Below, in pieces: positions 1 to 64,000 of a DNA stretch of 64,000 nucleotides (its first letter is position 1; each line of letters opens with the position of its first letter). The notes beneath the pieces were generated by a model that searched no databases, was not told where the DNA came from, and saw only the letters and a program-made list of their open reading frames with translations. The DNA comes from an uncultured Bacteroides sp. Its GTDB lineage: Bacteria; Bacteroidota; Bacteroidia; Bacteroidales; Bacteroidaceae. A program made the position numbers and the translations under genes. The DNA lies in NCBI RefSeq assembly GCF_963677685.1, contig NZ_OY782186.1:1426001-1490000 (forward strand), given 5' to 3'.

Positions 1-33
1 CTGCAAAAGTAGTAGATTGTATTAATATATGCA

Positions 34-87
34 GCAACAGTGCTGTTGCTATTTTCAATAAAATGCAATTTCATAACAGCGCTGTTA
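34..87. promoter_or_regulatory. Two similar palindromes upstream of the first gene
   Basis: Two dyads sit 39 bp apart centre to centre: GCAACAGTGCTGTTGC at 34-49 and TAACAGCGCTGTTA at 74-87. Both share the core AACAG-N2-CTGTT. The second is perfect. The paired, same-sequence layout just ahead of the gene at 143 is typical of operator sites for a dimeric repressor, but no regulator can be assigned from the window. I infer a binding site; nothing else supports it. Confidence 0.4.
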
Positions 88-142
88 CTGCTACTCTAGC
101 TCTCAAACTCTATTTTTGAGGCAACATATCGATAAAAAATAG

Positions 143-481
143 ATGAAAATGATTGAAATCGCAAGAAAAAAGAAAGATGAGAAAATGCTTCTCAGAGTGG
201 CTACTATCCGCAAACAGAGAGATGTGAAGTGTGGAGAAGCTGTTCGTATTGCTAAAGAAGTAGAATTGCTGATAACCTTGATGAGGCATGAGGTGGTAGG
301 TTTTACATTTATGAAGCAGAATGGTGATCCGTGTCATGTTCGTGGCACGTTGAAAGATTATTGGAATGCTTTCAAGTATTACTATTTTGCTAAAGCAAAC
401 AATCGTTTTGTGGTTTATTATGATCTGGATGCAAAGGCATGGCGTACTTTTCAGGCTGCCTTTTTGATGCGTATTGATTGA
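143..481 (+). CDS. Small DUF2693-like (SH3-barrel type) protein
   Basis: A 112-aa basic protein. Residues 1-45 are rich in Lys and Arg and probably helical. The second half (about 50-110) has the alternating pattern VVGFTFMKQNGDPCHVRGTL followed by VVYYDLDAKAWRTFQ. This resembles the DUF2693 family of small Bacteroides proteins (hydrophobic-Phe-x-Lys, then a GTL motif, then a Tyr-Asp-Leu/Trp-Arg-x-Phe strand). Its function is not known. It lies alone upstream of the DUF4373 gene and downstream of the twin palindromes at 34-87. The start could also be a later Met (145-190), because the first 15 residues carry no family signal. The family assignment comes from memory of the pattern and is moderate. 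Confidence 0.6.
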   Translation: MKMIEIARKKKDEKMLLRVATIRKQRDVKCGEAVRIAKEVELLITLMRHEVVGFTFMKQNGDPCHVRGTLKDYWNAFKYYYFAKANNRFVVYYDLDAKAWRTFQAAFLMRID

Positions 482-561
482 AGTGTGAAGGAGAGAGGAA
501 TTTCCTTTCGCATTTGAAATTTGTGCAAGCCATTTACTCTGTAAGTCGCCCAAAGTTAACC

Positions 562-642
562 CGTTGCTTTTGCAAAATGAACGGGTTAACTTTTTAAAAT
601 GAACAGGTTGCTTTTACAAAATGAATAGGTTGCTTTTGGAGG
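562..642. repeat. 22-bp tandem repeat (3.7 units) before DUF4373
   Basis: Units start at 562, 584, 606 and 628 (last one partial). The common pattern is GGTTGCTTTT-n-CAAAATGAA, period 22 bp, two helical turns. The block ends 44 bp before the start codon of the DUF4373 gene. Because DUF4373-type N-terminal domains occur in replication-initiator-like proteins of phages and plasmids, the units could be iterons or regulatory sites. That link is an inference. Confidence 0.6.
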
Positions 643-685
643 AGGTATTGTTAAGGACAAAATATAAAATAAGCTTTATGTAATT

Positions 686-1849
686 ATGGCAAGACCAGGA
701 AAGAAAGGGCTGGATTATTTTCCGCTCGACGTGGATTTTATGCAAGATCGTAAATTGCGTCGCATCACCCGTCAGCATGGTAGCATCGGACTGGCGGTGG
801 TCGTTAATCTTTTTTGCAAAATTTACCGTGAAAACGGTTATTATCTCTTATGGGATGAAGATGTATGTTACGACATCAGTGAAGAGGTGAATCTTGAAAA
901 AGCCGCTGATGTTCAGGAGGTGGTGGACGACTGTCTGGCGGTAGATCTCTTTGACGATAAACTTTATCGGTTGCATCACATACTCACTTCCGCTGCTGTG
1001 CAACGCCGTTTCAAGATGTGTTGTGCCCGCAGAACTTCGGCAAATATCGCCCCGAAATTCTCCCTCATTCAGTCTGAACGTACTACCAACAGTAAAAACG
1101 CTCAGGCAATTTTGCCTGAAAGTGTTCAGACATTTTTGCCTAAAGATGCTCAGACAATTACGCCTAAAGTGGGTCAGACATTTATGCCTGAAAGTAGTCA
1201 GGCGATTTTGCCTGAAAAGTCTCAGACATTTATGCCTGAAAGTGATCAGGCAATTTTGCCTAAAGATGCTCAGTCATTTATGCCTGAAGGTAGTCAGGCA
1301 ATTATGCCTAAAGTTGTTCAGACATTAATGCCTAAAGATGCTCAGACAATTTTGCCTGAAAGTAGTCAGGCAATTATGCCTGAAAGTGTTCAGTCATTAA
1401 TGCCTGAAAAGAATCAGAGATTAATGTCTACAGAAACGTCGTTTTTGTCAGCTGAAAAGCCCCAAAGTAAAGTAAAGGAAAACAGAGTAAACGAAAGTAA
1501 AGCAAAGCAAAAGCGAAAGAATGAAAACCACTCCCCAACCCCCTCCGTGATGGACAAAGATCGGAGTCCGATGAAGATGGATGAAATGAAGAATTATCTT
1601 TCTCCACCTGACTATGCCTTGGAAAAGCGGACGCACAACTATGAGGGACTGCTGGAGAGGCTCTATGCCATCGGGGTACATATTCCGGCAGAGATGAGTG
1701 CCATTTTGCGCCTTTCCCGTTACGGCGAGATAGGGCATCCCGTATGGGCTATAATCGTTAACGGGAAGTGGGCAGGTGAGAAGAAGTCTATCAGTGCGCC
1801 GGGGAAATATGTCATTAAAATACTAACAAACTTGCTAAAAGAGAAGTAA
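686..1849 (+). CDS. DUF4373 (Lin1244/Lin1753-type) protein with repeat insert
   Basis: The 387-aa product starts MARPGKKGLDYFPLDVDF and continues through a Lin1244/Lin1753 N-terminal-like domain (about 1-115: small winged-helix region, conserved DYF, NGYYLLWDED). A low-complexity linker follows: 13 to 14 octapeptides of the form x-Q-[TSA]-[FIL]-[LM]-P-[EK]-x at residues 139-250, then a charged Lys/Ser stretch, then a C-terminal domain (about 300-387). A clear homologue without the repeats is in the prophage at 46884. Such proteins are associated with replication initiation in mobile elements. The gene overlaps nothing and is followed 2 bp later by the DUF4248 gene, so the two are likely one operon. 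The octapeptides are translated copies of the dyad repeat that continues downstream, which suggests the repeat spread into the linker. Confidence 0.85.
   Translation: MARPGKKGLDYFPLDVDFMQDRKLRRITRQHGSIGLAVVVNLFCKIYRENGYYLLWDEDVCYDISEEVNLEKAADVQEVVDDCLAVDLFDDKLYRLHHILTSAAVQRRFKMCCARRTSANIAPKFSLIQSERTTNSKNAQAILPESVQTFLPKDAQTITPKVGQTFMPESSQAILPEKSQTFMPESDQAILPKDAQSFMPEGSQAIMPKVVQTLMPKDAQTILPESSQAIMPESVQSLMPEKNQRLMSTETSFLSAEKPQSKVKENRVNESKAKQKRKNENHSPTPSVMDKDRSPMKMDEMKNYLSPPDYALEKRTHNYEGLLERLYAIGVHIPAEMSAILRLSRYGEIGHPVWAIIVNGKWAGEKKSISAPGKYVIKILTNLLKEK
1100..1435 (+). repeat. In-frame array of 24-bp dyad repeats
   Basis: Thirteen units of exactly 24 bp (1100-1411) and one degenerate unit (1412-1435), consensus CTCAGACATTTATGCCTGAA plus 4 variable bases. 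Each unit holds a dyad TCAGnCA-n4-TGCCTGA. Length is strictly kept at 24 bp here, so the reading frame of the host gene is preserved; the non-coding array at 2083 does not keep it. Confidence 0.9.
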
Positions 1850-1851
1850 CT

Positions 1852-2082
1852 ATGGATATTGAAGAAGAATTGCCTCGCTATGGGGCTATGACGAAAGGCG
1901 AGCTAGCCGAACTGTATATGCCGCTGGCTAGTTCTGCGGGTGCGCGGCGAATGCTGAATTTATGGATTTCAAAAAACAGTGCCTTGAGTGCTGAGCTTGC
2001 TGCTACGGGTTACAACATTCGCACGGTGACCCTTACTCCTTTGCAGGTGATGCTCATTATTCGCTACCTAGGAGAGCCTTAA
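1852..2082 (+). CDS. DUF4248 family protein
   Basis: A 76-aa protein with the pattern YGAMTKGELAELYMP, then ARRMLNLWI, then GYNIRTVTLTPLQVMLIIRYLGEP, matching the DUF4248 family, small Bacteroidales proteins of unknown function usually found next to DUF4373 or DUF3987 genes and to HU-like/smalltalk genes. It starts 2 bp after the DUF4373 stop, so co-translation is likely. The stop codon is directly followed by the second repeat array, with the first repeat beginning at 2083. In this window the HU-like and smalltalk partners lie 19.5 kb away (21628-22217), which may mean the cluster has been split. Confidence 0.85.
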   Translation: MDIEEELPRYGAMTKGELAELYMPLASSAGARRMLNLWISKNSALSAELAATGYNIRTVTLTPLQVMLIIRYLGEP

Positions 2083-2802
2083 GGCATTTATGCCTGAAAA
2101 GTTGTTCAGTCATTTATGCCTGAAAGTGCTCAGGCAATTATGCCTAAAGTTGCTCAGACATTTTTGCCTAAAAGTGTTCAGACAATTTTGCCTAAAGATG
2201 TTCAGACATTTTTGCCTAAAGTTGTTCAGACATTTATGCCTGAAGTTGTTCAGTCATTTTTGCCTGAAAGTTCTCAGACATTTTTGCCTAAAGTTGTTCA
2301 GTCATTTATGCCTAAAGTTGCTCAGTCATTTTTTCCTGAAGGTGGTCAGGCAATTATGCCTAAAGTTGTTCAGTCATTTTTGCCTGAAAAGATGCTCAGA
2401 CATTTATGCCTAAAGTAGTTCAGTCATTTATGCCTGAAAAGTTGCTCAGTCATTTATGCCTGAAAGTTGTTCAGTCATTTATGCCTGAAAAGTTGCTCAG
2501 TCATTTATGCCTGAAAGTGTTCAGTCATTTATGCCTGAAAGTTGTTCAGTCATTTGTGCCTAAAAAGTCTCAGACATTTTTGCCTGAAAGTGTTCAGACA
2601 TTTTTGCCTGAAAGTGTTCAGACATTTTTGCCTGAAAAGATGCTCAGACATTTATGCCTGAAAAGTTGTTCAGTCATTTTTGCCTGAAAAGTTGCTTAGA
2701 CATTTATGCCTGAAAGTGTTCAGTCATTTATGCCTGAAAGTTCTCAGACATTTTTGCCTGAAGTTGCTCAGGCATTAATGCCTGAAATGTTTGTTCGGTT
2801 AT
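2083..2802 (+). repeat. Non-coding array of about 29 dyad repeats
   Basis: About 29 contiguous units, most 24 bp, some 25 or 26 bp, with the same sequence as the coding array at 1100-1435. The extra bases (AAAAG for AAAG, GTTGTT for GTGTT) break the frame repeatedly, so the open frames seen inside are by-products. Each unit carries TCAG[ACGT]CA-n4-TGCCTGA; where the unit reads TCAGGCA the dyad is perfect. There are no unique spacers, so it is not CRISPR. It starts at the DUF4248 stop codon and ends at 2802. Confidence 0.9.
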
Positions 2803-3112
2803 AAATATGTCTAATTTGATTCAAGAATTAAAAAAGAAAATAAACATGCTTCAATATTTCTTGAAATTTTATACCTTTGAGGGTAATTAAAATTACTCCC
2901 TAATGAAAGTGAAGATCAAAAATATCTATTACTTTATCTTATCTACGATAGAGTAAAGATTGTTATATTTTGATACTTCTATATCAGAGGATAGCTATTT
3001 AAAAGAATAAATCCAATTAAGAAAACTTTCATAGAATTCATAGAAAAAGTTTTGGAAGTACTTCTTTGGGGAATAAAGATAACGTTAAACGAACAAAGCG
3101 TGAATTTGCAAT
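2803..3112. other. Gene-free, AT-rich stretch
   Basis: No convincing gene. A possible -7 element TACCTTTG lies at 2872-2879 without a TTTG at the right distance. A short inverted repeat GGTAATTAAAATTACTCC follows at about 2881-2898. The sequence carries the leader of the DUF1016 gene. Confidence 0.4.
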
Positions 3113-3131
3113 ATGAGCGAAGTAGTGAATA

Positions 3132-4181
3132 GTGAAGAACAACTCTTTAACGATCTCTGCGGTATTAATAGATGACGTAAGGGTAAGGATTGCAACCTAC
3201 GTTAATACAGGAGTCTGCCTAACTAATTGGTTTGTTGGCAAGCGCATCAAAGAAGATGTACTATACAATCAACGTGCTGATTATGGTAAACAAGTGCTCA
3301 AAAATGTGTCTAAGCAATTAGTGAGTAAGTATGGTGGTGGATGGGGTTATGAGAAGTTAAAACATTGTGTACGCAGTGCGTACCTTTTTACAGAGGACGA
3401 GATTCGGTACGCAACGCGTACCCAATTGAACTGGACGCATCTTCGCATATTAATGGGGGTCTCTGATACTCTAGCTAGACAGTTCTATTTAGAAATGGCT
3501 CATATAGAAAGATGGAGTACCCGAACTTTAGAACAAAAAATTGATGGACAACTATATGAAAGAACAGCCATTAGCCGTCGCCCTGAAGAGGTTATCAAAC
3601 AAGAATTGAAAAAGGTACGTGAGGCGCATGCCATTGTTCCTGATATGGTCTTTAAAAGCACTTACTTTTTGGATATTCTTGGGCTTCCTAATGTCTTTTC
3701 AGAAGAAGAACTGGAGACTGCTGTGCTGAACCAAGTTGAAGAATTTATGCACGAGATGGGTACTGACTTTACACTTGTAGAACGTCAAAAAAGAATCACT
3801 ATTGATGCAGTAGATTATAAAATGGATCTTGTGTTTTTTCATAGAACCCTTAGAAGATTCGTTGTTGTGGACCTTAAACTTGGAAAGTTCAAACCTGCTT
3901 ATGAAGGTCAGATGCTTCTGTATCTTAGATACTTAAACAAACACGAAAGGCATGAATGGGAAGAATCTCCGATAGGTCTTATATTATGTTCTGAAGGTAA
4001 TACTGAACATATTGAGTATTTGATGCTTGATGAATCAAGTCCAATCAAAGTAGCTCAGTATTACACCCAATTGCCAGACAAAAAGGTTCTCTCAGAACGT
4101 CTACAAAGGGCTATTGCTATTGCAAAAGAATATCAAACAGAAAAGAAACTAAATCAAGAAAAAGAAAATAATGAAAAGTAA
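3132..4181 (+). CDS. DUF1016 (YhcG-type) PDDEXK nuclease, 5' frameshift
   Basis: The 349-aa frame has the two parts of DUF1016 proteins: a helical N-terminal domain (about 13-165) and a C-terminal PDDEXK nuclease (about 170-340) with MDLVFFH (Asp232), VVVDLKLGKF (Asp247, Lys249) and YEGQMLLYL (Gln260). All nuclease residues are kept. The 5' end looks broken. An ATG at 3113 reads MSEVVNSEEQLFNDLCGI, exactly what a DUF1016 N-terminus should be, but stops at TGA 3173. Deleting one base in ATTAATAG near 3165 joins it to IDDVRVRIATYVN of the long frame. The long frame alone can only start at a GTG (3132) with no visible ribosome site. It is therefore either a frameshifted gene or a sequencing error. 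Family members are linked to restriction-like or anti-phage functions. Confidence 0.75.
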   Translation: MKNNSLTISAVLIDDVRVRIATYVNTGVCLTNWFVGKRIKEDVLYNQRADYGKQVLKNVSKQLVSKYGGGWGYEKLKHCVRSAYLFTEDEIRYATRTQLNWTHLRILMGVSDTLARQFYLEMAHIERWSTRTLEQKIDGQLYERTAISRRPEEVIKQELKKVREAHAIVPDMVFKSTYFLDILGLPNVFSEEELETAVLNQVEEFMHEMGTDFTLVERQKRITIDAVDYKMDLVFFHRTLRRFVVVDLKLGKFKPAYEGQMLLYLRYLNKHERHEWEESPIGLILCSEGNTEHIEYLMLDESSPIKVAQYYTQLPDKKVLSERLQRAIAIAKEYQTEKKLNQEKENNEK

Positions 4182-4398
4182 TTTTCGCTCGCTCAAAACT
4201 ACTTTGCAGGCTATGACTGATGGGGGAGGGCGTGACACGGAAACGGACTTCCTTGGTAATAGGGGGCGCTATCTATCGTTGCTCTCGAAAAACACTTATA
4301 AAGATCCTTGTCCCCGCTGTGGAGGACCAATTACTAAAGAGGCTTATATGGGAGGCTCGGTTTATTACTGCTCGGTATGCCAGAGATTACAACCTTAA
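4171..4398 (+). pseudogene. 3' fragment of Fpg/Nei-type DNA glycosylase
   Basis: The 75-aa frame corresponds only to the C-terminal quarter of an Fpg/Nei family glycosylase. LQAMTDGGGRDTETDFLGNRGRY is the usual stretch before the zinc finger, and CPRCGGPITKEAYMGGSVYYCSVCQ is the four-cysteine zinc finger with its beta-hairpin. The N-terminal catalytic Pro-Glu and the H2TH domain are missing. The frame begins inside the end of the DUF1016 gene (overlap 4171-4181), so the upstream part of the glycosylase gene was probably replaced when the DUF1016 gene arrived. The fragment could still give a small zinc-finger peptide, but I see no reason to expect function. Confidence 0.7.
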
Positions 4399-4445
4399 AT
4401 TTTCCCGTACATTGATGCTAAGTAAAAAATAGAGTAAATATATAT

Positions 4446-7400
4446 ATGAGTAGGTTACAAGCAATAGAAAATGCGTTAATCGCTATAAATGAAACTGTTT
4501 TTCAAGAATTGTGTGACAGCTTTCTTATTTTAAGGAATGAAAATTATAAAGCCTTTTCAAGGTCAGGAAGTCAAGTAGGAAAGCAAAAGACGACAAAAGG
4601 AACTCCTGATAGCTTTTTCTTGCTTCCAGATGGAAAGTATGTATTTGTAGAATATTCAACAAACATAACAGAAGGAGTGTCTAAGTTAATAAAGGATGTT
4701 CAAAAATGCATTGACACTGTTAAAACAGGTATTCCTGTTAAAGATATTGCTGAGATTATTATTTGCATTAACTTTAATCTAAAGCTAGGCGAGCTTCAGA
4801 AATTAAAAGATGTTTTATTGAACACAAGCATAAAACTAACTGTATACAACTTGGATGCTTTATCATCGGAATTGCATATACAACACAGAGATTTGGTTCA
4901 TACATATTTAGGTTTATCTTTGGATACAGGACAGATTGTGTCTATGGATAGATTTATAGATGAGTACAATAAAGCATCAAAAGGAATTGCCACTCCACTT
5001 GATAATCCCTTTCTTCATAGACAAAAAGAACTGCAGGATTTAAAAAATTTAATACTTCAAGACGATTTAGTAATTTTATACGGTTCGCCTGGAGTTGGTA
5101 AAACAAAATTAGCTCTTGAAACCATTAAAGATTTTATAAAAGAGAATCCATCTTATAATGCTTTTTGTATTTCTTATAAAAATGCAACTCTAATAGACGA
5201 TTTGTACTCGTACTTAAATCTTGAAAAAGATTATATTTTATTAGTCGATGATGCTAATCGGATTGATGCTTTTAGTCAAGTAATTGGCTTTTATAAAGCT
5301 CATAGAGCAGGGAATCTAAAGATTCTAATTACGGTAAGAGATTATGCACTTTATGTTGTCGAGATGCTATGTATCCATTTTTCATCCAGAGCCTATACTA
5401 TCAATAAATTTACGGATGAACAAATTGTAGATGTTGTTAAGGAAGAACCATTTGGTATACTAAATCCTAATTATCATAAAGAAATTATTCGGATTGCAGA
5501 CGGGAATCCACGATTGGCAATTATGACTGCACAACTTGCTAAAGAAAAACAAAATATAGATGCTTTATATGATGTTTCCGATCTATTTGAAAAATATTTT
5601 TTGACATTTGTTAGGGATGATGGTGGATTTTCAAACTCAAATAATATTAAAACACTTGGAATAATTGCTTTCTTTCACGCTCTCCCTTATAAAGAAAAAA
5701 GGGTGATTGTTCCTATACTCGAAAATTTCAATATTAACTATGATACTTTTATTGACTGTATTGACCAGCTAGATAAATTGGAATTAATAGAAATTCAATT
5801 TGAATATGTTAGAATATCAGAACAGAATTTATCTATGTATTTTTTTTATAAATCTTTTATAAAAGATAATTTCCTTTCTTTTGAAACCCTTCTTAATAAA
5901 TATTTTGAAAATAATACTAGTCGTTTTAAAGATTGTGTAATTCCTGCCAGTAATACTTTTGGACATCAGAATGTGATGGAAAAAATTAAGCCGGTATTAC
6001 AAGATTATTGGAAGTCAATAAAGCATGATGAGGAAAGAAGCTTAAAATTACTCTCGGAATTTCGGTTTTATTTGCAAAATGAGACTTTAGAATTTGTATA
6101 CAATTTAGTTGAAAAACTACCGGAGAGCAAAATGTCTTCTTATGAAGTAAGTTATGGTACAAATGATTTTGTATATAGTAAGAATAGAATAATTGAATTA
6201 TTAGGTAACTTTTTTCGACTGGAAAATAATCTGAAAGAGATGATTGAGTTGTCTTTTGAATATATTCGAAAGTTACCGCAACACTTTCCTGAATTACTTC
6301 ACAAAATTAGAGAGCAATTAATTTTTGACAGAATAGATGCGGACTTTGAATTTTCTAGGCAGAGAGTCCTTTTTAAGGTATTGATTGATGGTTTAAATCG
6401 AAGAGATTTACTATACTCAAAAGCTTTCTTTGAACTGTCAAAGACATTTCTTTCATTCAAATTTCAACAAATTGAACTTGGCAGGAATAATTCTTTTTCG
6501 CTCTATGACTATCCGTTGTCAAACAATACTTGGATAAAAGAATTTCGAAAGAATATTTGGGAGAGTATTGATAATCATTTCTCGAATGATGCTTTCAATT
6601 TATTGGAGAGCTACGAGCAGAAAAGTTTGGGTGTTATAAAAGAAATAATGGAATATGATATTTCTTTTATGTGTCCTATCATAAAGAAGCATTTAACTCC
6701 TGATTCCTTTGAACATTGTAGATATGTACAAGAGCAGATTAGACGCTGTAAAAGGGAGGAGGTAAAGCATTCCAGTTTTGAGTCTTTATCTCTAGAGTTT
6801 ACGAATCCTTTGTACAAAATGTTTTTGAAAATCCATTGGGATAGATTCAGAGATAAAGAAATGTATGAGTTTCATGACTATGGAAAGGGAGAGTATGATA
6901 AATTAAAGGAAGCTGAAGTAAGAAGCTCTTTTGTTTTTAAAAATAAATTAGAGATGAAATTATTTTATAAGGATTTCATATACTTAAAAAAGATTGAAGA
7001 AGAAAAGAATGGAGCGAATTATGACCATGTATTTGATATAATAGTAGATGAAAATTGCAGTCGAAACTTTGATTTAGGTTGCCAACTCTTAATAGAGGTA
7101 ATGGAAAATAATATAATTGGATATGTTCCGAGAATTGTTTTTCGGAATCAATTGCTAACAGAAACAAAGGTGAATCACATATGGGATATTGTACAAAGCA
7201 ATAAGAACTTTGCAGATAAATCCAGATGGGAATTGTCTTTTTATGATAATATTGCGGATTCATTAATAACGGATAAATATATTCCAGCTATAAAAAACAG
7301 TATTCTAAAATTGAACTCCATGTATGCTATTTATTTGGGAGGTATACAAAGATTTACAAGAATAGATTCACAGCTATTGGAATGTTTGCTGGATATTATA

Positions 7401-8177
7401 GTGCATAGGAATGAGAATGGTGATAAACTATGTGTACATATAGACTTTCCTTATGAACCTTCTGAACTGCTTAATATTGATATTTCTTTGATAAAGAAAA
7501 CGTATATGCAACAAGCTATTATACAGAATTATTTTGACTATCAAAAAAACTTATTTTTTAAAATACTAATTAAAGATCCGCATTTTTTAATTGAGTATGT
7601 AAATGCATTATATTTAAAAGATCCAACGAAGCATTATCTTGATAATGATGAAGAGTTACGAATTGTATGGGAGATTGATAATATTGAGCCTATTATGAAA
7701 GAGGTGTTCGATTTGACAGATAGAAATGAACCATACTTGGGAATATTAAAACATTTTTGTAATTCTTTTTTCTGGAACATTTCTGGGGAAGCAGAAAAAC
7801 GTGCAAAAAAATTTCTTTTAGATTATTGCACAGAGAATTATAGGGATCATAATAAGATTAATATTATTATAGATATAGTAAGGCATTCTATGAGAGAGTT
7901 GTATGATCAAGTCTTATTGCAATTTACATCTTTAACTCAAAATGTAGAATTATTCTCAAATATCTGGTGGAGAGGAGATGAAGGTCATTTTGTCGCTGGA
8001 GATGTTATTATAGGAGACATTGAAGCCTCTGAATGGCGTGAAATTTTATCGATCGTTGGGCAGTCTTCTGTGGGAATTAAATTAATTCCTATAAAGCAGT
8101 ATATCAATTCGAAAATAGAAAAAGCATTAAAAGATGCTGATTGTGAGAGAAAAAGAAAGTTTATAGGGCATTGGTAA
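4446..8177 (+). CDS. Nuclease-STAND NTPase fusion, probable anti-phage defence
   Basis: A 1243-aa protein. Residues 1-160 form a restriction-endonuclease-like domain with GTPDSFFLLPDGKYVFVEYST (Asp55, Glu69; the usual ExK lysine is replaced, as in the EYTTQ-type variants). An NTPase core follows: Walker A GSPGVGKT (213-220), Walker B ILLVDD (264-269) and a sensor arginine in ITVRDY (298). Residues about 380-1243 are a long helical C-terminal half without recognisable repeats. A nuclease, a P-loop STAND module and a large sensor half is the layout of Avs/AVAST-like and nSTAND defence proteins. The gene stands alone, is AT-rich, and neighbours a nuclease gene and transposase scars, consistent with a defence island. 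The exact family cannot be fixed without a search. Confidence 0.75.
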   Translation: MSRLQAIENALIAINETVFQELCDSFLILRNENYKAFSRSGSQVGKQKTTKGTPDSFFLLPDGKYVFVEYSTNITEGVSKLIKDVQKCIDTVKTGIPVKDIAEIIICINFNLKLGELQKLKDVLLNTSIKLTVYNLDALSSELHIQHRDLVHTYLGLSLDTGQIVSMDRFIDEYNKASKGIATPLDNPFLHRQKELQDLKNLILQDDLVILYGSPGVGKTKLALETIKDFIKENPSYNAFCISYKNATLIDDLYSYLNLEKDYILLVDDANRIDAFSQVIGFYKAHRAGNLKILITVRDYALYVVEMLCIHFSSRAYTINKFTDEQIVDVVKEEPFGILNPNYHKEIIRIADGNPRLAIMTAQLAKEKQNIDALYDVSDLFEKYFLTFVRDDGGFSNSNNIKTLGIIAFFHALPYKEKRVIVPILENFNINYDTFIDCIDQLDKLELIEIQFEYVRISEQNLSMYFFYKSFIKDNFLSFETLLNKYFENNTSRFKDCVIPASNTFGHQNVMEKIKPVLQDYWKSIKHDEERSLKLLSEFRFYLQNETLEFVYNLVEKLPESKMSSYEVSYGTNDFVYSKNRIIELLGNFFRLENNLKEMIELSFEYIRKLPQHFPELLHKIREQLIFDRIDADFEFSRQRVLFKVLIDGLNRRDLLYSKAFFELSKTFLSFKFQQIELGRNNSFSLYDYPLSNNTWIKEFRKNIWESIDNHFSNDAFNLLESYEQKSLGVIKEIMEYDISFMCPIIKKHLTPDSFEHCRYVQEQIRRCKREEVKHSSFESLSLEFTNPLYKMFLKIHWDRFRDKEMYEFHDYGKGEYDKLKEAEVRSSFVFKNKLEMKLFYKDFIYLKKIEEEKNGANYDHVFDIIVDENCSRNFDLGCQLLIEVMENNIIGYVPRIVFRNQLLTETKVNHIWDIVQSNKNFADKSRWELSFYDNIADSLITDKYIPAIKNSILKLNSMYAIYLGGIQRFTRIDSQLLECLLDIIVHRNENGDKLCVHIDFPYEPSELLNIDISLIKKTYMQQAIIQNYFDYQKNLFFKILIKDPHFLIEYVNALYLKDPTKHYLDNDEELRIVWEIDNIEPIMKEVFDLTDRNEPYLGILKHFCNSFFWNISGEAEKRAKKFLLDYCTENYRDHNKINIIIDIVRHSMRELYDQVLLQFTSLTQNVELFSNIWWRGDEGHFVAGDVIIGDIEASEWREILSIVGQSSVGIKLIPIKQYINSKIEKALKDADCERKRKFIGHW

Positions 8178-8236
8178 GAAAAGATACTTATAATCTTACA
8201 AAAGTAAGATTAAGGTGAAAGGGTGTTTTTATGTGA

Positions 8237-8362
8237 TTAAAGCTTTTTGCGTTCATTCTCTTCAACGAGGGTATTCACAAAAGCAAAGATACCTACTATC
8301 AGCACAAGAAGAAACATAAACCATTTTGTAAGCGTGCAGGAATAGAATAAACTATCCTGCAT
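8237..8362 (-). CDS. Possible 41-aa membrane peptide
   Basis: An open frame from ATG at 8362 to TAA at 8237. The translation starts MQDSLFYSCTLTKW, has one hydrophobic segment (FMFLLVLIVGIFAFV) and a charged tail ending EENERKKL. There is no clear ribosome site. The tail resembles the last residues of the thioredoxin-fold protein at 13243 (DEHEGKKL), so it may be a gene remnant. Confidence 0.25.
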   Translation of the reverse strand: MQDSLFYSCTLTKWFMFLLVLIVGIFAFVNTLVEENERKKL

Positions 8363-8370
8363 CTCAAGAG

Positions 8371-8512
8371 TGATTATCGTTAGGACGAAACTTTTATAAA
8401 GGATTATTAGGGGATGTTATCAACCTCATGTTAGCCGCAGCAGCATATAGCTTCAAAAGAGCTATGAGGGTTCTTGGACTATTCCTAAAAAGAATCAGCG
8501 AAACAATCTAAA
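8371..8512 (+). pseudogene. IS5-type transposase C-terminal remnant
   Basis: The + strand reads DYRLGRNFYKGLLGDVINL, then MLAAAAYSFKRAMRVLGLF, then LKRISETI and a stop. The (R)NFYKG...GD.IN.MLAAAAYNFKR block is the highly conserved C-terminus of IS4/IS5-type DDE transposases. Nothing of the N-terminal two thirds is left upstream. A second scar with the same ending and the same trailing TTTTAAGGGA is at 29055-29290, so the two are probably relics of the same IS. Confidence 0.7.
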
Positions 8513-8825
8513 CAAAAGGTGTCTCGCTGAGATAGGCTTTTAAGGGATGACTAAGTAATCTTTCGCTAACCTCCGTTTATTAATATTACATTCCTCTACC
8601 TCCCTTTGTACTCAAAATAAAGATGATGCTATATTGGCATCTCTTCTACTTCCAGAGTAATACTTCAGATAATGCTGTTCGAGCCTTTTGTTAACTGCAA
8701 GGGGGCAAGGAAAATCACTTCTATTATTGAACTCATTAGCTTAAACTTGATTGCGCATAGTTCTATTTATTTGAAATGAGAATGCGTTAAACTAATGTTA
8801 AATGTATATATTACTTATAATTCGT
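8513..8825. other. Gene-free stretch after IS scar
   Basis: Starts with the IS end-like sequence TTTTAAGGGATGA (about 8539). Otherwise I see no gene, RNA fold or repeat. It leads into the promoter of the TonB receptor operon. Confidence 0.4.
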
Positions 8826-8863
8826 AAATGAAACGGTGTTATCTTTGAAACATTGTTTCATTT
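8826..8863 (+). promoter_or_regulatory. TonB operon promoter with Fur-like 7-1-7 dyad
   Basis: A -7 element TATCTTTG lies at 8840-8847. Overlapping its 3' end is a perfect 7-1-7 palindrome, TGAAACA-T-TGTTTCA (8846-8860). A further half site TGAAAC at 8829-8834 gives a wider inverted repeat AAATGAAAC...GTTTCATTT (8826-8834 and 8855-8863) around the -7 box. TGA-n4-n-n4-TCA in 7-1-7 form is the layout of Fur/Zur/PerR-family boxes, and its position would block transcription. The regulator itself is inferred. Confidence 0.6.
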
Positions 8864-8879
8864 ATTGATTTAGAGGAAT

Positions 8880-8972
8880 ATGATTAATTCAACATATATT
8901 TTGAGAATGCATGGTATAAGGAAAATGCTTGGCATTATTCAGTTGGAGGATTATGATAGTATAATAATATAA
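8880..8972 (+). CDS. Possible 30-aa leader peptide
   Basis: ATG at 8880 preceded by AGAGGA, 30 codons, stop TAA at 8970, ending 10 bp before the TonB receptor start. It reads MINSTYILRMHGIRKMLGII and then LEDYDSIII. It may be a translated leader of the TonB operon. Support is the ribosome site and position only. Confidence 0.3.
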   Translation: MINSTYILRMHGIRKMLGIIQLEDYDSIII

Positions 8973-8982
8973 TGAGGGGTAA

Positions 8983-11352
8983 ATGTCAAAAATGCAGCAA
9001 AGGATGAAAATTTGGGCTTTTATTTGGATACTTTTTCCGGTTTCACTTTGGGCTCAAAATACATGTAGCATGAGGGGGAGAGTGACGGATCAACAGGGAC
9101 AGCCTTTAATTGGGGCATCTGTCTATTTTGCAAAAGAAAAAACTGGGACAACAGCCGGATCTGACGGGCAGTTTGTGTTGAACGGATTGCGTAAGGGGAG
9201 GCATGTGGTTACGGTGTCATTTTTAGGATATCAGTCGTTAATAGATACAGTAGCCATCAATCAAAATATTTTTCGGACATATAAGTTAAAGTTAAAACTG
9301 AATGAACTATCTGAGGTTGTAGTGACTGAAAATACGCCTTATGGGCGTAATGCTCAAAGTGTACTCCCTTTACAAGTTGTTGATAGTAAATTTATACGCT
9401 CAAATTTATCGGGTAGCTTAATGCAAACTCTTAGCCGTCTGCCGGGAGTCAGTACTATTGACATCGGTTCGGGACAATCAAAGCCTGTAATCCGTGGTTT
9501 AGGTTTTATGCGGGTGGTAGTGGCTGAAAATGGAATAAAACATGAGGCACAGGAGTGGGGCAATGATCACGGACTGGAGATTGATCAGTTTGGTGTGGAG
9601 CGAGTGGAGGTAGTTAAAGGACCTGCCTCATTAATGTATGGATCTAATGCTATTGGGGGAGTGATTGATCTGAAACAGATTTCAACGCCTGAAAGAAACT
9701 CTACAGGAGGTACGTTATTACTTAATACGCAGACTAATAGTGATTTATATGGTGGGTCGATTAAGTTTTACAAGAGATTTAATCGTTTGTATTTTAGATC
9801 ATATTTTACTTATAAAGATTATGGAGATTACAAGATACCGACTGATAGTATCTCGTATATGACTTATAATATTAGGTTGAAAGATCGAAGACTACGAAAT
9901 TCTGCGGGGTATGAACGGAATGGGAAACTGGTAGCAGGCTGGTTGGGAAAGAATTTTAGCACGCATTTGAGTGTGAGTGATAATTTCTCGAAAAGTGGCT
10001 TCTTTGCTAATGCTCACGGACTGGAAATTAGAACTTCTGCCATTGATTATGATCATTCTGCGCATGATATTGATCTGCCTTCGCAACAAGTGAACCACTT
10101 GAAAGTGATTAGTAATACTTTGGGGAAGATTGGAAACTATAAATGGAACTTGGATTTGGGCTATCAACATAATAGAAGAAAAGAATTTTCAGAGGCTGTG
10201 GCTCACGGGTATATGCCTATTCCTCCTGATTCGTTAGAACGCTTATATGATAAGCGTACGTATACAGCGAATATGAAAGTGGAAATGCCATTATGGGGCA
10301 AGCATAATTTGGTTGGAGGAGCTAATACAGAGCAACAACATAATGAAATAGGGGGATGGGGATTTCTTTTTCCAGAGTTTGATATGCAAACTGCCGGATT
10401 GTTTTTGTATGATAATGTGAGTGTTTCGGATGCTTGGAAATTGCATGCCGGTGCACGCTTCGATTTGGGAAAATTAAAAACCAAAGCTTATTACGATTGG
10501 TATACTACTCCCCAATCAGATGGTTCTGAGGCTTATCTACAACGAGCCGAACAATTAAATCGGGTTTATAGGGATTTTAGTTGGGCTGTGGGAGTGGTTT
10601 ATAATCAAGATGGACTGACTTTGAAGGCTAATGTGGGAAAGAGTTTTCGTATGCCAACGGCTAAGGAATTGGCTTCTAATGGCATAAATTATCACATGTA
10701 TCGTTATGAGAAGGGCGATGCTTCCTTGAAGGCTGAAAGTTCTTATCAGCTTGATTTGGGAATAATGATTAAAAAAGAAAAATGGTATGTTGAAGTGAGT
10801 CCATTTATTAATTATTTCTCTAATTATATTTATTTGAATCCCACTTCAGATTATTACGAGGCGCAGCAGATTTATAATTTCTCTCAAAGTAAGGTGTACA
10901 GGTTGGGAGGCGAACTCCTGATTACTTATGATTTGACTCCAAAAATAAACTTATCGGCTGATGCTGAATATATTTATTCTGAACAATTATCGGGCATGAA
11001 GAAGGGGTATACGTTGCCTTTTTCACCACCTCCCGTTGTAAATCTGGCTGTAGATTATAAATTTCCGGAATGGGGAATGTTGCATAAGCCTATTCTTGGA
11101 ATTGATGTTAAACTGGCAGCTAAACAAAACCGGATTGTGCCGCCTGAAAAGAAAACAGCTGGTTATGGATTGCTGAATTTGAGGGCGGGAAGTGAGATCA
11201 AGCTAGGTGCACTAAAAATGGAATTAGACGTTCAACTAAATAATGTTTTGGATAAAAAGTATTATGATCATACTAGTTATTATCGGTTGATAGAGGTGCC
11301 TGGAGTGGGGAGAAATTTAATTGTGATGTTGCAAATACCATTTGGTAATTAA
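8983..11352 (+). CDS. TonB-dependent outer-membrane receptor, probable metal uptake
   Basis: A 789-aa protein: signal peptide (about 1-24, ending WAQN), carboxypeptidase-regulatory-like beta-sandwich (28-105, GRVTDQQGQPLIGASVYF), plug (about 115-235, with RLPGVSTIDIGSGQSKPVIRG and VERVEVVKGPASLMYGSNAIGGVID) and a 22-strand barrel to the C-terminal aromatic region. The receptor imports a ligand across the outer membrane with TonB energy. The plug stretch around EWGNDHGLEIDQFG resembles zinc/haem-type receptors such as ZnuD. Downstream come two His-containing DUF4625 lipoproteins, and a Fur-like box lies on the promoter. Metal uptake is therefore the best guess, not proven. Start at 8983 or at the Met at 9004; both give an intact signal peptide. 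Confidence 0.88.
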   Translation: MSKMQQRMKIWAFIWILFPVSLWAQNTCSMRGRVTDQQGQPLIGASVYFAKEKTGTTAGSDGQFVLNGLRKGRHVVTVSFLGYQSLIDTVAINQNIFRTYKLKLKLNELSEVVVTENTPYGRNAQSVLPLQVVDSKFIRSNLSGSLMQTLSRLPGVSTIDIGSGQSKPVIRGLGFMRVVVAENGIKHEAQEWGNDHGLEIDQFGVERVEVVKGPASLMYGSNAIGGVIDLKQISTPERNSTGGTLLLNTQTNSDLYGGSIKFYKRFNRLYFRSYFTYKDYGDYKIPTDSISYMTYNIRLKDRRLRNSAGYERNGKLVAGWLGKNFSTHLSVSDNFSKSGFFANAHGLEIRTSAIDYDHSAHDIDLPSQQVNHLKVISNTLGKIGNYKWNLDLGYQHNRRKEFSEAVAHGYMPIPPDSLERLYDKRTYTANMKVEMPLWGKHNLVGGANTEQQHNEIGGWGFLFPEFDMQTAGLFLYDNVSVSDAWKLHAGARFDLGKLKTKAYYDWYTTPQSDGSEAYLQRAEQLNRVYRDFSWAVGVVYNQDGLTLKANVGKSFRMPTAKELASNGINYHMYRYEKGDASLKAESSYQLDLGIMIKKEKWYVEVSPFINYFSNYIYLNPTSDYYEAQQIYNFSQSKVYRLGGELLITYDLTPKINLSADAEYIYSEQLSGMKKGYTLPFSPPPVVNLAVDYKFPEWGMLHKPILGIDVKLAAKQNRIVPPEKKTAGYGLLNLRAGSEIKLGALKMELDVQLNNVLDKKYYDHTSYYRLIEVPGVGRNLIVMLQIPFGN

Positions 11353-11367
11353 TTTGAGGATATTGAT

Positions 11368-11691
11368 TTGAAAAGAATACGTCAGCATATTGTTTGCCTG
11401 AGTTATATTTGGTTACTTTCATGCTCTTCTATGCTATTGGTGCTACCCCTTCATTTTTGGGTAAAAGATCATAGTATAGAAGAAAAATGTTATGAAGATA
11501 AGTGCAATGTGACAAATGGAGATCTATGTGCTATTTGTAATTTTAATCTTTATATAACGACTGCATGGCACTATTCTAATGTATTGTTGAAACGTATTGA
11601 CTGGTTACTCTTTGTGAGGTCAATGGGTATAAAAAAGGTAATTTTTTGTGTTACAGGTGTATATATTTCTCTTAGGGCGCCTCCCTTTTAA
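11368..11691 (+). CDS. Small Cys-rich membrane-anchored protein of TonB operon
   Basis: A 107-aa protein starting at TTG (11368) with GAGGA 10 bp upstream, 15 bp after the receptor gene. It has an N-terminal hydrophobic segment (about 8-30) with LLSCSS, a short middle part with four cysteines (CYEDKCNVTNGDLCAIC) and a second hydrophobic stretch near the C-terminus (about 82-98). I do not recognise the family. The cysteine cluster could bind metal, which would fit the operon. It is clearly positioned between the receptor and the DUF4625 genes, so co-expression is likely. Confidence 0.6.
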   Translation: MKRIRQHIVCLSYIWLLSCSSMLLVLPLHFWVKDHSIEEKCYEDKCNVTNGDLCAICNFNLYITTAWHYSNVLLKRIDWLLFVRSMGIKKVIFCVTGVYISLRAPPF

Positions 11692-11757
11692 TTCTGCTAA
11701 AAAAATATCGTTTATTCTCTTTGTATTTATCCACATTTATATAAAAAAAAGATTCTT

Positions 11758-12582
11758 ATGAAATTAGATATAAAAACATTGCTTTCTATCTGTGTTATGT
11801 CATTATTGTTCTTTTCTTGTAGTGATGATGATGATGATGTGAAAGCCCCATCTATCGGTAGTATTGAAATTGGAGTTGGTAACTCCAGAACGGGATATGT
11901 AGGAGCTGACCTGCATGTTGAAGCAGAGGTTTTAGCACCAGGACTTATTGACAACATATGGCTGGTTATTCATCAGGAGAATGAAGAGGAAGCTGTTACC
12001 AAATCTGAGGCTTGGGTATTGGATAAGGTTTTTACAGGAGTATATGCTAATGTTAAAAATGCAACTTTCCATGAACACGTTGATATTCCTACTACAGCTT
12101 TAGCTGGTACTTATCATTTACATTTGTATGTAACTGACAAACTAGGAAATCAAACCATGTCTGAAGAAGAATTTACTGTGAAAGCCCCGATTGCCGATAA
12201 CAAATTACCTAATATAACCATTGGAACAGCCCCTGCACAGAATAAGGTATTTACTAATGGTGAGAAGATTAGTATTACCGGAAATGTTTCGGATGTGTTA
12301 GGACTTTCGGGTATCTATATTGGATTGGTAAAAACGAGCGACGCGCTAGCGGATGCTTCTGTGAATGCCACAAACTCTATAACGTTGCTTCATACTCATA
12401 ATTTTACAGATCCTAAGGCGTATACTTTTTCGGCTAGTATAACTGTAGGAGCTGCTATGGACAACAATATTGTTCCCAAAAAAGTGAGTTGGTCAGCTGG
12501 GGATTATTATATTTTAGTGAAAGTACCGGGTATTGACGGAGAAGTAGGCTTTTCAGCTCATTATCCTATTAAAATTCAATAA
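11758..12582 (+). CDS. DUF4625 lipoprotein (two-domain)
   Basis: A 274-aa lipoprotein with signal peptide and lipobox (LLFFSC, Cys at about 21) followed by an acidic SDDDDD linker typical of surface-exposed Bacteroides lipoproteins. Two similar DUF4625-type beta-sandwich repeats follow (about 30-140 and 150-274). The first ends with GTYHLHLYVTDKLGNQT. Histidines cluster at the equivalent spots (HEHVDIP, LLHTHNF), which could be metal ligands. The gene follows the TonB receptor and precedes a shorter paralogue, so it may be a surface partner of the receptor. DUF4625 has no known biochemical role. Confidence 0.8.
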   Translation: MKLDIKTLLSICVMSLLFFSCSDDDDDVKAPSIGSIEIGVGNSRTGYVGADLHVEAEVLAPGLIDNIWLVIHQENEEEAVTKSEAWVLDKVFTGVYANVKNATFHEHVDIPTTALAGTYHLHLYVTDKLGNQTMSEEEFTVKAPIADNKLPNITIGTAPAQNKVFTNGEKISITGNVSDVLGLSGIYIGLVKTSDALADASVNATNSITLLHTHNFTDPKAYTFSASITVGAAMDNNIVPKKVSWSAGDYYILVKVPGIDGEVGFSAHYPIKIQ

Positions 12583-12593
12583 TTAGTTTCATG

Positions 12594-12619
12594 CAGACCA
12601 TCTGTAATATGATGGTCTG
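12594..12619 (+). terminator. Hairpin between the two DUF4625 genes
   Basis: CAGACCATC (12594-12602) pairs with GATGGTCTG (12611-12619), loop 8. No T-run follows, so it may stabilise or attenuate the mRNA rather than stop it. Confidence 0.4.
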
Positions 12620-12639
12620 TATGAGAAATATCATTTTAT

Positions 12640-13113
12640 ATGAAAAAATATCATTTTGTCTTATATCTGCTTTTTATGTCTGTAATGGTAGCATGCAGTG
12701 ATTCTGATAAGGATGATGAAGTGCCAATTATTGATATGACAGTGGAAAATGCTTTTCCGCAAAATTGTGTAGCGGTGTTTAAAGGAGAGACTTTTGTGTT
12801 TAAAGCACGATTAATCGATAATGTAGAGTTAGGCTCATACAGCATTGAAATGCATAATAATTTTGATCATCACACTCATAGTACTTCTATTACAGAGTGT
12901 GACCTTGATCCGGTGAAAACGCCTGTTAATCCGCTTTATTTTGTTAATGAATATACCATTCCGGCGGGACAGGTTGATTATATCGCGACGCAGAACATTA
13001 CAATACCTACAGATGTAGATGCAGGTGATTATCATTTTATGTTGCGAGTTACTGATAAGGGAGGATGGCAAACTTTTGAAGGAATAAGCCTGAAAATTGT
13101 TGAACGGGAATAG
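12640..13113 (+). CDS. DUF4625 lipoprotein (single-domain)
   Basis: A 157-aa paralogue of the second half of the preceding protein. The signal peptide ends at MVACSDSDKDDE (lipobox Cys about 19), then one beta-sandwich domain follows with HNNFDHHTHSTS and the closing motif GDYHFMLRVTDKGGWQTFEGISL. The HNNFDHHTH stretch gives five histidines in nine residues, a likely metal-binding loop. It is the last gene of the TonB operon and is followed by a strong hairpin at 13135. Confidence 0.8.
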   Translation: MKKYHFVLYLLFMSVMVACSDSDKDDEVPIIDMTVENAFPQNCVAVFKGETFVFKARLIDNVELGSYSIEMHNNFDHHTHSTSITECDLDPVKTPVNPLYFVNEYTIPAGQVDYIATQNITIPTDVDAGDYHFMLRVTDKGGWQTFEGISLKIVERE

Positions 13114-13134
13114 AAAAGGATTCTCAAACATTAT

Positions 13135-13176
13135 ATCTGCAAGACTTATGAGCTAAAATCACTAAGTCTTGCAGAT
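13135..13176 (+). terminator. 13-bp stem after the TonB operon
   Basis: ATCTGCAAGACTT (13135-13147) pairs perfectly with AAGTCTTGCAGAT (13164-13176). It lies between convergent operons (13113 on + and 13243 on -). The T-run is weak. Confidence 0.6.
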
Positions 13177-13242
13177 TATTAATAATGAATAGCTACTAAT
13201 TTGTCATTGATCACCTTATGTACACTCTTACTTTTTGTGTGA

Positions 13243-14352
13243 TTAAAGCTTTTTCCCCTCATGCTCGTCAACGAGCTTATTCAGCCTTTCTAGCATCTCG
13301 GTATCATAGCCGATGAACTTCTCAATGATTATTCCATCTTTATCAATTAAAAAAGATGTTGGGATGGCTTGAACTTGATATTGCGTCTTGATTTTCCCAT
13401 TGACGCCTGACAAGTCGGACACATTATGCCATGTGATGCTATCGGCTTCTGTTGCTATGTCCCAGTATTTCCGGCTTTTGTCAATGGAGAAGCTGACTAA
13501 TGCTAAACCTTTAGGCAATTCTTTAGAGCTTTTACTTAGCAATTTATTCTCCATACGACAAGGACCGCAACCGGCACTCCAGAATGAGAGATAGATATAT
13601 TGTCCTTTCAGGGAAGATAAGGAGAAATCGTTCCCTTTTATGTCTTTTACTGTAAAGTCAATGAAAGGTTTGCCTTTTTCTGCAAGTTCTTCGTAAAGGT
13701 GGATTTTAAGAGATTTACCACGACGTGTTTCTTGAAGTTCGGGCGGTAAATTCTTGTAGATTGATTTAAGTGTGTCTTTAGGAATGCTCATCCTGTTGGA
13801 ATAGAGGATATCTACTCCTAAATAGCTGTTTGGATGATTTTTGGCATAAGAGATGTAGTTGTTTTGTATAATTGTATTAGTCTCATCAAGTGTCTTTATT
13901 AATCTACTCTTTTGGTCTTCATTGGTGTACAGGTTATTCAGCAAGCTATCAAGCGCACTATAATAAATAATCTTGTTTGGTTGTTGTATCTTACTGAGCT
14001 CGTTTTGCAACTCTTGCTCTTTACCGCCTTTAATCTTAGAATTCTGGTGCATCTCTTTGAGTGGAGAGTTGAAGGTAAACTCTGTATTCTCCATTTGAAT
14101 AATGGAATATTCATCTTTGCACTTTATCCAGCATTCCCTTGGATAGTCAACCGAACCTTTTAAGATGAAATTTCCGCCTTTTGAGACTGCCGAATCAATA
14201 TACATTCCCTGGTCAAGATCATACAGTTTCACCCAAGTGCCATCTTCTATTCCGTCAATATGTCCTTTGACTATAAAACCGTCTTTTAAACTAAAACTGG
14301 CTAAAATCATTGTGAGGACTACTAGTCCAAGTGTGTTTACTTTCTTTTTCAT
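13243..14352 (-). CDS. Thioredoxin-fold protein with DUF4369 domain (TlpA-like)
   Basis: A 369-aa exported protein with a signal peptide or anchor at 1-22, an N-terminal DUF4369-like domain (about 25-120, FIVKGHIDGIEDGTWVKLYD) and a helical linker. The C-terminal AhpC/TSA-type thioredoxin domain (about 228-369) carries FIDFTVKDIKGNDFSLSSL and the redox motif CGPC in WSAGCGPCRMENK. Such proteins act as periplasmic disulfide or cytochrome-maturation reductases; the substrate is unknown. It is transcribed away from the DUF4625 genes and lies downstream of a regulator pair on the same strand, but a terminator at 14436-14477 separates them. Confidence 0.85.
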   Translation of the reverse strand: MKKKVNTLGLVVLTMILASFSLKDGFIVKGHIDGIEDGTWVKLYDLDQGMYIDSAVSKGGNFILKGSVDYPRECWIKCKDEYSIIQMENTEFTFNSPLKEMHQNSKIKGGKEQELQNELSKIQQPNKIIYYSALDSLLNNLYTNEDQKSRLIKTLDETNTIIQNNYISYAKNHPNSYLGVDILYSNRMSIPKDTLKSIYKNLPPELQETRRGKSLKIHLYEELAEKGKPFIDFTVKDIKGNDFSLSSLKGQYIYLSFWSAGCGPCRMENKLLSKSSKELPKGLALVSFSIDKSRKYWDIATEADSITWHNVSDLSGVNGKIKTQYQVQAIPTSFLIDKDGIIIEKFIGYDTEMLERLNKLVDEHEGKKL

Positions 14353-14435
14353 GTTTATGATTTATTTAAGGTGAAATTTATTGTGTAAATATATAAACAT
14401 TTTTTTGAAAAAAGGTGGTTGTTTAGTAAAAAAAG

Positions 14436-14477
14436 AAGCTGATTATCAGAATTGAAAGAATCCTTGATAATCAGCTT
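14436..14477 (-). terminator. Rho-independent terminator of the blaR1-like gene
   Basis: Minus-strand stem AAGCTGATTATCA (14477-14465) with TGATAATCAGCTT (14448-14436), followed on that strand by CTTTTTTTA. It ends the leftward BlaI/BlaR1-like operon. Confidence 0.85.
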
Positions 14478-14541
14478 ACTCTGTTTCGCCTGTTCTTATC
14501 GAACGGGTGTTTATTCTATACCGCTTTTTCGCAGTCTGTTT

Positions 14542-16035
14542 TTACTTCTTTTTGAAGAAATCTTTCGCCTTGCCCGACTTGGTGGTTATTTCTATTACTG
14601 CGTTGTCGGAATCCTTCTTATTTACATTGACGCTCTTGATCTGATCCGGACTTAGTTCTAATTTATTATACTCTTTGGCAGTCATCTCTTTACCGTCTAC
14701 ATAGTAAGTTGCCGGACCGTCTTCCACTACGCTTGGTCCAATGCCTAAGAAGAAAGATTTCTCTTTATTGGTATACTTTTTCTTTTCGCTTGTACTCTTC
14801 TTTAGCTGAATCTGAATTACGCCGTTCTTTCCTTTGTCCCCATATACTGTTGTGGCACTGTTGCCTTTGAGTACATTTATTGAGGCAATGTTTTCAGGAT
14901 CGATGGCTTTGAGTGCTTCGTAAGAGATCTCTTTATCATTGACGATTACTAATGGTTTTGAGCCAACCTGCATGGATTTTAGATTTTTCTTTGCAGATTT
15001 TTTCTTTCCAGAGAAGAATGCGGCAACGTCCGAACTTTCCTTCTTCACATCTTGCTGAGTGATACTCTGTTCGGGTTGAGCATTTTTAACGATCTTGTTT
15101 TCTACAACTGAAGTTAAATCGCTAACTTTGATAGCTGAAATATCGTTTAACTCATTCGATACTTCCGGGCTTGCAAAAGCGGTGATAGCGATAGCTGCTA
15201 CAGGTAGCACATAGAGGCTTTTTAACCGTGCCCACGGATTTGATTTTTCTTTTAACATCATAGTGATACGTTTTTTAAGTTTACTGTGATTAAAGCTGTT
15301 GGCCATAGAGTAGAGCCTTGTGCCGACAGCTTTTTTAATTAATAATAGTTGATATTGTTTTGCGTCGACGCCTTGATTGATAACGGTCTCATCTGCCTCG
15401 TATTCATGAATGTTTTGCAACTCTTGTTTAATGAGCCACGCGGCAGGGTTGAACCATTGGAAACATGCGCAGATCTCTGTTACCAGTAGATCCCATGAAT
15501 GATAATTGCGGATATGGGCTTCTTCGTGAATTAAGATTTCCCGACTACTTTCACTGTTTAAATCGTCCTCGGAGATAAAGATGTAGTTCATCCAACTGAA
15601 CGGGGAGATCTCTTTGGTGTGCACCAACAAGATTATTTTATCGGAGAGCATCACCTGTCTGGCTTTTCTTTGCAACATAAACAGGCGGATGAGGGAGTAG
15701 ATGTGATGGCACACAAAGAATAGAAATCCGATCAGATAAATGATTAAAACGATTTGAGACCAGGAGATGCCTGTCTCCTCGGATGATGATGTGATGTTTA
15801 TCTTATCGGCCATCATCATAAGTTGCTCTAGTGTTAATACCGTTTGTTGCACTTCGTTGTGCGCGGTGACTGCGGCTGCGGCAAAGGGTAGTGCCAGTGA
15901 TAGCAGCAGGATGAACAGGAGAGAGATTCGGTTAAAACGGTAGAAGGTCTCTTTGCTTAGCAAGAGTCTGTAAAAAAGGTAGAACAATGCCATGCAAACT
16001 GCCGATTTCAATATGTAGACAAAGAAGATTCCCAT
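14542..16035 (-). CDS. BlaR1-like M56 metallopeptidase with TonB-plug-like tail
   Basis: A 497-aa membrane protein. Residues 1-120 hold three hydrophobic segments, 121-290 a cytoplasmic M56 zinc protease domain with HEEAH (170-174) and the downstream HEYEADE glutamate, and another membrane segment near 275-290. BlaR1/MecR1-type proteins cleave a BlaI-type repressor. Instead of a penicillin-binding sensor domain, the C-terminus has plug-like segments (PENIASINVLKGNSATTVYG, about 355-375, and SPDQIKSVNVNKKDS near 475). This variant occurs in Bacteroidetes; its signal is unknown. The repressor gene lies 30 bp upstream on the same strand, so the two form a regulatory pair. Confidence 0.85.
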   Translation of the reverse strand: MGIFFVYILKSAVCMALFYLFYRLLLSKETFYRFNRISLLFILLLSLALPFAAAAVTAHNEVQQTVLTLEQLMMMADKINITSSSEETGISWSQIVLIIYLIGFLFFVCHHIYSLIRLFMLQRKARQVMLSDKIILLVHTKEISPFSWMNYIFISEDDLNSESSREILIHEEAHIRNYHSWDLLVTEICACFQWFNPAAWLIKQELQNIHEYEADETVINQGVDAKQYQLLLIKKAVGTRLYSMANSFNHSKLKKRITMMLKEKSNPWARLKSLYVLPVAAIAITAFASPEVSNELNDISAIKVSDLTSVVENKIVKNAQPEQSITQQDVKKESSDVAAFFSGKKKSAKKNLKSMQVGSKPLVIVNDKEISYEALKAIDPENIASINVLKGNSATTVYGDKGKNGVIQIQLKKSTSEKKKYTNKEKSFFLGIGPSVVEDGPATYYVDGKEMTAKEYNKLELSPDQIKSVNVNKKDSDNAVIEITTKSGKAKDFFKKK

Positions 16036-16065
16036 ACTTTTTTATTTTGAGTTAAGTTTCCTATT

Positions 16066-16431
16066 TCATTTTTTATGAGCTTCTTCTACTTCATTTATCA
16101 GCTTTTTCAGTTCATCGAGAGAGATCTCTTCTTCTTTGACTAAAGAAGAAACAACTCTTAAATAAGAATTACCGAAATATTTGTTGATAACGTTCTTGAG
16201 CGTTCCGTTGCGAAACTCTTCTTCGCTTATGGCAGCATAATATTGATAGGTGTTGCCAAAGGCTTTATGTTGCAGGTAACCTTTCTCTTCTAACCCTCTG
16301 ACGATGGTCGACAGGGTGTTGAAATGGGGTTTGGGATCGTCGTAAAAAGCGAGTATCTCTTTCACGAACAGGGCTCCTTTCGTCCAGAAATAGCCCATTA
16401 TTTCTTCTTCTTTACTTGTTAGTCCTTTCAT
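16066..16431 (-). CDS. BlaI/MecI/CopY-family transcriptional repressor
   Basis: A 121-aa protein with the full winged-helix pattern: LTSKEEEIMGYFWTKGALFVKEIL, PHFNTLSTIVRGLEEKGYLQHKA and YYAAISEEEF. BlaI-type repressors bind dyads as dimers and are inactivated by the paired M56 protease. Its partner is the next gene downstream (14542-16035). Three tandem AACTA...TAGTT dyads directly upstream (16458-16518) are the probable autoregulatory operators. Length equals the family norm. Confidence 0.9.
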   Translation of the reverse strand: MKGLTSKEEEIMGYFWTKGALFVKEILAFYDDPKPHFNTLSTIVRGLEEKGYLQHKAFGNTYQYYAAISEEEFRNGTLKNVINKYFGNSYLRVVSSLVKEEEISLDELKKLINEVEEAHKK

Positions 16432-16457
16432 TGCTTTCTTCTATTGTTATCGCAAAT

Positions 16458-16518
16458 AACTATAAAAAATAGTTTATGAACTAATTTTTATAGTTAAATA
16501 GAACTAAAAAGTATAGTT
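16458..16518 (-). promoter_or_regulatory. Three tandem BlaI-type operator dyads
   Basis: AACTAT-AAAAA-ATAGTT (16458-16474), AACTA-n7-TAGTT (16479-16495) and AACTA-n7-TAGTT (16502-16518) lie in the 105 bp upstream of the blaI-like gene, spaced about 21-23 bp, two helical turns. The next gene upstream (16537-17349) is on the same strand. Position and symmetry suggest operators of the adjacent repressor. Confidence 0.65.
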
Positions 16519-16536
16519 TGTCTGCTTTTTTGCTCT

Positions 16537-17349
16537 TTATTCGGTCACTACACCAAAGAAACCTACTCCTGTTGTATGCAGCGTAGCGGTTGCTTTTAGT
16601 ATTTTAGGGTTGGTGAGGTGACTGTAATCAGAGGTAAAATCGTGCATGAGGTCGATCTGTTGTGTCATGTTGAGCACAGTAGATAATGTGATTTTTTTGT
16701 TTGCTTTTAGTTGATAGGTTATTGTTTTACTGTTATACGTTAGAGCGATGGAGCTAGTGTTTATATCTCCATTCCAATTATACTTAAAGGTACCTTCTAA
16801 TTTGTCATCTACTTTTTCCGGATTGGCATGGAACGTGAATGTTCCTTCTGTTTCTGTGGTATAGGTAAATTGGAACAATCCGCCCGAAGGGAGCATTTCG
16901 CTGAGCATCTCAGCTTTGATTCGGTCTATCTCAGCTTGATCCTCGGCTGTTGGGTTTTCAATCTGAACTTCCGCATCGCACTGCTCTATGTTGCAAAGGG
17001 CTTTTTTGGTGTAAATGGTTATGTCAAGCGAGGCAGTTCTTCTTTGGCTGTCTGTTACGGTGATTGTGGTACTTCCCGCTTTCTTTCCTTTGATGCTGAT
17101 AGTAGAATTGCTTTTTATATTCGCTGTTGCTATCTCTTCATCATTAGACTGAACAGTATAGCCTCCGTCGGTATTCTGAATGCTGAGCAACACTTCGCCT
17201 ACGGAAGTAGTGCGTACATAGATAACTTCTTTGGAACTAAGATAGAATCGGATATTATTTTCGTCGTCATCATTGCTGCTGCATGCAACGACATGGAGTG
17301 CTAACAATATGAGTGTTAGCATGTTGTAGAATAGTTTAGAATGTTTCAT
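16537..17349 (-). CDS. Lipoprotein with Ig-like domain
   Basis: About 270 aa from the Met at 17349 (an upstream Met at 17367 is also possible). The signal peptide ends in HVVACSSNDDDEN (lipobox plus acidic linker). Residues about 30-110 resemble a bacterial Ig-like (BIG2) domain: SNDEEIATANIKSNSTISIKGKKAGSTTITVTD in shorter blocks. The rest is beta-rich without a family I know. It probably sits on the cell surface. It lies upstream of the BlaI operators on the same strand, with only about 105 bp between, so whether it shares their control is unclear. Confidence 0.7.
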   Translation of the reverse strand: MKHSKLFYNMLTLILLALHVVACSSNDDDENNIRFYLSSKEVIYVRTTSVGEVLLSIQNTDGGYTVQSNDEEIATANIKSNSTISIKGKKAGSTTITVTDSQRRTASLDITIYTKKALCNIEQCDAEVQIENPTAEDQAEIDRIKAEMLSEMLPSGGLFQFTYTTETEGTFTFHANPEKVDDKLEGTFKYNWNGDINTSSIALTYNSKTITYQLKANKKITLSTVLNMTQQIDLMHDFTSDYSHLTNPKILKATATLHTTGVGFFGVVTE

Positions 17350-17565
17350 AATGTAGTCTTTGATCATTTAGTTGTTGCGAATTTAACAATAAAAAAGAAA
17401 CGTTGTATGTATTTTTAGCTGTTTTTTTACATCTACTTTGTTTCTGTGTGATCAATATCGAGATTTTGAAATGAAAGGATTGAAACAAGTATTTTTTGCT
17501 TAATGATTCTTGCTTCTTGATTTTGTCTCTTTTTACGAGAATCTGAATATCTTTGTGCTAAAAAG

Positions 17566-18510
17566 ATGATAGAGGAAAAGATTATCCCAATTCACTTCGC
17601 TCCGTTACAAGGATTTACGGATGCACCTTATCGGAATGCACACGCACAGGTTTTTGGTGGTGTGGAGAGTTATTATACTCCTTTTGTCCGTATTGAGAAG
17701 GGTGATTTCCGGTCAAGGGAGCGTAGGGATGTGGAGATGAAAAATAACACAGTGCCCCATCTTGTGCCGCAACTGATTGCGACAACTGCCGATGAGATGC
17801 GCAAAGTGCTGGGTTTGTTTCAGCAGGAAGGGCATCGGGAGGCTGATCTGAACATGGGGTGTCCTTTTCCTATGTTGGCTCGTCGGCATAAAGGTTCGGG
17901 CATTTTACCTTATCCTGAAGAAGTAGAGAGCTTGTTGCGCTGCATGGGTGAATTTCCTGATATAAGCTTTTCTTTGAAGATGCGTCTGGGATGGGAAGAC
18001 TCTACAGAGTGCCTTGCTTTGTTGCCTTTGCTCAACAGTTATCCTTTGCGGCAAATTGCTCTTCATGCTCGCGTGGGGAAGCAACAATATAAAGGAGAGG
18101 TTGACTGGGATGCTTTTGAAGCTTTCTCTAAGGGATGTAAACATCCGCTGGTTTATAACGGAGATATAACTTCTTTGGAAGATATAATAGAGGTTCGCAA
18201 TCGCTTTCCTGATCTTTCGGGAATTATGATCGGTAGGGGACTGTTGGCTAATCCTGCTCTTGCCTGGGAGTATCAACAAGGCGCAACACTTAGTGACGCA
18301 GAACTATTGAGCAAGCTAAAGACTTTTCATACGTTGCTTTTTGAGCATTACGAAGCTCGTTTGCAAGGAGATGCTCAATTGCTCACTAAGCTAAAGACTC
18401 TTTGGGAGTATCTTTTGCCTGATATGGATCGGAAAATCAAAAAGAAGATCCATAAATGTACGAAGATTGAGATCTATAGGGGGTTGGTTGCAGAAGCGTT
18501 AAGAGGATAA
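17566..18510 (+). CDS. dus: tRNA-dihydrouridine synthase family protein
   Basis: A 314-aa FMN-dependent reductase of the Dus family, which makes dihydrouridine in the tRNA D-loop. Family motifs in order: FAPLQGFTDAPYRNAHAQVFGG (substrate and FMN pocket), LVPQLIAT, DLNMGCPFPM (catalytic Cys about 101), the Lys-Met-Arg-Leu-Gly segment, HARVGKQQYKGEVDW, VYNGDI and GIMIGRGLLANP. It is single, has its own -7 element TATCTTTG at 17548-17555 and is directly followed by the initiator tRNA gene. Length is normal for the family. Which of DusA, B or C it replaces cannot be said. Confidence 0.92.
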   Translation: MIEEKIIPIHFAPLQGFTDAPYRNAHAQVFGGVESYYTPFVRIEKGDFRSRERRDVEMKNNTVPHLVPQLIATTADEMRKVLGLFQQEGHREADLNMGCPFPMLARRHKGSGILPYPEEVESLLRCMGEFPDISFSLKMRLGWEDSTECLALLPLLNSYPLRQIALHARVGKQQYKGEVDWDAFEAFSKGCKHPLVYNGDITSLEDIIEVRNRFPDLSGIMIGRGLLANPALAWEYQQGATLSDAELLSKLKTFHTLLFEHYEARLQGDAQLLTKLKTLWEYLLPDMDRKIKKKIHKCTKIEIYRGLVAEALRG

Positions 18511-18547
18511 GGCTAGATGACTTTTTTTCTATTTTATTTAGTAGAAA

Positions 18548-18578
18548 TTTGTTTTTTAGATAAAAAGCAGTACCTTTG
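18548..18578 (+). promoter_or_regulatory. Promoter of tRNA-fMet
   Basis: TTTG (18548-18551) and TACCTTTG (18571-18578) with 19 bp between, ending 12 bp before the tRNA. This matches the Bacteroides housekeeping promoter. Confidence 0.8.
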
Positions 18579-18590
18579 CACTCACAAAAT

Positions 18591-18663
<73 letters not shown>

Positions 18664-18667
18664 CTAC

Positions 18668-18701
18668 AAAAAAGCATCTGAATTATTCAGATGCTTTTTT
18701 T
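18668..18701 (+). terminator. Terminator of tRNA-fMet
   Basis: AAAAAAGCATCTGAA pairs with TTCAGATGCTTTTTT, a perfect stem with T-run directly behind the tRNA. It can also work leftward. Confidence 0.9.
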
Positions 18702-18966
18702 ATGCTATAAAAGTTCAGCATAGTTCGGGGCAGTCCGAAAAACCTGTCGGTATGCTAATTTATTTGGATATTTAGGTCTTTGTAATGTGAAAATATCTTT
18801 TTATAAAACGTTATATATCAATTACTACGGATCGATTATTATGTATTAAAACGCTTCGTAACTTAACGTTTAATGGTTACCGCCCACATACTTTTTGACT
18901 TGACCCCTTGTTCTTTAACAAAAGTGTTAGATCTGTTTTTTGCAGACCTAACCTCTATTAGATGTT

Positions 18967-19608
18967 TTACTTCACGTTTTCTTGTTTCAAAGAGATGGAA
19001 CGGTGTGTATAGTTCAGTGTTCCTTTCCATTTCCCATTATAAGTAGCAATCTCATTGGTTACATCATTTCTGAGAGTCAGGACAAAAGATGCTTGCAATA
19101 TCTCTTCATCAAATGAACGAATGATGGTGATTGCTTGATTTGCAGGGATATTTATTGTCTGTAAGGTTCTAGTGTTAGAATAAGGCTTTGTTTGTTGTAG
19201 GCTTGTGAGCATCCAGCCTACATTGTTAGTATAAATTTTGTTGTTAAGAAGCACGGTTGGTGTCTTTATGCTAATCAGGCTATCTGTTATTTCTTTGGGT
19301 AAGTTCTTTTCAAATGTAAATTCAGATCTTTTGGGAAATTCGCTGTCATTATCATAATAGCTGGTCGTTAATGTTTTAGCTGTTCGATTTGCAAAGGTTA
19401 TATTAGGAAGAGTGTGAGTTAAGAAACTTATTCCGTCAGCATCTTTGATGCTATAAGTAATGTCTTCGACTGAATAGGTTACTTTCGCTTGGGGAAGGAT
19501 TGGAGTTGAGGTCTCTGTCTCAGGAAGCACTTCGTTAAAATTGTCTGAGTTGTTACAAGCACTAAAGAGTAGGCTTAGCGTGAGGAGAGAAAAAATAGTT
19601 GTTTTCAT
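18967..19608 (-). CDS. Hypothetical lipoprotein
   Basis: A 213-aa protein with a clean lipoprotein signal (MKTTIFSLLTLSLLFSAC, Cys18) and a Ser/Thr/Glu linker (20-40). The rest is a beta-rich domain without a family I can name. It stands alone between tRNA-fMet and an IS3 scar. A 12-bp direct repeat AACGCTTCGTAA lies on each side (18850-18861 and 19790-19801), so the gene could have come in as one piece. Confidence 0.65.
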   Translation of the reverse strand: MKTTIFSLLTLSLLFSACNNSDNFNEVLPETETSTPILPQAKVTYSVEDITYSIKDADGISFLTHTLPNITFANRTAKTLTTSYYDNDSEFPKRSEFTFEKNLPKEITDSLISIKTPTVLLNNKIYTNNVGWMLTSLQQTKPYSNTRTLQTINIPANQAITIIRSFDEEILQASFVLTLRNDVTNEIATYNGKWKGTLNYTHRSISLKQENVK

Positions 19609-19859
19609 CTTAATTCGTTTTAGTTGTTAGCATTTATTTTTAACCAAAAATAGAAATAGGATATTACAAATACATTTCGTTAGATCTTATCTGTTGATGT
19701 TTTTTAATAAATACAATAAAAGTTTATACTTGTTTCTTTCTTGTTACAATTTATAGTCTCATGCTGTTTTATCTGCGAATCTTTATTTTAACGCTTCGTA
19801 AGAATTGGACTAGCCAAGTAAAACAGGACATAAAGTTAAGCTACATTTAATAAATCAAC

Positions 19860-20290
19860 ATTTTTACTATTTATCAACTCCCAAAACTTTTTCAGCCTTT
19901 AAGGTTTTGAAGAAGCTTTCCGCCACGGCACTGTCTTAAAAAAATCCCTTTTCGACTTATGCTTTGGCCTATTTTGTAAGAGACCAACACATTTTGATTA
20001 CTCGTCTGGTGAGCTCTTTGGATATGCGAACACTACCATATCGAGCTTTTACTGAGAAATACTCATTCTGAATCTCCTGCCAAGGGTTCATGGAAGCTTT
20101 CTATCTCTTGCCTTCAGGACATTGTATCTAGGAATAATATCCGCTCTTCGAGATCTTTAAAGTTTTATACATCATTTTGATTCTCCAAATTTTATGATGC
20201 TTTTTGATAAATTCATAAACCAACGATCGCTCTTGGAAATGATGTCAAACGTTTTTTCGCTAACAACTTAGTTTAACTGCATTCTCTTTA
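19860..20290 (-). pseudogene. Decayed IS3-family transposase (orfB 3' part)
   Basis: On the minus strand, pieces of the conserved C-terminal half of IS3/IS150-type transposases can be read with frameshifts and stops. The clearest are SRKGDFF-DSAVAESFFKTLKAEKVLG, matching the usual Asp-Asn-Ala-x-x-Glu-Ser-Phe-Phe block with the DDE glutamate. No intact orfA, no ends and no target duplication are visible. It is non-functional. Confidence 0.65.
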
Positions 20291-20425
20291 AAGAGAGAGT
20301 AATAAGGCTTTCTTTTTTTCATTTGGTAAAGTCTAACTTTTTATACTTAACTCAATCTCTAAACAAAGTTAGCTATTCCATTCATTATTTTTATTAATTT
20401 TGTGGATAAACTTAATTTCACTAAT

Positions 20426-21022
20426 ATGGAACATATTACTATTGAACAATTAATTGAAGAAGGGAAAGTTATCAAAAAGGGAATATCCTACATTAATCCA
20501 CCTTCAGGTGTAATAAGAACGTACTCAGCATATAGAATCTCTGGCGTAAATAAGTATGAAGTTTGGAAAAATAAAACTATTCGTTTCCTCTCTGTTCGTT
20601 TCCCGGATGATAGATGTATTGCAGACTTTGAAAATGCTGCAAGTGAACTAGTTAAATCTCATTGTTCACCAAGTATATTTGATAAAATGTTAGGGATATT
20701 AGAATCTTGCGAAGCTATTCCGGCAATTTTAAAATCTCATAATGATTATTCTAATATTGATAAATCAATTAAGATTAATGTTAGCCAAAACCAGCATCAA
20801 AGCCAAGAACAAATTTTAGCTATTGCTGTCTTCATTGAGTCTATAAAGGATGAATTAACAGGCAAACAACAAAAAGAATTAAAGGGGATTATAAATGAAG
20901 AACCTGATCCAGTAAAGGCTAAAACAAAAGTTCTTGACAAGATAAAGAGTTTTGGATTGGATGTTACTTCAAACATCATAGCTAACATAGTTACTAATCC
21001 TGCTATCTGGGGTAACTTTTAG
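20426..21022 (+). CDS. Hypothetical protein with helical C-terminal domain
   Basis: About 198 aa from ATG 20426. An in-frame GTG at 20402 lies inside a -7 element TAATTTTG (20395-20402), so ATG is preferred. The N-terminal half (to about 110) contains YRISGVNKYEVWKNKTIRFL. The C-terminal half is helical (SQEQILAIAVFIESIKDELTGKQQ) and ends in a hydrophobic segment, NIIANIVTNPAIW. Similar tails occur in small proteins of the AbiTii/effector-associated type, but I cannot confirm the family. It follows an IS3 scar, in a region with sparse genes, so lateral arrival is plausible. Confidence 0.6.
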   Translation: MEHITIEQLIEEGKVIKKGISYINPPSGVIRTYSAYRISGVNKYEVWKNKTIRFLSVRFPDDRCIADFENAASELVKSHCSPSIFDKMLGILESCEAIPAILKSHNDYSNIDKSIKINVSQNQHQSQEQILAIAVFIESIKDELTGKQQKELKGIINEEPDPVKAKTKVLDKIKSFGLDVTSNIIANIVTNPAIWGNF

Positions 21023-21627
21023 AAAGAAGAGGCTGAATTCAAAAAACTATTTTTAGACAGCCTCAACTATATAAATAGATATTTATTTAAAGAATTGCTT
21101 ATGTAGTAACCCCTCCTTTACTTTTTTGATGAAGCATGTAAAACATATTACTAGTATTAGATGAACATACTTGTGAAATATTTGAATTAGTGATTTCTCT
21201 ATTAATAAACTTGTCACTCACTGCACACTTTCACAACCATATACAAAGAAGCATTTACCAGTGTGTGAATGCTGCTTCACTTCAATAGCTTTAACTTATT
21301 TCTGAAACTTAAGTCCATTGATACTCACTGTCCTAAAACTTTGATTTTCCCATAATTCTGTAATTTAATTGTTGTATTTAATGAGGTAATTCTAATTTTA
21401 ACTACCTTCAAGCGCATAAGGAAAGTAATGATCAGTGCTGTTAAATTTAGTGTAATATTATATACTCTATCGATTCCTTACTCTTTAAGTTTTGTACTTC
21501 TCTGTCTTTTCTCGTATCTGCTTGTTGAATATTCTGTATTGCTTTCTGCATGAAGTTTTACCTTCGCTTCCGTAATCGATTACAAAGAGAATGAAAACAA
21601 AATGGTAGAACTAAAAATTTTAAAATT
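21023..21627. other. Gene-free 600-bp stretch
   Basis: No gene or RNA found. Near the right end is a 12-bp palindrome GTAATCGATTAC (21572-21583), 45 bp before the HU-like gene, a possible operator. The rest is AT-rich with no clear repeat. Confidence 0.4.
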
Positions 21628-22122
21628 ATGCCTTTATTTTACAAACCTAGACAGAGCTCTTTAAAAACAAAAGATGGGCTCAAAAAATGGCACCCTATCT
21701 TGGTGAAAGTTGGTAGTGCGGTTAATAATCAGAAAATAGCCGATCTGATTGCTGAGAAAGCTTCTCTTACACCGGGAGATGTGCATAATGTGATTCGTAA
21801 CCTGATGACAGTGATGCGCGAGCAATTGCTTAACAGTCGCACGGTGAAGTTAGATGGCTTAGGCTCGTTCACCGTAAAAGCTTTTACTTGTGGTAAAGGA
21901 GTGGAGACAGCTAAAGAGGTGTCACCTTCGCAAATCGTAAGATTACGTGTGTTGTTTACGCCTGAGTATACATTGGCTGCAGGTACGGGAGGAGCTACCA
22001 GGGCCCTCTTCAGCGGGGTGCAATATGAGCGTTGGGGTGAAAAGAAAAAGAGTGAGGAAGATTCCTCTGAACCAGGAAAGGATAATAAACCTGGTAGTGA
22101 TGATGAAGATCCAAATGCATAA
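21628..22122 (+). CDS. HU-like DNA-binding protein (HU family, Bacteroides type)
   Basis: A 164-aa protein. An HU/IHF fold runs from about 25 to 110: KVGSAVNNQKIADLIAEKASLTPGDVHNVIRNL, then TVKLDGLGSFTVKAF. It has an N-terminal extension and an acidic Ser/Glu/Asp-rich tail (135-164). This longer HU variant is common in Bacteroides beside smalltalk and amidase genes. It likely binds DNA non-specifically. The smalltalk gene starts 3 bp after its stop and a membrane protein gene follows, so the three form one operon ending at the terminator at 22435. Confidence 0.85.
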   Translation: MPLFYKPRQSSLKTKDGLKKWHPILVKVGSAVNNQKIADLIAEKASLTPGDVHNVIRNLMTVMREQLLNSRTVKLDGLGSFTVKAFTCGKGVETAKEVSPSQIVRLRVLFTPEYTLAAGTGGATRALFSGVQYERWGEKKKSEEDSSEPGKDNKPGSDDEDPNA

Positions 22123-22124
22123 TC

Positions 22125-22217
22125 ATGAAAAAATCAGTGTGGGGACTTGTCCTTAAAATAATTATTGCGGTAGCTAGCGCCGTAGCCGGTGCAATTGGCT
22201 CGCAAACGTTGATGTGA
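22125..22217 (+). CDS. Smalltalk protein
   Basis: A 30-aa peptide MKKSVWGLVLKIIIAVASAV... with a Lys-Lys-Ser-x-Trp start followed by one hydrophobic helix and ending GSQTLM. This is the pattern of the small Bacteroidales peptides annotated as smalltalk, which usually follow an HU-like gene as here. Function unknown; it is probably membrane-bound. Confidence 0.8.
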   Translation: MKKSVWGLVLKIIIAVASAVAGAIGSQTLM

Positions 22218-22218
22218 G

Positions 22219-22416
22219 ATGCGTAACTTGAATGTTCAACTTTTTACAGCCTGCCTGCTAACAGCGGCAGGCTGTTTGCTTTTGTTTATAGGGCTATGGT
22301 TGCCTCCTGAAGGAGAAATTCACTCTTCTGTTCTGGTTGCTTTCGGCGAGGTGCTGACTTTTGCAGGGAGCTTGTTTGGTATTGATTATCGTTACCGTTA
22401 TAAAGGGAAGAGATAA
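22219..22416 (+). CDS. Small two-helix membrane protein
   Basis: A 65-aa protein with two hydrophobic helices (about 8-28 and 38-54) and a basic tail (YRYRYKGKR). It starts 1 bp after the smalltalk stop, so it is translationally linked. In related loci this place is taken by an N-acetylmuramoyl-L-alanine amidase; no amidase is present here. Holin-like size and topology, but nothing proves that role. Confidence 0.65.
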   Translation: MRNLNVQLFTACLLTAAGCLLLFIGLWLPPEGEIHSSVLVAFGEVLTFAGSLFGIDYRYRYKGKR

Positions 22417-22434
22417 AAGGAGGGGGATTAATAG

Positions 22435-22474
22435 AATAACGAGTGTTTTTTGCTAGATAAAAACACTCGTTATT
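22435..22474 (+). terminator. Strong rho-independent terminator
   Basis: AATAACGAGTGTTTTT (22435-22450) pairs over 16 bp with AAAAACACTCGTTATT (22459-22474), followed by TTTTT. It ends the HU-like/smalltalk operon. Confidence 0.95.
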
Positions 22475-22692
22475 TTTTTGCTTTGTTTGGCTGTAGTTCT
22501 AAATAATAAGTCCTATTGGAAAATATTTATTTAGCTTTAGATTACATAAATTCAACAAAAATAATTAATTCGTATGCTCTCTATGTGCAACGAATGTTGT
22601 ATAATATGTACTACTGTTAAGAGGACGCTTCTGAAACAAATTTATTTGAACTTTTTTTATTTTATTTAAAAGTACGCAATACTACTATTCTA

Positions 22693-22700
22693 TACTTTTG
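22693..22700 (+). promoter_or_regulatory. -7 element of the NEW3-ABC operon
   Basis: TACTTTTG fits TAnnTTTG and lies 43 bp before the start codon. A clear -33 TTTG at 19 bp is not seen. The ribosome site AGGAGG (22732-22737) is strong. Confidence 0.55.
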
Positions 22701-22743
22701 TTTTCCGTATTGATAATCATTTAAAATATCAGGAGGTTATTTT

Positions 22744-23904
22744 ATGACAATGCGAGTAAACTACTTCACATTATTGTTTCTTTTATTAGTAGGCATCGCT
22801 CCTGCTAAAATGCACGCTACATCCGATTCTATAAGGGTTAAAGGCGTTGCTTTGTATACTCCCTATACTAAGATTTCAGTTCCGCCGGGAGAATCAATTA
22901 ATTATAGTATTGATGTAATTAATAAGACGGGATCAGTGAAAAACGCAGCTATATCCGTTATGGGTTTACCACGAAGGTGGAACTATGAAGTCAAGTCAGG
23001 CGGATGGAATGTTAGTCAGCTTTCGGTTCTTCCAAATGACAAGAAAAATTTCTCTCTGAAGTTGGATGTTCCGTTGAAAGTAAACAAGGGTACTTACCAT
23101 TTTGTTGTCGCGGCTAAAGGCTTATATTCTTTGCCACTGACTGTGATTGTTTCTGAACAAGGTACGTATCAAACGGAATTCACTACAGACCAAATGAATA
23201 TGGAGGGGAGCGCTGAGGCTACTTTCACTTTTAACGCAACGCTGAAAAACCGTACTTCTGAGAAACAGCTTTATGCCTTGACTACAAAAACACCTCGTGG
23301 ATGGAACGTGGCTTTTAAACCGAACTATAAGCAGGCTACTTCTGTGGAGGTTGCTCCAAACGCAACGGCTAATGTGACGATAGATATTAATCCGCCGGCA
23401 AATATTAAGGTGGGGACTTATCGGATTCCTGTGCGTGCGGCTAATGGTACTACTTCGGCTGATCTAGGTCTTGAGGTGGTTATCAAAGGGTCATATAAAA
23501 TGGAGCTTACTACTCCTAAAGGTTTGTTAAGTACGGATGTTACTGCTGGAGATACGAAGAAAATCCAACTGGTAGTTAAAAATAGGGGTACTATTGACCT
23601 GACTGACGTGAAACTAACGGCTAACCAACCTGCGGGTTGGAATGTGACTTTTGAACCACAGAAACTTGCATCGGTGAAGGCGGGAGAGAGTGCTCAGGTA
23701 GTGGCTACGATAAAGGCTTCTAAGAAAGCTTTGCCGGGTGACTATGTGGTAAAGATGAATGCGAAGACTCCAGAAGTGACTTCTGATACAGAATTCAGAA
23801 TTGCTGTGAAGACACCCATGATATGGGGATGGCTGGGAATTGTGATAATCATTGGAGCTTGTGGAGGCGTGTACTATTTGTTTCGTAAATATGGAAGGAG
23901 GTAG
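22744..23904 (+). CDS. NEW3-domain membrane-anchored protein
   Basis: A 386-aa protein with a signal peptide (1-26), three repeated beta-sandwich domains of the NEW3 / NPCBM-associated type (about 35-135, 145-245, 250-355) and a C-terminal transmembrane helix (MIWGWLGIVIIIGACGG, about 358-378) followed by RKYGRR. Each domain has the typical Gly-Trp-Asn-Val motif (RRWNYEV, RGWNVAF, AGWNVTF). The domains face the periplasm. Two bases separate it from an ABC ATPase gene and a permease gene follows, so it is likely a substrate- or wall-facing subunit of this exporter. The substrate is unknown. Confidence 0.85.
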   Translation: MTMRVNYFTLLFLLLVGIAPAKMHATSDSIRVKGVALYTPYTKISVPPGESINYSIDVINKTGSVKNAAISVMGLPRRWNYEVKSGGWNVSQLSVLPNDKKNFSLKLDVPLKVNKGTYHFVVAAKGLYSLPLTVIVSEQGTYQTEFTTDQMNMEGSAEATFTFNATLKNRTSEKQLYALTTKTPRGWNVAFKPNYKQATSVEVAPNATANVTIDINPPANIKVGTYRIPVRAANGTTSADLGLEVVIKGSYKMELTTPKGLLSTDVTAGDTKKIQLVVKNRGTIDLTDVKLTANQPAGWNVTFEPQKLASVKAGESAQVVATIKASKKALPGDYVVKMNAKTPEVTSDTEFRIAVKTPMIWGWLGIVIIIGACGGVYYLFRKYGRR

Positions 23905-23906
23905 GC

Positions 23907-24887
23907 ATGTGTGTACCTGTAATAGAACTTGCCAACCTGACAAAAAAGTACGGTACATTCACAGCGGTCAACAATCTAAATCTGACGATCGGTAAAGGTG
24001 AAATATTTGGTCTGCTTGGACCGAATGGGGCAGGAAAGTCTACAGCTATCTTAATGATGTTAGGGCTCACGGATCCTACTGCGGGGATGGTTAAGGTTTG
24101 TGGTATTAATTCTACAACGCACCCTATCGAAGTGAAGCGAAAGGTAGGTTATCTGCCTGATGATGTGGGATTTTATGATGACCGCACGGGGATAGAGAAT
24201 CTTGTGTATACTGGAGAGTTGAATGGATTAACCAGAAAAGAAGCATATGCTAAAGCGGAGGAACTGCTTGTACGGGTGGGACTGGAAGTGGACACCAAGA
24301 AGAAGACGGGTAAATATTCGCGGGGTATGCGCCAAAGACTTGGTTTGGCTGATGTGCTGATAAAACAGCCTGAAGTGATTATTCTGGATGAACCGACCTC
24401 AGGGCTTGACCCGTCAGGGGTGCGTGAATTTATGGACTTGATCTTGCAGCTCAGCAGAGAGCATGGCTTGACGGTGCTTTTCTCTTCTCATCATTTGCAT
24501 CAGGTGCAACAGGTTTGCGACCGGGTGGGAATATTTGTTTCTGGTAATCTTTTGGCTGAAGGAGATATTCCATCACTTTCTGAAAAACTGTTTGCAGGAG
24601 ATCCTTTCGTCATCAAGGCGGGGATAGAGGAGAGCTCTTTGGGCTCTGAGAAAGAAGGTGCTTCTAAAAAAGAGGAGTTGACGGAACAACTAAAGAAACT
24701 GGATGGGGTACTGACGCTGGAGTTGGATCATGCTATGTTTCATATTGGTTGCTCGCGTGATCTATCTGCTGAGATAGCCCGTACCATTGTTTCTTCGGGA
24801 GTGGGATTAAATCTTCTGGAGAAGAAAGAACATGGGTTGGACGATATTTATAACCGCTATTTTGAAGGAGGTAAAGAACATGAATAA
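23907..24887 (+). CDS. ABC transporter ATP-binding protein
   Basis: A 326-aa ATPase of the ABC-2 export type. Walker A GPNGAGKST (38-46), signature YSRGMRQRLGLA, Walker B VIILDEPTSGLDP and switch His in SSHHLHQV are complete. The C-terminal extension (about 230-326) is usual for exporters of this type. It drives the membrane protein encoded next; the genes overlap by 8 bp (24880-24887), a sign of translational coupling. Confidence 0.93.
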   Translation: MCVPVIELANLTKKYGTFTAVNNLNLTIGKGEIFGLLGPNGAGKSTAILMMLGLTDPTAGMVKVCGINSTTHPIEVKRKVGYLPDDVGFYDDRTGIENLVYTGELNGLTRKEAYAKAEELLVRVGLEVDTKKKTGKYSRGMRQRLGLADVLIKQPEVIILDEPTSGLDPSGVREFMDLILQLSREHGLTVLFSSHHLHQVQQVCDRVGIFVSGNLLAEGDIPSLSEKLFAGDPFVIKAGIEESSLGSEKEGASKKEELTEQLKKLDGVLTLELDHAMFHIGCSRDLSAEIARTIVSSGVGLNLLEKKEHGLDDIYNRYFEGGKEHE

Positions 24888-25836
24888 AACGACACATCCT
24901 TTTTGGGTTATTGTGAACAAAGAGATTTCGGATCATGTAAAGAGTTGGCGCTTTATCATACTGATTGCTATCATTCTTTTTACTTGCATGGGTTCTCTTT
25001 ATACGGCTCTGAGTAGTTTTCATACTGCCGTGAAACCGAATGACCCTGATGGCTCCTTTTTCTTTCTGAAACTGTTTACGATCTCAGACGGAACCTTACC
25101 ACCTTTTATTGTCTTTATCAGTTTCTTAGGCCCTTTACTGGGTATTGCTTTAGGTTTTGATGCGGTTAATTCGGAGCAAAATAGAGGCACGTTGAGCCGT
25201 ATAATGTCTCAACCTATTCACCGCGATTATCTGATAAATGCTAAGTTTGTGGCCGCTTTAGTGGTGGTGAGCGTGATGCTTTTCGCTTTGGGATTCTTAG
25301 TGATGGGGTTCGGATTGATTGAGATAGGCATACCACCTACGGCTGAAGAATTTCTGCGAATTATGGCTTTTATTGTCGTGAGCATCTTTTATGTTGCTTT
25401 TTGGCTGAATCTGGCTATTTTGTTTTCTGTGCAGTTCCGTCAGGCGGCAACTTCTGCTCTGGCATGTATCGCCATCTGGTTATTCTTTAGCGTATTCTAT
25501 AATATGATCATTCATCTCGTGGGTAAAGCGATTGCTCCTCCCGAAACGGCAAGTATGCAGCAGATTATGAGTTATCAGAAATTCATGATGGGCTTGTTGA
25601 GGCTTGCACCGAGTGAGCTATTTAGTGAGGCAACCAGTACGCTGCTCATGCCATCGGTACGTAGCTTGGGACCACTTACTATGGAGCAAGTCAGTGGAGC
25701 GATTCCTAGTCCGCTACCTTTGGGGCAAAGCTTGATGGTCGTTTGGCCTCAGCTTACCGGACTTGTTGCTGCTACGGTAGTCTGTTTTGCTTTGTCATAC
25801 GTTAGCTTTATGCGTAGAGAAATCAGACCAAGATAG
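24880..25836 (+). CDS. ABC-2 type permease
   Basis: 318 aa from ATG 24880, which has AAGGAGG 9 bp upstream; a longer in-frame version would start inside the ATPase gene without a ribosome site. Six hydrophobic segments (about 22-45, 78-102, 132-158, 165-190, 195-220, 288-310) with a large loop after the first, the usual ABC-2 membrane-subunit layout. It forms the channel of the exporter with the preceding ATPase and NEW3 protein. Confidence 0.88.
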   Translation: MNKTTHPFWVIVNKEISDHVKSWRFIILIAIILFTCMGSLYTALSSFHTAVKPNDPDGSFFFLKLFTISDGTLPPFIVFISFLGPLLGIALGFDAVNSEQNRGTLSRIMSQPIHRDYLINAKFVAALVVVSVMLFALGFLVMGFGLIEIGIPPTAEEFLRIMAFIVVSIFYVAFWLNLAILFSVQFRQAATSALACIAIWLFFSVFYNMIIHLVGKAIAPPETASMQQIMSYQKFMMGLLRLAPSELFSEATSTLLMPSVRSLGPLTMEQVSGAIPSPLPLGQSLMVVWPQLTGLVAATVVCFALSYVSFMRREIRPR

Positions 25837-25918
25837 TGCATTATACTTAGTAAGTATCAATTGATTCCTTTTGGGAATAGCCCTTTTTGTTCTATTTTTG
25901 TGAATAAAATAACTAATT

Positions 25919-26692
25919 ATGATATTCTATTTTTCCGGAACAGGTAATTCCAAATGGATCGCAAAGCAAGTGGCTGATTATCAGCATGAGAATCTTGTTT
26001 CTATTGCGGATGAGATACTTAAAGAGAATACTATATATGAATATACTTTGGGGGAGACAGAGGCTGTTGGCTTTGTCTTCCCCATTTATTCATGGGCTCC
26101 TCCTGCTATTGTTTTGGATTTTATAAAGAAGCTGCGTTTTATCAATGCTAAGGGGCATTACTTCTTTTATGTTTGCTCTTGTGGTGACGAAGTGGGGTTG
26201 ACTCAGGAGATTATGAATGAGGCGGTGAGTGCCAAAGAGTGGAAGTGGCATGCCGGATTCTCTGTGATCATGCCTAATAATTATGTTTCTTTCCCCGGAT
26301 TTGATACAGATCCAAAGGAGTTGGAAGAGCGAAAGCTGAAAAATGCGGTAGGAGAGGTAGAACGTATCAACAAGAGACTCGCAAAACATTCCACGGATTT
26401 GTTTGAATGCAAGAAAGGCAGTTGGGCTTTTGTGAAAAGCCGTTTGATCTGTCCTCTGTTCAATAAATATCAGGTTACGGCCAAGCCTTTCTTTGCTACG
26501 GACGATTGCATCTCATGCGGATTGTGTGAAAAACATTGCCCTATGCATAATGTAAAGGTGGATACAAAGCCTACTTGGGGTGATAATTGTACTGCTTGCA
26601 TGGCTTGCTATCATATCTGTCCTTCTCATGCCATTCATTACGGCAAATCTACGTTGAAGAAGCATCAGTATTTTAATCCTAACTGCAAATAG
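25919..26692 (+). CDS. EFR1-family flavodoxin/ferredoxin fusion protein
   Basis: A 257-aa cytoplasmic electron carrier. The N-terminal flavodoxin-like domain (1-160) opens with MIFYFSGTGNSKWIAK (FMN phosphate loop). The C-terminal part (about 195-240) has two 4Fe-4S clusters: CISCGLCEKHCPMHN and CTACMACYHICPSHA. EFR1 proteins pass electrons between an unknown donor and acceptor. A -7 element TATTTTTG lies at 25893-25900. A second protein of the same design is at 27843-28619, but the two are not close paralogues. Confidence 0.9.
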   Translation: MIFYFSGTGNSKWIAKQVADYQHENLVSIADEILKENTIYEYTLGETEAVGFVFPIYSWAPPAIVLDFIKKLRFINAKGHYFFYVCSCGDEVGLTQEIMNEAVSAKEWKWHAGFSVIMPNNYVSFPGFDTDPKELEERKLKNAVGEVERINKRLAKHSTDLFECKKGSWAFVKSRLICPLFNKYQVTAKPFFATDDCISCGLCEKHCPMHNVKVDTKPTWGDNCTACMACYHICPSHAIHYGKSTLKKHQYFNPNCK

Positions 26693-26826
26693 AACTCCTC
26701 ATGCACACTCTCTTTTTCGTTTACGAATGTGATTTTCGAGTCGAAGAATAACTAAAAAAAGAGGATACGTCAGAACTCAATCTTATAAGAGAGTAACTTT
26801 TAATCTGACTATTCTTATCAGTTATA

Positions 26827-26873
26827 AAAAGAGCTATGTCATAACTCTAAAGTAGAGTTTGATATAGCTCTTT
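26827..26873. terminator. Bidirectional hairpin between convergent genes
   Basis: AAAAGAGCTAT pairs with ATAGCTCTTTT (26863-26873) around an inner stem AACTCTA/TAGAGTT. A-run on one side and T-run on the other suit termination from both directions. Confidence 0.8.
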
Positions 26874-26978
26874 TACTTTTGCTTGTTTATTTCTGTTCGT
26901 TACAATCTGTAACTTTTTTAAATGAAGTGTTTCTAGCTTTGAAACACTTTCTTTTATATTGAGATGATAAATGTTTTC

Positions 26979-27488
26979 TTATTTGAGAGCTTTGTCTATC
27001 TTACTTAAAAGATCGCTGAACTCCTCTTCACTGTATCCTACGCTTACATTAAGGATCTTACCCTCTTTGCTAACCAAATAGCTTCTAGGAATAGAGCTGC
27101 TAGCAAAAGTATCGAAAATGATTCGTCCTTTATCCGGGTAGAGAGGAAAAGTAAAACCTTTCTTGATATTGTACGTCTTCAGTTCCGCATCCGTATGGTC
27201 ACGTCCGATCACACACAATTTAAAGTCGGGATTATCTTTGTACTTAGGCCAGAGGGTTGATTCTACCGCAGCCAACTCTTTCTGACAAGGAGGGCACCAT
27301 GTGGCGAAGAAAGTAACGAGCACTACTTTGCCTTCAAAAGTAGAAGATTGAAGTTTCGCTCCATTGTCTGATACAATAGTGAATGCAGGCATTGTATCTC
27401 CCACTTTTATTTTTTCGATATTTGAGTTCTGCCCTTTCGTAGCAAGAGCGGAAACCATTAGCAAACAGACGATAAGTATTTTTTTCAT
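26979..27488 (-). CDS. TlpA-family thioredoxin-like protein
   Basis: A 169-aa exported protein with a signal peptide (about 1-20, MKKILIVCLLMVSALATKGQ) and a single thioredoxin domain. The redox motif is CPPC in FFATWCPPCQKELAA (about 67-75). The cis-Pro region is SSSIPRSYLVSKEG. TlpA/ResA-type proteins reduce disulfides in the periplasm, for example in cytochrome maturation. It stands alone, convergent to the EFR1 gene. A candidate substrate is not evident. Confidence 0.88.
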   Translation of the reverse strand: MKKILIVCLLMVSALATKGQNSNIEKIKVGDTMPAFTIVSDNGAKLQSSTFEGKVVLVTFFATWCPPCQKELAAVESTLWPKYKDNPDFKLCVIGRDHTDAELKTYNIKKGFTFPLYPDKGRIIFDTFASSSIPRSYLVSKEGKILNVSVGYSEEEFSDLLSKIDKALK

Positions 27489-27842
27489 GACAGATCATTA
27501 TTAAATTGAATGATAAAGCAAAGATATAAAATATTTGTAATCTCAAGCTTTTTATATCCTAATTCGTCTTGTCCGATTCTCTTTTTCTTGTTCTATAACT
27601 TTCTCACTTTAAAATCTGCTTACTAAATTACAACTTACCGACTTATCAGTTCTCAATCTAGCTGCTAGTATTCTATCCTTTTTGAATGAATATTATACAA
27701 TGAGTAATACTTAAGCTCTATATCACGAAAGATAAGAGTACGAAAGTCGATATGGTTAGTATGCTCTATGAATACACGTCTAAAGAATATCGAAGAATTT
27801 TTCGACGATCAATAGAGCAGGTAAACCAATTTATCTCAATGA
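27489..27842. other. Gene-free stretch between two minus-strand genes
   Basis: No gene, RNA fold or repeat recognised. It should contain the promoter of the TlpA-like gene at its left end and the 3' end signals of the ferredoxin gene at its right end. Confidence 0.4.
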
Positions 27843-28619
27843 TTATAAGAAAAATTCGGCTTCTCTTCTGGCTTGGAAGTTTTCGTGCAGATAGGCTCTG
27901 AATGGAGTCTCAAAACTACGTGCATGCTCAGGACACTCTTTTACACAAGCGCAACATTTGATGCATAAAGCAGGATCATTATATGTTCCTTCGTCATCGC
28001 TTAGGGAGATGGCATTTGTGGGGCATATATCAATGCAATATCCGCATTGGGTACATAACCCTCCATCGGTGATCGGTGCCTGAGGGGTATGCTTTCCTTT
28101 TTGTTTATAGGGAAAATTACCTTTTACCTTCAAGGCAGGGATGTTACAGATTGATGTTGCCGCTTGCCACTTCTCTGAGGTCAAATTTCCCAGTTCTCGG
28201 GCTCTTTTTAAATCTTCTTCATCTGGTCTCCCTTCTGCTATGGGTTGTTCTGGAGTGCTATATGAATGTTCTCCGATAAAAGCACCGGCAGTCAGAGGAA
28301 CAAATCCTTGTTGGGTTGCGATGTCGGACAGTTCTTTCAAAGCATCTTCATAGTCTCTGTTTCCATACAATGCCAATAGCACGGCAGGAACTTGCTTGCC
28401 TTGAAAGAATTTCAGACGTTCGACCGCAGTTTCTGCAACGCGTCCTCCGTAAACGGGCACTGCGATAATTACTAAACCACTGTCAACAACTGTCACCTCT
28501 TTAGGAGTTTCGTACGTTACGTCCCATTCCGATTCGATGGGGATATTTATACCTTCAGCCACGGCATGAGCGATCTTGGCAGAAGTATGAGTAGGAGAGA
28601 AATAGAGTAAATGTATCAT
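27843..28619 (-). CDS. Flavodoxin/4Fe-4S ferredoxin fusion protein
   Basis: 258 aa. The N-terminal flavodoxin-like domain starts MIHLLYFSPTHTSAKIAHAVAEG (FMN loop with Thr/Ser) and includes VIIAVPVYGGRV and LYGNRDYEDAL. The C-terminal part has two full 4Fe-4S motifs, CTQCGYCIDICPTNAIS and CIKCCACVKECPEHARS. It is of the same general kind as the EFR1 protein at 25919, an electron-transfer protein with unknown partners. Confidence 0.88.
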   Translation of the reverse strand: MIHLLYFSPTHTSAKIAHAVAEGINIPIESEWDVTYETPKEVTVVDSGLVIIAVPVYGGRVAETAVERLKFFQGKQVPAVLLALYGNRDYEDALKELSDIATQQGFVPLTAGAFIGEHSYSTPEQPIAEGRPDEEDLKRARELGNLTSEKWQAATSICNIPALKVKGNFPYKQKGKHTPQAPITDGGLCTQCGYCIDICPTNAISLSDDEGTYNDPALCIKCCACVKECPEHARSFETPFRAYLHENFQARREAEFFL

Positions 28620-28765
28620 GCAGACAAATATACAGATTTCTTTTTAGTTGAGGAATGTTGTCTCCCAGAAACAACTTTTTTTGTTCTAATAAAAAAGTTA
28701 CTTTTTTCTTTCTTCTTTTTTTATAATGTTCTACTTTTATGGTCAATAATTAATATTGAAAAGTT

Positions 28766-28963
28766 ATGGATAATGTTTTAGATTTTGTTCAGTTAAAAAA
28801 AAATCAAAATGACTTGATTGGAGATTTATGTTCTGATTTATTAAGAGATGAAGAGTTCAACGTTTTACAGAATGATGAAGATAGAATTGCTTATATTAAG
28901 AATCTTCCTTTTAGTCATCCTGCAACGACTGATGCTGTTCGACTTTTCTTGGACAAATGCTGA
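28766..28963 (+). CDS. Small YozE/SAM-like protein
   Basis: A 65-aa acidic, helical protein (DLIGDLCSDLLRDEEFN, then DRIAYIKNLPFSHPATTDAVRLFLDKC). Size and pattern resemble small YozE-SAM-like proteins, but I am not sure. It is intact, has a plausible start after an AT-rich leader and lies directly before an IS5 scar. Confidence 0.5.
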   Translation: MDNVLDFVQLKKNQNDLIGDLCSDLLRDEEFNVLQNDEDRIAYIKNLPFSHPATTDAVRLFLDKC

Positions 28964-29054
28964 TGGCATTTGCTCTTTGAACGGGCCCCAAAATACCTCT
29001 TTTCGTGCTTTTAAATCCTTCTCGAATGATTTTTTATCCTTTTTCTTCTCCTTC

Positions 29055-29290
29055 CACAGGTGTCATTCTTGGTGCCAGCTCTTTTCGAAATGAATACGAT
29101 GGACATACCCTTGAGAAGAGCACCTGGAATAGGTGCATCGGCTGAGGGGAAAAAACATGAAGCGATTAGCCGCAGCTGCATATAACTTCAAAAGAGCCCT
29201 GAGGGTTCTTTGCTCACTCTTAAAAAAGATCAGCGAAACACTCAATATAAGAAATGTTTTGCTGAAATATACTTTTTAAGGGACGAGACT
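29055..29290 (+). pseudogene. IS5-type transposase remnant
   Basis: Fragments in different frames give GVILGASSFRNEYDGHTLE, then MKRLAAAAYNFKRALRVLCS and LLKKISETLNIRNVL, the C-terminal third of an IS4/IS5-type DDE transposase. Stops and a frameshift near 29140 break it. The ending (TTTTTAAGGGACGA) matches the scar at 8371-8512. Confidence 0.7.
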
Positions 29291-29511
29291 ACATGGATTA
29301 TATGGGGGTAGTATATTGGACTTTACTCTGTTTGGCAAGCTCATCTTATAATATATGCCTTATGAAATTTGTGTTTCTCGGGACGGGATTTTGCCTTGGA
29401 CTTCCTTTAGATTCAACCTCACGGAAGACATCCTTGTCTTAAGCTAATGGTTAACTACTACCAATTTTCATAACAGACTTTCACTGTCAAGTTACTAGGT
29501 GTGCGCGGCAC

Positions 29512-29577
29512 AAAAAAAAAGGAGTCACGCCTGACTCCAACCTTTGTTAACCTTAAATCTAATACTATGAAAAACAC
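29512..29577 (-). ncRNA. Small RNA, family copy A
   Basis: On the minus strand TTTG (29612-29609) and TACCTTTG (29589-29582) are 19 bp apart, a full promoter. The predicted 65-70 nt RNA ends with the hairpin GGAGTCAGGCGTGACTCC and nine T. 59 bp (29520-29578) are identical to copy C at 48989-49047. About 21 bp upstream of -33 is the box TTTATAACATGGTTTAATA (29635-29653, given as + strand), shared with copies B and C. No protein is encoded. Function unknown; transcribed small RNA is the simplest reading. Confidence 0.8.
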
Positions 29578-29713
29578 ACTGCAAAGGTATTGATTTTGCG
29601 ACTTTCACCAAACTTTTGGTAAAGAATAGTATGTTTTATAACATGGTTTAATATATCGAAAGGTTTAGTTAACGTATTAACATAACCGAAGCATTGACTA
29701 GCTTAAATGAGAT

Positions 29714-29893
29714 CTATATTTCGGCCATTCCTGTTAATACATAATCACCCTTCATATTATGATCGTTCATGTAGATACGTACTTCTACCCGGCAAGCTGA
29801 TGTTAAAGCGTATCCTGATAGATTCCCTTTCATGGCTTTGATGAATGAGTATTCTGTATCGTTATGGATGAAAGAAATACGATGCTGTTTCAT
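29714..29893 (-). CDS. Hypothetical 59-aa protein
   Basis: From the Met at 29893 it reads MKQHRISFIHNDTEYSFI... and ends YVLTGMAEI. The frame is open further upstream with a hydrophobic stretch, giving 85 aa from 29971. Composition looks like a real small protein, but family and ribosome site are uncertain. It lies between small-RNA copies A and B. Confidence 0.4.
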   Translation of the reverse strand: MKQHRISFIHNDTEYSFIKAMKGNLSGYALTSACRVEVRIYMNDHNMKGDYVLTGMAEI

Positions 29894-30090
29894 GAAAGTA
29901 ATGTATTTAAATGTACTCAAAGATAAGAGATAAATGAAGAATATGAATAGAAAAGTCGATTTTAATTGCAATTAGGCCGTTCTTTTGAAATCAAAGGTTA
30001 CTATTTGTATTAAAAGTTGATTGTTTTTCTGCTGATTAGTATTTTGATTTACTGCTTTGATAAGCAAATTAATATGCATTTATAATATAT

Positions 30091-30161
30091 AAAAGAAAAA
30101 GCTGCCCTCACGGGCAGCTCGACCTATATTAAATTTAAATTTGAGATAATGAAAAAAATGT
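30091..30161 (-). ncRNA. Small RNA, family copy B
   Basis: Minus-strand promoter TTTG (30196-30193), 19 bp, TACATTTG (30173-30166). The predicted RNA of about 70 nt ends with GCTGCCC/GGGCAGC hairpin (30118-30101) and TTTTTCTTTT. The body differs from copies A and C, but the promoter geometry, the terminator position and the upstream box TTTATAACATGGTTTAATA (30218-30236) are the same. Confidence 0.75.
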
Positions 30162-30269
30162 TCTACAAATGTACTTTTAATTATTTGATATACAAATGTT
30201 CATGGGGTTATCCCTGTTTTTATAACATGGTTTAATAGAACTAAGGATGCTGTTAACTGTTTGTACGTT

Positions 30270-30290
30270 ATATGTTAACTGTTAACATAT
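30270..30290. promoter_or_regulatory. Perfect 21-bp palindrome upstream of small RNA B
   Basis: ATATGTTAAC-T-GTTAACATAT, 10-1-10. Copies A and C have related GTTAAC/TTAACATA motifs at the same distance beyond the 19-bp box. The core TAACTGTTA equals the core of the prophage operator at 37502-37512. Confidence 0.55.
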
Positions 30291-30580
30291 ATGTTAATCT
30301 AATCTTAAATCAAAAGTATTCAATTAGTATTGTAGAGTAGCGTATGACTTCTTGTTGAGTGAGGGTAGCCTTATGCAAGCTGCCATATCTCTGAGAGGCT
30401 TTTTTGCCTTTTGAACATGCTTTTATTCTCTTCTAATGATTTTATTGTTGCTATTTGTTCTTTATAGTATCGATACTTTTTGAATAATCTAATAATGTTA
30501 ACTCGTTGATAATGAATCTTTTTATCTTTGATTTAAAGTCGTTTAATGTCTGAATTTATTTTGTTTTATAATAAAAATAT

Positions 30581-30588
30581 TACTTTTG
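30581..30588 (+). promoter_or_regulatory. -7 element of the gene at 30612
   Basis: TACTTTTG with TTTG at 30560-30563 (17 bp apart), 23 bp before the start codon. The rest of 30291-30611 shows no gene. Confidence 0.55.
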
Positions 30589-30611
30589 CGTATAATTAAA
30601 TCTATCCTATT

Positions 30612-31301
30612 ATGAAAGATGAGGAAAAAGTAGAAAATGCCAAAGAGTACAAGTCTTATTTGGTCATAAGAAAAGCAATTATTCTTACGATAGCTGTTTG
30701 TGGAGTAATGTTGCTTCTCTTTTTTGTGATTTTTCATGGCGAACTCTCAAGAGAAATTAATGATTGGGGCAGTTTTGGTTGTTACTTTAGTTCTGTTACT
30801 GGTCTATTAGCTTTTTTAGGAGTTTTGTATACGGCAGGTCAAGCTGAAAAGAGAGCCGATGAATCTAGAGAGTATTTTAGAAAACAGTTGTGCCATGCAG
30901 CCCATAGAGATTGGTTCAATAAATTTCTTGATACGATTGAAGAGCTTTCTTCTCTTCATAGTAAAGTGTGGATACTTTATAAGATTAAATATAAGAATAA
31001 AACAGCTTCTACTAAAGCGAGTGCCGGAATACCTCAGTTTGATGAAATAAAGATACTGATCAGGGCTAAATTGAGAATTGTTGATGTATTGTTAGATAGA
31101 ACTATCCCTCTAAAAGAGGATCACAAAGAGTTAGCTGATCTTATAAAAGAGTATTTTACTAGTATTGATGGTATTGATAGTACAAAACCCGGTGCTGAGG
31201 AAAAAGTTTTTCTAGCTATCATAAAGCGATTAGGTGAGATTGTAGAGAAAACAACCGTTATGGCTATTAAATCGAAAAAGAATGTTTATTTAGAGGAATA
31301 A
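30612..31301 (+). CDS. Two-helix membrane protein, possible abortive-infection type
   Basis: A 229-aa protein with a transmembrane helix (about 20-42), WGSFGCYFSSVTGLLAFLGVLYTAGQ (second helix, about 53-75) and a cytoplasmic helical domain (80-229). A first helix, then an aromatic-Gly-x-Phe-Gly turn and a second helix followed by a charged coiled region is the layout of the putative phage abortive infection proteins (putAbiC-like). The match is one of topology and a short motif, so the function is only suggested. It is the last gene before the prophage. Confidence 0.6.
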   Translation: MKDEEKVENAKEYKSYLVIRKAIILTIAVCGVMLLLFFVIFHGELSREINDWGSFGCYFSSVTGLLAFLGVLYTAGQAEKRADESREYFRKQLCHAAHRDWFNKFLDTIEELSSLHSKVWILYKIKYKNKTASTKASAGIPQFDEIKILIRAKLRIVDVLLDRTIPLKEDHKELADLIKEYFTSIDGIDSTKPGAEEKVFLAIIKRLGEIVEKTTVMAIKSKKNVYLEE

Positions 31302-31515
31302 AGGGTGCGAGTTCGAAGTGAGAAACCTTATGTAGTTGCGAATGTATAGTGCCTCTTTTATAGGTACGGTTATATCAGCTTTTTTACTTGAGACAGGCAT
31401 CCGACAAGCACATATACCCAAATTGGGGACAAAATGCGCTTTTTTTTAATTTACAGTGATTTTTACTATTTTCTGAAAGCCTTTTAGGTAGGGCATTTCA
31501 GCTTTGAAAGTGATG

Positions 31516-31570
31516 TGGAGAGTATCGGACTCGAACCGATCACCTTAACACTGCCAGACTAATACTCTTC
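31516..31570 (-). other. Truncated tRNA remnant near prophage edge
   Basis: On the minus strand ATCGG-TTCGAGT-CCGAT is a perfect T-arm, followed by ACTCTCC-A. GAAGAGT 23 nt upstream of the T-arm pairs 6 of 7 with the acceptor strand. D- and anticodon arms are missing: only 23 nt remain between acceptor and T-arm. It may be the tRNA 3' end left at an attachment site, which fits its position between chromosomal and prophage genes. The rest of 31302-31659 holds no gene; the motif AAATTGGGGACAAAATG at about 31420-31436 is a possible crossover core. Confidence 0.5.
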
Positions 31571-31659
31571 TTTAATCTTCTTCTCTAATTATCAGCCTAT
31601 TAGGGCAGCATCTAAAAACCTCAAAGATTCGTTTTGGCATAATTAAGCCAAATTTGCCA

Positions 31660-31917
31660 TTATTTTTGGCCTATATTTTCAAGTACTTCATCAATAAAGA
31701 TGGAGCGATATGCAGGGCAATCAATCACTCCTTTATGTTTTGCTTCCCGATATACTTTGGCGAAAAGCTTGGCTTTTTCTTCTTCCGTCTCCGGCACTTC
31801 TTCAATCACCGTAGTGAGAAATTTGCAACCCCATCCTTTGCAAGTAGGAGTGAGGGAACAGTATGCTTCATCGGTACGGTTCTTGTTACACTGTGATATG
31901 CTATTTATCATCTTCAT
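31660..31917 (-). CDS. Small Cys-rich protein after ORF6N gene
   Basis: An 85-aa protein with five cysteines in the N-terminal half (QCNKN, YCSLTPTCKGWGCKF) and a helical C-terminal half (EETEEEKAKLFAKVYREAK-like). It overlaps the end of the ORF6N gene by 17 bp, so the two are translated from one message. Family unknown to me. The cysteine pattern could bind zinc. Confidence 0.55.
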   Translation of the reverse strand: MKMINSISQCNKNRTDEAYCSLTPTCKGWGCKFLTTVIEEVPETEEEKAKLFAKVYREAKHKGVIDCPAYRSIFIDEVLENIGQK

Positions 31918-32545
31918 AAGTTTTAAATCCTATTGGCTTACGTGGCGGCTTCTTCTTATCATCTTTCTGTTTCGCCGCTAATTGTGAAAGAGCAAGGTAG
32001 ATATCATCAAGTTCCTTGCGATAATCTTCGCTAAGGTCATTAATGGCTTCCATTGTTTCTTCTCCTAGGCGTTCAATCATTTTAAAGGCTTTTGGCCCCT
32101 GTTGCTCTAGTTCCAATATTCTATTGCGAAGCTCTTTCATCTCACCCGTATTAGCTTCACTGCTTAACACGTACTGCCTTACGCTGACGAATGCACGCAT
32201 GATAGCAATGTTTACCTCTATAGCGATGTTTGATCTTAGAACGGATGAGAGCATCGCTACACCTTGTTCGGTAAAGGCAAAAGGCGAGTAAGCACTGAAA
32301 TTGTATTGGGGTGTGCCATTTTGGAATACCCCACTGGATATCAGATCATTAGCCTCTTTTTTTGTTAACTCAAACATGAAATCTTCTGGGAAGCGTTCAA
32401 TATTTCGCCTTACAGCTCTTTTGAGTAGGCTGGTTTCTGTTCCATAGAGTTTTGCCAAGTCAAAGTCAAGCATTACTTGGCATCCTCTAATCTCATATAT
32501 CTTGTTTTGTATGACAGCTATTTCCATTGATGTTTTATATCTCAT
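31901..32545 (-). CDS. ORF6N-domain (KilA-N-like) protein
   Basis: 214 aa. The N-terminal ORF6N domain spans about 7-95: IQNKIYEIRGCQVMLDFDLAKLYGTETSLLKRAVRRN, RFPEDFMFELTKKEA and FAFTEQGVAMLSSVLRS. These proteins occur in phages and mobile elements and probably bind DNA. A coiled-coil-like part (120-190) and a basic Lys-rich tail follow. Start at 32545 or at the Met 18 bp later. It is at the outer edge of the prophage, with its partner gene 31660-31917. Confidence 0.85.
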   Translation of the reverse strand: MRYKTSMEIAVIQNKIYEIRGCQVMLDFDLAKLYGTETSLLKRAVRRNIERFPEDFMFELTKKEANDLISSGVFQNGTPQYNFSAYSPFAFTEQGVAMLSSVLRSNIAIEVNIAIMRAFVSVRQYVLSSEANTGEMKELRNRILELEQQGPKAFKMIERLGEETMEAINDLSEDYRKELDDIYLALSQLAAKQKDDKKKPPRKPIGFKTYEDDK

Positions 32546-32697
32546 TCATTCAATCAAACAAATATATAGCAAATGATTGGAAATGCCATTAAAACCTAAT
32601 ACCTAATTAGAGTTATAGAAATGAATTAGGGCAATTTCATCTGCTACTTTTAGTTGTGCGAGTGAGGTATTAATATTAAAATATATATCTTTGCCGA

Positions 32698-33336
32698 ATG
32701 AACGCTCTAGCAAATGCAGATATTATAAAGGCCAAGTTTATAGACTATGTTTTGAATGAGGGCCTTTTTACTGATCCAGAGAATCTCTGTATTGGTCAAG
32801 AGGTTATGTATGGCATTAACAAGATGCTTGCTGATATGGTTGTTATAGCAAACGATAAATTGTATGCTATTGAAATCAAAGCTCAAAATGATAGCTTTAA
32901 ACGCTTAGAAAACCAATTGCTAAACTACAAGCAGATTTTTGATTATGTGTATGTTGTTGTTACGAAGAATCATTTAGCTGGCTTAGAGAATATTTCTACT
33001 AATGATTTTGGGGTATTAGTTATTGATGAAAATTTTGTTTTTAATCAAATTCGACATCCCAAAAAAGTTACAAGAATATCAAAAGAAGATGTTTTAGGAA
33101 CAATGCCAGCTACTTATTTAAGAAAATGCTTCTCTATAACAGCAAAGATGGATGCAGATACTTTGCGTGCAAGATTAATGAAACAATCAGCTCTTAAACT
33201 TAAAACAGCACTACTTAACTATATGAAAAGTAAGATTGTTTATAAGTATGAAAACTTCTTGGAAGAGAAAGGGACAATGTCCCATTATGAAGATATTTCT
33301 ATTTTATCGTTAAGAAATTATTCAATTCTAAAGTAA
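32698..33336 (+). CDS. sce7726-family PD-(D/E)XK protein
   Basis: 212 aa with a nuclease-like core: ADMVVIANDKLYAIEIKAQNDSFKRLENQLLNY in pieces (Asp46, Glu59-x-Lys61, Gln73). This is the pattern of sce7726 proteins, which are often found next to sce7725/beta-protein genes. The neighbouring convergent gene (33328-34401) is a beta-protein-type gene; the two overlap by 9 bp at their 3' ends. A -7 element TATCTTTG at 32686-32693 ends only 4 bp before the ATG, so the mRNA is probably leaderless. A defence function is inferred from the fold and location next to a prophage immunity region. Confidence 0.7.
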   Translation: MNALANADIIKAKFIDYVLNEGLFTDPENLCIGQEVMYGINKMLADMVVIANDKLYAIEIKAQNDSFKRLENQLLNYKQIFDYVYVVVTKNHLAGLENISTNDFGVLVIDENFVFNQIRHPKKVTRISKEDVLGTMPATYLRKCFSITAKMDADTLRARLMKQSALKLKTALLNYMKSKIVYKYENFLEEKGTMSHYEDISILSLRNYSILK

Positions 33337-34401
33337 CCCTAATCTCCGTTGTTGCTGCTCTATATGGATATTCACTCGTACGGAAATCCAGAACGAAGGT
33401 GAAGAGCCTGGAGAAGCTCCGTCGGCAGCATTTATTATTTGATTGATTCCCCAATTTCCCTTTAGCTTTTTAGGGAACTGTTTATCCTCAATAACTTCTT
33501 CGGCGACGAGAGAATATGTCTTTGAATATCCCGCTGAAGTTTTCCTTCTTCTATAATAATAAATTTCTCCTTCTAGTGGTACGTCAATTCTTGGTCTCCA
33601 TCCACGGGCCATAACTACAGTGTCATTTCTTATTGGATTTATGCTACCATAATCGCCATATATAAGATCCATTCCAGATTCTTCTTTTATTTGATTATAT
33701 AAATTGATCTCGGTAAGATTAATGATATCATAGTCTTCTCCCTTCTTATCGGGAAACGAAGTTGATGTAATAATTATTTTTGTTTTTGGGGATATTTGTG
33801 TGATTTTTAATATGTTATTAATAATATCCAAACTCTTATCTCTGCAATTGTTATATTCTGAAAGGCGTATATATGAATTGTCGATTATGAAATATAAATG
33901 ATCAATATTATTGACATACTTACTAATAATCTCTAGGTCATCTGCATATCCATCATCTTCTATATTGCATCTGTAAGCTATTGTTTTGAATGAAGATGTG
34001 AGGTTTTTCAGTTGTAGATTCAAATTGTTTTCAAAATCATCGTCATCTACATTTAGCATAATAGTTGGAATGATTTTTTTAAACACGGTTGTTTTTTTTA
34101 TATTGTGTAAAAATTCGATCCAATTTGAATAGCCATCATCGGATTTGTATAAATTCTCAATTTGAGTATTAGAGAGGCTTTTTTCCGCAGTCAGATCTAG
34201 AATGATCTCCATATCTTTAAAGCAGCTGGATATTTTATCTATTTTTTTGTTGACATCTCCAATTTCATCTTTTTTGCTTATTCTTCCTCGTGTTAATTCA
34301 ATGATAGGAAGTATCCCTTTTGTTGAAGAAAGATTTTGGAGTGCCCGTAATTCCGATTCTCCCGTTTTCACTAATAATGCATATGTGTTATTCATCTCCA
34401 A
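33328..34401 (-). CDS. Beta-protein family (T4 beta-like) protein
   Basis: 357 aa. It starts NTYALLVKTGESELRALQNLS and goes on with ILPIIELTRGR, the opening of the beta-protein family (T4 beta, sce7725-like). Internal beta/alpha repeats (IPTIMLNVDDDDF, YFIIDNSYIRL, IIITSTSFPDKKG) look like a TIM-barrel-like layout. Its start overlaps the end of the ImmA/IrrE gene by 14 bp, so the two are co-translated. The convergent neighbour is the sce7726 gene. The biochemical role is not established; these genes recur in phage-defence contexts. Confidence 0.75.
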   Translation of the reverse strand: MEMNNTYALLVKTGESELRALQNLSSTKGILPIIELTRGRISKKDEIGDVNKKIDKISSCFKDMEIILDLTAEKSLSNTQIENLYKSDDGYSNWIEFLHNIKKTTVFKKIIPTIMLNVDDDDFENNLNLQLKNLTSSFKTIAYRCNIEDDGYADDLEIISKYVNNIDHLYFIIDNSYIRLSEYNNCRDKSLDIINNILKITQISPKTKIIITSTSFPDKKGEDYDIINLTEINLYNQIKEESGMDLIYGDYGSINPIRNDTVVMARGWRPRIDVPLEGEIYYYRRRKTSAGYSKTYSLVAEEVIEDKQFPKKLKGNWGINQIINAADGASPGSSPSFWISVRVNIHIEQQQRRLGLL

Positions 34402-34918
34402 TTAATTTATATCCTAGGTTTATAAGTCTATTTTTCATTGCGATAAGTGAAACTTTGAAATGGTCTGCTAATTGTTTTAATTCTAGTAAATCACTCTCAA
34501 TAGCTTCTTTGATTTTCTCTTCTGGCATTAAGAGTTCTGCTGCAAATTGGTTTGCTTCATATTCAATAGATGTTTTGTTCTCATCTTTTCTGAAAAATGC
34601 TGTGTCTTCAAATGTCTGATTAGCATTCTTATGTAGACAATAGTGAGCAAATTCGTGTGCTATTGTATACCTTTGCCTGTTTGGACTGTGGTTCTTATTT
34701 ACTTCTATTATCCAAGAATCGCCTTGCATATATAACTTGCCTGATATTTCTGGTGGTAATTCTATTCTTTTTATTTCGATCTTGTTATCTATAACTAACT
34801 GTTCTATGTCTAAATTATATTCACCTACAAACCCTTTATTTTTGGCAAAATGAAGTATTGATTCAACATTCATTTTTATAGGTTCATTGCCTTTTCTTCT
34901 AATCCCTCTAACTCCCAT
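34388..34918 (-). CDS. ImmA/IrrE-family metallo-endopeptidase
   Basis: 176 aa with the zinc protease motif HEFAH (88-92) in RYTIAHEFAHYCLHK, followed by the usual helix YEANQFAAELLMPEEKI with the third ligand Glu and a C-terminal helix-turn-helix-like part (ELKQLADHFKVSLIAMKNRL). ImmA-type proteases cleave phage or ICE repressors. Here it could act on the S24 repressor three genes away or on the beta protein with which it overlaps. Confidence 0.9.
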   Translation of the reverse strand: MGVRGIRRKGNEPIKMNVESILHFAKNKGFVGEYNLDIEQLVIDNKIEIKRIELPPEISGKLYMQGDSWIIEVNKNHSPNRQRYTIAHEFAHYCLHKNANQTFEDTAFFRKDENKTSIEYEANQFAAELLMPEEKIKEAIESDLLELKQLADHFKVSLIAMKNRLINLGYKLIGDE

Positions 34919-34922
34919 AGCA

Positions 34923-35474
34923 CTATGCTTTTACTTTTAGACTTTCTAAATCTTTTTCGTCCTCTTCGTCCTCAATATTTGTTTTGGAAGAATCCTTTTT
35001 TAGATATTTAATATTGGATTCTAAGTTAGCTATTTTATCTGGTATATCATAAAGAACTTCATCAATTTTTCCTTGAAAATTCTCTAGTAGTATTTTTTGA
35101 ATTTCTGGTGATTTCCTGATTAGTTCTGTTACATTCTTTTTGACTTCTTCTTGAGCTATAAACTTTAAATGAAAAAAAGATATGACTGAAAATACAGCGA
35201 GAAGAGCAATTAAAACTGTGATAATCGTATTATAATAATTAGCTAAATTGTTTGTATACTCTTGTGGCGTTAGTAGTATACCCTTATTTTTAAGCTGCTC
35301 GATCTGGTTTGCTTTATCTTTGATTTCATGTTGAAATATTGAATCAATATTGGCTTTTGGATTAATGATGTGAGCCGGACCAACTGCATACTGATTCAGA
35401 TTGCACCCAATAAGGAGTGCAACAAGAATAGTAATGAAAAGGCCACAACATATGCCATAGATGAATTTATTCAT
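34923..35474 (-). CDS. Membrane protein with coiled-coil tail
   Basis: 183 aa from the Met at 35474 (an earlier Met lies at 35483). An N-terminal helix reads GICCGLFITILVALLIGC (possible lipobox), a periplasmic or loop part of about 55 aa follows, then a second helix (ITVLIALLAVFSVISFF, about 88-104), a long charged coiled coil and an acidic tail (EDEEDEKDLESL). No family known to me. It belongs to a row of four minus-strand genes between the ImmA protease and the repressor, possibly lysogenic-conversion genes. Confidence 0.65.
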   Translation of the reverse strand: MNKFIYGICCGLFITILVALLIGCNLNQYAVGPAHIINPKANIDSIFQHEIKDKANQIEQLKNKGILLTPQEYTNNLANYYNTIITVLIALLAVFSVISFFHLKFIAQEEVKKNVTELIRKSPEIQKILLENFQGKIDEVLYDIPDKIANLESNIKYLKKDSSKTNIEDEEDEKDLESLKVKA

Positions 35475-35479
35475 TGCGA

Positions 35480-36112
35480 TCATTTTTTTTTGATTTTTTT
35501 AATCTTTTCTTGTATTTTGTTGAATACTTCTGTATACTCATCTTTAATCAGTGAGAATAATGCGGAAGAATTCAATTCTGAAGTCTGACAATCATCATCA
35601 ATATCGTCAATATGCGTTAGTTTTGGATCTGTTAATGAAGAAGTGTTAATTTGGCTAATATAGCGATTGTATGCATAATGAATATCAATGAGAATTTTTT
35701 TAATCACTTCTGTATCCTTAGATAACAAAGCATATTTTAGTGATCTAAATAATGAAATAAATGCGGTAAAAGGCTGTCTTTCTATTTGTGACATAGCATG
35801 GGCTCTAGCTACTAGGCTAGTCATTTTATATTCATTCTGTTTTCGTTCTATCTGGGCTTTTTTAAGTTCAGTGTTTAGTTCTAACTGTAGTGATTCTATT
35901 TTCTTTATTTTATTGCTATTTTCAATAAAATTGAAAATCTGAAATCCTATAATTAGAGTCGTCGATACTCCCATGAAACCCGTCATAAGTCCTACGAAAG
36001 TATCATTAGTAATGTATACATCTACTCTGAGCCAAGTAACGATACAAGCGAGTAATGATAATATAAAGGCTGAGATTGATAACCATTTTATTAATGCAAT
36101 CGTTTTTTTCAT
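35480..36112 (-). CDS. Membrane protein, two N-terminal helices
   Basis: 210 aa with two transmembrane helices (about 10-30 and 40-62), then a coiled coil (65-105) and a helical cytoplasmic domain ending in KIKKIKKK. Topology is similar to the neighbour at 34923 and to the chromosomal protein at 30612. Its 3' end overlaps the start of the neighbour. Superinfection exclusion or abortive infection is a possible role; the sequence does not prove it. Confidence 0.65.
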   Translation of the reverse strand: MKKTIALIKWLSISAFILSLLACIVTWLRVDVYITNDTFVGLMTGFMGVSTTLIIGFQIFNFIENSNKIKKIESLQLELNTELKKAQIERKQNEYKMTSLVARAHAMSQIERQPFTAFISLFRSLKYALLSKDTEVIKKILIDIHYAYNRYISQINTSSLTDPKLTHIDDIDDDCQTSELNSSALFSLIKDEYTEVFNKIQEKIKKIKKK

Positions 36113-36130
36113 AAGTAAATGCTTTAGTAT

Positions 36131-36694
36131 TTAAAATCCGTCAGAAAAACTTTTCTTTTTAGATAGAGCATTTTTAATAAGAGAGTATTCTTTTTCAATG
36201 ACTTTTCCAATCTTATCTTTCTTGAAGTTTTTATCAATAGGCTCAAGTGATGTTTCAAGGCGTATTTTTTTTACTCCTTGCTTGATCTTGTCTATCTGTT
36301 CAGGCGTAACATTGAAAGATGGTGTTATTGTATAAGCGGTGTAAACATAGCCCCCAACATTATTTACTTTGCCTATTTTGTCGGAATATTCTATGCTTGT
36401 ATTAAGTTCTAATGTCGAGTCATCCATTAACTTTATTAGTAGTTTGCCATTTTTAGGCACTGTAAGGGGAGTAGCTGCTGTCGCATTTAGTAATATGCTG
36501 TATAACGTATTCCCCGTTTTGTTTTGGCCTACGGATAAACCAACTTTAAACACAACTTTATCGCTCATACTGCGAACGTTCTCGAGTGAACAAATAATGA
36601 ATCTCTCTCCTTTTTCTACTTTGTCAAGTTCAATTTTCTGTGCGAAGGTATTCATGGAACTGAGAACCATGAATGCAAATAAAATCTTTTTCAT
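36131..36694 (-). CDS. Exported hypothetical protein
   Basis: 187 aa with a clear signal peptide (MKKILFAFMVLSSMNTFAQ, cleavage after FAQ at about 19) and a beta-rich mature part without recognisable family. It sits between the repressor and two membrane proteins on the same strand, so it is probably expressed in the lysogen and delivered to the periplasm. Confidence 0.65.
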   Translation of the reverse strand: MKKILFAFMVLSSMNTFAQKIELDKVEKGERFIICSLENVRSMSDKVVFKVGLSVGQNKTGNTLYSILLNATAATPLTVPKNGKLLIKLMDDSTLELNTSIEYSDKIGKVNNVGGYVYTAYTITPSFNVTPEQIDKIKQGVKKIRLETSLEPIDKNFKKDKIGKVIEKEYSLIKNALSKKKSFSDGF

Positions 36695-36711
36695 GTCTTT
36701 TTATTTGTTTA

Positions 36712-37428
36712 TTATAATCTTTTCATACACCCAAGTACTTTAAATACTTTTAGGATGATCTTAATTGGAATGTTTTGTGCTTTGTATTCGGGGGATTTAT
36801 TTGTTGGTATCAATAGAAAGTTGTCTTCTTTTTCAGATGCCGTAACTCTTTTAATAGTACGATGCTCTTTGGTGACTATGCCGTAAACTTCGCCAAAAGG
36901 GAGGAACTCTTTCCAGTCTACAATTTCTTTTAAAGCAAGTATATCTCCGTGAGATATTTCAGGCTCCATTGAATGACCGGTAATGTTACACCAGCATGTT
37001 GCTTCGTTATATTTTTCAAAGTCAATAAGGTATTCAGGAACTCTTGTCTGATCGTTTAATATAAGATCAAACCCTCCGATGAAATCTACATTGTAATAGG
37101 GAACTCCTTTTGTAAAGTTCTTATAAGGTTGTCCAGAGTTAGGGGGTATTTCTTCACCTATATATGTTTGTGTTTTGGAAGTTTGTGTTTCCTCATTATT
37201 ATTAAGGTCATTATTCAACATATTACCTTCTCCTGTTAAGAGCCATCTTAAATTATACTTAGGATAAGTACTAACTATTTTTTCACATGTTGCACGAGAA
37301 GGACTACGATGTTCATTAATGATTCGTGTAATAGTGACGTTATTGCTTATGCCAATAGCCCTGCTGAATGAGTTTTTATTCATCCCTTCTCTATCCATTA
37401 CGAACTGTATTCTTTCCCAGCTTTCCAT
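36712..37428 (-). CDS. Phage repressor, HTH plus S24 peptidase (CI/LexA-like)
   Basis: 238 aa. The N-terminal helix-turn-helix (about 1-65) contains NKNSFSRAIGISNNVTITRIINEHRSP. The C-terminal S24 domain has the catalytic Ser153 in TGHSMEPEISHGDILALKE and the Lys193 in HRTIKRV, so autocleavage should work. It is divergent from the early operon at 37595; the shared region carries dyads TAACnGTTA at the repressor start and inside the early promoter. It is the prophage maintenance switch. Confidence 0.92.
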   Translation of the reverse strand: MESWERIQFVMDREGMNKNSFSRAIGISNNVTITRIINEHRSPSRATCEKIVSTYPKYNLRWLLTGEGNMLNNDLNNNEETQTSKTQTYIGEEIPPNSGQPYKNFTKGVPYYNVDFIGGFDLILNDQTRVPEYLIDFEKYNEATCWCNITGHSMEPEISHGDILALKEIVDWKEFLPFGEVYGIVTKEHRTIKRVTASEKEDNFLLIPTNKSPEYKAQNIPIKIILKVFKVLGCMKRL

Positions 37429-37435
37429 ATATTAA

Positions 37436-37520
37436 ATACTAACAGTTATGTTAAATATTGATAATATACTAACTTTTTAGGGTGAAAAGTTTGTTCTCGT
37501 GCTAACTGTTAGTATATTTG
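37436..37520 (+). promoter_or_regulatory. Early promoter with repressor operators
   Basis: TTTG (37490-37493), 19 bp, TATATTTG (37513-37520). The spacer ends with the perfect dyad CTAACTGTTAG (37502-37512), touching the -7 box. A second site CTAACAGTTA (37439-37448) lies at the repressor side, and CTAAC-n-TTTAG (about 37470-37480) lies between. The arrangement lets one repressor control both directions. Confidence 0.8.
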
Positions 37521-37594
37521 CATCATTCAATCAGACAAATATACAATGAATGATCGAATAAGCAAAGAAAAAACAATACCTAATAAGAATTAAA

Positions 37595-37900
37595 ATGAAA
37601 AATCAAAAATTCAATTTGTCACGAATCATGAAAACAGCTCATAGAAGCTATAAAAGGGCAAATGGTGAAAAAACCTTTTCTGAATGTCTAGTGAACTCAT
37701 GGAAATTGGCAAAGCTTCAACTAGCCGTGAGCGGTATTGATGAAAATGTAAAGAAAGCAATACAGAAAAGAAACGAAACTCTTCGCAATTGTGTAAAAGC
37801 TACCCCAAGCAAAGCATATAATGATTTGAATATTCCTGAATCTGCATATTACAATCCTAATAGTACTGGTTTGCATGGGGCACACTACGTAGGGGATTGA
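37595..37900 (+). CDS. First early gene, hypothetical
   Basis: A 101-aa basic protein (MKNQKFNLSRIMKTAHRSYKRANGEKTFSECLVNSWKLAK in its first part) with a low-complexity C-terminus (YYNPNSTGLHGAHYVGD). The N-terminal half resembles small phage proteins with an RxxY...F..CL..SW motif, function unknown. It is the first gene behind the operator-controlled promoter and precedes a 650-nt gene-free RNA-like block. Confidence 0.65.
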   Translation: MKNQKFNLSRIMKTAHRSYKRANGEKTFSECLVNSWKLAKLQLAVSGIDENVKKAIQKRNETLRNCVKATPSKAYNDLNIPESAYYNPNSTGLHGAHYVGD

Positions 37901-38555
37901 TAAATGAAATGTTTCTGTATGGCCTTAGAGCCTACCTTTTAATAGGGTACAGAGAGCAAATGTACATGGCTATGTTTTCGGTGCAATCCCTTTGAGAATT
38001 AGCCTTCCGGCAACGGAGAATCTGAAAGAGGATACGAGGTAAATTGAACCTTAATCAATCGCTTGACGGCGCAAGTCATTCCGGCACAATGGGATTTTAA
38101 TCTGCATTTACCCGCAAAGGGATGTCGGGAACAATGAGAGTTTGACTCATAAAACAAACAGGGGGCGTTTCCTCCCCGCAATGAAGGATTCCCCGAAAGG
38201 CTCGGAACTGATCACAGAAGCAGACTTGAGTAGGGATACGGGTGCAGCCCCGGAAAGCAATCGGTTACGTGTAGCTGATATAATCTGCCGCAGTTCGTAC
38301 TGAGAAAGGTACAAGGAACTCCGAAGCATACCCGTGTAAACAGAGAGTAGACATGTCCTCGATAGTAACGGGTTAAAATAAAGCTTAACAACAAGCCCCG
38401 AACGGTAGCAACATTCCGTCGTGAAACCGTGGTAGGTTATCGGGGCACGAATTTATTTAGCAATACAAAGGTAAGTAAATCTCCCGAAAAGAGCGTGATG
38501 CTGCTGATCGAACCAGCTCGGGGGAGCTATTAATCAATTAATAATATTTAGAATT
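37901..38555 (+). ncRNA. ORF-poor structured block, candidate large ncRNA
   Basis: 655 bp without a plausible gene and more GC-rich than its neighbours. Many local stems can be read: ATGAG/CTCAT (38134-38150), GGGG/CCCC (38161-38177), ACGGGT/ACCCGT (38238-38243 with 38330-38335) enclosing AGTTC-GTAC/GTAC-GAACT (38292-38320), GCCCCGA/TCGGGGC (38395-38401 with 38440-38446) and CTCCCGA/TCGGGGGAG (38481-38487 with 38518-38526) with inner GCTG/CAGC. It lies in the early operon. No known RNA class was recognised. Stems are by eye only. Confidence 0.55.
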
Positions 38556-38828
38556 ATGGGAAAACCAAAAAATGTACGGGAGTTGACCGAAAAGGCAATG
38601 AGGGATTGTTTCAAGTACTCTTTAATGAATATAGGAGATATTTTTGTGTCTTTCTCTCCACATGTAAACTCTGTCAGTTTTGATGTATACAAAGAAGGTT
38701 GGGGAATTGATAGGGATACGGATATTTCTGTTTCAATAACTCTTAAGGGCATTTTGAAACCAGAGATATCGGAGGCAAAGAAAAGATTAAAACCATTATA
38801 TGATTATATGAAAGGAGGTAAACAATGA
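38556..38828 (+). CDS. Small early phage protein, hypothetical
   Basis: A 90-aa protein with a helical N-terminus (VRELTEKAMRDCFKYSL) and a beta-rich middle (IFVSFSPHVNSVSFDVYKEGWGI). No family recognised. It overlaps the next gene by 4 bp (ATGA), a sign of a real phage operon. Directly upstream is the structured block. Confidence 0.6.
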   Translation: MGKPKNVRELTEKAMRDCFKYSLMNIGDIFVSFSPHVNSVSFDVYKEGWGIDRDTDISVSITLKGILKPEISEAKKRLKPLYDYMKGGKQ

Positions 38829-39025
38829 ATGATGTGATTGAGAAAAGAGATGTTGCCCCTGTGTTGAGAGAGATGAAGGTAGGGGATGAAGAGGTCTTTC
38901 CAATAGAACAGCAGTTGACAGTCGTTACTACAATACAGCGATTGCAAACGGAAATGATTCGTTCCGGTGTGAAATGGTCTCAACGTCGAAACGGATTTAA
39001 TTGTGTGGTACAAAGGACGGCATAG
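38825..39025 (+). CDS. Small early phage protein, hypothetical
   Basis: 66 aa, MNDVIEKRDVAPVLREMKVGDEEVFP and a helical Gln/Arg-rich rest with RRNGFNCVVQRTA at the end. The pattern (an arm of basic residues around Trp-Ser-Gln-Arg-Arg) resembles small DNA-contacting proteins, but no family is certain. Overlaps the preceding gene by 4 bp. Confidence 0.6.
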   Translation: MNDVIEKRDVAPVLREMKVGDEEVFPIEQQLTVVTTIQRLQTEMIRSGVKWSQRRNGFNCVVQRTA

Positions 39026-39027
39026 TA

Positions 39028-39420
39028 ATGAATGTTTTGTCACCAGCAGAATGGCAGGTAGCCAACGAATACTGCAAAGGACTTGCGGATAAAGAGGTGG
39101 CCGATAGCTTGAATAAATCAGTCTGGACCACTAAAACGCAAAAGCGTACAATATACAGGAAGCTCGGAATATCGAAAGATACCGAGCTTCTTTTGTATAT
39201 GCTATGTGAAAGAATGAAAGTGAACTTTGATCTGAAGGAGATTCGCAAGCATGGTCTTGAGATACTATTTAGCATTTTATTTATTGTGATACAGGTAACG
39301 TGTCATAGCATTGATATGAGAAAGGTAAATGTGCGGGCACGTGCAAAGACAATGGCTAGAGTAGGGGGGAGAACTCGTTCAGGGAAAAGAGAAAAGGAAT
39401 TAGATTTTAAAACGATATGA
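39028..39420 (+). CDS. LuxR-type HTH regulator with hydrophobic tail
   Basis: 130 aa from ATG 39028. Residues 1-55 form a GerE/LuxR helix-turn-helix: LSPAEWQVANEYCKGLADKEVADSLNKSVWTTKTQKRTIYRKLGI. Such domains bind DNA; here there is no receiver domain. A hydrophobic segment (ILFSILFIVIQVTC, about 80-93) and a basic tail follow. It is likely an early phage regulator. Overlaps the next gene by 4 bp. Confidence 0.8.
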   Translation: MNVLSPAEWQVANEYCKGLADKEVADSLNKSVWTTKTQKRTIYRKLGISKDTELLLYMLCERMKVNFDLKEIRKHGLEILFSILFIVIQVTCHSIDMRKVNVRARAKTMARVGGRTRSGKREKELDFKTI

Positions 39421-39746
39421 TATACCAAGAGAATAATCAACTAAGAACTACCATACTTGATGATGGCACGGTAGAAGCAAAATTTCACGAAATATTAGTC
39501 GTGATGAATAATAAAACATTCGGTCAGCGTGAGGCTGCTGATATTGTAGGAGGTCGTGGGCGTCTCTTTAAATTAGTAGGAGAGGGTAAGATACGAGCGG
39601 AGAAGCCAACGAATAAGCAAAATGGCAAATGGTTTTGTAATGCTTCGGATGTGCTAAGGTATACAAGAGTAAGGTATCGCAAATCTCGCAAACTTCGTAA
39701 AATGAAAAAAGATGAAAAAAATAATATTAAACGTGCTAGTGCTTAA
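39417..39746 (+). CDS. HTH (excisionase/MerR-like) protein
   Basis: 109 aa. Residues 35-90 look like a winged helix-turn-helix of the excisionase type: FGQREAADIVGGRGRLFKLVGEGKIRAEKPTNKQNGKWFCNASDVLRY. A strongly basic tail (RYRKSRKLRKMKKDEKNN) follows. It may be the phage excisionase or an early DNA-binding protein. It overlaps the following small membrane gene by 35 bp. Confidence 0.7.
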   Translation: MIYQENNQLRTTILDDGTVEAKFHEILVVMNNKTFGQREAADIVGGRGRLFKLVGEGKIRAEKPTNKQNGKWFCNASDVLRYTRVRYRKSRKLRKMKKDEKNNIKRASA

Positions 39747-39894
39747 TTTATTAGCCTCGCCTTGTCTTCTGACTTTTAATGATGCAAACCCGCTTACGGG
39801 TGAATGGAATTGGTATTGGAATGTGATAGGGCTGTTATACTCAGTATGGTTCTATCGTTGTATTCTAAAGCCAATATTTAAACCCATGATGTGA
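39712..39894 (+). CDS. Small membrane protein
   Basis: 60 aa with a hydrophobic N-terminal helix (IILNVLVLNLLASPCLL) and a second one (WNVIGLLYSVWFYRCIL), ending KPIFKPMM. It starts inside the end of the HTH gene. A similar size and Trp-rich middle occur in small phage proteins of unknown role. Confidence 0.5.
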   Translation: MKKIILNVLVLNLLASPCLLTFNDANPLTGEWNWYWNVIGLLYSVWFYRCILKPIFKPMM

Positions 39895-39943
39895 ATCACG
39901 GTAAATTGTGTTTTTCATAGTATTTGATTTTAGGTTTGAAAGT

Positions 39944-40217
39944 CCTGTACCAAGCGTGGTACAGGCAACATGGAGAAGTGGCGGAATTGGTTAGACGCTC
40001 CACCCTAGTGCGTGGGATTGGTTACGTTCGATGCGTACAATTGTAGAGGTGTATAACAAATGCAGGTTCGAATCCTGTCTTCTCCACACGAACCTCAGCG
40101 GAGGGAGTATTTATACAATTTAAACTAGAACTATTGATGATTGGAAAGCCTGCGAAGGTGTCTAAAATCGACCGTAATCCCGGTGCGGCTTGAACGCCTA
40201 TCCGGGAACTTTTTTTT
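39944..40217 (+). ncRNA. Non-coding unit: hairpin, tRNA-like fold, terminator
   Basis: Starts with CCTGTACC/GGTACAGG (39944-39965, 8 bp), then the tRNA-like element 39972-40086, then about 85 nt, then a terminator: TCCCGG...CCGGGA with inner GGC/GCC (40178-40207) and eight T (40210-40217). A -7-like TAGGTTTG lies at 39931-39938. There is no ORF. The whole could be one transcript of about 270 nt. Confidence 0.6.
39972..40086 (+). tRNA. tRNA-like (class II, Leu-type) with abnormal anticodon arm
   Basis: Acceptor GGAGAAG/CTTCTCC is perfect, D-arm GCG-GAATTGGTTAGA-CGC and T-arm GCAGG-TTCGAAT-CCTGT are good. The best anticodon stem TCCAC/GTGGG leaves an 8-nt loop CCTAGTGC without T33, so no sure anticodon can be given. 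The variable region is about 45 nt with an ATTG-TACG/CGTA-CAAT arm. Length is 115 nt against about 87 in normal tRNA-Leu. It may be a decoy, a decayed tRNA, or a tRNA with an inserted piece. Confidence 0.55.
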
Positions 40218-40241
40218 AACTCACATCTAAAATTTTAAATT

Positions 40242-41192
40242 ATGTCACTAATCAGAAAAGCAAACGAATTAGAGATCCCAACCACTGTAAAGATGATGAT
40301 TTACGGACAAGCTGGTATGGGTAAATCAACATTGGCATTAAGTGCACCGAAACCTTTGTTGTTGGACTTTGATAACGGCGTGAAGCGTGTCAATATGTCT
40401 CATTTGGATAACATTGATACTGTTCAGGTTAAATCATGGAGTGACTTGCAGCAAGTTTTAAAGGAAAACTTATCGGGTTATCAGACTATTATTGTCGATA
40501 CTGTAGGTAAAATGATGGATTTTATCATAGGTTATAAATGCGGGACTCGTCAGCCAAGTATAAGAGATTGGGGAGGTATAAATGCTGAGTTTTCGTGGTT
40601 AACGAGAACCTTATCTTCTTTAAACAAGAATGTAGTTTTTGTCGCTCACCGAGACACGAGAAAAGAGGGTGATGATACGGTATTCATCCCTGCGTTGCGT
40701 GAGAAGTCTTACAACTCTATTGTTACCGATCTTGACCTTTTGGGGTATTTGGAGATGAAGAATGAAAATGGAGTACAAAGAAGAACAATAACGTTTGATC
40801 CTACCAATCGAAATGATGGCAAAAATACTTGCAATCTGCCAGGCTTAATGGTGGTGCCTACAATTTTGGATAATCATGGTAAACCAACTGCTAAGAATGA
40901 CTTTATAGCTTCAAAGGTTATTACACCATATCTCTCTATGCTGGCAGGGAAGAAAGTCGAACAGCAAAAGTATGATAAGATTATAGCTGAGATAAAAGAA
41001 AATATAGAGTTTATAACCGATGCTAATTCGGCTAATGAGTTTGCTTCGCGTATCAATGAGTTTGAGCATGTAGGCAGCTCGTTAATGATGGCTCGTAATC
41101 TTTTTGCAGCCAAGGTTAAGGCGTTAAATCTTGCTTACGATGCTGCTGTTAAGAAGTATTCTGATAAAATCGTACAACCAAGTCTATTATAA
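40242..41192 (+). CDS. Sak4-like phage AAA ATPase (recombination)
   Basis: 316 aa. RecA-like core: Walker A GQAGMGKST (22-30), Walker B QTIIVDTVGK, and VVFVAHRDTRKEG. This is the Sak4/P-loop type of phage single-strand-annealing-associated ATPase (also called AAA_24). It likely works with the DUF1351 and RecB-like nuclease genes that follow in one operon. The 20-bp gap to the terminator upstream means its own ribosome site; the next gene is 2 bp away. Confidence 0.88.
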   Translation: MSLIRKANELEIPTTVKMMIYGQAGMGKSTLALSAPKPLLLDFDNGVKRVNMSHLDNIDTVQVKSWSDLQQVLKENLSGYQTIIVDTVGKMMDFIIGYKCGTRQPSIRDWGGINAEFSWLTRTLSSLNKNVVFVAHRDTRKEGDDTVFIPALREKSYNSIVTDLDLLGYLEMKNENGVQRRTITFDPTNRNDGKNTCNLPGLMVVPTILDNHGKPTAKNDFIASKVITPYLSMLAGKKVEQQKYDKIIAEIKENIEFITDANSANEFASRINEFEHVGSSLMMARNLFAAKVKALNLAYDAAVKKYSDKIVQPSLL

Positions 41193-41194
41193 TT

Positions 41195-42022
41195 ATGAAA
41201 GCAGAAATTCAAGAAACCGACCTGCAATTAGTTATTCAAGGCAAAACATTAGGAAGCCTGACTACTAACGCAATGCAGATAAAATCTTTTGTAGAAAGCA
41301 TTCTACCAAACTATGATGCTGCTAATTATAATGAATCGAATATCGAGCAAGCTAAAAAAGATAAGGCAGCTTTGAATAAAGCATCTAAGGCTTTAAACGC
41401 TAAACGCCTTGAGCTTGAAAAAGAGTTTATGAATCCTTTTACAGCCTTTAAAGAGACAATTGGTGATACCGTAAAGCTCATTGGTGATTGCTCTGCAAAG
41501 ATAGACGTTGTAGTTAAACAAAGTGAGCAAAAATATAAGGACAATAAGAAAGCGGCAATTCAAAAACTGTTTGATGGTAAAGGTTTTAGCCTTGTCCCAT
41601 TTAACAAGTTGTTTGATGAAAAATGGCTCAATAAAACCACAAAGGAAAAGGATATAAATTCTGATATTGACGAAAAGATAGCTAAGATAAAAGATGATAT
41701 TGCGACGCTAGAAGCTATTGGAGAAGATGTGGATCTATTGAAATCCTTGTATTTGGATACGCTTAATCTCAACTCGACAATACAATATGCTAATACACTG
41801 AAAGCCAATAGAGAGAAAGTCAAAGCTGAATCAAAAAACGTTACTGCTCCAATTGTGCAAACTCAAACGATACCTGAACCTGAAAAAGAAACGGTGATTC
41901 CAGCCTCTCAGGCTGAGTTATATGTCAGAGCTTTCAAGGTTACAGGTACACGTGAAGATATTATCGCTTTGGGTGACTTTATGAATGGTAGGGGTATTAA
42001 GTTTGAAAAGATAGAGATATGA
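41195..42022 (+). CDS. DUF1351 phage protein
   Basis: 275 aa, mostly helical coiled coil (about 50-210): YNESNIEQAKKDKAALNKASKALNAKRLELEKEFM, ending in a small domain with ELYVRAFKVTGTREDIIALGDFMNGRGI (about 230-275). DUF1351 proteins lie in phage recombination modules beside single-strand-annealing and nuclease genes, function unknown. Overlaps the nuclease gene by 4 bp. Confidence 0.85.
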   Translation: MKAEIQETDLQLVIQGKTLGSLTTNAMQIKSFVESILPNYDAANYNESNIEQAKKDKAALNKASKALNAKRLELEKEFMNPFTAFKETIGDTVKLIGDCSAKIDVVVKQSEQKYKDNKKAAIQKLFDGKGFSLVPFNKLFDEKWLNKTTKEKDINSDIDEKIAKIKDDIATLEAIGEDVDLLKSLYLDTLNLNSTIQYANTLKANREKVKAESKNVTAPIVQTQTIPEPEKETVIPASQAELYVRAFKVTGTREDIIALGDFMNGRGIKFEKIEI

Positions 42023-42837
42023 AGCCGCTCTATAGATTTTATGCCACAATTTTAGATGCCTTTCATGGTTATCTAAATAGTGATACAATTTGGGATAAAT
42101 ATTGGGGGTGGTCAGAGAATCCACCCCATACCCCCGAAGAGTTTCATGATCTGCAATTTCATGATCTTATAGATAGGATTAACAGAGTACCATTTGATAG
42201 CGAGAAAGCTGATAGAGGTACTTGTTTTAATGAGCTTGTAGATGCTTTGATTGAGAATCGTAAATCTGAAACGGTACAAGTTGAAAGAGTATATAAAGTA
42301 AACCGTTTTGGCGCTTGTGATGAAACAGGGAAGCCATTATACTATGATGAGGAGCAAACGAAAGAAGTGATAGCTTTGAAAGCGACATATAACAATCGTG
42401 AGTTTACTTTCCCTATTTCTCTTTGTCGTGAATTTGCAAATTACTTCAAGGGCGCACTCACTCAACAAAGAGTAGAAGCGATCTTACCAACTGCATTCGG
42501 TGATGTACTTGTTTATGGGCTTATTGACGAGCTTATGCCTACTACCGTTCATGATATTAAAACAACAGGTCGTTATAGCGTAGGAAAGTTTAAAGATCAT
42601 TTTCAGCATTTGGTTTATCCGTACGCTCTCATGCAGAACGGATCAGACGTACGGACATTCGAGTATAATGTAGTGGAATTTAATAAGGGTGGCTATGTGG
42701 TTGATACCTATACTGAAACCTATGTTTTTAATCCCGAACGTGATATACCGATTCTAACTAATCATTGCGAAGAATTTATCAAATTCTTGGAAGAAAACAG
42801 AGAGTTAATCACTGATAAGAAAATATTTAATTCATAA
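42019..42837 (+). CDS. RecB/Cas4-like PD-(D/E)XK nuclease
   Basis: 272 aa. Catalytic signature LIDELMPTTVHDIKTT with Asp170, Asp179-Ile-Lys181 and the Gln-His-x-x-Tyr motif QHLVYPYAL (196-). N-terminal GTCFNELVDALI helps bind DNA. It is probably the exonuclease of the phage recombination system with the Sak4-like ATPase. The start overlaps the DUF1351 gene by 4 bp. Confidence 0.88.
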   Translation: MKPLYRFYATILDAFHGYLNSDTIWDKYWGWSENPPHTPEEFHDLQFHDLIDRINRVPFDSEKADRGTCFNELVDALIENRKSETVQVERVYKVNRFGACDETGKPLYYDEEQTKEVIALKATYNNREFTFPISLCREFANYFKGALTQQRVEAILPTAFGDVLVYGLIDELMPTTVHDIKTTGRYSVGKFKDHFQHLVYPYALMQNGSDVRTFEYNVVEFNKGGYVVDTYTETYVFNPERDIPILTNHCEEFIKFLEENRELITDKKIFNS

Positions 42838-42847
42838 AACAACTGAT

Positions 42848-43159
42848 ATGGACTTTTTAAAAACAATTGAAAATCAATCTGAAAACCTTAAGAAGGCAGT
42901 TTTAGAGAAAAAGGATTTTTCTTTCCTTACTGTAGCTAACGATGGCGAGCATATTCTGTGCGAAGGTGCTGGAAATCCAAATAAGATCGCACATTCAATA
43001 TTAAATGTACTGGAACGGGATAAATCACTTCAACTAGCATTAAAGGAAGAGATTGAAGCTGATAGAGAGAGGAAAATCGGAGTTAAGCTAATGGTCGTAA
43101 AGGCGAATAATGTTGAAGATATCAAGAAAGCTATAGATGAAATCAAAGCCAGTCTATGA
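42848..43159 (+). CDS. Phage hypothetical protein
   Basis: 103 aa, alpha/beta pattern (FSFLTVANDGEHILCEGAGNPNKIAHSILNVLE). No named family. It is located between nuclease and NinB-like genes and overlaps the latter by 4 bp, so it is part of the recombination operon. Confidence 0.65.
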   Translation: MDFLKTIENQSENLKKAVLEKKDFSFLTVANDGEHILCEGAGNPNKIAHSILNVLERDKSLQLALKEEIEADRERKIGVKLMVVKANNVEDIKKAIDEIKASL

Positions 43160-43593
43160 TTTTCGATTTAAGAAATGAATACCAAATACCCAAGTTCAAA
43201 GAATATGTAAATAAGCTTTTTACAGAGAAAGCAGTAGTAGAGGTTAAAAAGAAACTACCCAATCGCACACTTGCTCAAAACAGCTATTTGCATTTACTTT
43301 TAGGGTATTTCGGTAGTGAATACGGTTGCAGTCTTGATGAAGTCAAAATTGACTTTTATAAAAGGACTTGCAACCGTGATTTATTTGAGAGAAAGGTAAT
43401 CAATAAGAAAGATAAAGAAATAACCTATTTAAGAAGTTCAGCAGAACTGACAACAGGTGAAATGACACTTTCGATTGATCGTTTTCGTAATTGGAGTGCA
43501 GCGCAAGCAGGTATTTATTTACCCGCTGCAAATGAACATCAAATGTTAATCTACGCTCAACAGGCAATTGAATATAATAGAGAATTTATTTAA
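43156..43593 (+). CDS. NinB-like (Orf) recombination protein
   Basis: 145 aa. The core KKKLPNRTLAQNSYLHLLLGYFGSEYGCSLDEVKIDFYK matches NinB/Orf-type proteins (Arg-Thr-x-x-Gln-Asn, then a helix with Lys and Tyr) which help RecA-independent recombination by binding single-stranded DNA. The match is a short pattern only. Overlaps the upstream gene by 4 bp. Confidence 0.6.
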   Translation: MIFDLRNEYQIPKFKEYVNKLFTEKAVVEVKKKLPNRTLAQNSYLHLLLGYFGSEYGCSLDEVKIDFYKRTCNRDLFERKVINKKDKEITYLRSSAELTTGEMTLSIDRFRNWSAAQAGIYLPAANEHQMLIYAQQAIEYNREFI

Positions 43594-43603
43594 TCATTAG
43601 CTT

Positions 43604-44035
43604 ATGGAAAAATTTTTAGGTCAAGAACTTTTAGAAAAGGATAGGTGGCAATTTCTGCAGGACAATGCGGACGCCCTTGAAGAAATCGGATATACACACC
43701 GATTTACCCCTGATGAATTGTCTCAAAAGAAAGAATCTTTAGCCGAGACTTCAATTCAGATTAATGACATTGAAACAGAAAAGAAAGAGGTTATGGAGGA
43801 TTTTAAGCAACAACTTAAACCTCTGAATGAGACAAAGCAAACTCTTCTTGAAAACATCAAGAAAGGCTCTGAATATGTCGAAAATGAAGAATGTGCTAAA
43901 ATCCTCTATCATGATGAGAAGATGGCTGGATATTACAATAAACTAGGTGAGCTAGTCTACTCACGTCCTATCATGCCACAGGAAATGCAAAAGACAATTT
44001 TTAATATTAACCGTAAAACAGGAACAGCATCATGA
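43604..44035 (+). CDS. Helical phage protein
   Basis: 143 aa, long coiled coil in the middle (SLAETSIQINDIETEKKEVMEDFKQQLKPLNETKQTLLENI in pieces), then KMAGYYNKLGELVYSRPIMPQE. No named family known to me. Overlaps the next gene by 4 bp (ATGA). Confidence 0.65.
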   Translation: MEKFLGQELLEKDRWQFLQDNADALEEIGYTHRFTPDELSQKKESLAETSIQINDIETEKKEVMEDFKQQLKPLNETKQTLLENIKKGSEYVENEECAKILYHDEKMAGYYNKLGELVYSRPIMPQEMQKTIFNINRKTGTAS

Positions 44036-44769
44036 GTGAAAACAAAGTAAACTTAGTAGTACCCAGAGATTATAATGGTACACCTATTGAAGTAGTATTG
44101 AGAGAGGGTAAAGCACCTGTAGCACTTGACCCGAAAGAACCAACACCAGTTGATATAACCGGAACAATAGATAGCCCGTTGCGATGGTTAGAAAAGCGTG
44201 TTGAATTAATCGATCAGAAGCAAGCCAATATTACTGTAAATCGTGATAATATGGAGATTAGCTTGGTTGATAAAGAAACGGATTTCTATAATAATGGTAT
44301 ACGTGGAGTGTTACAGCTATCTAAAGAGATGAAGGAGTTCGGTATCAACATTGAGAAGACATGGGATCCTATTAAACTTTCGAAATTTATTAAGATGCAC
44401 AGAGCTTTCTTCACTGATAAAACAGAAAACATGCAGCTTGTTTCCATTTTGAAGAACTTCAAAGCAAAAGTCAATCAGGATATTGAGAGAAGTAAAGAAG
44501 AGAATGGAAGTAGGGTAGATAACTATTCGCAGGTTGTTGATTCTAATCTACCTAAATCTTTCAAACTATTTATCCCGCTTTTTAAAGGCTTTGCTTGTGA
44601 AGAGATAGAAGTTGAAATTTATGCGGATGTAGACGGACGTGATGTTTCTCTATCTCTAGTCTCTGCCGGTGCTAATGAAGCGATTGAGGAATACAAGAAT
44701 AGAGTTATTGATGAACAGTTGGATGCAATCAAAGAGATTGCCTCTGATATTGTAATTATTGAAGTTTAA
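44032..44769 (+). CDS. Phage protein, DUF2303-like
   Basis: 245 aa. The central part reads FKAKVNQDIERSKEENGSRVD and the C-terminal part SFKLFIPLFKGFACEEIEVEIYADVDGRDVSLSL, a pattern like DUF2303 (YfdQ-type) phage proteins of recombination loci. Assignment is tentative. It ends with TAA at 44767 in a small palindrome GAAGTTT-A-AAACTTC (44761-44775) and is followed by a large gene-free RNA-like block. Confidence 0.6.
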   Translation: MSENKVNLVVPRDYNGTPIEVVLREGKAPVALDPKEPTPVDITGTIDSPLRWLEKRVELIDQKQANITVNRDNMEISLVDKETDFYNNGIRGVLQLSKEMKEFGINIEKTWDPIKLSKFIKMHRAFFTDKTENMQLVSILKNFKAKVNQDIERSKEENGSRVDNYSQVVDSNLPKSFKLFIPLFKGFACEEIEVEIYADVDGRDVSLSLVSAGANEAIEEYKNRVIDEQLDAIKEIASDIVIIEV

Positions 44770-45209
44770 AACTTCCCCAGCGCAAGCTCATGGGTTAACG
44801 AGTGGTTCGGGTGCAACACCGATGACAGCCGGAAAGACGGCAACATGGAGTGAAATGGTCACAGGGTGCTAAGACTAACGAATGAAAGTTGCAAGTGTAC
44901 ATAGCAACGGAAGTCGTCAAGACCGTAGCTGAAAGTAGTGAGCTAGTAGATTAAATTCGTGTGATAGGCAAAAGCACACGATCGAAAGACGGAAATCAGA
45001 CGATACTTGTGTGGGTTCGAATCCCACTTACTTCACAAACCCTTGAAGAGAGTGCAAAGCAATAGCGTACAAGCCTTTACTGTTTACGGGTTGCCCGTTT
45101 AAATGTACGGCTGACACGACGGAAAGACGCCGAAGAACTGTAAAGGTGCTATTGTGTAGCACAGTGAAAATGTTGTTTTGCCCTCGACAATCCCGTCGGG
45201 GGCTTTTAA
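44770..45209 (+). ncRNA. Structured 440-nt non-coding block with terminator
   Basis: No ORF. In order: GCCG-GAAAGA-CGGC (44828-44841), GTTGC/GCAAC (44888-44908), a tRNA-like fold (44931-45035), and then a nested domain, AATAG/CTATT (45061-45065 with 45149-45153) and CCTTTAC/GTAAAGG (45074-45080 with 45140-45146), enclosing ACGGG-TTG-CCCGT (45086-45098) and CGGC/GCCG (45108-45132). The end is a terminator GCCCTCGAC/GTCGGGGGC (45180-45203) plus TTTT. The nested long-range pairs argue for a selected RNA. Large phage RNAs such as GOLLD can embed tRNAs; a relation is only a guess. Confidence 0.65.
44931..45035 (+). tRNA. tRNA-like fold inside ncRNA, not a normal tRNA
   Basis: T-arm GTGGG-TTCGAAT-CCCAC (45011-45027) is perfect. 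Acceptor 3' strand TTACTTC-A pairs with GAA(A)GTAG at 44931 with one bulged A. CGTGTG/CACACG (44958-44980) has an 11-nt loop, and ATCG/CGAT (44981-45004) is an extra arm. No normal D-arm and no anticodon can be assigned. Confidence 0.4.
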
Positions 45210-45228
45210 TTGGAAATTCTTATGAATC

Positions 45229-45690
45229 ATGCTATACAAGTACAAGAAGAAAAAAGACAAACCTCTGTTTGATAAAGCAGGGGTAAGAGTAAAAAAGAAG
45301 CCGGATCTAAAAGCAAAGCTCGACAAAGAGTTTTCCCTTTTCATCCGGCTTCGTGATTGTATGCCTAACGGTTATTTCCGTTGCATCTCATGCGGTCAGA
45401 TAAAACCATTTGAACAAGCGGACAACGGACACTATATAAACCGTCAACACATGAGTACCCGCTTTGATGAAATGAACTGTAATGCCCAGTGCCGACATTG
45501 TAATCGCTTTATGGAAGGTAACATACAAAACTACCGTAAAGGGTTGATCGCTAAGTACGGAGAACAGAAAGTTCTCTTATTAGAGGCGAAACAGAGCGGT
45601 AGTCGTAAATATTCAGATTTCGAGTATGAACAACTTATTAAGTATTACAAGGCACTCAATAAGAAACTAAGAAAGGAAAAAGGTATATGA
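45229..45690 (+). CDS. ninG: NinG (Rap) recombination endonuclease
   Basis: 153 aa with the zinc-binding HNH-like core of NinG: CISCGQIKPFEQADNGHYINRQHMSTRFDEMNCNAQCRHCNRFMEGN, four cysteines and the His pair complete. Lambda Rap/NinG cuts recombination intermediates (Holliday junctions, D-loops). N-terminal basic tail as in the family. It comes right behind the terminator of the ncRNA block and overlaps the helicase gene by 4 bp. Confidence 0.93.
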   Translation: MLYKYKKKKDKPLFDKAGVRVKKKPDLKAKLDKEFSLFIRLRDCMPNGYFRCISCGQIKPFEQADNGHYINRQHMSTRFDEMNCNAQCRHCNRFMEGNIQNYRKGLIAKYGEQKVLLLEAKQSGSRKYSDFEYEQLIKYYKALNKKLRKEKGI

Positions 45691-46859
45691 GTTTTATTCT
45701 TCGTGATTACCAGCAAAAGTCCTCTGATTCAGCAGTGGACTTTTTTAATGACAAAAAGAAGAAGCATAATGCCATCATGGTTTTGCCTACTGGATCGGGA
45801 AAATCTCTTGTGATAGCGGATATAGCTTCAAGGCTTGAAGGTCATACTTTAGTGTTTCAGCCCTCTAAAGAAATATTAGAGCAGAACTTCAAAAAGCTGT
45901 GTTCTTATGGTATATTAGATTGTTCAATCTATTCAGCTTCTTTTAATTCAAAGGAAATAAATCGAATAACATTTGCGACTATTGGTAGCGTGAAAGCTCA
46001 TCCAGAGCTCTTTACTCATTTTAAAAACATTATCGTAGATGAATGTCATCTTGTAAACCCTAAAGAGGGTATGTATAAGGATTTCTTCGAGAGCGTAAAT
46101 TGTAAAGTGCTTGGATTGACTGCGACGCCTTATCGTTTGTCATCTAGTCAGGAATTTGGGGCAATGCTAAAGTTTATAACCCGAACAAGACCAAAAATCT
46201 TTTCGGATGTTATTTACCAAGTACAAATATCGACTTTACTTGATCAGGGTTTTCTTTCTAAATTAAACTACTATGATCTACGTCCGACAGGATGGGATAC
46301 TACGAATTTGCGTATAAATACAACGGGCGCCGATTACACAGATAAATCGGTTGTGCGAGAATATGAAAGAATAGATTTTTATAGCTTCTTGGTGAGCATT
46401 GTTCAACGCTTAATGAATCCCATACAAGGAGGAAAGCGCAAGGGCATACTTGTTTTTACTCGTTTTCTCAAAGAAGCCGAACGGTTGACATACTCAATTC
46501 CCGGTTGTGCTATTGTTTCCGGAGAAACACCCAAAGCTACACGTGAGATGATTCTAAAGCAGTTTAAAGCGGGTGAGATTCCTGTTGTCGCAAATGTCGG
46601 GGTTCTTACTACTGGTTTTGATTATCCCGAACTTGATACTATTGTGATGGCCAGACCCACTATGTCACTTGCTCTTTATTATCAGATAGTGGGACGGGCT
46701 ATAAGACCTCACAGAGATAAAGAATCCGGCTGGATCGTTGACCTGTGTGGCAATGTAAAACGCTTTGGCAAGGTTGAGGATCTGAAACTTGTAGAACCAA
46801 AGAAAGGACTTTGGCAAGTTGAATCGAGAGGGCGACAACTTACAAACGTATATTTTTAG
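45687..46859 (+). CDS. SF2 DEAD/DEAH-box helicase
   Basis: 390 aa. Motif I LPTGSGKS (about 33-40), motif II VDECH (DECH type), motif III LGLTATPYR, motif IV GILVFTRF, motif V VANVGVLTTGFDYP and motif VI IVGRAIRPH are all present. It is a small superfamily 2 helicase as found in many phage replication regions, probably for origin opening or recombination. It follows NinG with 4-bp overlap. Confidence 0.92.
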   Translation: MSFILRDYQQKSSDSAVDFFNDKKKKHNAIMVLPTGSGKSLVIADIASRLEGHTLVFQPSKEILEQNFKKLCSYGILDCSIYSASFNSKEINRITFATIGSVKAHPELFTHFKNIIVDECHLVNPKEGMYKDFFESVNCKVLGLTATPYRLSSSQEFGAMLKFITRTRPKIFSDVIYQVQISTLLDQGFLSKLNYYDLRPTGWDTTNLRINTTGADYTDKSVVREYERIDFYSFLVSIVQRLMNPIQGGKRKGILVFTRFLKEAERLTYSIPGCAIVSGETPKATREMILKQFKAGEIPVVANVGVLTTGFDYPELDTIVMARPTMSLALYYQIVGRAIRPHRDKESGWIVDLCGNVKRFGKVEDLKLVEPKKGLWQVESRGRQLTNVYF

Positions 46860-46883
46860 TATAGACTCTAAACCATAAATAAT

Positions 46884-47762
46884 ATGGCAGGAAGACCAAC
46901 AAAACAGGGGATTGACTATTTCTCCATAGATGTAGGTTTCTTTACTGATGTTAAGGTGAGAAAGATTTCGCGAGCATGTGGCGCAAGTTCAACTTCTATA
47001 CTTATTTGCCTGCTATGTAATATCTACAAAGATAATGGGTATTACATTTTGTGGGACGAAGATTTGCCTTTTGTTATTGCTGACACAGTTGGTGTTTCCG
47101 AGGGCGCAGTAAAAGAAGTATTGCTAAAGGCATTACAAGTTGATTTCTTCTCAAAAGATATGTATGATAAGTATAATATACTAACATCAAACGGAATACA
47201 AAAAAGGTTTTTTCTTGCTACTTACCAAAGAAAAGAAACTTCTATTATCAGAGATTATTTAATTGATTGCACAAATAATCCAATTAATTGCATAAACAAT
47301 TCAATTAATCATATTGATAATGAACAAAGTAAAGTAAATAGAAAGAATAGTAAAACTAAAGAAAACTCTACTAACGTAGAGCAAAAGAAAGCCGAACAAG
47401 GTAAAAAACTAGCCGCAGCTAAAGCTGCTACTCTCTCACGTAAAGAAAACTTTTATAAATCTCTAATTCCTTTCGTCAAAACTAATACGGGTGGAAGATA
47501 TAGCAAAGAAATGATACGTGCTTTTTTTGATTACTGGTCAGAGATGAATAAAAGTGAAACTAAGATGCGATATGAAAAACAGCCCACTTGGGAAGTCTCC
47601 AAAAGGTTAGCTACATGGGCAAATAAAGAGAATTTTAATGGAAGAAATAAAAATGCTAATGCTTCCCTCTCAGGTTCGCTCTATTCAGCAAACGAAGAAG
47701 ACGGATCTAACACCGATTCAGAGGGAATTAAAGAACTCATTAACAGCGTCCGAATTGGTTGA
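46884..47762 (+). CDS. DUF4373 (Lin1244/Lin1753-type) replication protein
   Basis: 292 aa. N-terminal domain MAGRPTKQGIDYFSIDVGFFTDVKVRKI, NGYYILWDEDLPF (about 1-115) as in the chromosomal protein at 686, but without the octapeptide repeats. An Asn/Ser-rich linker and a C-terminal domain (about 190-260, RYSKEMIRAFFDYWSEMNKSETKMRYEKQPTWEVSKRLATW) follow. The position between helicase and the next gene fits a replication initiator or loader. Its 3' end overlaps the next gene by over 100 bp. Confidence 0.88.
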   Translation: MAGRPTKQGIDYFSIDVGFFTDVKVRKISRACGASSTSILICLLCNIYKDNGYYILWDEDLPFVIADTVGVSEGAVKEVLLKALQVDFFSKDMYDKYNILTSNGIQKRFFLATYQRKETSIIRDYLIDCTNNPINCINNSINHIDNEQSKVNRKNSKTKENSTNVEQKKAEQGKKLAAAKAATLSRKENFYKSLIPFVKTNTGGRYSKEMIRAFFDYWSEMNKSETKMRYEKQPTWEVSKRLATWANKENFNGRNKNANASLSGSLYSANEEDGSNTDSEGIKELINSVRIG

Positions 47763-48456
47763 ACAGTGGAGTGGCGCTATTGCTCAAATAAATTCTGTTA
47801 CTGATATACAGGTTATTGCAGCTAATAGACAAATACCAACTTTAGCCGATGTATCAATTGCTTTTGGTAATGATACAGTCGTAAAAATCATATCGGAACA
47901 TTTATTTAGCTTATGCAAGAATGCCGATACGGAACTTACTACATACCAGTTTGCGGACACTTCACTGCTTATTGCCACAGAGTATTACTACCTGAACCTT
48001 GCTGAACTATCTTATTTCTTTCGAGGCTGTAAAATAGGCAAATACGGTCAATTAGTATGGGGCAGCTCTCTAAACGTACAACAGATGATGACAGCGATAA
48101 GGCGTTTCTTAATCGAAAGAAATGAAGCTGTTGAGAGGAATGAGAAAAAACTTCTTGAAGAGCGTAAAGCAAAAGGTTTTATAAAAATAGATACGGCAGC
48201 ACAGTCGATTGTGTCCGGCATTGATTCTGTGCGGGAAATTAACAAAAAAGCTAAAAATGATTTTCAAGTGTTTTGCAAACTTTTTCCACATGTCCCTAAG
48301 GGTTATTCCCCTCAAATATGGTGGAATGCCTGGAAAGGAGAGGAAAATGCTTTGAAGTTAATTTATAAGGACAAGCCCCCTTCTTCAAGTGTTGCAGAAA
48401 GGGATATCGGAAAATATCTATGTGAATACAATATGCAAATTGAACGGATGAAATGA
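47659..48456 (+). CDS. Phage replication-region protein, hypothetical
   Basis: 265 aa from Met 47659; in-frame Mets at 47638 and 47653 are alternatives. Either way the gene overlaps the DUF4373 gene by 104-125 bp in another frame, which is unusual. Content: LTPIQRELKNSLTASELVEQW, then IADVSIAFG-like helix, ITEYYYLNLAELSYFFRGCKIGKYGQLVWG-like block, then a helical C-terminus. The Gly-Lys-Tyr-Gly block is seen in Bacteroides proteins of replication modules (DUF6633-like, tentative). A helicase-loader role is plausible from context only. Confidence 0.7.
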   Translation: MLPSQVRSIQQTKKTDLTPIQRELKNSLTASELVEQWSGAIAQINSVTDIQVIAANRQIPTLADVSIAFGNDTVVKIISEHLFSLCKNADTELTTYQFADTSLLIATEYYYLNLAELSYFFRGCKIGKYGQLVWGSSLNVQQMMTAIRRFLIERNEAVERNEKKLLEERKAKGFIKIDTAAQSIVSGIDSVREINKKAKNDFQVFCKLFPHVPKGYSPQIWWNAWKGEENALKLIYKDKPPSSSVAERDIGKYLCEYNMQIERMK

Positions 48457-48635
48457 GATTAACAATCTATTGGGTGACCAAAGATGCACTAAGCATCCGA
48501 CGTATAAGAGAAAAATTTAATCTGTCCTCTTACATATCGATAAATGGTGAAACTCCTGCAGAAATACGTGAGGAAGATCTTCCATTACTTAGAGAAACAG
48601 AAAAAAGAGGATTTATTCAAATAAGAAACAAATGA
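48453..48635 (+). CDS. Small phage protein
   Basis: 60 aa, MRLTIYWVTKDALSIRRIREKFNLSSYISINGETPAEIREEDL in its main part. Alpha/beta small domain without family name. Overlaps both neighbours by 4 bp, so it is translated in the operon. Confidence 0.65.
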   Translation: MRLTIYWVTKDALSIRRIREKFNLSSYISINGETPAEIREEDLPLLRETEKRGFIQIRNK

Positions 48636-48973
48636 AACCAAAGAAACAATTAATAGAAGCCGCCATTGCAGACGGCAGTATGGACCGGATGAATATGCTA
48701 TTATCAGCAGCTCATCTTTTGAACTGTGAAGCAAATAACCTGATCGAGGAAGCTTCTGAGGTAATGCTGAAAAAAGGGCTATTACTAGGCGAGTTGAAAA
48801 TGAAGCATAATGATTTTGTACGTAGTGCGGATAGATACTTTAAAGAGTTTGCAATGATGGTTACTACCGATAAAACAAAGATGAACTTATTCGGGGATAT
48901 GGAAGAGTTTGATAACTCATTTCGTAAATGGGCTAAAGTGCCCGCCGATTGGAAGCCAAAGCCAAAGGAATAG
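48632..48973 (+). CDS. Helical phage protein
   Basis: 113 aa, all-helical (MNMLLSAAHLLNCEANNLIEEASEVMLKKGLLLGELKMKHNDF). Similar to small Bacteroides proteins of replication and conjugation regions, unnamed. Last gene of the rightward early operon; the opposing small RNA C ends 12 bp behind it. Confidence 0.65.
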   Translation: MKPKKQLIEAAIADGSMDRMNMLLSAAHLLNCEANNLIEEASEVMLKKGLLLGELKMKHNDFVRSADRYFKEFAMMVTTDKTKMNLFGDMEEFDNSFRKWAKVPADWKPKPKE

Positions 48974-48984
48974 GTGTAAAATAC

Positions 48985-49046
48985 AAAAAGGAGTCACGCC
49001 TGACTCCAACCTTTGTTAACCTTAAATCTAATACTATGAAAAACAC
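48985..49046 (-). ncRNA. Small RNA, family copy C (in prophage)
   Basis: Minus-strand promoter TTTG (49081-49078), 19 bp, TATATTTG (49058-49051). The RNA of about 62 nt ends with the hairpin GGAGTCA-GGCG-TGACTCC (49007-48990) and TTTTT. 59 bp are identical to copy A. The upstream box TTTATAACATGGTTTAATA is at 49104-49122, then GTTAACGTATTAACATAA. It also forms the convergent end of the early operon. Confidence 0.8.
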
Positions 49047-49223
49047 AGTACAAATATACTGCTATCTAGGATAATGGCAAATTTTGGCTGCTCTGTGACT
49101 TCATTTATAACATGGTTTAATACTATGAAAGGTTTTGTTAACGTATTAACATAATATTGCCCTATGTTAACTTAAATGTCGCTCGTAATATATTAAAATC
49201 CTAGTCAACTTAAATTCACTAAC

Positions 49224-49301
49224 ATGAAGGAATTTATAAAATTCATCTTCTGCATGATTGCATTTTTTGTACTCATGCAGGTAATAACTTATATGATATG
49301 A
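49224..49301 (+). CDS. 25-aa membrane peptide
   Basis: MKEFIKFIFCMIAFFVLMQV... one hydrophobic helix with a Lys start. The stop overlaps the next start (ATGATATGA region), so it is likely translated with the 50-aa frame. Function unknown. Confidence 0.4.
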   Translation: MKEFIKFIFCMIAFFVLMQVITYMI

Positions 49302-49450
49302 TAATAAAAGAAGCAAAGCTAATCGCTGATGATGATTCGCATACTATTATCAGTGAACCGATAGAAACGGATGATCTTGAGAGAACAAGAAAAGAGTTAC
49401 ACGCTATCTATACGTGCGATCGTATATTATTCACTTTTGAAGATAGATAA
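49298..49450 (+). CDS. 50-aa acidic protein
   Basis: ATG at 49298, stop TAA 49448. MIIKEAKLIADDDSHTII, SEPIETDDLERTRKELHAIY, TCDRILFTFEDR. The overlap with the preceding peptide gene and the orderly helix pattern argue for a real gene. No family name. Confidence 0.45.
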   Translation: MIIKEAKLIADDDSHTIISEPIETDDLERTRKELHAIYTCDRILFTFEDR

Positions 49451-49451
49451 C

Positions 49452-49629
49452 ATGAAAACAAGTAATGCTGTTATTATTGGGCATTGCTACGACTTTGGCA
49501 TGTACTAAAGACTATGTTAAACCAGAAGATCTTTATATGGGAATAAAATACTAGATCAAAAGTGATTTTGATTCAGCTTATCACGTAGGGGATAAACCAG
49601 ATGGCAATTATGTGATAAAAATCAATTAG
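49452..49629 (+). pseudogene. Broken small lipoprotein gene
   Basis: ATG at 49452 is out of frame with a typical lipoprotein signal from 49468 on, LLLLGIATTLACTKDYVK. One base removed in ATGAAAACAAGTAATG gives MKKVM before it. After KPEDLYMGIKY there is an in-frame TAG (49552 region), then IKSDFDSAYHVGDKPDGNYV to a stop at 49627. Two lesions in about 60 codons, so it is likely dead. Confidence 0.55.
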
Positions 49630-49736
49630 AAATAGACTTATTAACAAGAATGGAAATTGATAACGGCTTGTTAAGGGTATGATAAATTAGAGGTATAGAT
49701 AAAACCAAGCCTCTAATTATAAAACGTAGCATGAAA

Positions 49737-49967
49737 CTAATAACGAGGAAGGTATATTCCATTAAGGCAGATTTGATAAGATCCTGTTTCTGCCTTTAAA
49801 TTGGGTAGCATAAAATTTGTAGTCTCATTGCCCCTGTACTTATTTCCAATCAATGAATACAATGCTGGATACTGGGCGATATCGAGCGTACGCCCGTCAC
49901 ATTTCATGAATCCGTTTACCTCAAAATCAAAGGCTAATCAAAGAATTTATCCCATAAAGTAGTCCAT
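49737..49967 (-). pseudogene. Tail-collar domain gene with two stop codons
   Basis: On the minus strand, one continuous frame of 77 codons from ATG 49967 to TAG 49737 reads MDYFMG-stop-IL-stop-LAFDFEVNGF, then MKCDGRTLDIAQYPALYSLI and GNKYRGNETTNFMLPNLKAE. This is the phage tail-collar (microcystin-dependent protein) fold: GxxxCDGxxLxIxxxPALxxLxGxxxGGxxxTxFxLPxL. The two stops (TAA in place of an expected Glu codon, TGA) break the N-terminus. Its opposite orientation suggests a leftover of a tail-fibre adaptor. Confidence 0.7.
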
Positions 49968-50118
49968 AATTATAAAAATTGAAAGGTTAATAATCTGACA
50001 AATATAAGAATCATATAACATATTAAATAAATGTTGATGTTTTTAATAAAAAAAACATATTATTGTGTTATTTTATTTATATTTGTTTGAAATTAAATGT
50101 TTAACTAATTATTGGCTT

Positions 50119-50775
50119 ATGAAAAGAGTAAATTTCTATGTATTTTGTTCTTTCGTCCTTTGCTTACTAGGATGCTCAACAAATGATTTGACAGATGTTG
50201 AGGGTTTGTCAAATGAGGTGACAACTCGATCTACAGGGAATGAACGCATTATTGCTTTGGGTGATTATCAACGAGTTGGAACTAATTATGTAACTATGCA
50301 GGTATCTGTTAATACCATCTTGCCTGAAGATATTACCGTTTATTTCACAATACGCCCATTAATCCATGAGGTGGAATACCTTAATGAAATCATCTCGTTT
50401 CCTTCTGTAATCAAAGCAGGAACCCATTCTGCTGAAGTAGAGGAATTACCTATTAGTTCTGCTTGTGATTATCATTATGATTTTGATGATAATGGTAATC
50501 CTATTTTGATAGTTGATGGATATACTTCTAAATATCTGATAAGCATAAAACGGGTGGAATATACTGGAGATAATAATCCACTATATATTGACTCTCGAAA
50601 GTGGACATTTACTCCTAAGCGTAATGATACATATACATATGGATATACGATAGACAAAACTAAATATTATGAAGGAAAAAAGAATATAAGACCGCCATAT
50701 GATGTTATTGATCCACCTTCTAATCCTAGAGGAGGAACAATTAAAGATCCTCCTAGACGTATTATATTTGATTAA
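50119..50775 (+). CDS. Hypothetical lipoprotein in prophage
   Basis: 218 aa from ATG 50119 (the longer frame from 50065 lacks a signal peptide start). Signal peptide with lipobox CLLGCSTN (Cys about 18). Mature part is beta-rich, with YVTMQVSVNTILPEDITVYFTI, and ends in a Pro-rich tail (IRPPYDVIDPPSNPRGGTIKDPPRR). Probably surface exposed in the lysogen. It lies just ahead of the cargo segment. Own transcription is likely because the flanks are gene-poor. Confidence 0.65.
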   Translation: MKRVNFYVFCSFVLCLLGCSTNDLTDVEGLSNEVTTRSTGNERIIALGDYQRVGTNYVTMQVSVNTILPEDITVYFTIRPLIHEVEYLNEIISFPSVIKAGTHSAEVEELPISSACDYHYDFDDNGNPILIVDGYTSKYLISIKRVEYTGDNNPLYIDSRKWTFTPKRNDTYTYGYTIDKTKYYEGKKNIRPPYDVIDPPSNPRGGTIKDPPRRIIFD

Positions 50776-50823
50776 TATCCATTTTGTCATTTCCTACTGA
50801 CATCAAATGTCAGTAGCTTATTA

Positions 50824-50869
50824 GCTACCGGGTAGCCTATTAGAGGGTTATTCGGTAGCTTTATTTTAT
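50824..50869 (+). terminator. Repeated hairpin, copy 1 (left of cargo)
   Basis: CTACCG...CGGTAG outer stem (about 50825-50859) with inner AGCC/GGGTT-type stem, then CTTTATTTT. The sequence ACCGGGTAG, TTATTCGGTA and CTTTATTTT recurs at 54968-55009. It ends the lipoprotein gene. Confidence 0.65.
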
Positions 50870-50944
50870 ATGAGAATTTATGATCGTATTATTCATCTTG
50901 TGAAAAATAACATGAGTCTTATTCGTCAGAGAATGACGGCATAA
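50870..50944 (+). CDS. Possible 24-aa peptide
   Basis: ATG at 50870 directly after the hairpin, MRIYDRIIHLVKNNMSLIRQ and stop at 50942. Basic, helical; no other support. Confidence 0.25.
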   Translation: MRIYDRIIHLVKNNMSLIRQRMTA

Positions 50945-50970
50945 TAAATATAAATCAATAATTAATATCA

Positions 50971-51066
50971 ATGTTTAATCTAATATGCAATGTGAAAGAT
51001 CGTTTCGAGCAGTTGGTTCAATTGACTTTCTTGTTTAACAACGATAGTGGCAAGGAAGAGGGATAA
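50971..51066 (+). CDS. Possible 31-aa peptide
   Basis: ATG 50971 to TAA 51064, MFNLICNVKDRFEQLVQLTF, then LFNNDSGKEEG. Weak support from position between the hairpin and the tRNA-like element. Confidence 0.25.
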   Translation: MFNLICNVKDRFEQLVQLTFLFNNDSGKEEG

Positions 51067-51106
51067 ACTTTTTTGTATGAATGTGTTGAGAAATATTCAA
51101 TATTTT

Positions 51107-51137
51107 ATTGTTGGGTGTTTCTTATTATTTATATTTG
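51107..51137 (+). promoter_or_regulatory. Promoter of the tRNA-like RNA
   Basis: ATTG (51107-51110), 19 bp, TATATTTG (51130-51137). It ends 10 bp before the acceptor stem of the tRNA-like element, so a separate transcript would begin within a few bases of it. Confidence 0.6.
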
Positions 51138-51147
51138 TTGAAAATAT

Positions 51148-51245
51148 AGGGGATTAGCATTAAGGTGATGCACAGGTACTAACGTAGATTTTATAATAAA
51201 TCTAAGTTATTGCCTGTGAGGCAGGTTCGATTCCTGCATTCCCTA
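51148..51245 (+). tRNA. tRNA-like element with 36-nt insertion in anticodon arm
   Basis: Acceptor AGGGGAT/ATTCCCT (one G-T pair), D-arm GCAT-TAAGGTG-ATGC, anticodon stem ACAGG/CCTGT and T-arm GCAGG-TTCGATT-CCTGC all pair perfectly. The anticodon loop is 36 nt (51177-51212) instead of 7. It folds on as a 4/4 internal loop (TACT/ATTG), AAC/GTT, a G-A mismatch and TAGATTT/AAATCTA around TATAAT. It therefore cannot decode as it stands. Either a short intron or a tRNA mimic. A promoter is directly upstream and the HEPN-like genes start 15 bp after it. Confidence 0.65.
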
Positions 51246-51259
51246 CTAAGATTAATAAT

Positions 51260-52009
51260 ATGATAACAAGAACCAATGCTTATAATACGCTCAAAATCCA
51301 AGTTCAAGAAACTTTTGATTTTGCCGTTATGGTTTGCCATGCCGTCCCTGCCCTTAAACTACAAATGAATTTGTTGGATAAAAGAGAAATAACAAAATTA
51401 TCTTCTCCTGATTATTACACTCCAAATACAACTTCTGAGTTGAGATTACAGGCTAATGGCTATAAAAGTAATTTGGCAACATATCTTTTTTTAAGTTCAT
51501 TTGCTTTTTTTGAAAATTATTTCGGAGCAGTATTAGAAGAGATATTTCTATTTAATTCAGTAATATCTACCGATACTAATTTGAAGAATCGCTTAGATAT
51601 AAACACAAATACAAAAGCTAAAAGAGCACTAAAAAAAGATTACGATAAAAGACATATTCAAAGGTATAAAAAATACTCTGATGAACTTAAAAATAACAAT
51701 TATATAACGCCACAAGAATTAAAGACAATAATAGCTTTCAATAATCTATATAAAACAATTAAGGATTTGAAAGCTAATCAAATTCCTGATTTTTTAATTA
51801 ATTATTTAAAAATAGACATAACGGAAGATGAAAAAAGTGAATTCAACACATATAGACAATTAAGAAATGATATAGCTCATGGTGATAAGCCAATAATTAC
51901 ATTGTCAAAAGTTACAGCTTCAAATCATTTTTTACGAGGCTTAGCCGCCAAAATTGACGAATTTTTATTGGAACATTATGTTACTTTAGATAATTATATT
52001 TGCAAATAA
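51260..52009 (+). CDS. HEPN-like protein (RiboL-PSP-HEPN type)
   Basis: 249 aa, all helical and AT-rich. Near the C-terminus is YRQLRNDIAHGDKP (about 205-218) with the HEPN nuclease motif Arg-Asn-x-x-x-His (RNDIAH). Upstream is SFAFFENYFGAVLEE, the usual first-helix motif of large HEPN proteins. HEPN RNases cut RNA in many toxin and defence systems. It starts 15 bp after a tRNA-like element and is followed by a second HEPN-motif protein. Toxin or defence role is inferred. Confidence 0.7.
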   Translation: MITRTNAYNTLKIQVQETFDFAVMVCHAVPALKLQMNLLDKREITKLSSPDYYTPNTTSELRLQANGYKSNLATYLFLSSFAFFENYFGAVLEEIFLFNSVISTDTNLKNRLDINTNTKAKRALKKDYDKRHIQRYKKYSDELKNNNYITPQELKTIIAFNNLYKTIKDLKANQIPDFLINYLKIDITEDEKSEFNTYRQLRNDIAHGDKPIITLSKVTASNHFLRGLAAKIDEFLLEHYVTLDNYICK

Positions 52010-52075
52010 ATTCAATAATAACATGACGATATAAATATAAAATACGTGGTTTAACAATATATTCACAAAAGTATT

Positions 52076-53314
52076 ATGGCAATTTTAATAAGCGATATTG
52101 ATGAGTTAAGAAAAAGGCTCTTGTATCTTGAAGAACATTTCAATATAGACATATCTGATAATCTATCTATCTTAGAAAATGAAAATATAGAGACACTTGC
52201 CGAAGATATAAACGAAATAGAAATAGCTTTTCCTGATGAGATTGAATTAATATCATACTCTATTGCTGATTTTTGGAAGTATACCAATGATTTGGAAAGT
52301 ATTATAAATCCCAATAAATCAACGGTAAAAACAAATTTTATATGCCAAAAAATTATTACATTGGATGACTTTGAATTTGAAAAGCTAAATGTATCTCGAT
52401 ATACTTTCCGAACGGCAAATTATTCTTTATCAATCATTGAACATCCATTCCTTATTGGTTTGATTGCCTCAAAAGAAGGTCTTTGTGATGATAATTATGG
52501 AATAACTCCATGCTCTTTATACTATGCTATTGAATTAGAGTATTTGAATGAATTTCGACTTATTGAAGAAGAGGAAAATAATATAATTTGTCGATTTCTA
52601 TTTCATATATGTAGCCGCATTGGGTTATCTATAAAAATAGGTGAATTATTTGAATTTCCAGATGAATATTATGATTATGAAGAAGAAGACAGTGAAGAAG
52701 GGGAAATGCAAACTCTTCTTATAACAGAATGCGAGCTTCCTCAATATACTTTAGCTATGGATTATTATGTAGATGCTCTTTCGATACAGAACGAAGAGAT
52801 AAAATATCTATATTTTTATAAAATAATTGAATTTTTTGCACCTATAGTGTCAAAAAAGAGATCATATGAATTATTGAATTTGAAATTAGATACTCTGTCT
52901 GTAAAAAATAGAGATCATAAATATTTAGAATCAATATTTCAATTAACTAGAGATTATGATGTGTCTTTAAAAGATAAAGAATTAACGAACACGGTTTTAT
53001 GTGAATGTATTGATGTTTTGGAAATTTTTGAATATTTACCAACCTCAATAAAGGAACGTCTTTCTAAGGTTATTAAATTTAGAAAAGATGAATATTTGCA
53101 TTTGAAAGGTGAAAAAAATTTAGATCTAAAAAAAGAATTAGGATTATATCTATATTCAACTAGAAATAGTATAGTTCATGCAAAATCTAATTACCAATCG
53201 ACAGGGAATGAGTGCCTTTATGAAGATTTAGCTGAATTGAATATTTTTATGTCAAAGCTTTGCCATTGTTTAATTGTATGGAATGGTCGTCAAGCAAGAG
53301 AATACCAAGTATGA
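52076..53314 (+). CDS. Protein with C-terminal HEPN-like (ApeA-type) motif
   Basis: 412 aa, acidic and AT-rich. The N-terminal 200 residues give no recognised domain. The C-terminal part (about 240-400) is helical with IQNEEIKYLYFYKIIEFFAP and YLYSTRNSIVHAKSNYQ. The RNSIVH motif (Arg-Asn-x-x-x-His) and the YFYKIIE helix resemble ApeA-HEPN domains. It follows the other HEPN-like gene by 66 bp, probably in one message. A paired sensor and RNase is possible. Confidence 0.65.
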   Translation: MAILISDIDELRKRLLYLEEHFNIDISDNLSILENENIETLAEDINEIEIAFPDEIELISYSIADFWKYTNDLESIINPNKSTVKTNFICQKIITLDDFEFEKLNVSRYTFRTANYSLSIIEHPFLIGLIASKEGLCDDNYGITPCSLYYAIELEYLNEFRLIEEEENNIICRFLFHICSRIGLSIKIGELFEFPDEYYDYEEEDSEEGEMQTLLITECELPQYTLAMDYYVDALSIQNEEIKYLYFYKIIEFFAPIVSKKRSYELLNLKLDTLSVKNRDHKYLESIFQLTRDYDVSLKDKELTNTVLCECIDVLEIFEYLPTSIKERLSKVIKFRKDEYLHLKGEKNLDLKKELGLYLYSTRNSIVHAKSNYQSTGNECLYEDLAELNIFMSKLCHCLIVWNGRQAREYQV

Positions 53315-53582
53315 TGTGTCAGACCTATTGAATTTGATAAACCATATACATTTAGTGTTGAAGTTTATTGGCAGATAATTACATTGTAGCTAGATTGTAC
53401 GTTTTCATGATTGGCTTATAGGTTTCTTTGCTACTTTCTTTCCCGCTCAGGCTCATGAAAGAACGTCTCTAAATGGAGCTCTGCTCGGTCTAGATTACAG
53501 TTCTGCAAAATTATCAATATCACATTCCAATATAATTTTTCATATAAGGTTGCTTTAGATTGCCAAAGTAATTGCCTCGCTC

Positions 53583-54185
53583 TCATTTACTGAGTAGTCT
53601 TTTATATTTTTCGTATGTATTATAATAAAAAAAGTATGAGATTACTATAATAAAAAAACAAGCAAGAAATTCGACTAATGAGCAAGGGCTTTTACTAAAA
53701 CAAATAAGCCCTTTTTTAACACAAATCCCTATAAATACTATCAGTTGAAGAATTGAGATGATCCAGAAAAATATGGCATAAAAATTAGGTAAGTAGGACC
53801 AAAATCCTTTTCCTGAAGGATTATATAAATATCCGAACACATCATCGTATTCTTCACCAAGTTCTTTTTTTCGTATTCTCATGTTTAGGGTTTGGTCTCT
53901 TCTAAATGCATATCCTAGATGAAGAATGATAAGGTTTAATAATAGAAGTACTAGTAATACAACTAAAGTTACAGTAATTAGTATCGAATTAGATACATAC
54001 ATACCTTGTATGTATGTATGCGCATAAGGAATGCTGTCTGTTGTATGTACGTATGTGTATCCAAACCCTCCGAATAAGACTAAGAGAGCAATAAGTAATT
54101 GTATAAATAGAGCTTGATGGTGATTTTGGTTTTCAGCGAATTGTTCATGAATTGAATTAAGTATATTATTTCTGATCCTTCTCAT
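53583..54185 (-). CDS. Four-helix membrane protein
   Basis: 200 aa with hydrophobic segments at about 27-47, 68-92, 133-155 and 172-190. The N-terminus is cytoplasmic by charge (MRRIRNN). No family. Opposite strand to the HEPN-like genes and alone, as phage cargo genes often are. Superinfection exclusion is a guess. Confidence 0.6.
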   Translation of the reverse strand: MRRIRNNILNSIHEQFAENQNHHQALFIQLLIALLVLFGGFGYTYVHTTDSIPYAHTYIQGMYVSNSILITVTLVVLLVLLLLNLIILHLGYAFRRDQTLNMRIRKKELGEEYDDVFGYLYNPSGKGFWSYLPNFYAIFFWIISILQLIVFIGICVKKGLICFSKSPCSLVEFLACFFIIVISYFFYYNTYEKYKRLLSK

Positions 54186-54303
54186 AATTTTTTGAATGTA
54201 AATACGTAATGTTGTTCTGTAATTGTATCTGACTAAAGTCTATGAAAAATAATGGATTAATAAAAGTCTTTTGTTGGCAACGTGAAGTTATTACTCTTTA
54301 ATT

Positions 54304-54861
54304 CTATTGAGCATGCTTCCCTATTAAAGGTTGCAGCTTCTTTGCAAAATAGACCTCTAAAGATGGCATAAGGTGATACATGCCTTCGTTTATTTCAAGA
54401 GCGTGGAGCTTTAGTTTTAAAGATAGTGGCTTTGCCCAGTGATACAACTGTAAACCATGATCAGTACAATCTTTATGATAACCTAAGTGTTGAATAACCC
54501 TACCCCAAAAACAAGCTTTGACTTTACCTACATATAACGTTCTTGTTGAATTATGATCGTAATAGTTTAAAGCGGGTGTTGGTCTTCCAAAGGGCTCTTT
54601 TTTATATTTCTCAAATGCTGCTAATATTATTACATTATCTATATCAGAAAGTATTTCATACCAATAAATTGTTTGGCGAGTTATAGCTTCAAGTTCTTCA
54701 AATAGCTTTTCATATTTAGGCGCTTTTCTAATATCAGTCGTTAAATAGTTTTCTAATTCTGAACAGTCAATATCAAAACAATACTCTTTAATTCCATTTT
54801 GGCTAATATTTTTTAAGCCTTTAATGGTCTCTTCTGTGAATGATTCTAATAGTGAATTCAT
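54304..54861 (-). CDS. GIY-YIG-like protein
   Basis: 185 aa. The C-terminal part (about 100-165) has TLYVGKVKACFWGRVIQHLGYHKD and LQLYHWAKPLSLKLKLHALE. The pattern of Tyr-Val-Gly-Lys, an Arg-x-x-x-His helix and a later beta strand suggests a GIY-YIG-type nuclease fold. The N-terminal 95 residues are helical and unknown. It belongs to the cargo segment; a defence or homing function is possible. Confidence 0.55.
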   Translation of the reverse strand: MNSLLESFTEETIKGLKNISQNGIKEYCFDIDCSELENYLTTDIRKAPKYEKLFEELEAITRQTIYWYEILSDIDNVIILAAFEKYKKEPFGRPTPALNYYDHNSTRTLYVGKVKACFWGRVIQHLGYHKDCTDHGLQLYHWAKPLSLKLKLHALEINEGMYHLMPSLEVYFAKKLQPLIGKHAQ

Positions 54862-54965
54862 ATTATCTGATTTTAATATTTACAAATGAAGTAATTTTAT
54901 TTTTCAAAAGCAACTTAGATTGCTCATTTATATTTTAGTCGCACGTCATGCGACCAAGTAAACTA

Positions 54966-55009
54966 CTACCGGGTAGTCCTTTCGGGGATTATTCGGTATC
55001 TTTATTTTG
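54966..55009 (+). terminator. Repeated hairpin, copy 2 (right of cargo)
   Basis: ACTACCGGGTAG, then CC-TTTC-GGGG, then TTATTCGGTA and CTTTATTTT. It is a close copy of the element at 50824-50869. It lies just before the methyltransferase gene, so it insulates the late genes from the cargo. Confidence 0.65.
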
Positions 55010-55029
55010 TGAAAATAAAGGTAAAAAAG

Positions 55030-56475
55030 ATGAGTGTAGTTTATAGAAAGATTTCCGATCTAAAAAAGTACGATAATAATCCACGTACAATAACAAATGA
55101 ACAACTAGAGAAACTAAAAGAATCTATATTAAAGAACCCTGATTATTTCGAAGCACGTCCAATTGTATTATCAAATCGTACTGGTGAGATGATTGTGATA
55201 GCTGGTAATCAACGCCTTGAGGCAAGTATACAGCTCGGTTTGAAGAAAGTCCCTACATATCTGCTTGAGAAGCTGACAGAGGAACGCGAGCATGAGATCA
55301 TGATTCGTGATAACGTGAACAACGGTGAGTGGGACATGCAAAAGCTTTTAGAGTGGGATAATAACGAGCTGTTAGAATGGGGTTGTGAGGCTCTGTTTTC
55401 TAGTTTTGATGAACATCTTTTTAATGCTGATGGTGATAATGCTGCTTCAAAGAATGATGTAAAAGTGGGTAACCTAAGAGATCGCTTTATCATTCCTCCG
55501 TTTTCAATCCTTGATACTAAACTAGGTTCTTGGCAGGAAAGGAAGCGTGCCTGGCTTTCACTTGGCATTAAGAGTGAAGAAGGCCGCGATAAAGAAATTA
55601 CATACGGTATGTCTTCCCAACCTCCACGTGTGTATGAAGTCCGTAACAAGCTCCGTGAAATGACTGGAGTTGATCCGTCATGGAAGGAGTTAAGAGATTA
55701 TTGCAACAGGAACAACATTCCTTTGATGGAAGGAACATCTATTTTTGATCCTGTACTATGTGAGTTGTCTTATCGTTGGTTTAATATCCCTGCTGGAGAA
55801 ATACTTGACCCGTTCGCCGGAGGTTCTGTCCGTGGAATAGTGGCTACGATGCTTGGTTATAAGTATACTGGCATTGATCTGAGAGAAGAGCAGGTGCTTG
55901 CCAACTATAATAATTCGGAAGAGCTTTCTTCTCGTTATCCAGAGGGGCAGATTTCCCCGACTTGGCTATGTGGTGATAGTGCTAGCATTGATGAGATGTT
56001 TCAAGGCAATGCAGATATGATATTCAGTTGTCCGCCTTATGCTGATCTCGAGGTGTATTCGGATGATCCCAAGGATTTGTCTAACATGGATTATGAGAGT
56101 TTTCTTGCTGCTTACCGTACTATTATTTCTCTGAGTTGTGAGAAACTTAGAGAAAATCGTTTTGCTGTGTTCGTTGTTGGTGAGGTACGTGATAAGAAGG
56201 GAGCCAACAGAGGCTTTGTCTCGGATACAATAAAAGCTTTCGTTGATAGTGGCCTGCATTACTACAATGAGATGATACTTGCTAACGTGGTAGGTAGTTT
56301 GGCATTACGGGTAACAAAGCAATTCAATAATAGCCGAAAGATAGGTAAGCTTCATCAAAATGTATTGGTTTTCTATAAGGGGGATGTAAAGAATATCAAG
56401 AAAAACTTTCCTGAATTAGACTTCTCGGATTGTGATTTTTTAGATAGCGAATTAGAAAACGAAATTAATAAGTAA
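55030..56475 (+). CDS. ParB-like domain fused to DNA methyltransferase
   Basis: 481 aa from ATG 55030 (an in-frame GTG at 55009 overlaps the hairpin). N-terminal ParB/Srx-like domain (about 1-105): ISDLKKYDNNPRTI, IVIAGNQRLEAS, then RDNVNNGEWD. C-terminal class-I methyltransferase (about 215-470): AdoMet motif DPFAGGSVRG and catalytic SCPPY (a DPPY variant). Such fusions sit next to phage terminase genes and likely methylate phage DNA against host restriction. It precedes terS by 3 bp. Confidence 0.9.
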   Translation: MSVVYRKISDLKKYDNNPRTITNEQLEKLKESILKNPDYFEARPIVLSNRTGEMIVIAGNQRLEASIQLGLKKVPTYLLEKLTEEREHEIMIRDNVNNGEWDMQKLLEWDNNELLEWGCEALFSSFDEHLFNADGDNAASKNDVKVGNLRDRFIIPPFSILDTKLGSWQERKRAWLSLGIKSEEGRDKEITYGMSSQPPRVYEVRNKLREMTGVDPSWKELRDYCNRNNIPLMEGTSIFDPVLCELSYRWFNIPAGEILDPFAGGSVRGIVATMLGYKYTGIDLREEQVLANYNNSEELSSRYPEGQISPTWLCGDSASIDEMFQGNADMIFSCPPYADLEVYSDDPKDLSNMDYESFLAAYRTIISLSCEKLRENRFAVFVVGEVRDKKGANRGFVSDTIKAFVDSGLHYYNEMILANVVGSLALRVTKQFNNSRKIGKLHQNVLVFYKGDVKNIKKNFPELDFSDCDFLDSELENEINK

Positions 56476-56478
56476 GAT

Positions 56479-57021
56479 ATGGGAGCACCTAGTGGAAATC
56501 AATTTTGGAAATTAAGATCGAAGCACGGAAGAGATAAACTCTTTGCTACACCTGATCTTCTTTGGGAGGCTGCTTGTGAATACTTCCAATGGTGCGATGA
56601 AAATCCTTGGACGACAAAGAAGGCGATTCAGAAGACGCTTCCCGTGAAACGAAAGGAAGGGAAGAAGGTGAGAGTTGTCAACGAAGAGCAGACACAGAGA
56701 GAGATAACACCAGTAGCAAGACCGTATTCGCTTACCGGCTTTTGCATTTATGTGGATGCTTCAACGATGTGGTGGAGGAATTTTAAAGAGGCATGTAAGA
56801 GTACAAATGATGAAGATTTTTTAATAGTCATCGCACGCGTGGAGGAAACAATCAGCACTCAACAGTTTGAGGGAGCGTGTGTGGGAGCCTTTAATGCTAA
56901 CATTATTGCTCGCAAATTAGGGCTTTCTGATAAGCAGGAAGTAGATCATACTACAGGAGGCAAGGAATTCAAAGGATTTAATTTTCTTCCTTATACCAAA
57001 GAGGCTGATGATGTAAAATAA
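56479..57021 (+). CDS. Terminase small subunit
   Basis: 180 aa. FATPDLLWEAACEYFQWCDENP and YSLTGFCIYVDASTMWWRNFKE form the helix-turn-helix region typical of small terminase/DNA-packaging proteins of Bacteroides phages. It binds the pac or cos site and brings DNA to the large subunit. Overlaps terL by 1 bp (TAATG). GANIIARKLGLSDKQ-like end (NANIIARKLGLSDKQ) is the usual C-terminal helix. Confidence 0.88.
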   Translation: MGAPSGNQFWKLRSKHGRDKLFATPDLLWEAACEYFQWCDENPWTTKKAIQKTLPVKRKEGKKVRVVNEEQTQREITPVARPYSLTGFCIYVDASTMWWRNFKEACKSTNDEDFLIVIARVEETISTQQFEGACVGAFNANIIARKLGLSDKQEVDHTTGGKEFKGFNFLPYTKEADDVK

Positions 57022-58340
57022 TGAGTGACAAGATCAACATAAAGCAACGTAAGGCGTATAACCTACTTCGGGATGGAGAACATTACTTCATCCTTTATGG
57101 TGGTGCTGGTGGCGGTGGGAAATCATGGCTAGGCTGTGAATGGTTAATGCAATGTGCTCATAACTTGCCTGGTACACGTTGGTTTGTCGGTCGTAACAAC
57201 TTGAAGGATAGTCGGGAATCTGTCTCTATCACTTTTAGTAAAGTTGCTTCTCTTTATGGCTTTGATGAATACCGTTTGACTACTGACGGGATTAAATTTG
57301 ATAATGGTTCGGAGATCATCTTTCTTGATCTTACGTACTATCCGATGAAAGACCCGATGTATGAGAGGCTCGGCTCTAAGGAGTTCACAGGTGGATGGAT
57401 AGAGGAAGCAGGAGAGGTTCATTATCTTGCCTTTGAGGTTTTAAAGACACGTGTTGGGCGACACCTGAATGATGTATATGCTGTTCCACCTAAGATCCTT
57501 ATTACCTGCAATCCTAAAAAGAACTGGTTATATAAGATATTTTATAAACCATGGAAGGAAGGAAAGTTGAAAGCTCCCTATGCTTTTATTCCTGCTCTTG
57601 TTCAGGACAACCCGTTTGCAACGAAGGAATATATTGAGATGCTTCAAAATACGGATGATAATGTGACGAAGCAACGTTTGTTCTTTGGTAATTGGGAGTA
57701 TGATGATGATCCTTCTTCTCTTTGTGATTACGATGCTATCTGCGATGTTTTCACTAATGAACATGTTAAATCGAATGGATTGCCCAAGCTCTCTGCTGAC
57801 CTTGCAATGAAGGGGCGTGATAGATTTATTACGGGTAAAGCTGTAGGGCATGTTTGTACAATCATTCTTGATAAGACTTATTCACCGGGCAAAATGATTG
57901 AGACGGATTTACGTAATGCTATGATAGACCACCGTGTCTCTCGTAGCAATGTAATAGTCGATTCTGACGGCTTGGGGGCTTATCTTGAATCTTATCTTAC
58001 GGGTATTAAAGAGTTTCATGGTGGTGCAAGGGCTTTATCTGTTGAGTATGATAACATTAAAACGCAGTGTGCTTTTAAGTTGGCGGAGCTTATTAACAAT
58101 CGTGATTTCCATATCATTTGTACGCCGGAACAAGAAGAACGAATAAAAGAGGAACTTGCGCTCTTGAAGCGTGCAAATGTAGATAAAGACACGAGTAAGA
58201 AAAGCCTTATCACTAAGGAAGTAATGAAAGCAACTATTAATCGTTCTCCTGACTATCTTGATATGCTTATTATGCTGATGATCTTTGAATTGAGAAAACC
58301 TATAAAAGGGGCAAAAGCTATTGTTATGGATGCCGATTAA
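57021..58340 (+). CDS. terL: Terminase large subunit
   Basis: 439 aa. N-terminal ATPase with Walker A GGAGGGGKS (27-35), adenine-binding and RNNLKDSRESV region, Walker B plus catalytic Glu in FTGGWIEEAGEV, coupling motif ITCNPKK. C-terminal RNase H-like nuclease with LSADLAMKGRDRF and IVDSDGLGAYL. The packaging motor of the phage. Normal length for HK97-type large terminases. Confidence 0.95.
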   Translation: MSDKINIKQRKAYNLLRDGEHYFILYGGAGGGGKSWLGCEWLMQCAHNLPGTRWFVGRNNLKDSRESVSITFSKVASLYGFDEYRLTTDGIKFDNGSEIIFLDLTYYPMKDPMYERLGSKEFTGGWIEEAGEVHYLAFEVLKTRVGRHLNDVYAVPPKILITCNPKKNWLYKIFYKPWKEGKLKAPYAFIPALVQDNPFATKEYIEMLQNTDDNVTKQRLFFGNWEYDDDPSSLCDYDAICDVFTNEHVKSNGLPKLSADLAMKGRDRFITGKAVGHVCTIILDKTYSPGKMIETDLRNAMIDHRVSRSNVIVDSDGLGAYLESYLTGIKEFHGGARALSVEYDNIKTQCAFKLAELINNRDFHIICTPEQEERIKEELALLKRANVDKDTSKKSLITKEVMKATINRSPDYLDMLIMLMIFELRKPIKGAKAIVMDAD

Positions 58341-58382
58341 TAACATTATGTAAGTATATAAAGCTAAAAATGAAGTATTGAT

Positions 58383-58949
58383 ATGGGTATAGTATTAACA
58401 AAATGTCAGAAAATGAACTTCCTTGAATTCAAGGTTAAGCTAAGCTGCTGTCGTTCATCGGATGATGTGTTCGGGCAAATGGAAAAGCTTTCAAAACCGA
58501 GGCAGGTTTGTGGTATTTCTGTTCCAGAGGACTTGAATGACATTACTTACGGGCAGTTGATCGAGCTTCAGGGGATAACAGATAATGAGCAGCTATTCTA
58601 TGTTCCCTGTCAAGTTCTTCTTGGATTGAATCGGGTAAAAGTGAATGCCTCTGATGCCGAAGCGATCATTGGCTTTGTCTTTTGGGTTGCTCGCGAGGTG
58701 AAAAGGATAAATAAATTGTTTGAAGCTACAAATGTGAAGCCTACAGCAGAGGAAGAGCAAGCGCGAATTGAAAAATTAAACTTTGGTCCGTTCGGGCTGA
58801 TTGATTACTACGCTTTGCGGATGGGTCTAACGAATCATGATGAGGTGTTAGCGCTGCCGTGGGTGCGGATTTATCAATGTATGAGGATTGATTCTGAAAA
58901 AGCGAAATATGAACGAAGATTACGGAAGGTGTATGCAGATAAAAAATAG
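58383..58949 (+). CDS. Phage protein behind terminase, tail-chaperone-like
   Basis: 188 aa, mostly helical (EDLNDITYGQLIELQGITDNEQLFYVPCQVLLGL and ALRMGLTNHDEVLALPWVRIYQCMRIDSEKAKYERRL). Size, helix content and position suggest a tail assembly chaperone or adaptor; no family is certain. It follows the terL gene by 42 bp and overlaps the next gene by 17 bp. Confidence 0.65.
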   Translation: MGIVLTKCQKMNFLEFKVKLSCCRSSDDVFGQMEKLSKPRQVCGISVPEDLNDITYGQLIELQGITDNEQLFYVPCQVLLGLNRVKVNASDAEAIIGFVFWVAREVKRINKLFEATNVKPTAEEEQARIEKLNFGPFGLIDYYALRMGLTNHDEVLALPWVRIYQCMRIDSEKAKYERRLRKVYADKK

Positions 58950-59382
58950 TGTAGAGCAAAAGATAAAGAGTGTGGCCGATAAGATGCCCAGCTTCACGTA
59001 TGTGTATGAGGATTGGACTAGAGCTGATGTAAGGTTGGAACGTTTATCCCTTCCGGCTATCATTAACCTGCTACCTGTTAGCGGGTCGTTGTCATTAAAG
59101 AAAGATCAATTCAGGGATGCTCCGAACTGTATGCTTGTATTTGTTGACAAGGTACAGCGTGATGCAAACGGGAGCGATAATGAAGAAGTCTTTGAGAGAA
59201 TGAAGTTTGCAGCAATGGAGTTTGTAACTAGGCTTAATCAAAGTGGCTTGTTTGACCCCATTGAGGGTGATATTCCTTACTCTGTTATTTTGGAAAGGTT
59301 AAGCCCTGTTTTAACGGGGATATCGGTTTCTTTCAAGTTGAAGGAGGTAACGGGAGTGTGTACAAGTAAAGTTTTGCGATGA
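58933..59382 (+). CDS. Phage tail-region protein
   Basis: 149 aa from Met 58933, which has GGAAGGTG upstream; an earlier in-frame Met at 58888 would overlap more. Alpha/beta pattern (LSLPAIINLLPVSGSLSL, FAAMEFVTRLNQSGLFD). Position fits a head-tail or tail-terminator protein; no clear family. Overlaps the next gene by 4 bp. Confidence 0.65.
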   Translation: MQIKNSVEQKIKSVADKMPSFTYVYEDWTRADVRLERLSLPAIINLLPVSGSLSLKKDQFRDAPNCMLVFVDKVQRDANGSDNEEVFERMKFAAMEFVTRLNQSGLFDPIEGDIPYSVILERLSPVLTGISVSFKLKEVTGVCTSKVLR

Positions 59383-59915
59383 TGGGAGGAAAGGACGAAG
59401 CAAAATTAATCTTGAGCGAGGAGCTTTATGAATTGCGCAGGCGTATCATTGAGCATCATATTGCTGCAGGAGAGAAAGCATCTGGCAGAACAGTTGAAAG
59501 CTTGCGTGTAGAGGTTTCCGATACTGGGGGCGTTCTTTTCGGGCGTAAGGCATTCGGCACATTGGAAACAGGGCGTAAAGCCGGAACCGGTCCTAAGGGA
59601 TTCACTCAGATCATCCGGCAATGGATCCTTGATAAAGGGATAGCATACGAGGCCATTCCTTATGTACGTGTTGCTTCCGATCGATGGACACCGAAGTACA
59701 CACCCGAAGAAAGGGGGCTGCGTTCATTGGCTGGAGCAATAGCGGGAAAGATACGCAACGAGGGCACGGCCTTGTTTCGCTCCGGCGGGCGTGATGATAT
59801 CTATTCACAGGAGATTCCCAAGACAATAGATAGTATTAGAAGTCGGGTGTTTGCAATATTTGAAGAGGATGTTAAACATATTAATTTGAACAGCAATGAG
59901 AAAGACAACGATTGA
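59379..59915 (+). CDS. Phage tail-region protein, HK97-gp10-like size
   Basis: 178 aa. The N-terminal half has LILSEELYELRRRIIEHHIAAGEKASGRTVESLRVEV, then GVLFGRKAFGTLETGRKAGTGPKGF, which looks like a head-tail joining protein. The C-terminal part is basic and helical. The start codon overlaps the upstream stop. It overlaps the next gene by 20 bp. Confidence 0.65.
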   Translation: MMGGKDEAKLILSEELYELRRRIIEHHIAAGEKASGRTVESLRVEVSDTGGVLFGRKAFGTLETGRKAGTGPKGFTQIIRQWILDKGIAYEAIPYVRVASDRWTPKYTPEERGLRSLAGAIAGKIRNEGTALFRSGGRDDIYSQEIPKTIDSIRSRVFAIFEEDVKHINLNSNEKDND

Positions 59916-60996
59916 TGCAACAACAATCGAATATCCCGATGAAATAGGATTCTGCTTTAATCCCGTGGTGATTAATCTTTATGGTTATGCATGGTCATAC
60001 ATAAAAGTGTCGATAACGGATGTAGATAGTGAAACGTTGTATACAGAAAAACGTCAACTGTTCAATACTTCGTGTTTTTTTGATCTTTCACCCTATGCGC
60101 AGGGAATGTTTGATCTACTTAATTTTAGTAAAGTTGATTATACGCTTAACGGTTCACAGGATAGTAAAACAGGGCGTTTGTTTAGTGTGGAAGTTGATAT
60201 GTATAAAGCGGATGATAGATTGGGCAATAGCTTCCAATTCAACACTTTCATCATTTGGGGAGCGATGAAAGTAGGAGAGCAGTACAATGGTATACGTACA
60301 CTCACATGGTTTAAAAAATTCCCATTCTCTGTAGGAATGTATTGTGCTGCCGCATCAAATATTAAAGTGTATGTTGATAGTGTGTTACAAGAGAATACAA
60401 TCGCAACAACAGCGCGTAAAGTATGGAACTTGATGTTAAAGGGTTTGTCTGCCGAGAGTGAATTGATATTCGAACTACCTGCATCTGGAGAATCGGCTAG
60501 TGTTTGGGATAATACGTTCGATTTCACGTTTAAGGGTTTGTTGAACACAGCATCACATGTGAGACTCAACGTTGATGAAACAGAGAGTGGTGTTTATTTA
60601 CGTTGGATTAACAGACATGGCTTTTATTGCTATTGGCTATTTCAAAGTGGAGATGAGAGCAGGCAGGTAAGTAATGACGGTGAGTTCATCCGTAACAACA
60701 TGGTTGATTACAGTTATGTTAATGGCTATCACGGAGGATCGGGGCGTAAACAAAGAAAGACGGAGAACAACACCTTACCTGTGTGTGCACCTCTTGTTGA
60801 TAGTGACACGTACGATTTCCTTTTTCAATTAGCACTTTCTCCCGTGGTTGATATGTATGCAGGGGATGACTCCGAGGGAGTACCACAATGGAAAGGTGTT
60901 AATGTATCGGTGGCAACATTCATGAAAACAAAGGCAACTCTTCAGGATTTTATCGCAACAATTATTTTACCCGAAACATCGGTACAAAGCTTATGA
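59896..60996 (+). CDS. Phage structural protein, likely distal tail
   Basis: 366 aa, beta-rich (GFCFNPVVINLYGYAWSYIKVSITD, TFDFTFKGLLNTASHVRLNVDE). A pattern like distal tail or baseplate proteins of Bacteroides siphophages, unnamed. It overlaps the next gene by 4 bp and the previous one by 20 bp, so it belongs to one late operon. Confidence 0.65.
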   Translation: MRKTTIDATTIEYPDEIGFCFNPVVINLYGYAWSYIKVSITDVDSETLYTEKRQLFNTSCFFDLSPYAQGMFDLLNFSKVDYTLNGSQDSKTGRLFSVEVDMYKADDRLGNSFQFNTFIIWGAMKVGEQYNGIRTLTWFKKFPFSVGMYCAAASNIKVYVDSVLQENTIATTARKVWNLMLKGLSAESELIFELPASGESASVWDNTFDFTFKGLLNTASHVRLNVDETESGVYLRWINRHGFYCYWLFQSGDESRQVSNDGEFIRNNMVDYSYVNGYHGGSGRKQRKTENNTLPVCAPLVDSDTYDFLFQLALSPVVDMYAGDDSEGVPQWKGVNVSVATFMKTKATLQDFIATIILPETSVQSL

Positions 60997-62738
60997 GAAA
61001 CGAGGAACTTTATATTGACGGTCAGCTTGTTGACCTAGATGAGAACGCAAAAGTAACATTGAACTATAAGAGTAACATTTTTACGGATTTGAGTAAGATT
61101 GTGAGCAACAATAGTTATTCAATCAAGTTGCCTAATACCGTACATAACCAGTGTGTTATGGATCATGCCGATCTGCCCACACGTGTATCAGGTTTCCCTA
61201 GAATAAAACACAAAGCCCGGTATTTTCGTAATGGCGTTGAGATTATAAGTAAGGCAAATGCCGTGTTGATGTCTGTATCCTCGACGTTTGATGTAGCTCT
61301 TTCATGGGGCAATACGACTGCATTTGCTCCGATAGTTAATGCCGGAAAGAAGCTGACGGATTTGCAATATGATACGAATATTGAGAATGTTGATTATGTG
61401 GAATGGCATAAACTAGAATCAAACAACGAGAGGTTTCCTTATATAGATTATGGATTCAAAGATGAAGACGCAGAGGTTTGGTATCATCCTGTTGTTACTG
61501 TGGATTGGATTCTGGAGAAGATATGCAAGGAAAATGGTGTAAGGTTTGTGTTCCCGGAAGAAAGAAAAGATTTCCTTAGTAGTCTAGTGGTTCCACTATT
61601 GACAAGAAATGGAGGGCGTATCAGTTCGGAAGAAAGCAGGACATTGTTTAAAATAACAGGAGTAAATGGAGCTCTTCTTTATCTGATGTCTATAAAAAAA
61701 GGTTCCAAGAGTTCTGACTATTTTTACTTATTTCAAGATATGGAAAAAGTATTGAAAGATGGTAAAATGCTATTTACTCCTAATTTTAAAAGTGGGAGAA
61801 ATGATATTTGGCTTATCGCTGGCAATAATGAAAAGAAACTAGAATATCAAGTTGTAGAGGGAGCGTATAAATACTATTATAATGTTCCTGTAGAAATAGA
61901 CGTTCAATCTGGTGATCATATTCTTATATCGTCAAAATTTGGAAAAATTGATTATTGGAATAGTAAGGATGTTAGTGATAGAAGTATTGAGCTTTCTATA
62001 ATTCCGAACACGGTTAATCTAGGGATGGGCTTCCCGTTCATCGAGAATCTTCCCAGTATTAAACAAATTGATTTTGTAAAAGCGATAGCTTCCATCATTG
62101 GAGTCTTTGCTGTCCCTTCATTTGATGATACGGGTGTCATAAATTTTGTTTCGATCGATAATTTAGTAGCAAATATTCCTAACGCTGTTGATTGGACAAA
62201 GAAAGTTGTGGCTTCATATAGAGAAAATAAACCAAATGAAATTGCATTTACGCTTGATAATTTTGCTCAAAAAAATTATTTCAATTGGAAGGATGATTCT
62301 TCTGTTTTGGGTAGTTATAGTGGAGTGATAGAGGTTGATGACAAAACAATCGATTATGAGGCTGATTTAATAACTTTGCCATTTGCAGCTACATCAATGT
62401 CTGGCGGAAATGCGAAGATTCCTCTGTATTCTTATAATGATGATGGGGAATTGGATTCTAAAACAGTAAAACCACGTTTGCTAATTTTGGATGAGACTAA
62501 ATGTGTCTTCACTGGCTTATCATGGGATATATTGATTAATAAACATTATTCGAGCTATCAAAAGATTATCAGGCAGCCAATTATAATTAAAGAGAAAATA
62601 GAATTAAGGGAGATTGAACTTAAAGAGCTTGATGTGACGATACCCGTTTATCTTGCTCAATATGGTAAGTTTTATGCGATTATCTCTGTTAAGGCAGAGA
62701 ATACGGGTATATGTGAATGTGTACTTTTACAATTATAA
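60993..62738 (+). CDS. Phage structural protein, tail-tip or baseplate type
   Basis: 581 aa. Start MRNEELYIDGQLVDLDENAKVTLNYKSNIFTDLSKIVSNNSYSIKLP in pieces, a phrase common in Bacteroides phage tail proteins that follow a tail gene and precede the tape measure. The rest is beta-rich. Function is inferred from location directly before the tape measure gene. Confidence 0.65.
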   Translation: MRNEELYIDGQLVDLDENAKVTLNYKSNIFTDLSKIVSNNSYSIKLPNTVHNQCVMDHADLPTRVSGFPRIKHKARYFRNGVEIISKANAVLMSVSSTFDVALSWGNTTAFAPIVNAGKKLTDLQYDTNIENVDYVEWHKLESNNERFPYIDYGFKDEDAEVWYHPVVTVDWILEKICKENGVRFVFPEERKDFLSSLVVPLLTRNGGRISSEESRTLFKITGVNGALLYLMSIKKGSKSSDYFYLFQDMEKVLKDGKMLFTPNFKSGRNDIWLIAGNNEKKLEYQVVEGAYKYYYNVPVEIDVQSGDHILISSKFGKIDYWNSKDVSDRSIELSIIPNTVNLGMGFPFIENLPSIKQIDFVKAIASIIGVFAVPSFDDTGVINFVSIDNLVANIPNAVDWTKKVVASYRENKPNEIAFTLDNFAQKNYFNWKDDSSVLGSYSGVIEVDDKTIDYEADLITLPFAATSMSGGNAKIPLYSYNDDGELDSKTVKPRLLILDETKCVFTGLSWDILINKHYSSYQKIIRQPIIIKEKIELREIELKELDVTIPVYLAQYGKFYAIISVKAENTGICECVLLQL

Positions 62739-62742
62739 GATT

Positions 62743-64000
62743 ATGGGAACAGCAGTAGAAGAAAAGGTTTTAGATATTAAAGTTCGCTATGAGGATGCGA
62801 TACGCGGCATTGCTAAGTATCGAACAGAGTTGGATGTGCTCAAAAAGGTTGAAGCAACTTTAAAGGATGATTTAAAGAATGGAAGGATAACGAGAGAGCA
62901 GTACAATGTAAAGCTTGCCGAGTCAAAGATAACTTCTAATGAGTACAAAGAGGCTATTAGGGGATTGGAGAAGGAAACTCGGAATAATATTAAAGCAGAG
63001 AAAGAACAGCAGGGTAGCTTAGTTTCTCTTCGTGGATCGTTATCAAACTTAACAAAGCAATATGATGAAATGAGCGAGGCAGAAAGAAACTCTGCATCAG
63101 GGAAAGATTTGGCTATTCATATCAATGCTATCACTGATAAGCTCAAAGATGCGGAGGAAGGTACTCAACGTTTTTATCGTAATGTAGGTAATTACGAGGA
63201 AGCATTTTCTAAAGCTCTTTCTCCAATGAAAAAAAAACTCGATGATATGACTACTGCCTATATGAATATGTCCAAAGAAGAACGACAGAGCGCAAAGGGC
63301 GATGAAATGCGTCAACACATGAAAGAAATGAAAGAGCAGATTTCAGCAACGAGTGAAGCCGGAGGTAAATTTCAAAATGAACTTCTAGGAATGGCGGGCA
63401 TTCAAGGGGGATTATTGGGTAGTATTACGGGCTCAGTGGGCGGTCTTACTTCTATGTCACAGGCATTCATGGCTGGAAAAGCTGCTGTCTCTGCTTTTTC
63501 AAAGCAACTTTTAGCATTATTGGCTAATCCTATCGTGGCAATTTTAGCAGGAATAGCTCTTGTTATAATGGGTGTTGTGAAAGCTATTAAATCCAGCGAA
63601 GATGCCACTAATAGAATAAGTGTACTTTTTGCTCCAGTGACCCGATTGTTGGATGGTCTGATGAGTATTCTTCAAAAAGGAGTAGGGTATATTCTTTCTT
63701 TTGTAGAATCCGGCATGAAAATGTATGATTGGGCTATGAAGATGATGGAGAAACTCCCATTTGTCGGTGGGGCTATAAAGAAGGTTAATGATGCGAATAG
63801 TGAAGCCATTGCCTTGGCAAAAGAGAAAATCGCCATTGAAGAGCAATCGCGTAAGGATGAAGTTGAAAATGCTAAATCTGCACTCGAAGTTGCTCAATAT
63901 AGGACTCAGGCGAAGGATAAAGAAAAATTTACGGCAAAGGAGCGACTGAAATTTGTGCGTGAAGCAAATAAATTGGAAGAAGAGCAATCTAAACGAAATG
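62743..64000 (+). CDS. Tail tape measure protein (5' part, cut by edge)
   Basis: At least 419 aa, continuing past 64000. Long coiled coils (about 8-95 and 100-215), a glycine-rich hydrophobic membrane-like region (LLGMAGIQGGLLGSITGSVGG and LLALLANPIVAILAGIALVIMG, about 225-290), then more coiled coil. This is the tape measure layout that sets siphovirus tail length. Starts 4 bp after the preceding gene. Confidence 0.88.
   Translation, partial: MGTAVEEKVLDIKVRYEDAIRGIAKYRTELDVLKKVEATLKDDLKNGRITREQYNVKLAESKITSNEYKEAIRGLEKETRNNIKAEKEQQGSLVSLRGSLSNLTKQYDEMSEAERNSASGKDLAIHINAITDKLKDAEEGTQRFYRNVGNYEEAFSKALSPMKKKLDDMTTAYMNMSKEERQSAKGDEMRQHMKEMKEQISATSEAGGKFQNELLGMAGIQGGLLGSITGSVGGLTSMSQAFMAGKAAVSAFSKQLLALLANPIVAILAGIALVIMGVVKAIKSSEDATNRISVLFAPVTRLLDGLMSILQKGVGYILSFVESGMKMYDWAMKMMEKLPFVGGAIKKVNDANSEAIALAKEKIAIEEQSRKDEVENAKSALEVAQYRTQAKDKEKFTAKERLKFVREANKLEEEQSKRN

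Follow-up and report, generated by a model that had tools for sequence, protein, structure and literature searches.

In classical ToxIN, a type III toxin–antitoxin system, the antitoxin RNA is encoded in tandem repeats that are followed by a terminator and then by the toxin gene. To our knowledge, none of the HEPN enzymes PrrC, RloC and Cas13a has a tRNA-shaped RNA gene as its partner. These three enzymes cut the anticodon loops of tRNAs, as two papers state (PMC3710099, PMC11042736). In AbiF, the adjoining ncRNA binds and neutralizes the HEPN toxin, according to two further papers (PMC12373285, PMC12737573). Bacterial immunity has tRNAs among its targets, and phages can counter with tRNAs that they carry themselves, as three reports describe (PMC10264068, PMC11555353, PMC12409363).

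We analyzed a 64,000-nucleotide stretch of DNA from an uncultured Bacteroides sp.; this whole stretch is called the window here. It contains an RNA gene of about 98 nt with the cloverleaf of a tRNA, which adjoins a gene for a HEPN protein (HEPN1). The locus resembles AbiF/AbiFr (RCd22 in C. difficile; Cas13-related) in that a HEPN protein with RxxxxH is encoded next to a structured ncRNA, and also in its setting, which is a prophage both in C. difficile and for the window copy. The differences are that HEPN1 belongs to PF18735 and has no Abi_2 match (Pfam, E up to 1), that the RNA here is a cloverleaf of about 98 nt as against 36–37 nt for the abiF motif (PMC12373285), and that in one subfamily of our family (subfamily 3) the RNA lies downstream of the gene. 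The abiF RNA itself (RF03085) was absent from the window at the gathering score and from positions 50800–52000 at E up to 1. Type III toxin–antitoxin systems (ToxIN and others) likewise combine a predicted endoRNase with an adjoining small RNA, but here the RNA is present once and no terminator separates it from the gene. Because the AbiF features tested and the ToxIN layout both fail, we do not count the locus as a member of either system, though it would work alike. PrrC, RloC and Cas13a share the HEPN family with HEPN1, and tRNA, their known target, is the target proposed here; HEPN1 differs in having no further Pfam domain above the cut-off. The Bacillus cereus pseudo-tRNA tRNAOther is comparable in being tRNA-like, outside translation and beside a genomic island, but its description, as listed, names no HEPN gene and no insert in the anticodon arm (PMC3399842). 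Among the literature matches listed, all open-licence papers judged by title and by the opening of the abstract, none describes a HEPN gene paired with a tRNA-shaped RNA, and PMC12165695 gave no passage on AbiF, ncRNA or tRNA.

A cloverleaf RNA with a prolonged anticodon arm

The features of the locus are as follows.

51108–51137, plus strand: possible promoter, with TTG at 51108–51110 (by eye), a 19-nt spacer and TATATTTG at 51130–51137; weak evidence
51148–51245, plus strand: tRNA-like RNA without an anticodon (tRNA model; fold z −5.3; kept at eight further HEPN loci)
51148–51154, plus strand: 5′ strand of the acceptor stem, pairing with 51238–51244 (7/7 pairs standard in the nine elements)
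51157–51171, plus strand: D arm, loop with GG (GG in 9/9 D-loops)
51173–51216, plus strand: anticodon arm, made of a 5-bp stem and the insert 51178–51211 (arm alone −16.5 kcal mol−1; covariation among the six close elements)
51221–51237, plus strand: T arm, loop TTCGATT (TTCGA in 9/9)
51238–51245, plus strand: 3′ strand of the acceptor stem and discriminator A, then C but no CCA
51260–52009, plus strand: HEPN1, 249 aa, RiboL-PSP-HEPN (PF18735), with RNDIAH at residues 202–207
52076–53314, plus strand: HEPN2, a HEPN-like ORF of 412 aa (RNSIVH by eye; MauJ at E 4e−4, sub-threshold)

The RNA adopts a cloverleaf of the tRNA type and measures 98 nt up to the discriminator base. In a genome-wide scan, the Rfam tRNA model matched it with 40.4 bits (gathering score 29), and the match ended exactly at 51148 and 51245. 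Neither of the two whole-Rfam scans (the window; 50800–52000 at E up to 1) listed a tRNA at this position, and ARAGORN called a tRNA-Met alone in the window. With short flanks, the element folds at −39.7 kcal mol−1, and none of 200 shuffles was as good. A chance hairpin was rejected as a reading of this RNA.

The acceptor stem has 7 bp, one of them G–U, the D stem 4 bp (51157–51160/51168–51171), the anticodon stem 5 bp (51173–51177/51212–51216, the last pair being U–G) and the T stem 5 bp (51221–51225/51233–51237). The variable loop is 4 nt long. In place of the 7-nt anticodon loop, the insert prolongs the anticodon helix, with single mismatches, into a hairpin with a 6-nt loop, and the RNA is thus without an anticodon. 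The insert measures 34 nt if the U–G pair is counted as stem and 36 nt otherwise. A preliminary description of this DNA had reported a tRNA with a hairpin instead of the anticodon loop; the stems are as it described them, and its lengths of 36 nt and 98 nt hold.

The nearest host tRNA is Ala-TGC, which shares 48 identical aligned positions with the element (comparison with 30 tRNA loci, including some identical copies). With so few, the element is no recent copy of the compared tRNAs. These 30 host tRNAs, taken from 61 tRNA-model matches in the genome, all have a C after the discriminator, and 3 of the 30 have CCA. The end of the RNA and the start codon of HEPN1 are separated by 14 nt.

The same description had given the RNA its own promoter. 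TAnnTTTG is the −7 promoter motif of Bacteroidetes, and TATATTTG fits it, starting 18 nt and ending 10 nt upstream of the RNA. The motif is present, but the case for a promoter is weak: shuffling gives 0.46 matches per 300 nt by chance, and among seven upstream regions the motif lies within 20 nt of the RNA in the window and in one distant relative (L053) only.

Recurrence beside related HEPN genes

The close relatives of HEPN1 (subfamily 1) number 27 proteins among 5.8 billion searched. When 84,980 species genomes were scanned with two patterns, five loci (L002–L006) emerged, in Galbibacter orientalis, Aquimarina aquimarini, Paucihalobacter ruber, a Chitinophagales MAG and Dyadobacter sp. SG02, and in all five the RNA lies directly upstream of the HEPN gene. 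A covariance model (R1) was built from the six elements of the window and L002–L006. It found one strong copy in each of these six genomes (114–129 bits, the copies used for building), and its remaining matches there did not exceed 45 bits. At five such weaker sites, ARAGORN called true tRNAs at L010, L017, L018 and L019 but not at L011 (20.6 bits); some other weaker matches were the antisense strand of the element.

Three more distant loci stood outside the building set of R1. L053 (subfamily 2) was the one further locus among 222 genomes of one family. Its protein of 315 aa is 31–35% identical to nine subfamily-1 rows of alignment A4, and its RNA lies directly 5′ of the ATG. R1 matched this RNA with 61.8 bits (E 3e−16) and the Rfam tRNA model with 48.9 bits, the ends agreeing with those set by hand. 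L057 and L060, from 298 and 52 genomes, represent a third subfamily of about 271 aa, in which the order is the reverse of that in subfamilies 1 and 2: the RNA overlaps the HEPN stop codon at L057 (2149–2249) and lies within 2 nt after it at L060 (1393–1489). With filters off, R1 matched them with 38.9 bits (E 1.8e−9) and 38.2 bits (E 2.9e−9), respectively, and they fold with z −3.6 and −4.0; the Rfam tRNA model fell below the E 0.01 threshold at both. In sets of 397, 390, 13 and 65 genomes, which overlap in part, no new locus appeared at E 1e−20 or 1e−15.

L063, a relative from a viral contig with 39% identity to L060, has no tRNA-like RNA at its locus. By eye, this phage-contig HEPN relative (L063:3901–4830) carries GGGGTCAGAT-type repeats on both sides.

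The RNA is therefore present in nine of the ten family members with DNA (window included). It stands 5′ of the gene in seven (six in subfamily 1, one in subfamily 2) and 3′ in two, both of subfamily 3. The preliminary description had suggested looking for the same element at other HEPN loci, and it was indeed found at each close locus and at three of the four distant ones, L063 being the exception. Since the element recurs at related HEPN loci, the RNA and the first HEPN gene form a unit. The pairing occurs in several Bacteroidota lineages; RNA and HEPN are the conserved core, and the RNA may precede or follow the gene.

The nine RNAs measure 97–101 nt to the discriminator, with inserts of 32–36 nt. 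Over 21 core pairs, all 187 cells are standard and 17 of the 21 columns changed on both sides, as compared to a shuffled expectation of 137.8 (sd 4.0) cells and 7.1 (sd 1.9) columns (0 of 2000 as high); these counts use hand-set stems, which lean towards structure, and sequences that are related to each other. The stems were divided by hand because a MAFFT alignment of the nine misplaces those of L057 and L060; for these two, the D stem was set at 3 bp and the variable loop at 3 nt. Within the six close RNAs, pairing is seen in 96.6% of 204 cells; changes on both sides affect nine pairs, three of them in the insert hairpin. A mostly paired insert hairpin is seen in eight of the nine RNAs, and the inserts of the window, L003 and L057 share one layout (6 bp, mismatch, 4 bp, mismatch). 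The insert of L053 is 33 nt long and forms no hairpin; with its flanks, this element folds no more stably than shuffled sequence (z −0.67; 42 of 200 shuffles equal it). A paired arm that resists cleavage is thus not universal.

The protein sequences were also surveyed for N-terminal extensions. The survey covered 99 proteins (subfamilies 1 and 2, plus a few that are more distant; four without the anchor motif were left out). Seven of them have an extension of more than four residues, every one in subfamily 2. All seven extensions carry a T-arm signature (GSSP, VRIL, RFDS, WFES) 8–10 residues upstream of the usual start. By chance, the signature is expected in 7–22% per extension, with a product of 7e−7, which is optimistic because the pattern was written after these proteins were seen. 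One of the proteins, P0028, is not independent of L053, with which it shares 94% identity. Subfamily 3, where 16 of 63 proteins lack the anchor, gave a single extension (P0133) with a short FKP match, which we read as chance.

A search with PF18735 in 395 Bacteroidota genomes found 47 with a match, the window's own included. From the matches listed, 30 loci were taken as a control set, 29 of them besides the window. With default filters, R1 had no match at E 0.1 at these 29 loci. The control was repeated with filters off because the default filters miss L060 too, and this gave two weak matches at E 1, neither of them tRNA-like by eye; a strongly diverged RNA could escape this control. One of the two, at L023 (20.8 bits), lies some 590 nt past the HEPN stop codon and is a simple hairpin, and the other, at L038 (17.7 bits), has no T-loop by eye. 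ARAGORN called no tRNA at the 29 loci.

Among viral contigs, neither HEPN1 or HEPN2 nor the A4 and A7 profiles had a match. The same was true of blastn with 51000–53400 against phages and of tblastn with the three HEPN types against phages and plasmids. In 100 relatives of the window's genome, the match was in the genome itself only. The element pattern matched once in viral contigs (L007); the match falls within a long ORF, the contig is rich in G+C, and we read it as chance.

HEPN1 and possible roles of the RNA

The preliminary description had placed two HEPN genes behind the RNA. The first is clear: HEPN1 matches PF18735 in the Pfam scan with E 1.2e−13 and 51.9 bits (curated cut-off 28.4), and no other domain was found above cut-off. 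R202, N203 and H207 of its RNxxxH motif are invariant across 56 sequences; R226, N227 and H231 are invariant across 39 sequences. At E 0.01, PF18735 matches 25 of the 45 members of alignment A4, and L053 itself is unmatched. The structure model of HEPN1 has a pLDDT of 88.9, and a Foldseek search gave no match at E 0.001 or better. The family profile A4 had no match among PDB sequences at E 1, NCBIfam had none for four proteins, and PHROGs had none for HEPN1 or HEPN2. The PADLOC matches of HEPN1 are weak (CARF_HEPN, E 3e−4; DRT-associated HEPN, E 0.0034), and the latter model matches 4 of the 39 members of alignment A6 at E 1e−3 or better.

The second gene, HEPN2, is less clear as a HEPN gene: beyond the motif seen by eye and the sub-threshold MauJ match, no Pfam family reaches its curated cut-off. 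It is probably outside the unit of RNA and HEPN1, because the ORF lists of L002–L006, inspected by eye, hold no similar ORF beside HEPN1. Two minus-strand ORFs beside HEPN2 (53583–54861) have no Pfam family above cut-off.

We read the conserved pair as an RNA antitoxin and a HEPN toxin, with the RNA as a predicted uncleavable decoy in the tRNA-binding site. This reading was chosen because AbiF, with its neutralizing RNA next to the gene, is the nearest precedent, and we consider it about equally likely to be right or wrong. The earlier suggestion of a decoy or sensor fits. HEPN1 would be an active RNase directed at tRNAs, and probably at their anticodon arm: the decoy retains the acceptor, D and T arms, and with them what tRNA-binding proteins recognize, but not the loop cut by anticodon nucleases, which a paired arm replaces in most copies. 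RNase P and the 3′ maturation enzymes would free the RNA from a joint transcript, and the RNA would then bind the HEPN enzyme and hold it off real tRNAs. As there is neither a terminator nor a set of antitoxin repeats, an excess of RNA over protein must come from this putative processing. A phage that shuts off host transcription or attacks tRNAs would thereby deplete the RNA; HEPN would then cleave tRNAs and bring translation to a halt, as in abortive infection.

We tentatively extend this to an immune switch based on a tRNA mimic, in which a decoy with a longer, mostly paired arm silences a HEPN anticodon nuclease and the loss of the decoy arms it; we see this as possible rather than probable. 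If it is true, the nuclease would be armed by whatever a phage does to destroy tRNAs or halt transcription. A tRNA mimic on the side of the host or prophage would mirror the trick of phage tRNAs, and a new RNA shape would join the Cas13-related systems of HEPN plus RNA. Within the literature matches listed, this would be the first toxin–antitoxin or defence family with a tRNA-shaped RNA partner. The pair of a 98-nt RNA and a 249-residue protein is compact and directly testable. It also illustrates that tRNA-like genes overlooked by a tRNA finder can partner predicted toxin genes.

The RNA could instead be a cofactor or guide that HEPN binds and perhaps trims, the complex being the active nuclease or the recognizer of a phage signal. 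A conserved pairing of RNA and protein is equally expected in that case, and an insert whose sequence differs per subfamily at a constant 32–36 nt is what a variable recognition part might look like. A review (PMC12737573) also derives Cas13 from AbiF, in which a HEPN protein binds an ncRNA. However, the insert is mostly paired in all RNAs but that of L053, which leaves little free for guiding, and the tRNA-like body suggests recognition of tRNA; we regard a cofactor or guide as rather doubtful.

It is unlikely that the RNA is a cis element through which tRNA-type processing of the joint transcript sets the level, the 5′ end or the 3′ end of the HEPN mRNA. Processing at the 3′ end would trim the leader, given the short distance to the start codon of HEPN1, and the C after the discriminator is as in the 30 host tRNAs. 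Yet the RNA of subfamily 3 is downstream of the gene, and a processing signal would not require the length of an insert to stay constant.

A functional tRNA whose anticodon loop is interrupted by a very short intron, the spliceable tRNA considered in the preliminary description, is not supported. The remaining tRNA parts are intact, and the Rfam tRNA model scores well above its gathering score in both the window and L053. However, U33 (a T at the second insert position) is found in four of the nine RNAs and no anticodon is common to them, so translation is unlikely to be the job of this RNA. The sequence of the insert also varies between subfamilies, and ARAGORN called no tRNA at any of the nine elements. 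We hold a tRNA of this kind to be very improbable. A tRNA remnant at the integration site of a mobile element is hardly credible: some copies do have mobile or phage surroundings, but the cloverleaf is full, carries compensatory changes across nine loci and always abuts the same gene family.

Genomic surroundings

The window copy lies inside a prophage on a 3.3-Mb contig, with replication genes (NinG, helicase, initiator) on one flank and genes for packaging (both terminase subunits, small and large) on the other. Over 29% of positions 44800–50000, the DNA is distantly similar to that of Bacteroides phage BS-TP2. For the relatives, nine hand-picked proteins from L002, L003, L004, L006 and L060 were scanned with PADLOC. 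Seven of these neighbors, none of them more than 6 kb from the HEPN gene, matched models at E 1e−5: a methyltransferase and an MvaI-type restriction enzyme at L002, a DRT reverse transcriptase and PD-Lambda-3_B at L003, PDC-S37 and a GmrSD-type protein at L004, and an OLD-like ATPase at L060. The two without a PADLOC match at this threshold are the protein from L006 and one of those from L004. Some copies are thus in prophage or defence-gene surroundings.

At L002 (5859–6790), the block of RNA and HEPN is bounded by GTTGGCAACAAGC before and GCCAGTTGCCAACAACG after it. By eye, the blocks of L002–L004 have similar ends and slightly resemble a mobile gene cassette; in L002 a group II intron then follows.

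The prophage of the window holds a second odd tRNA-like gene at 39972–40086, which the Rfam tRNA model matches with 40.4 bits. By eye it resembles a tRNA-Leu; its anticodon loop has 8 nt and its variable region is long. It was rejected as an element of the HEPN type (R1, 17 bits), and it has no match in phage records. A sub-threshold match to a FopS-type sRNA (33.3 bits) precedes it. The minus strand carries part of a group II intron and two FopS family sRNAs (29264–29577 and 48980–49046).
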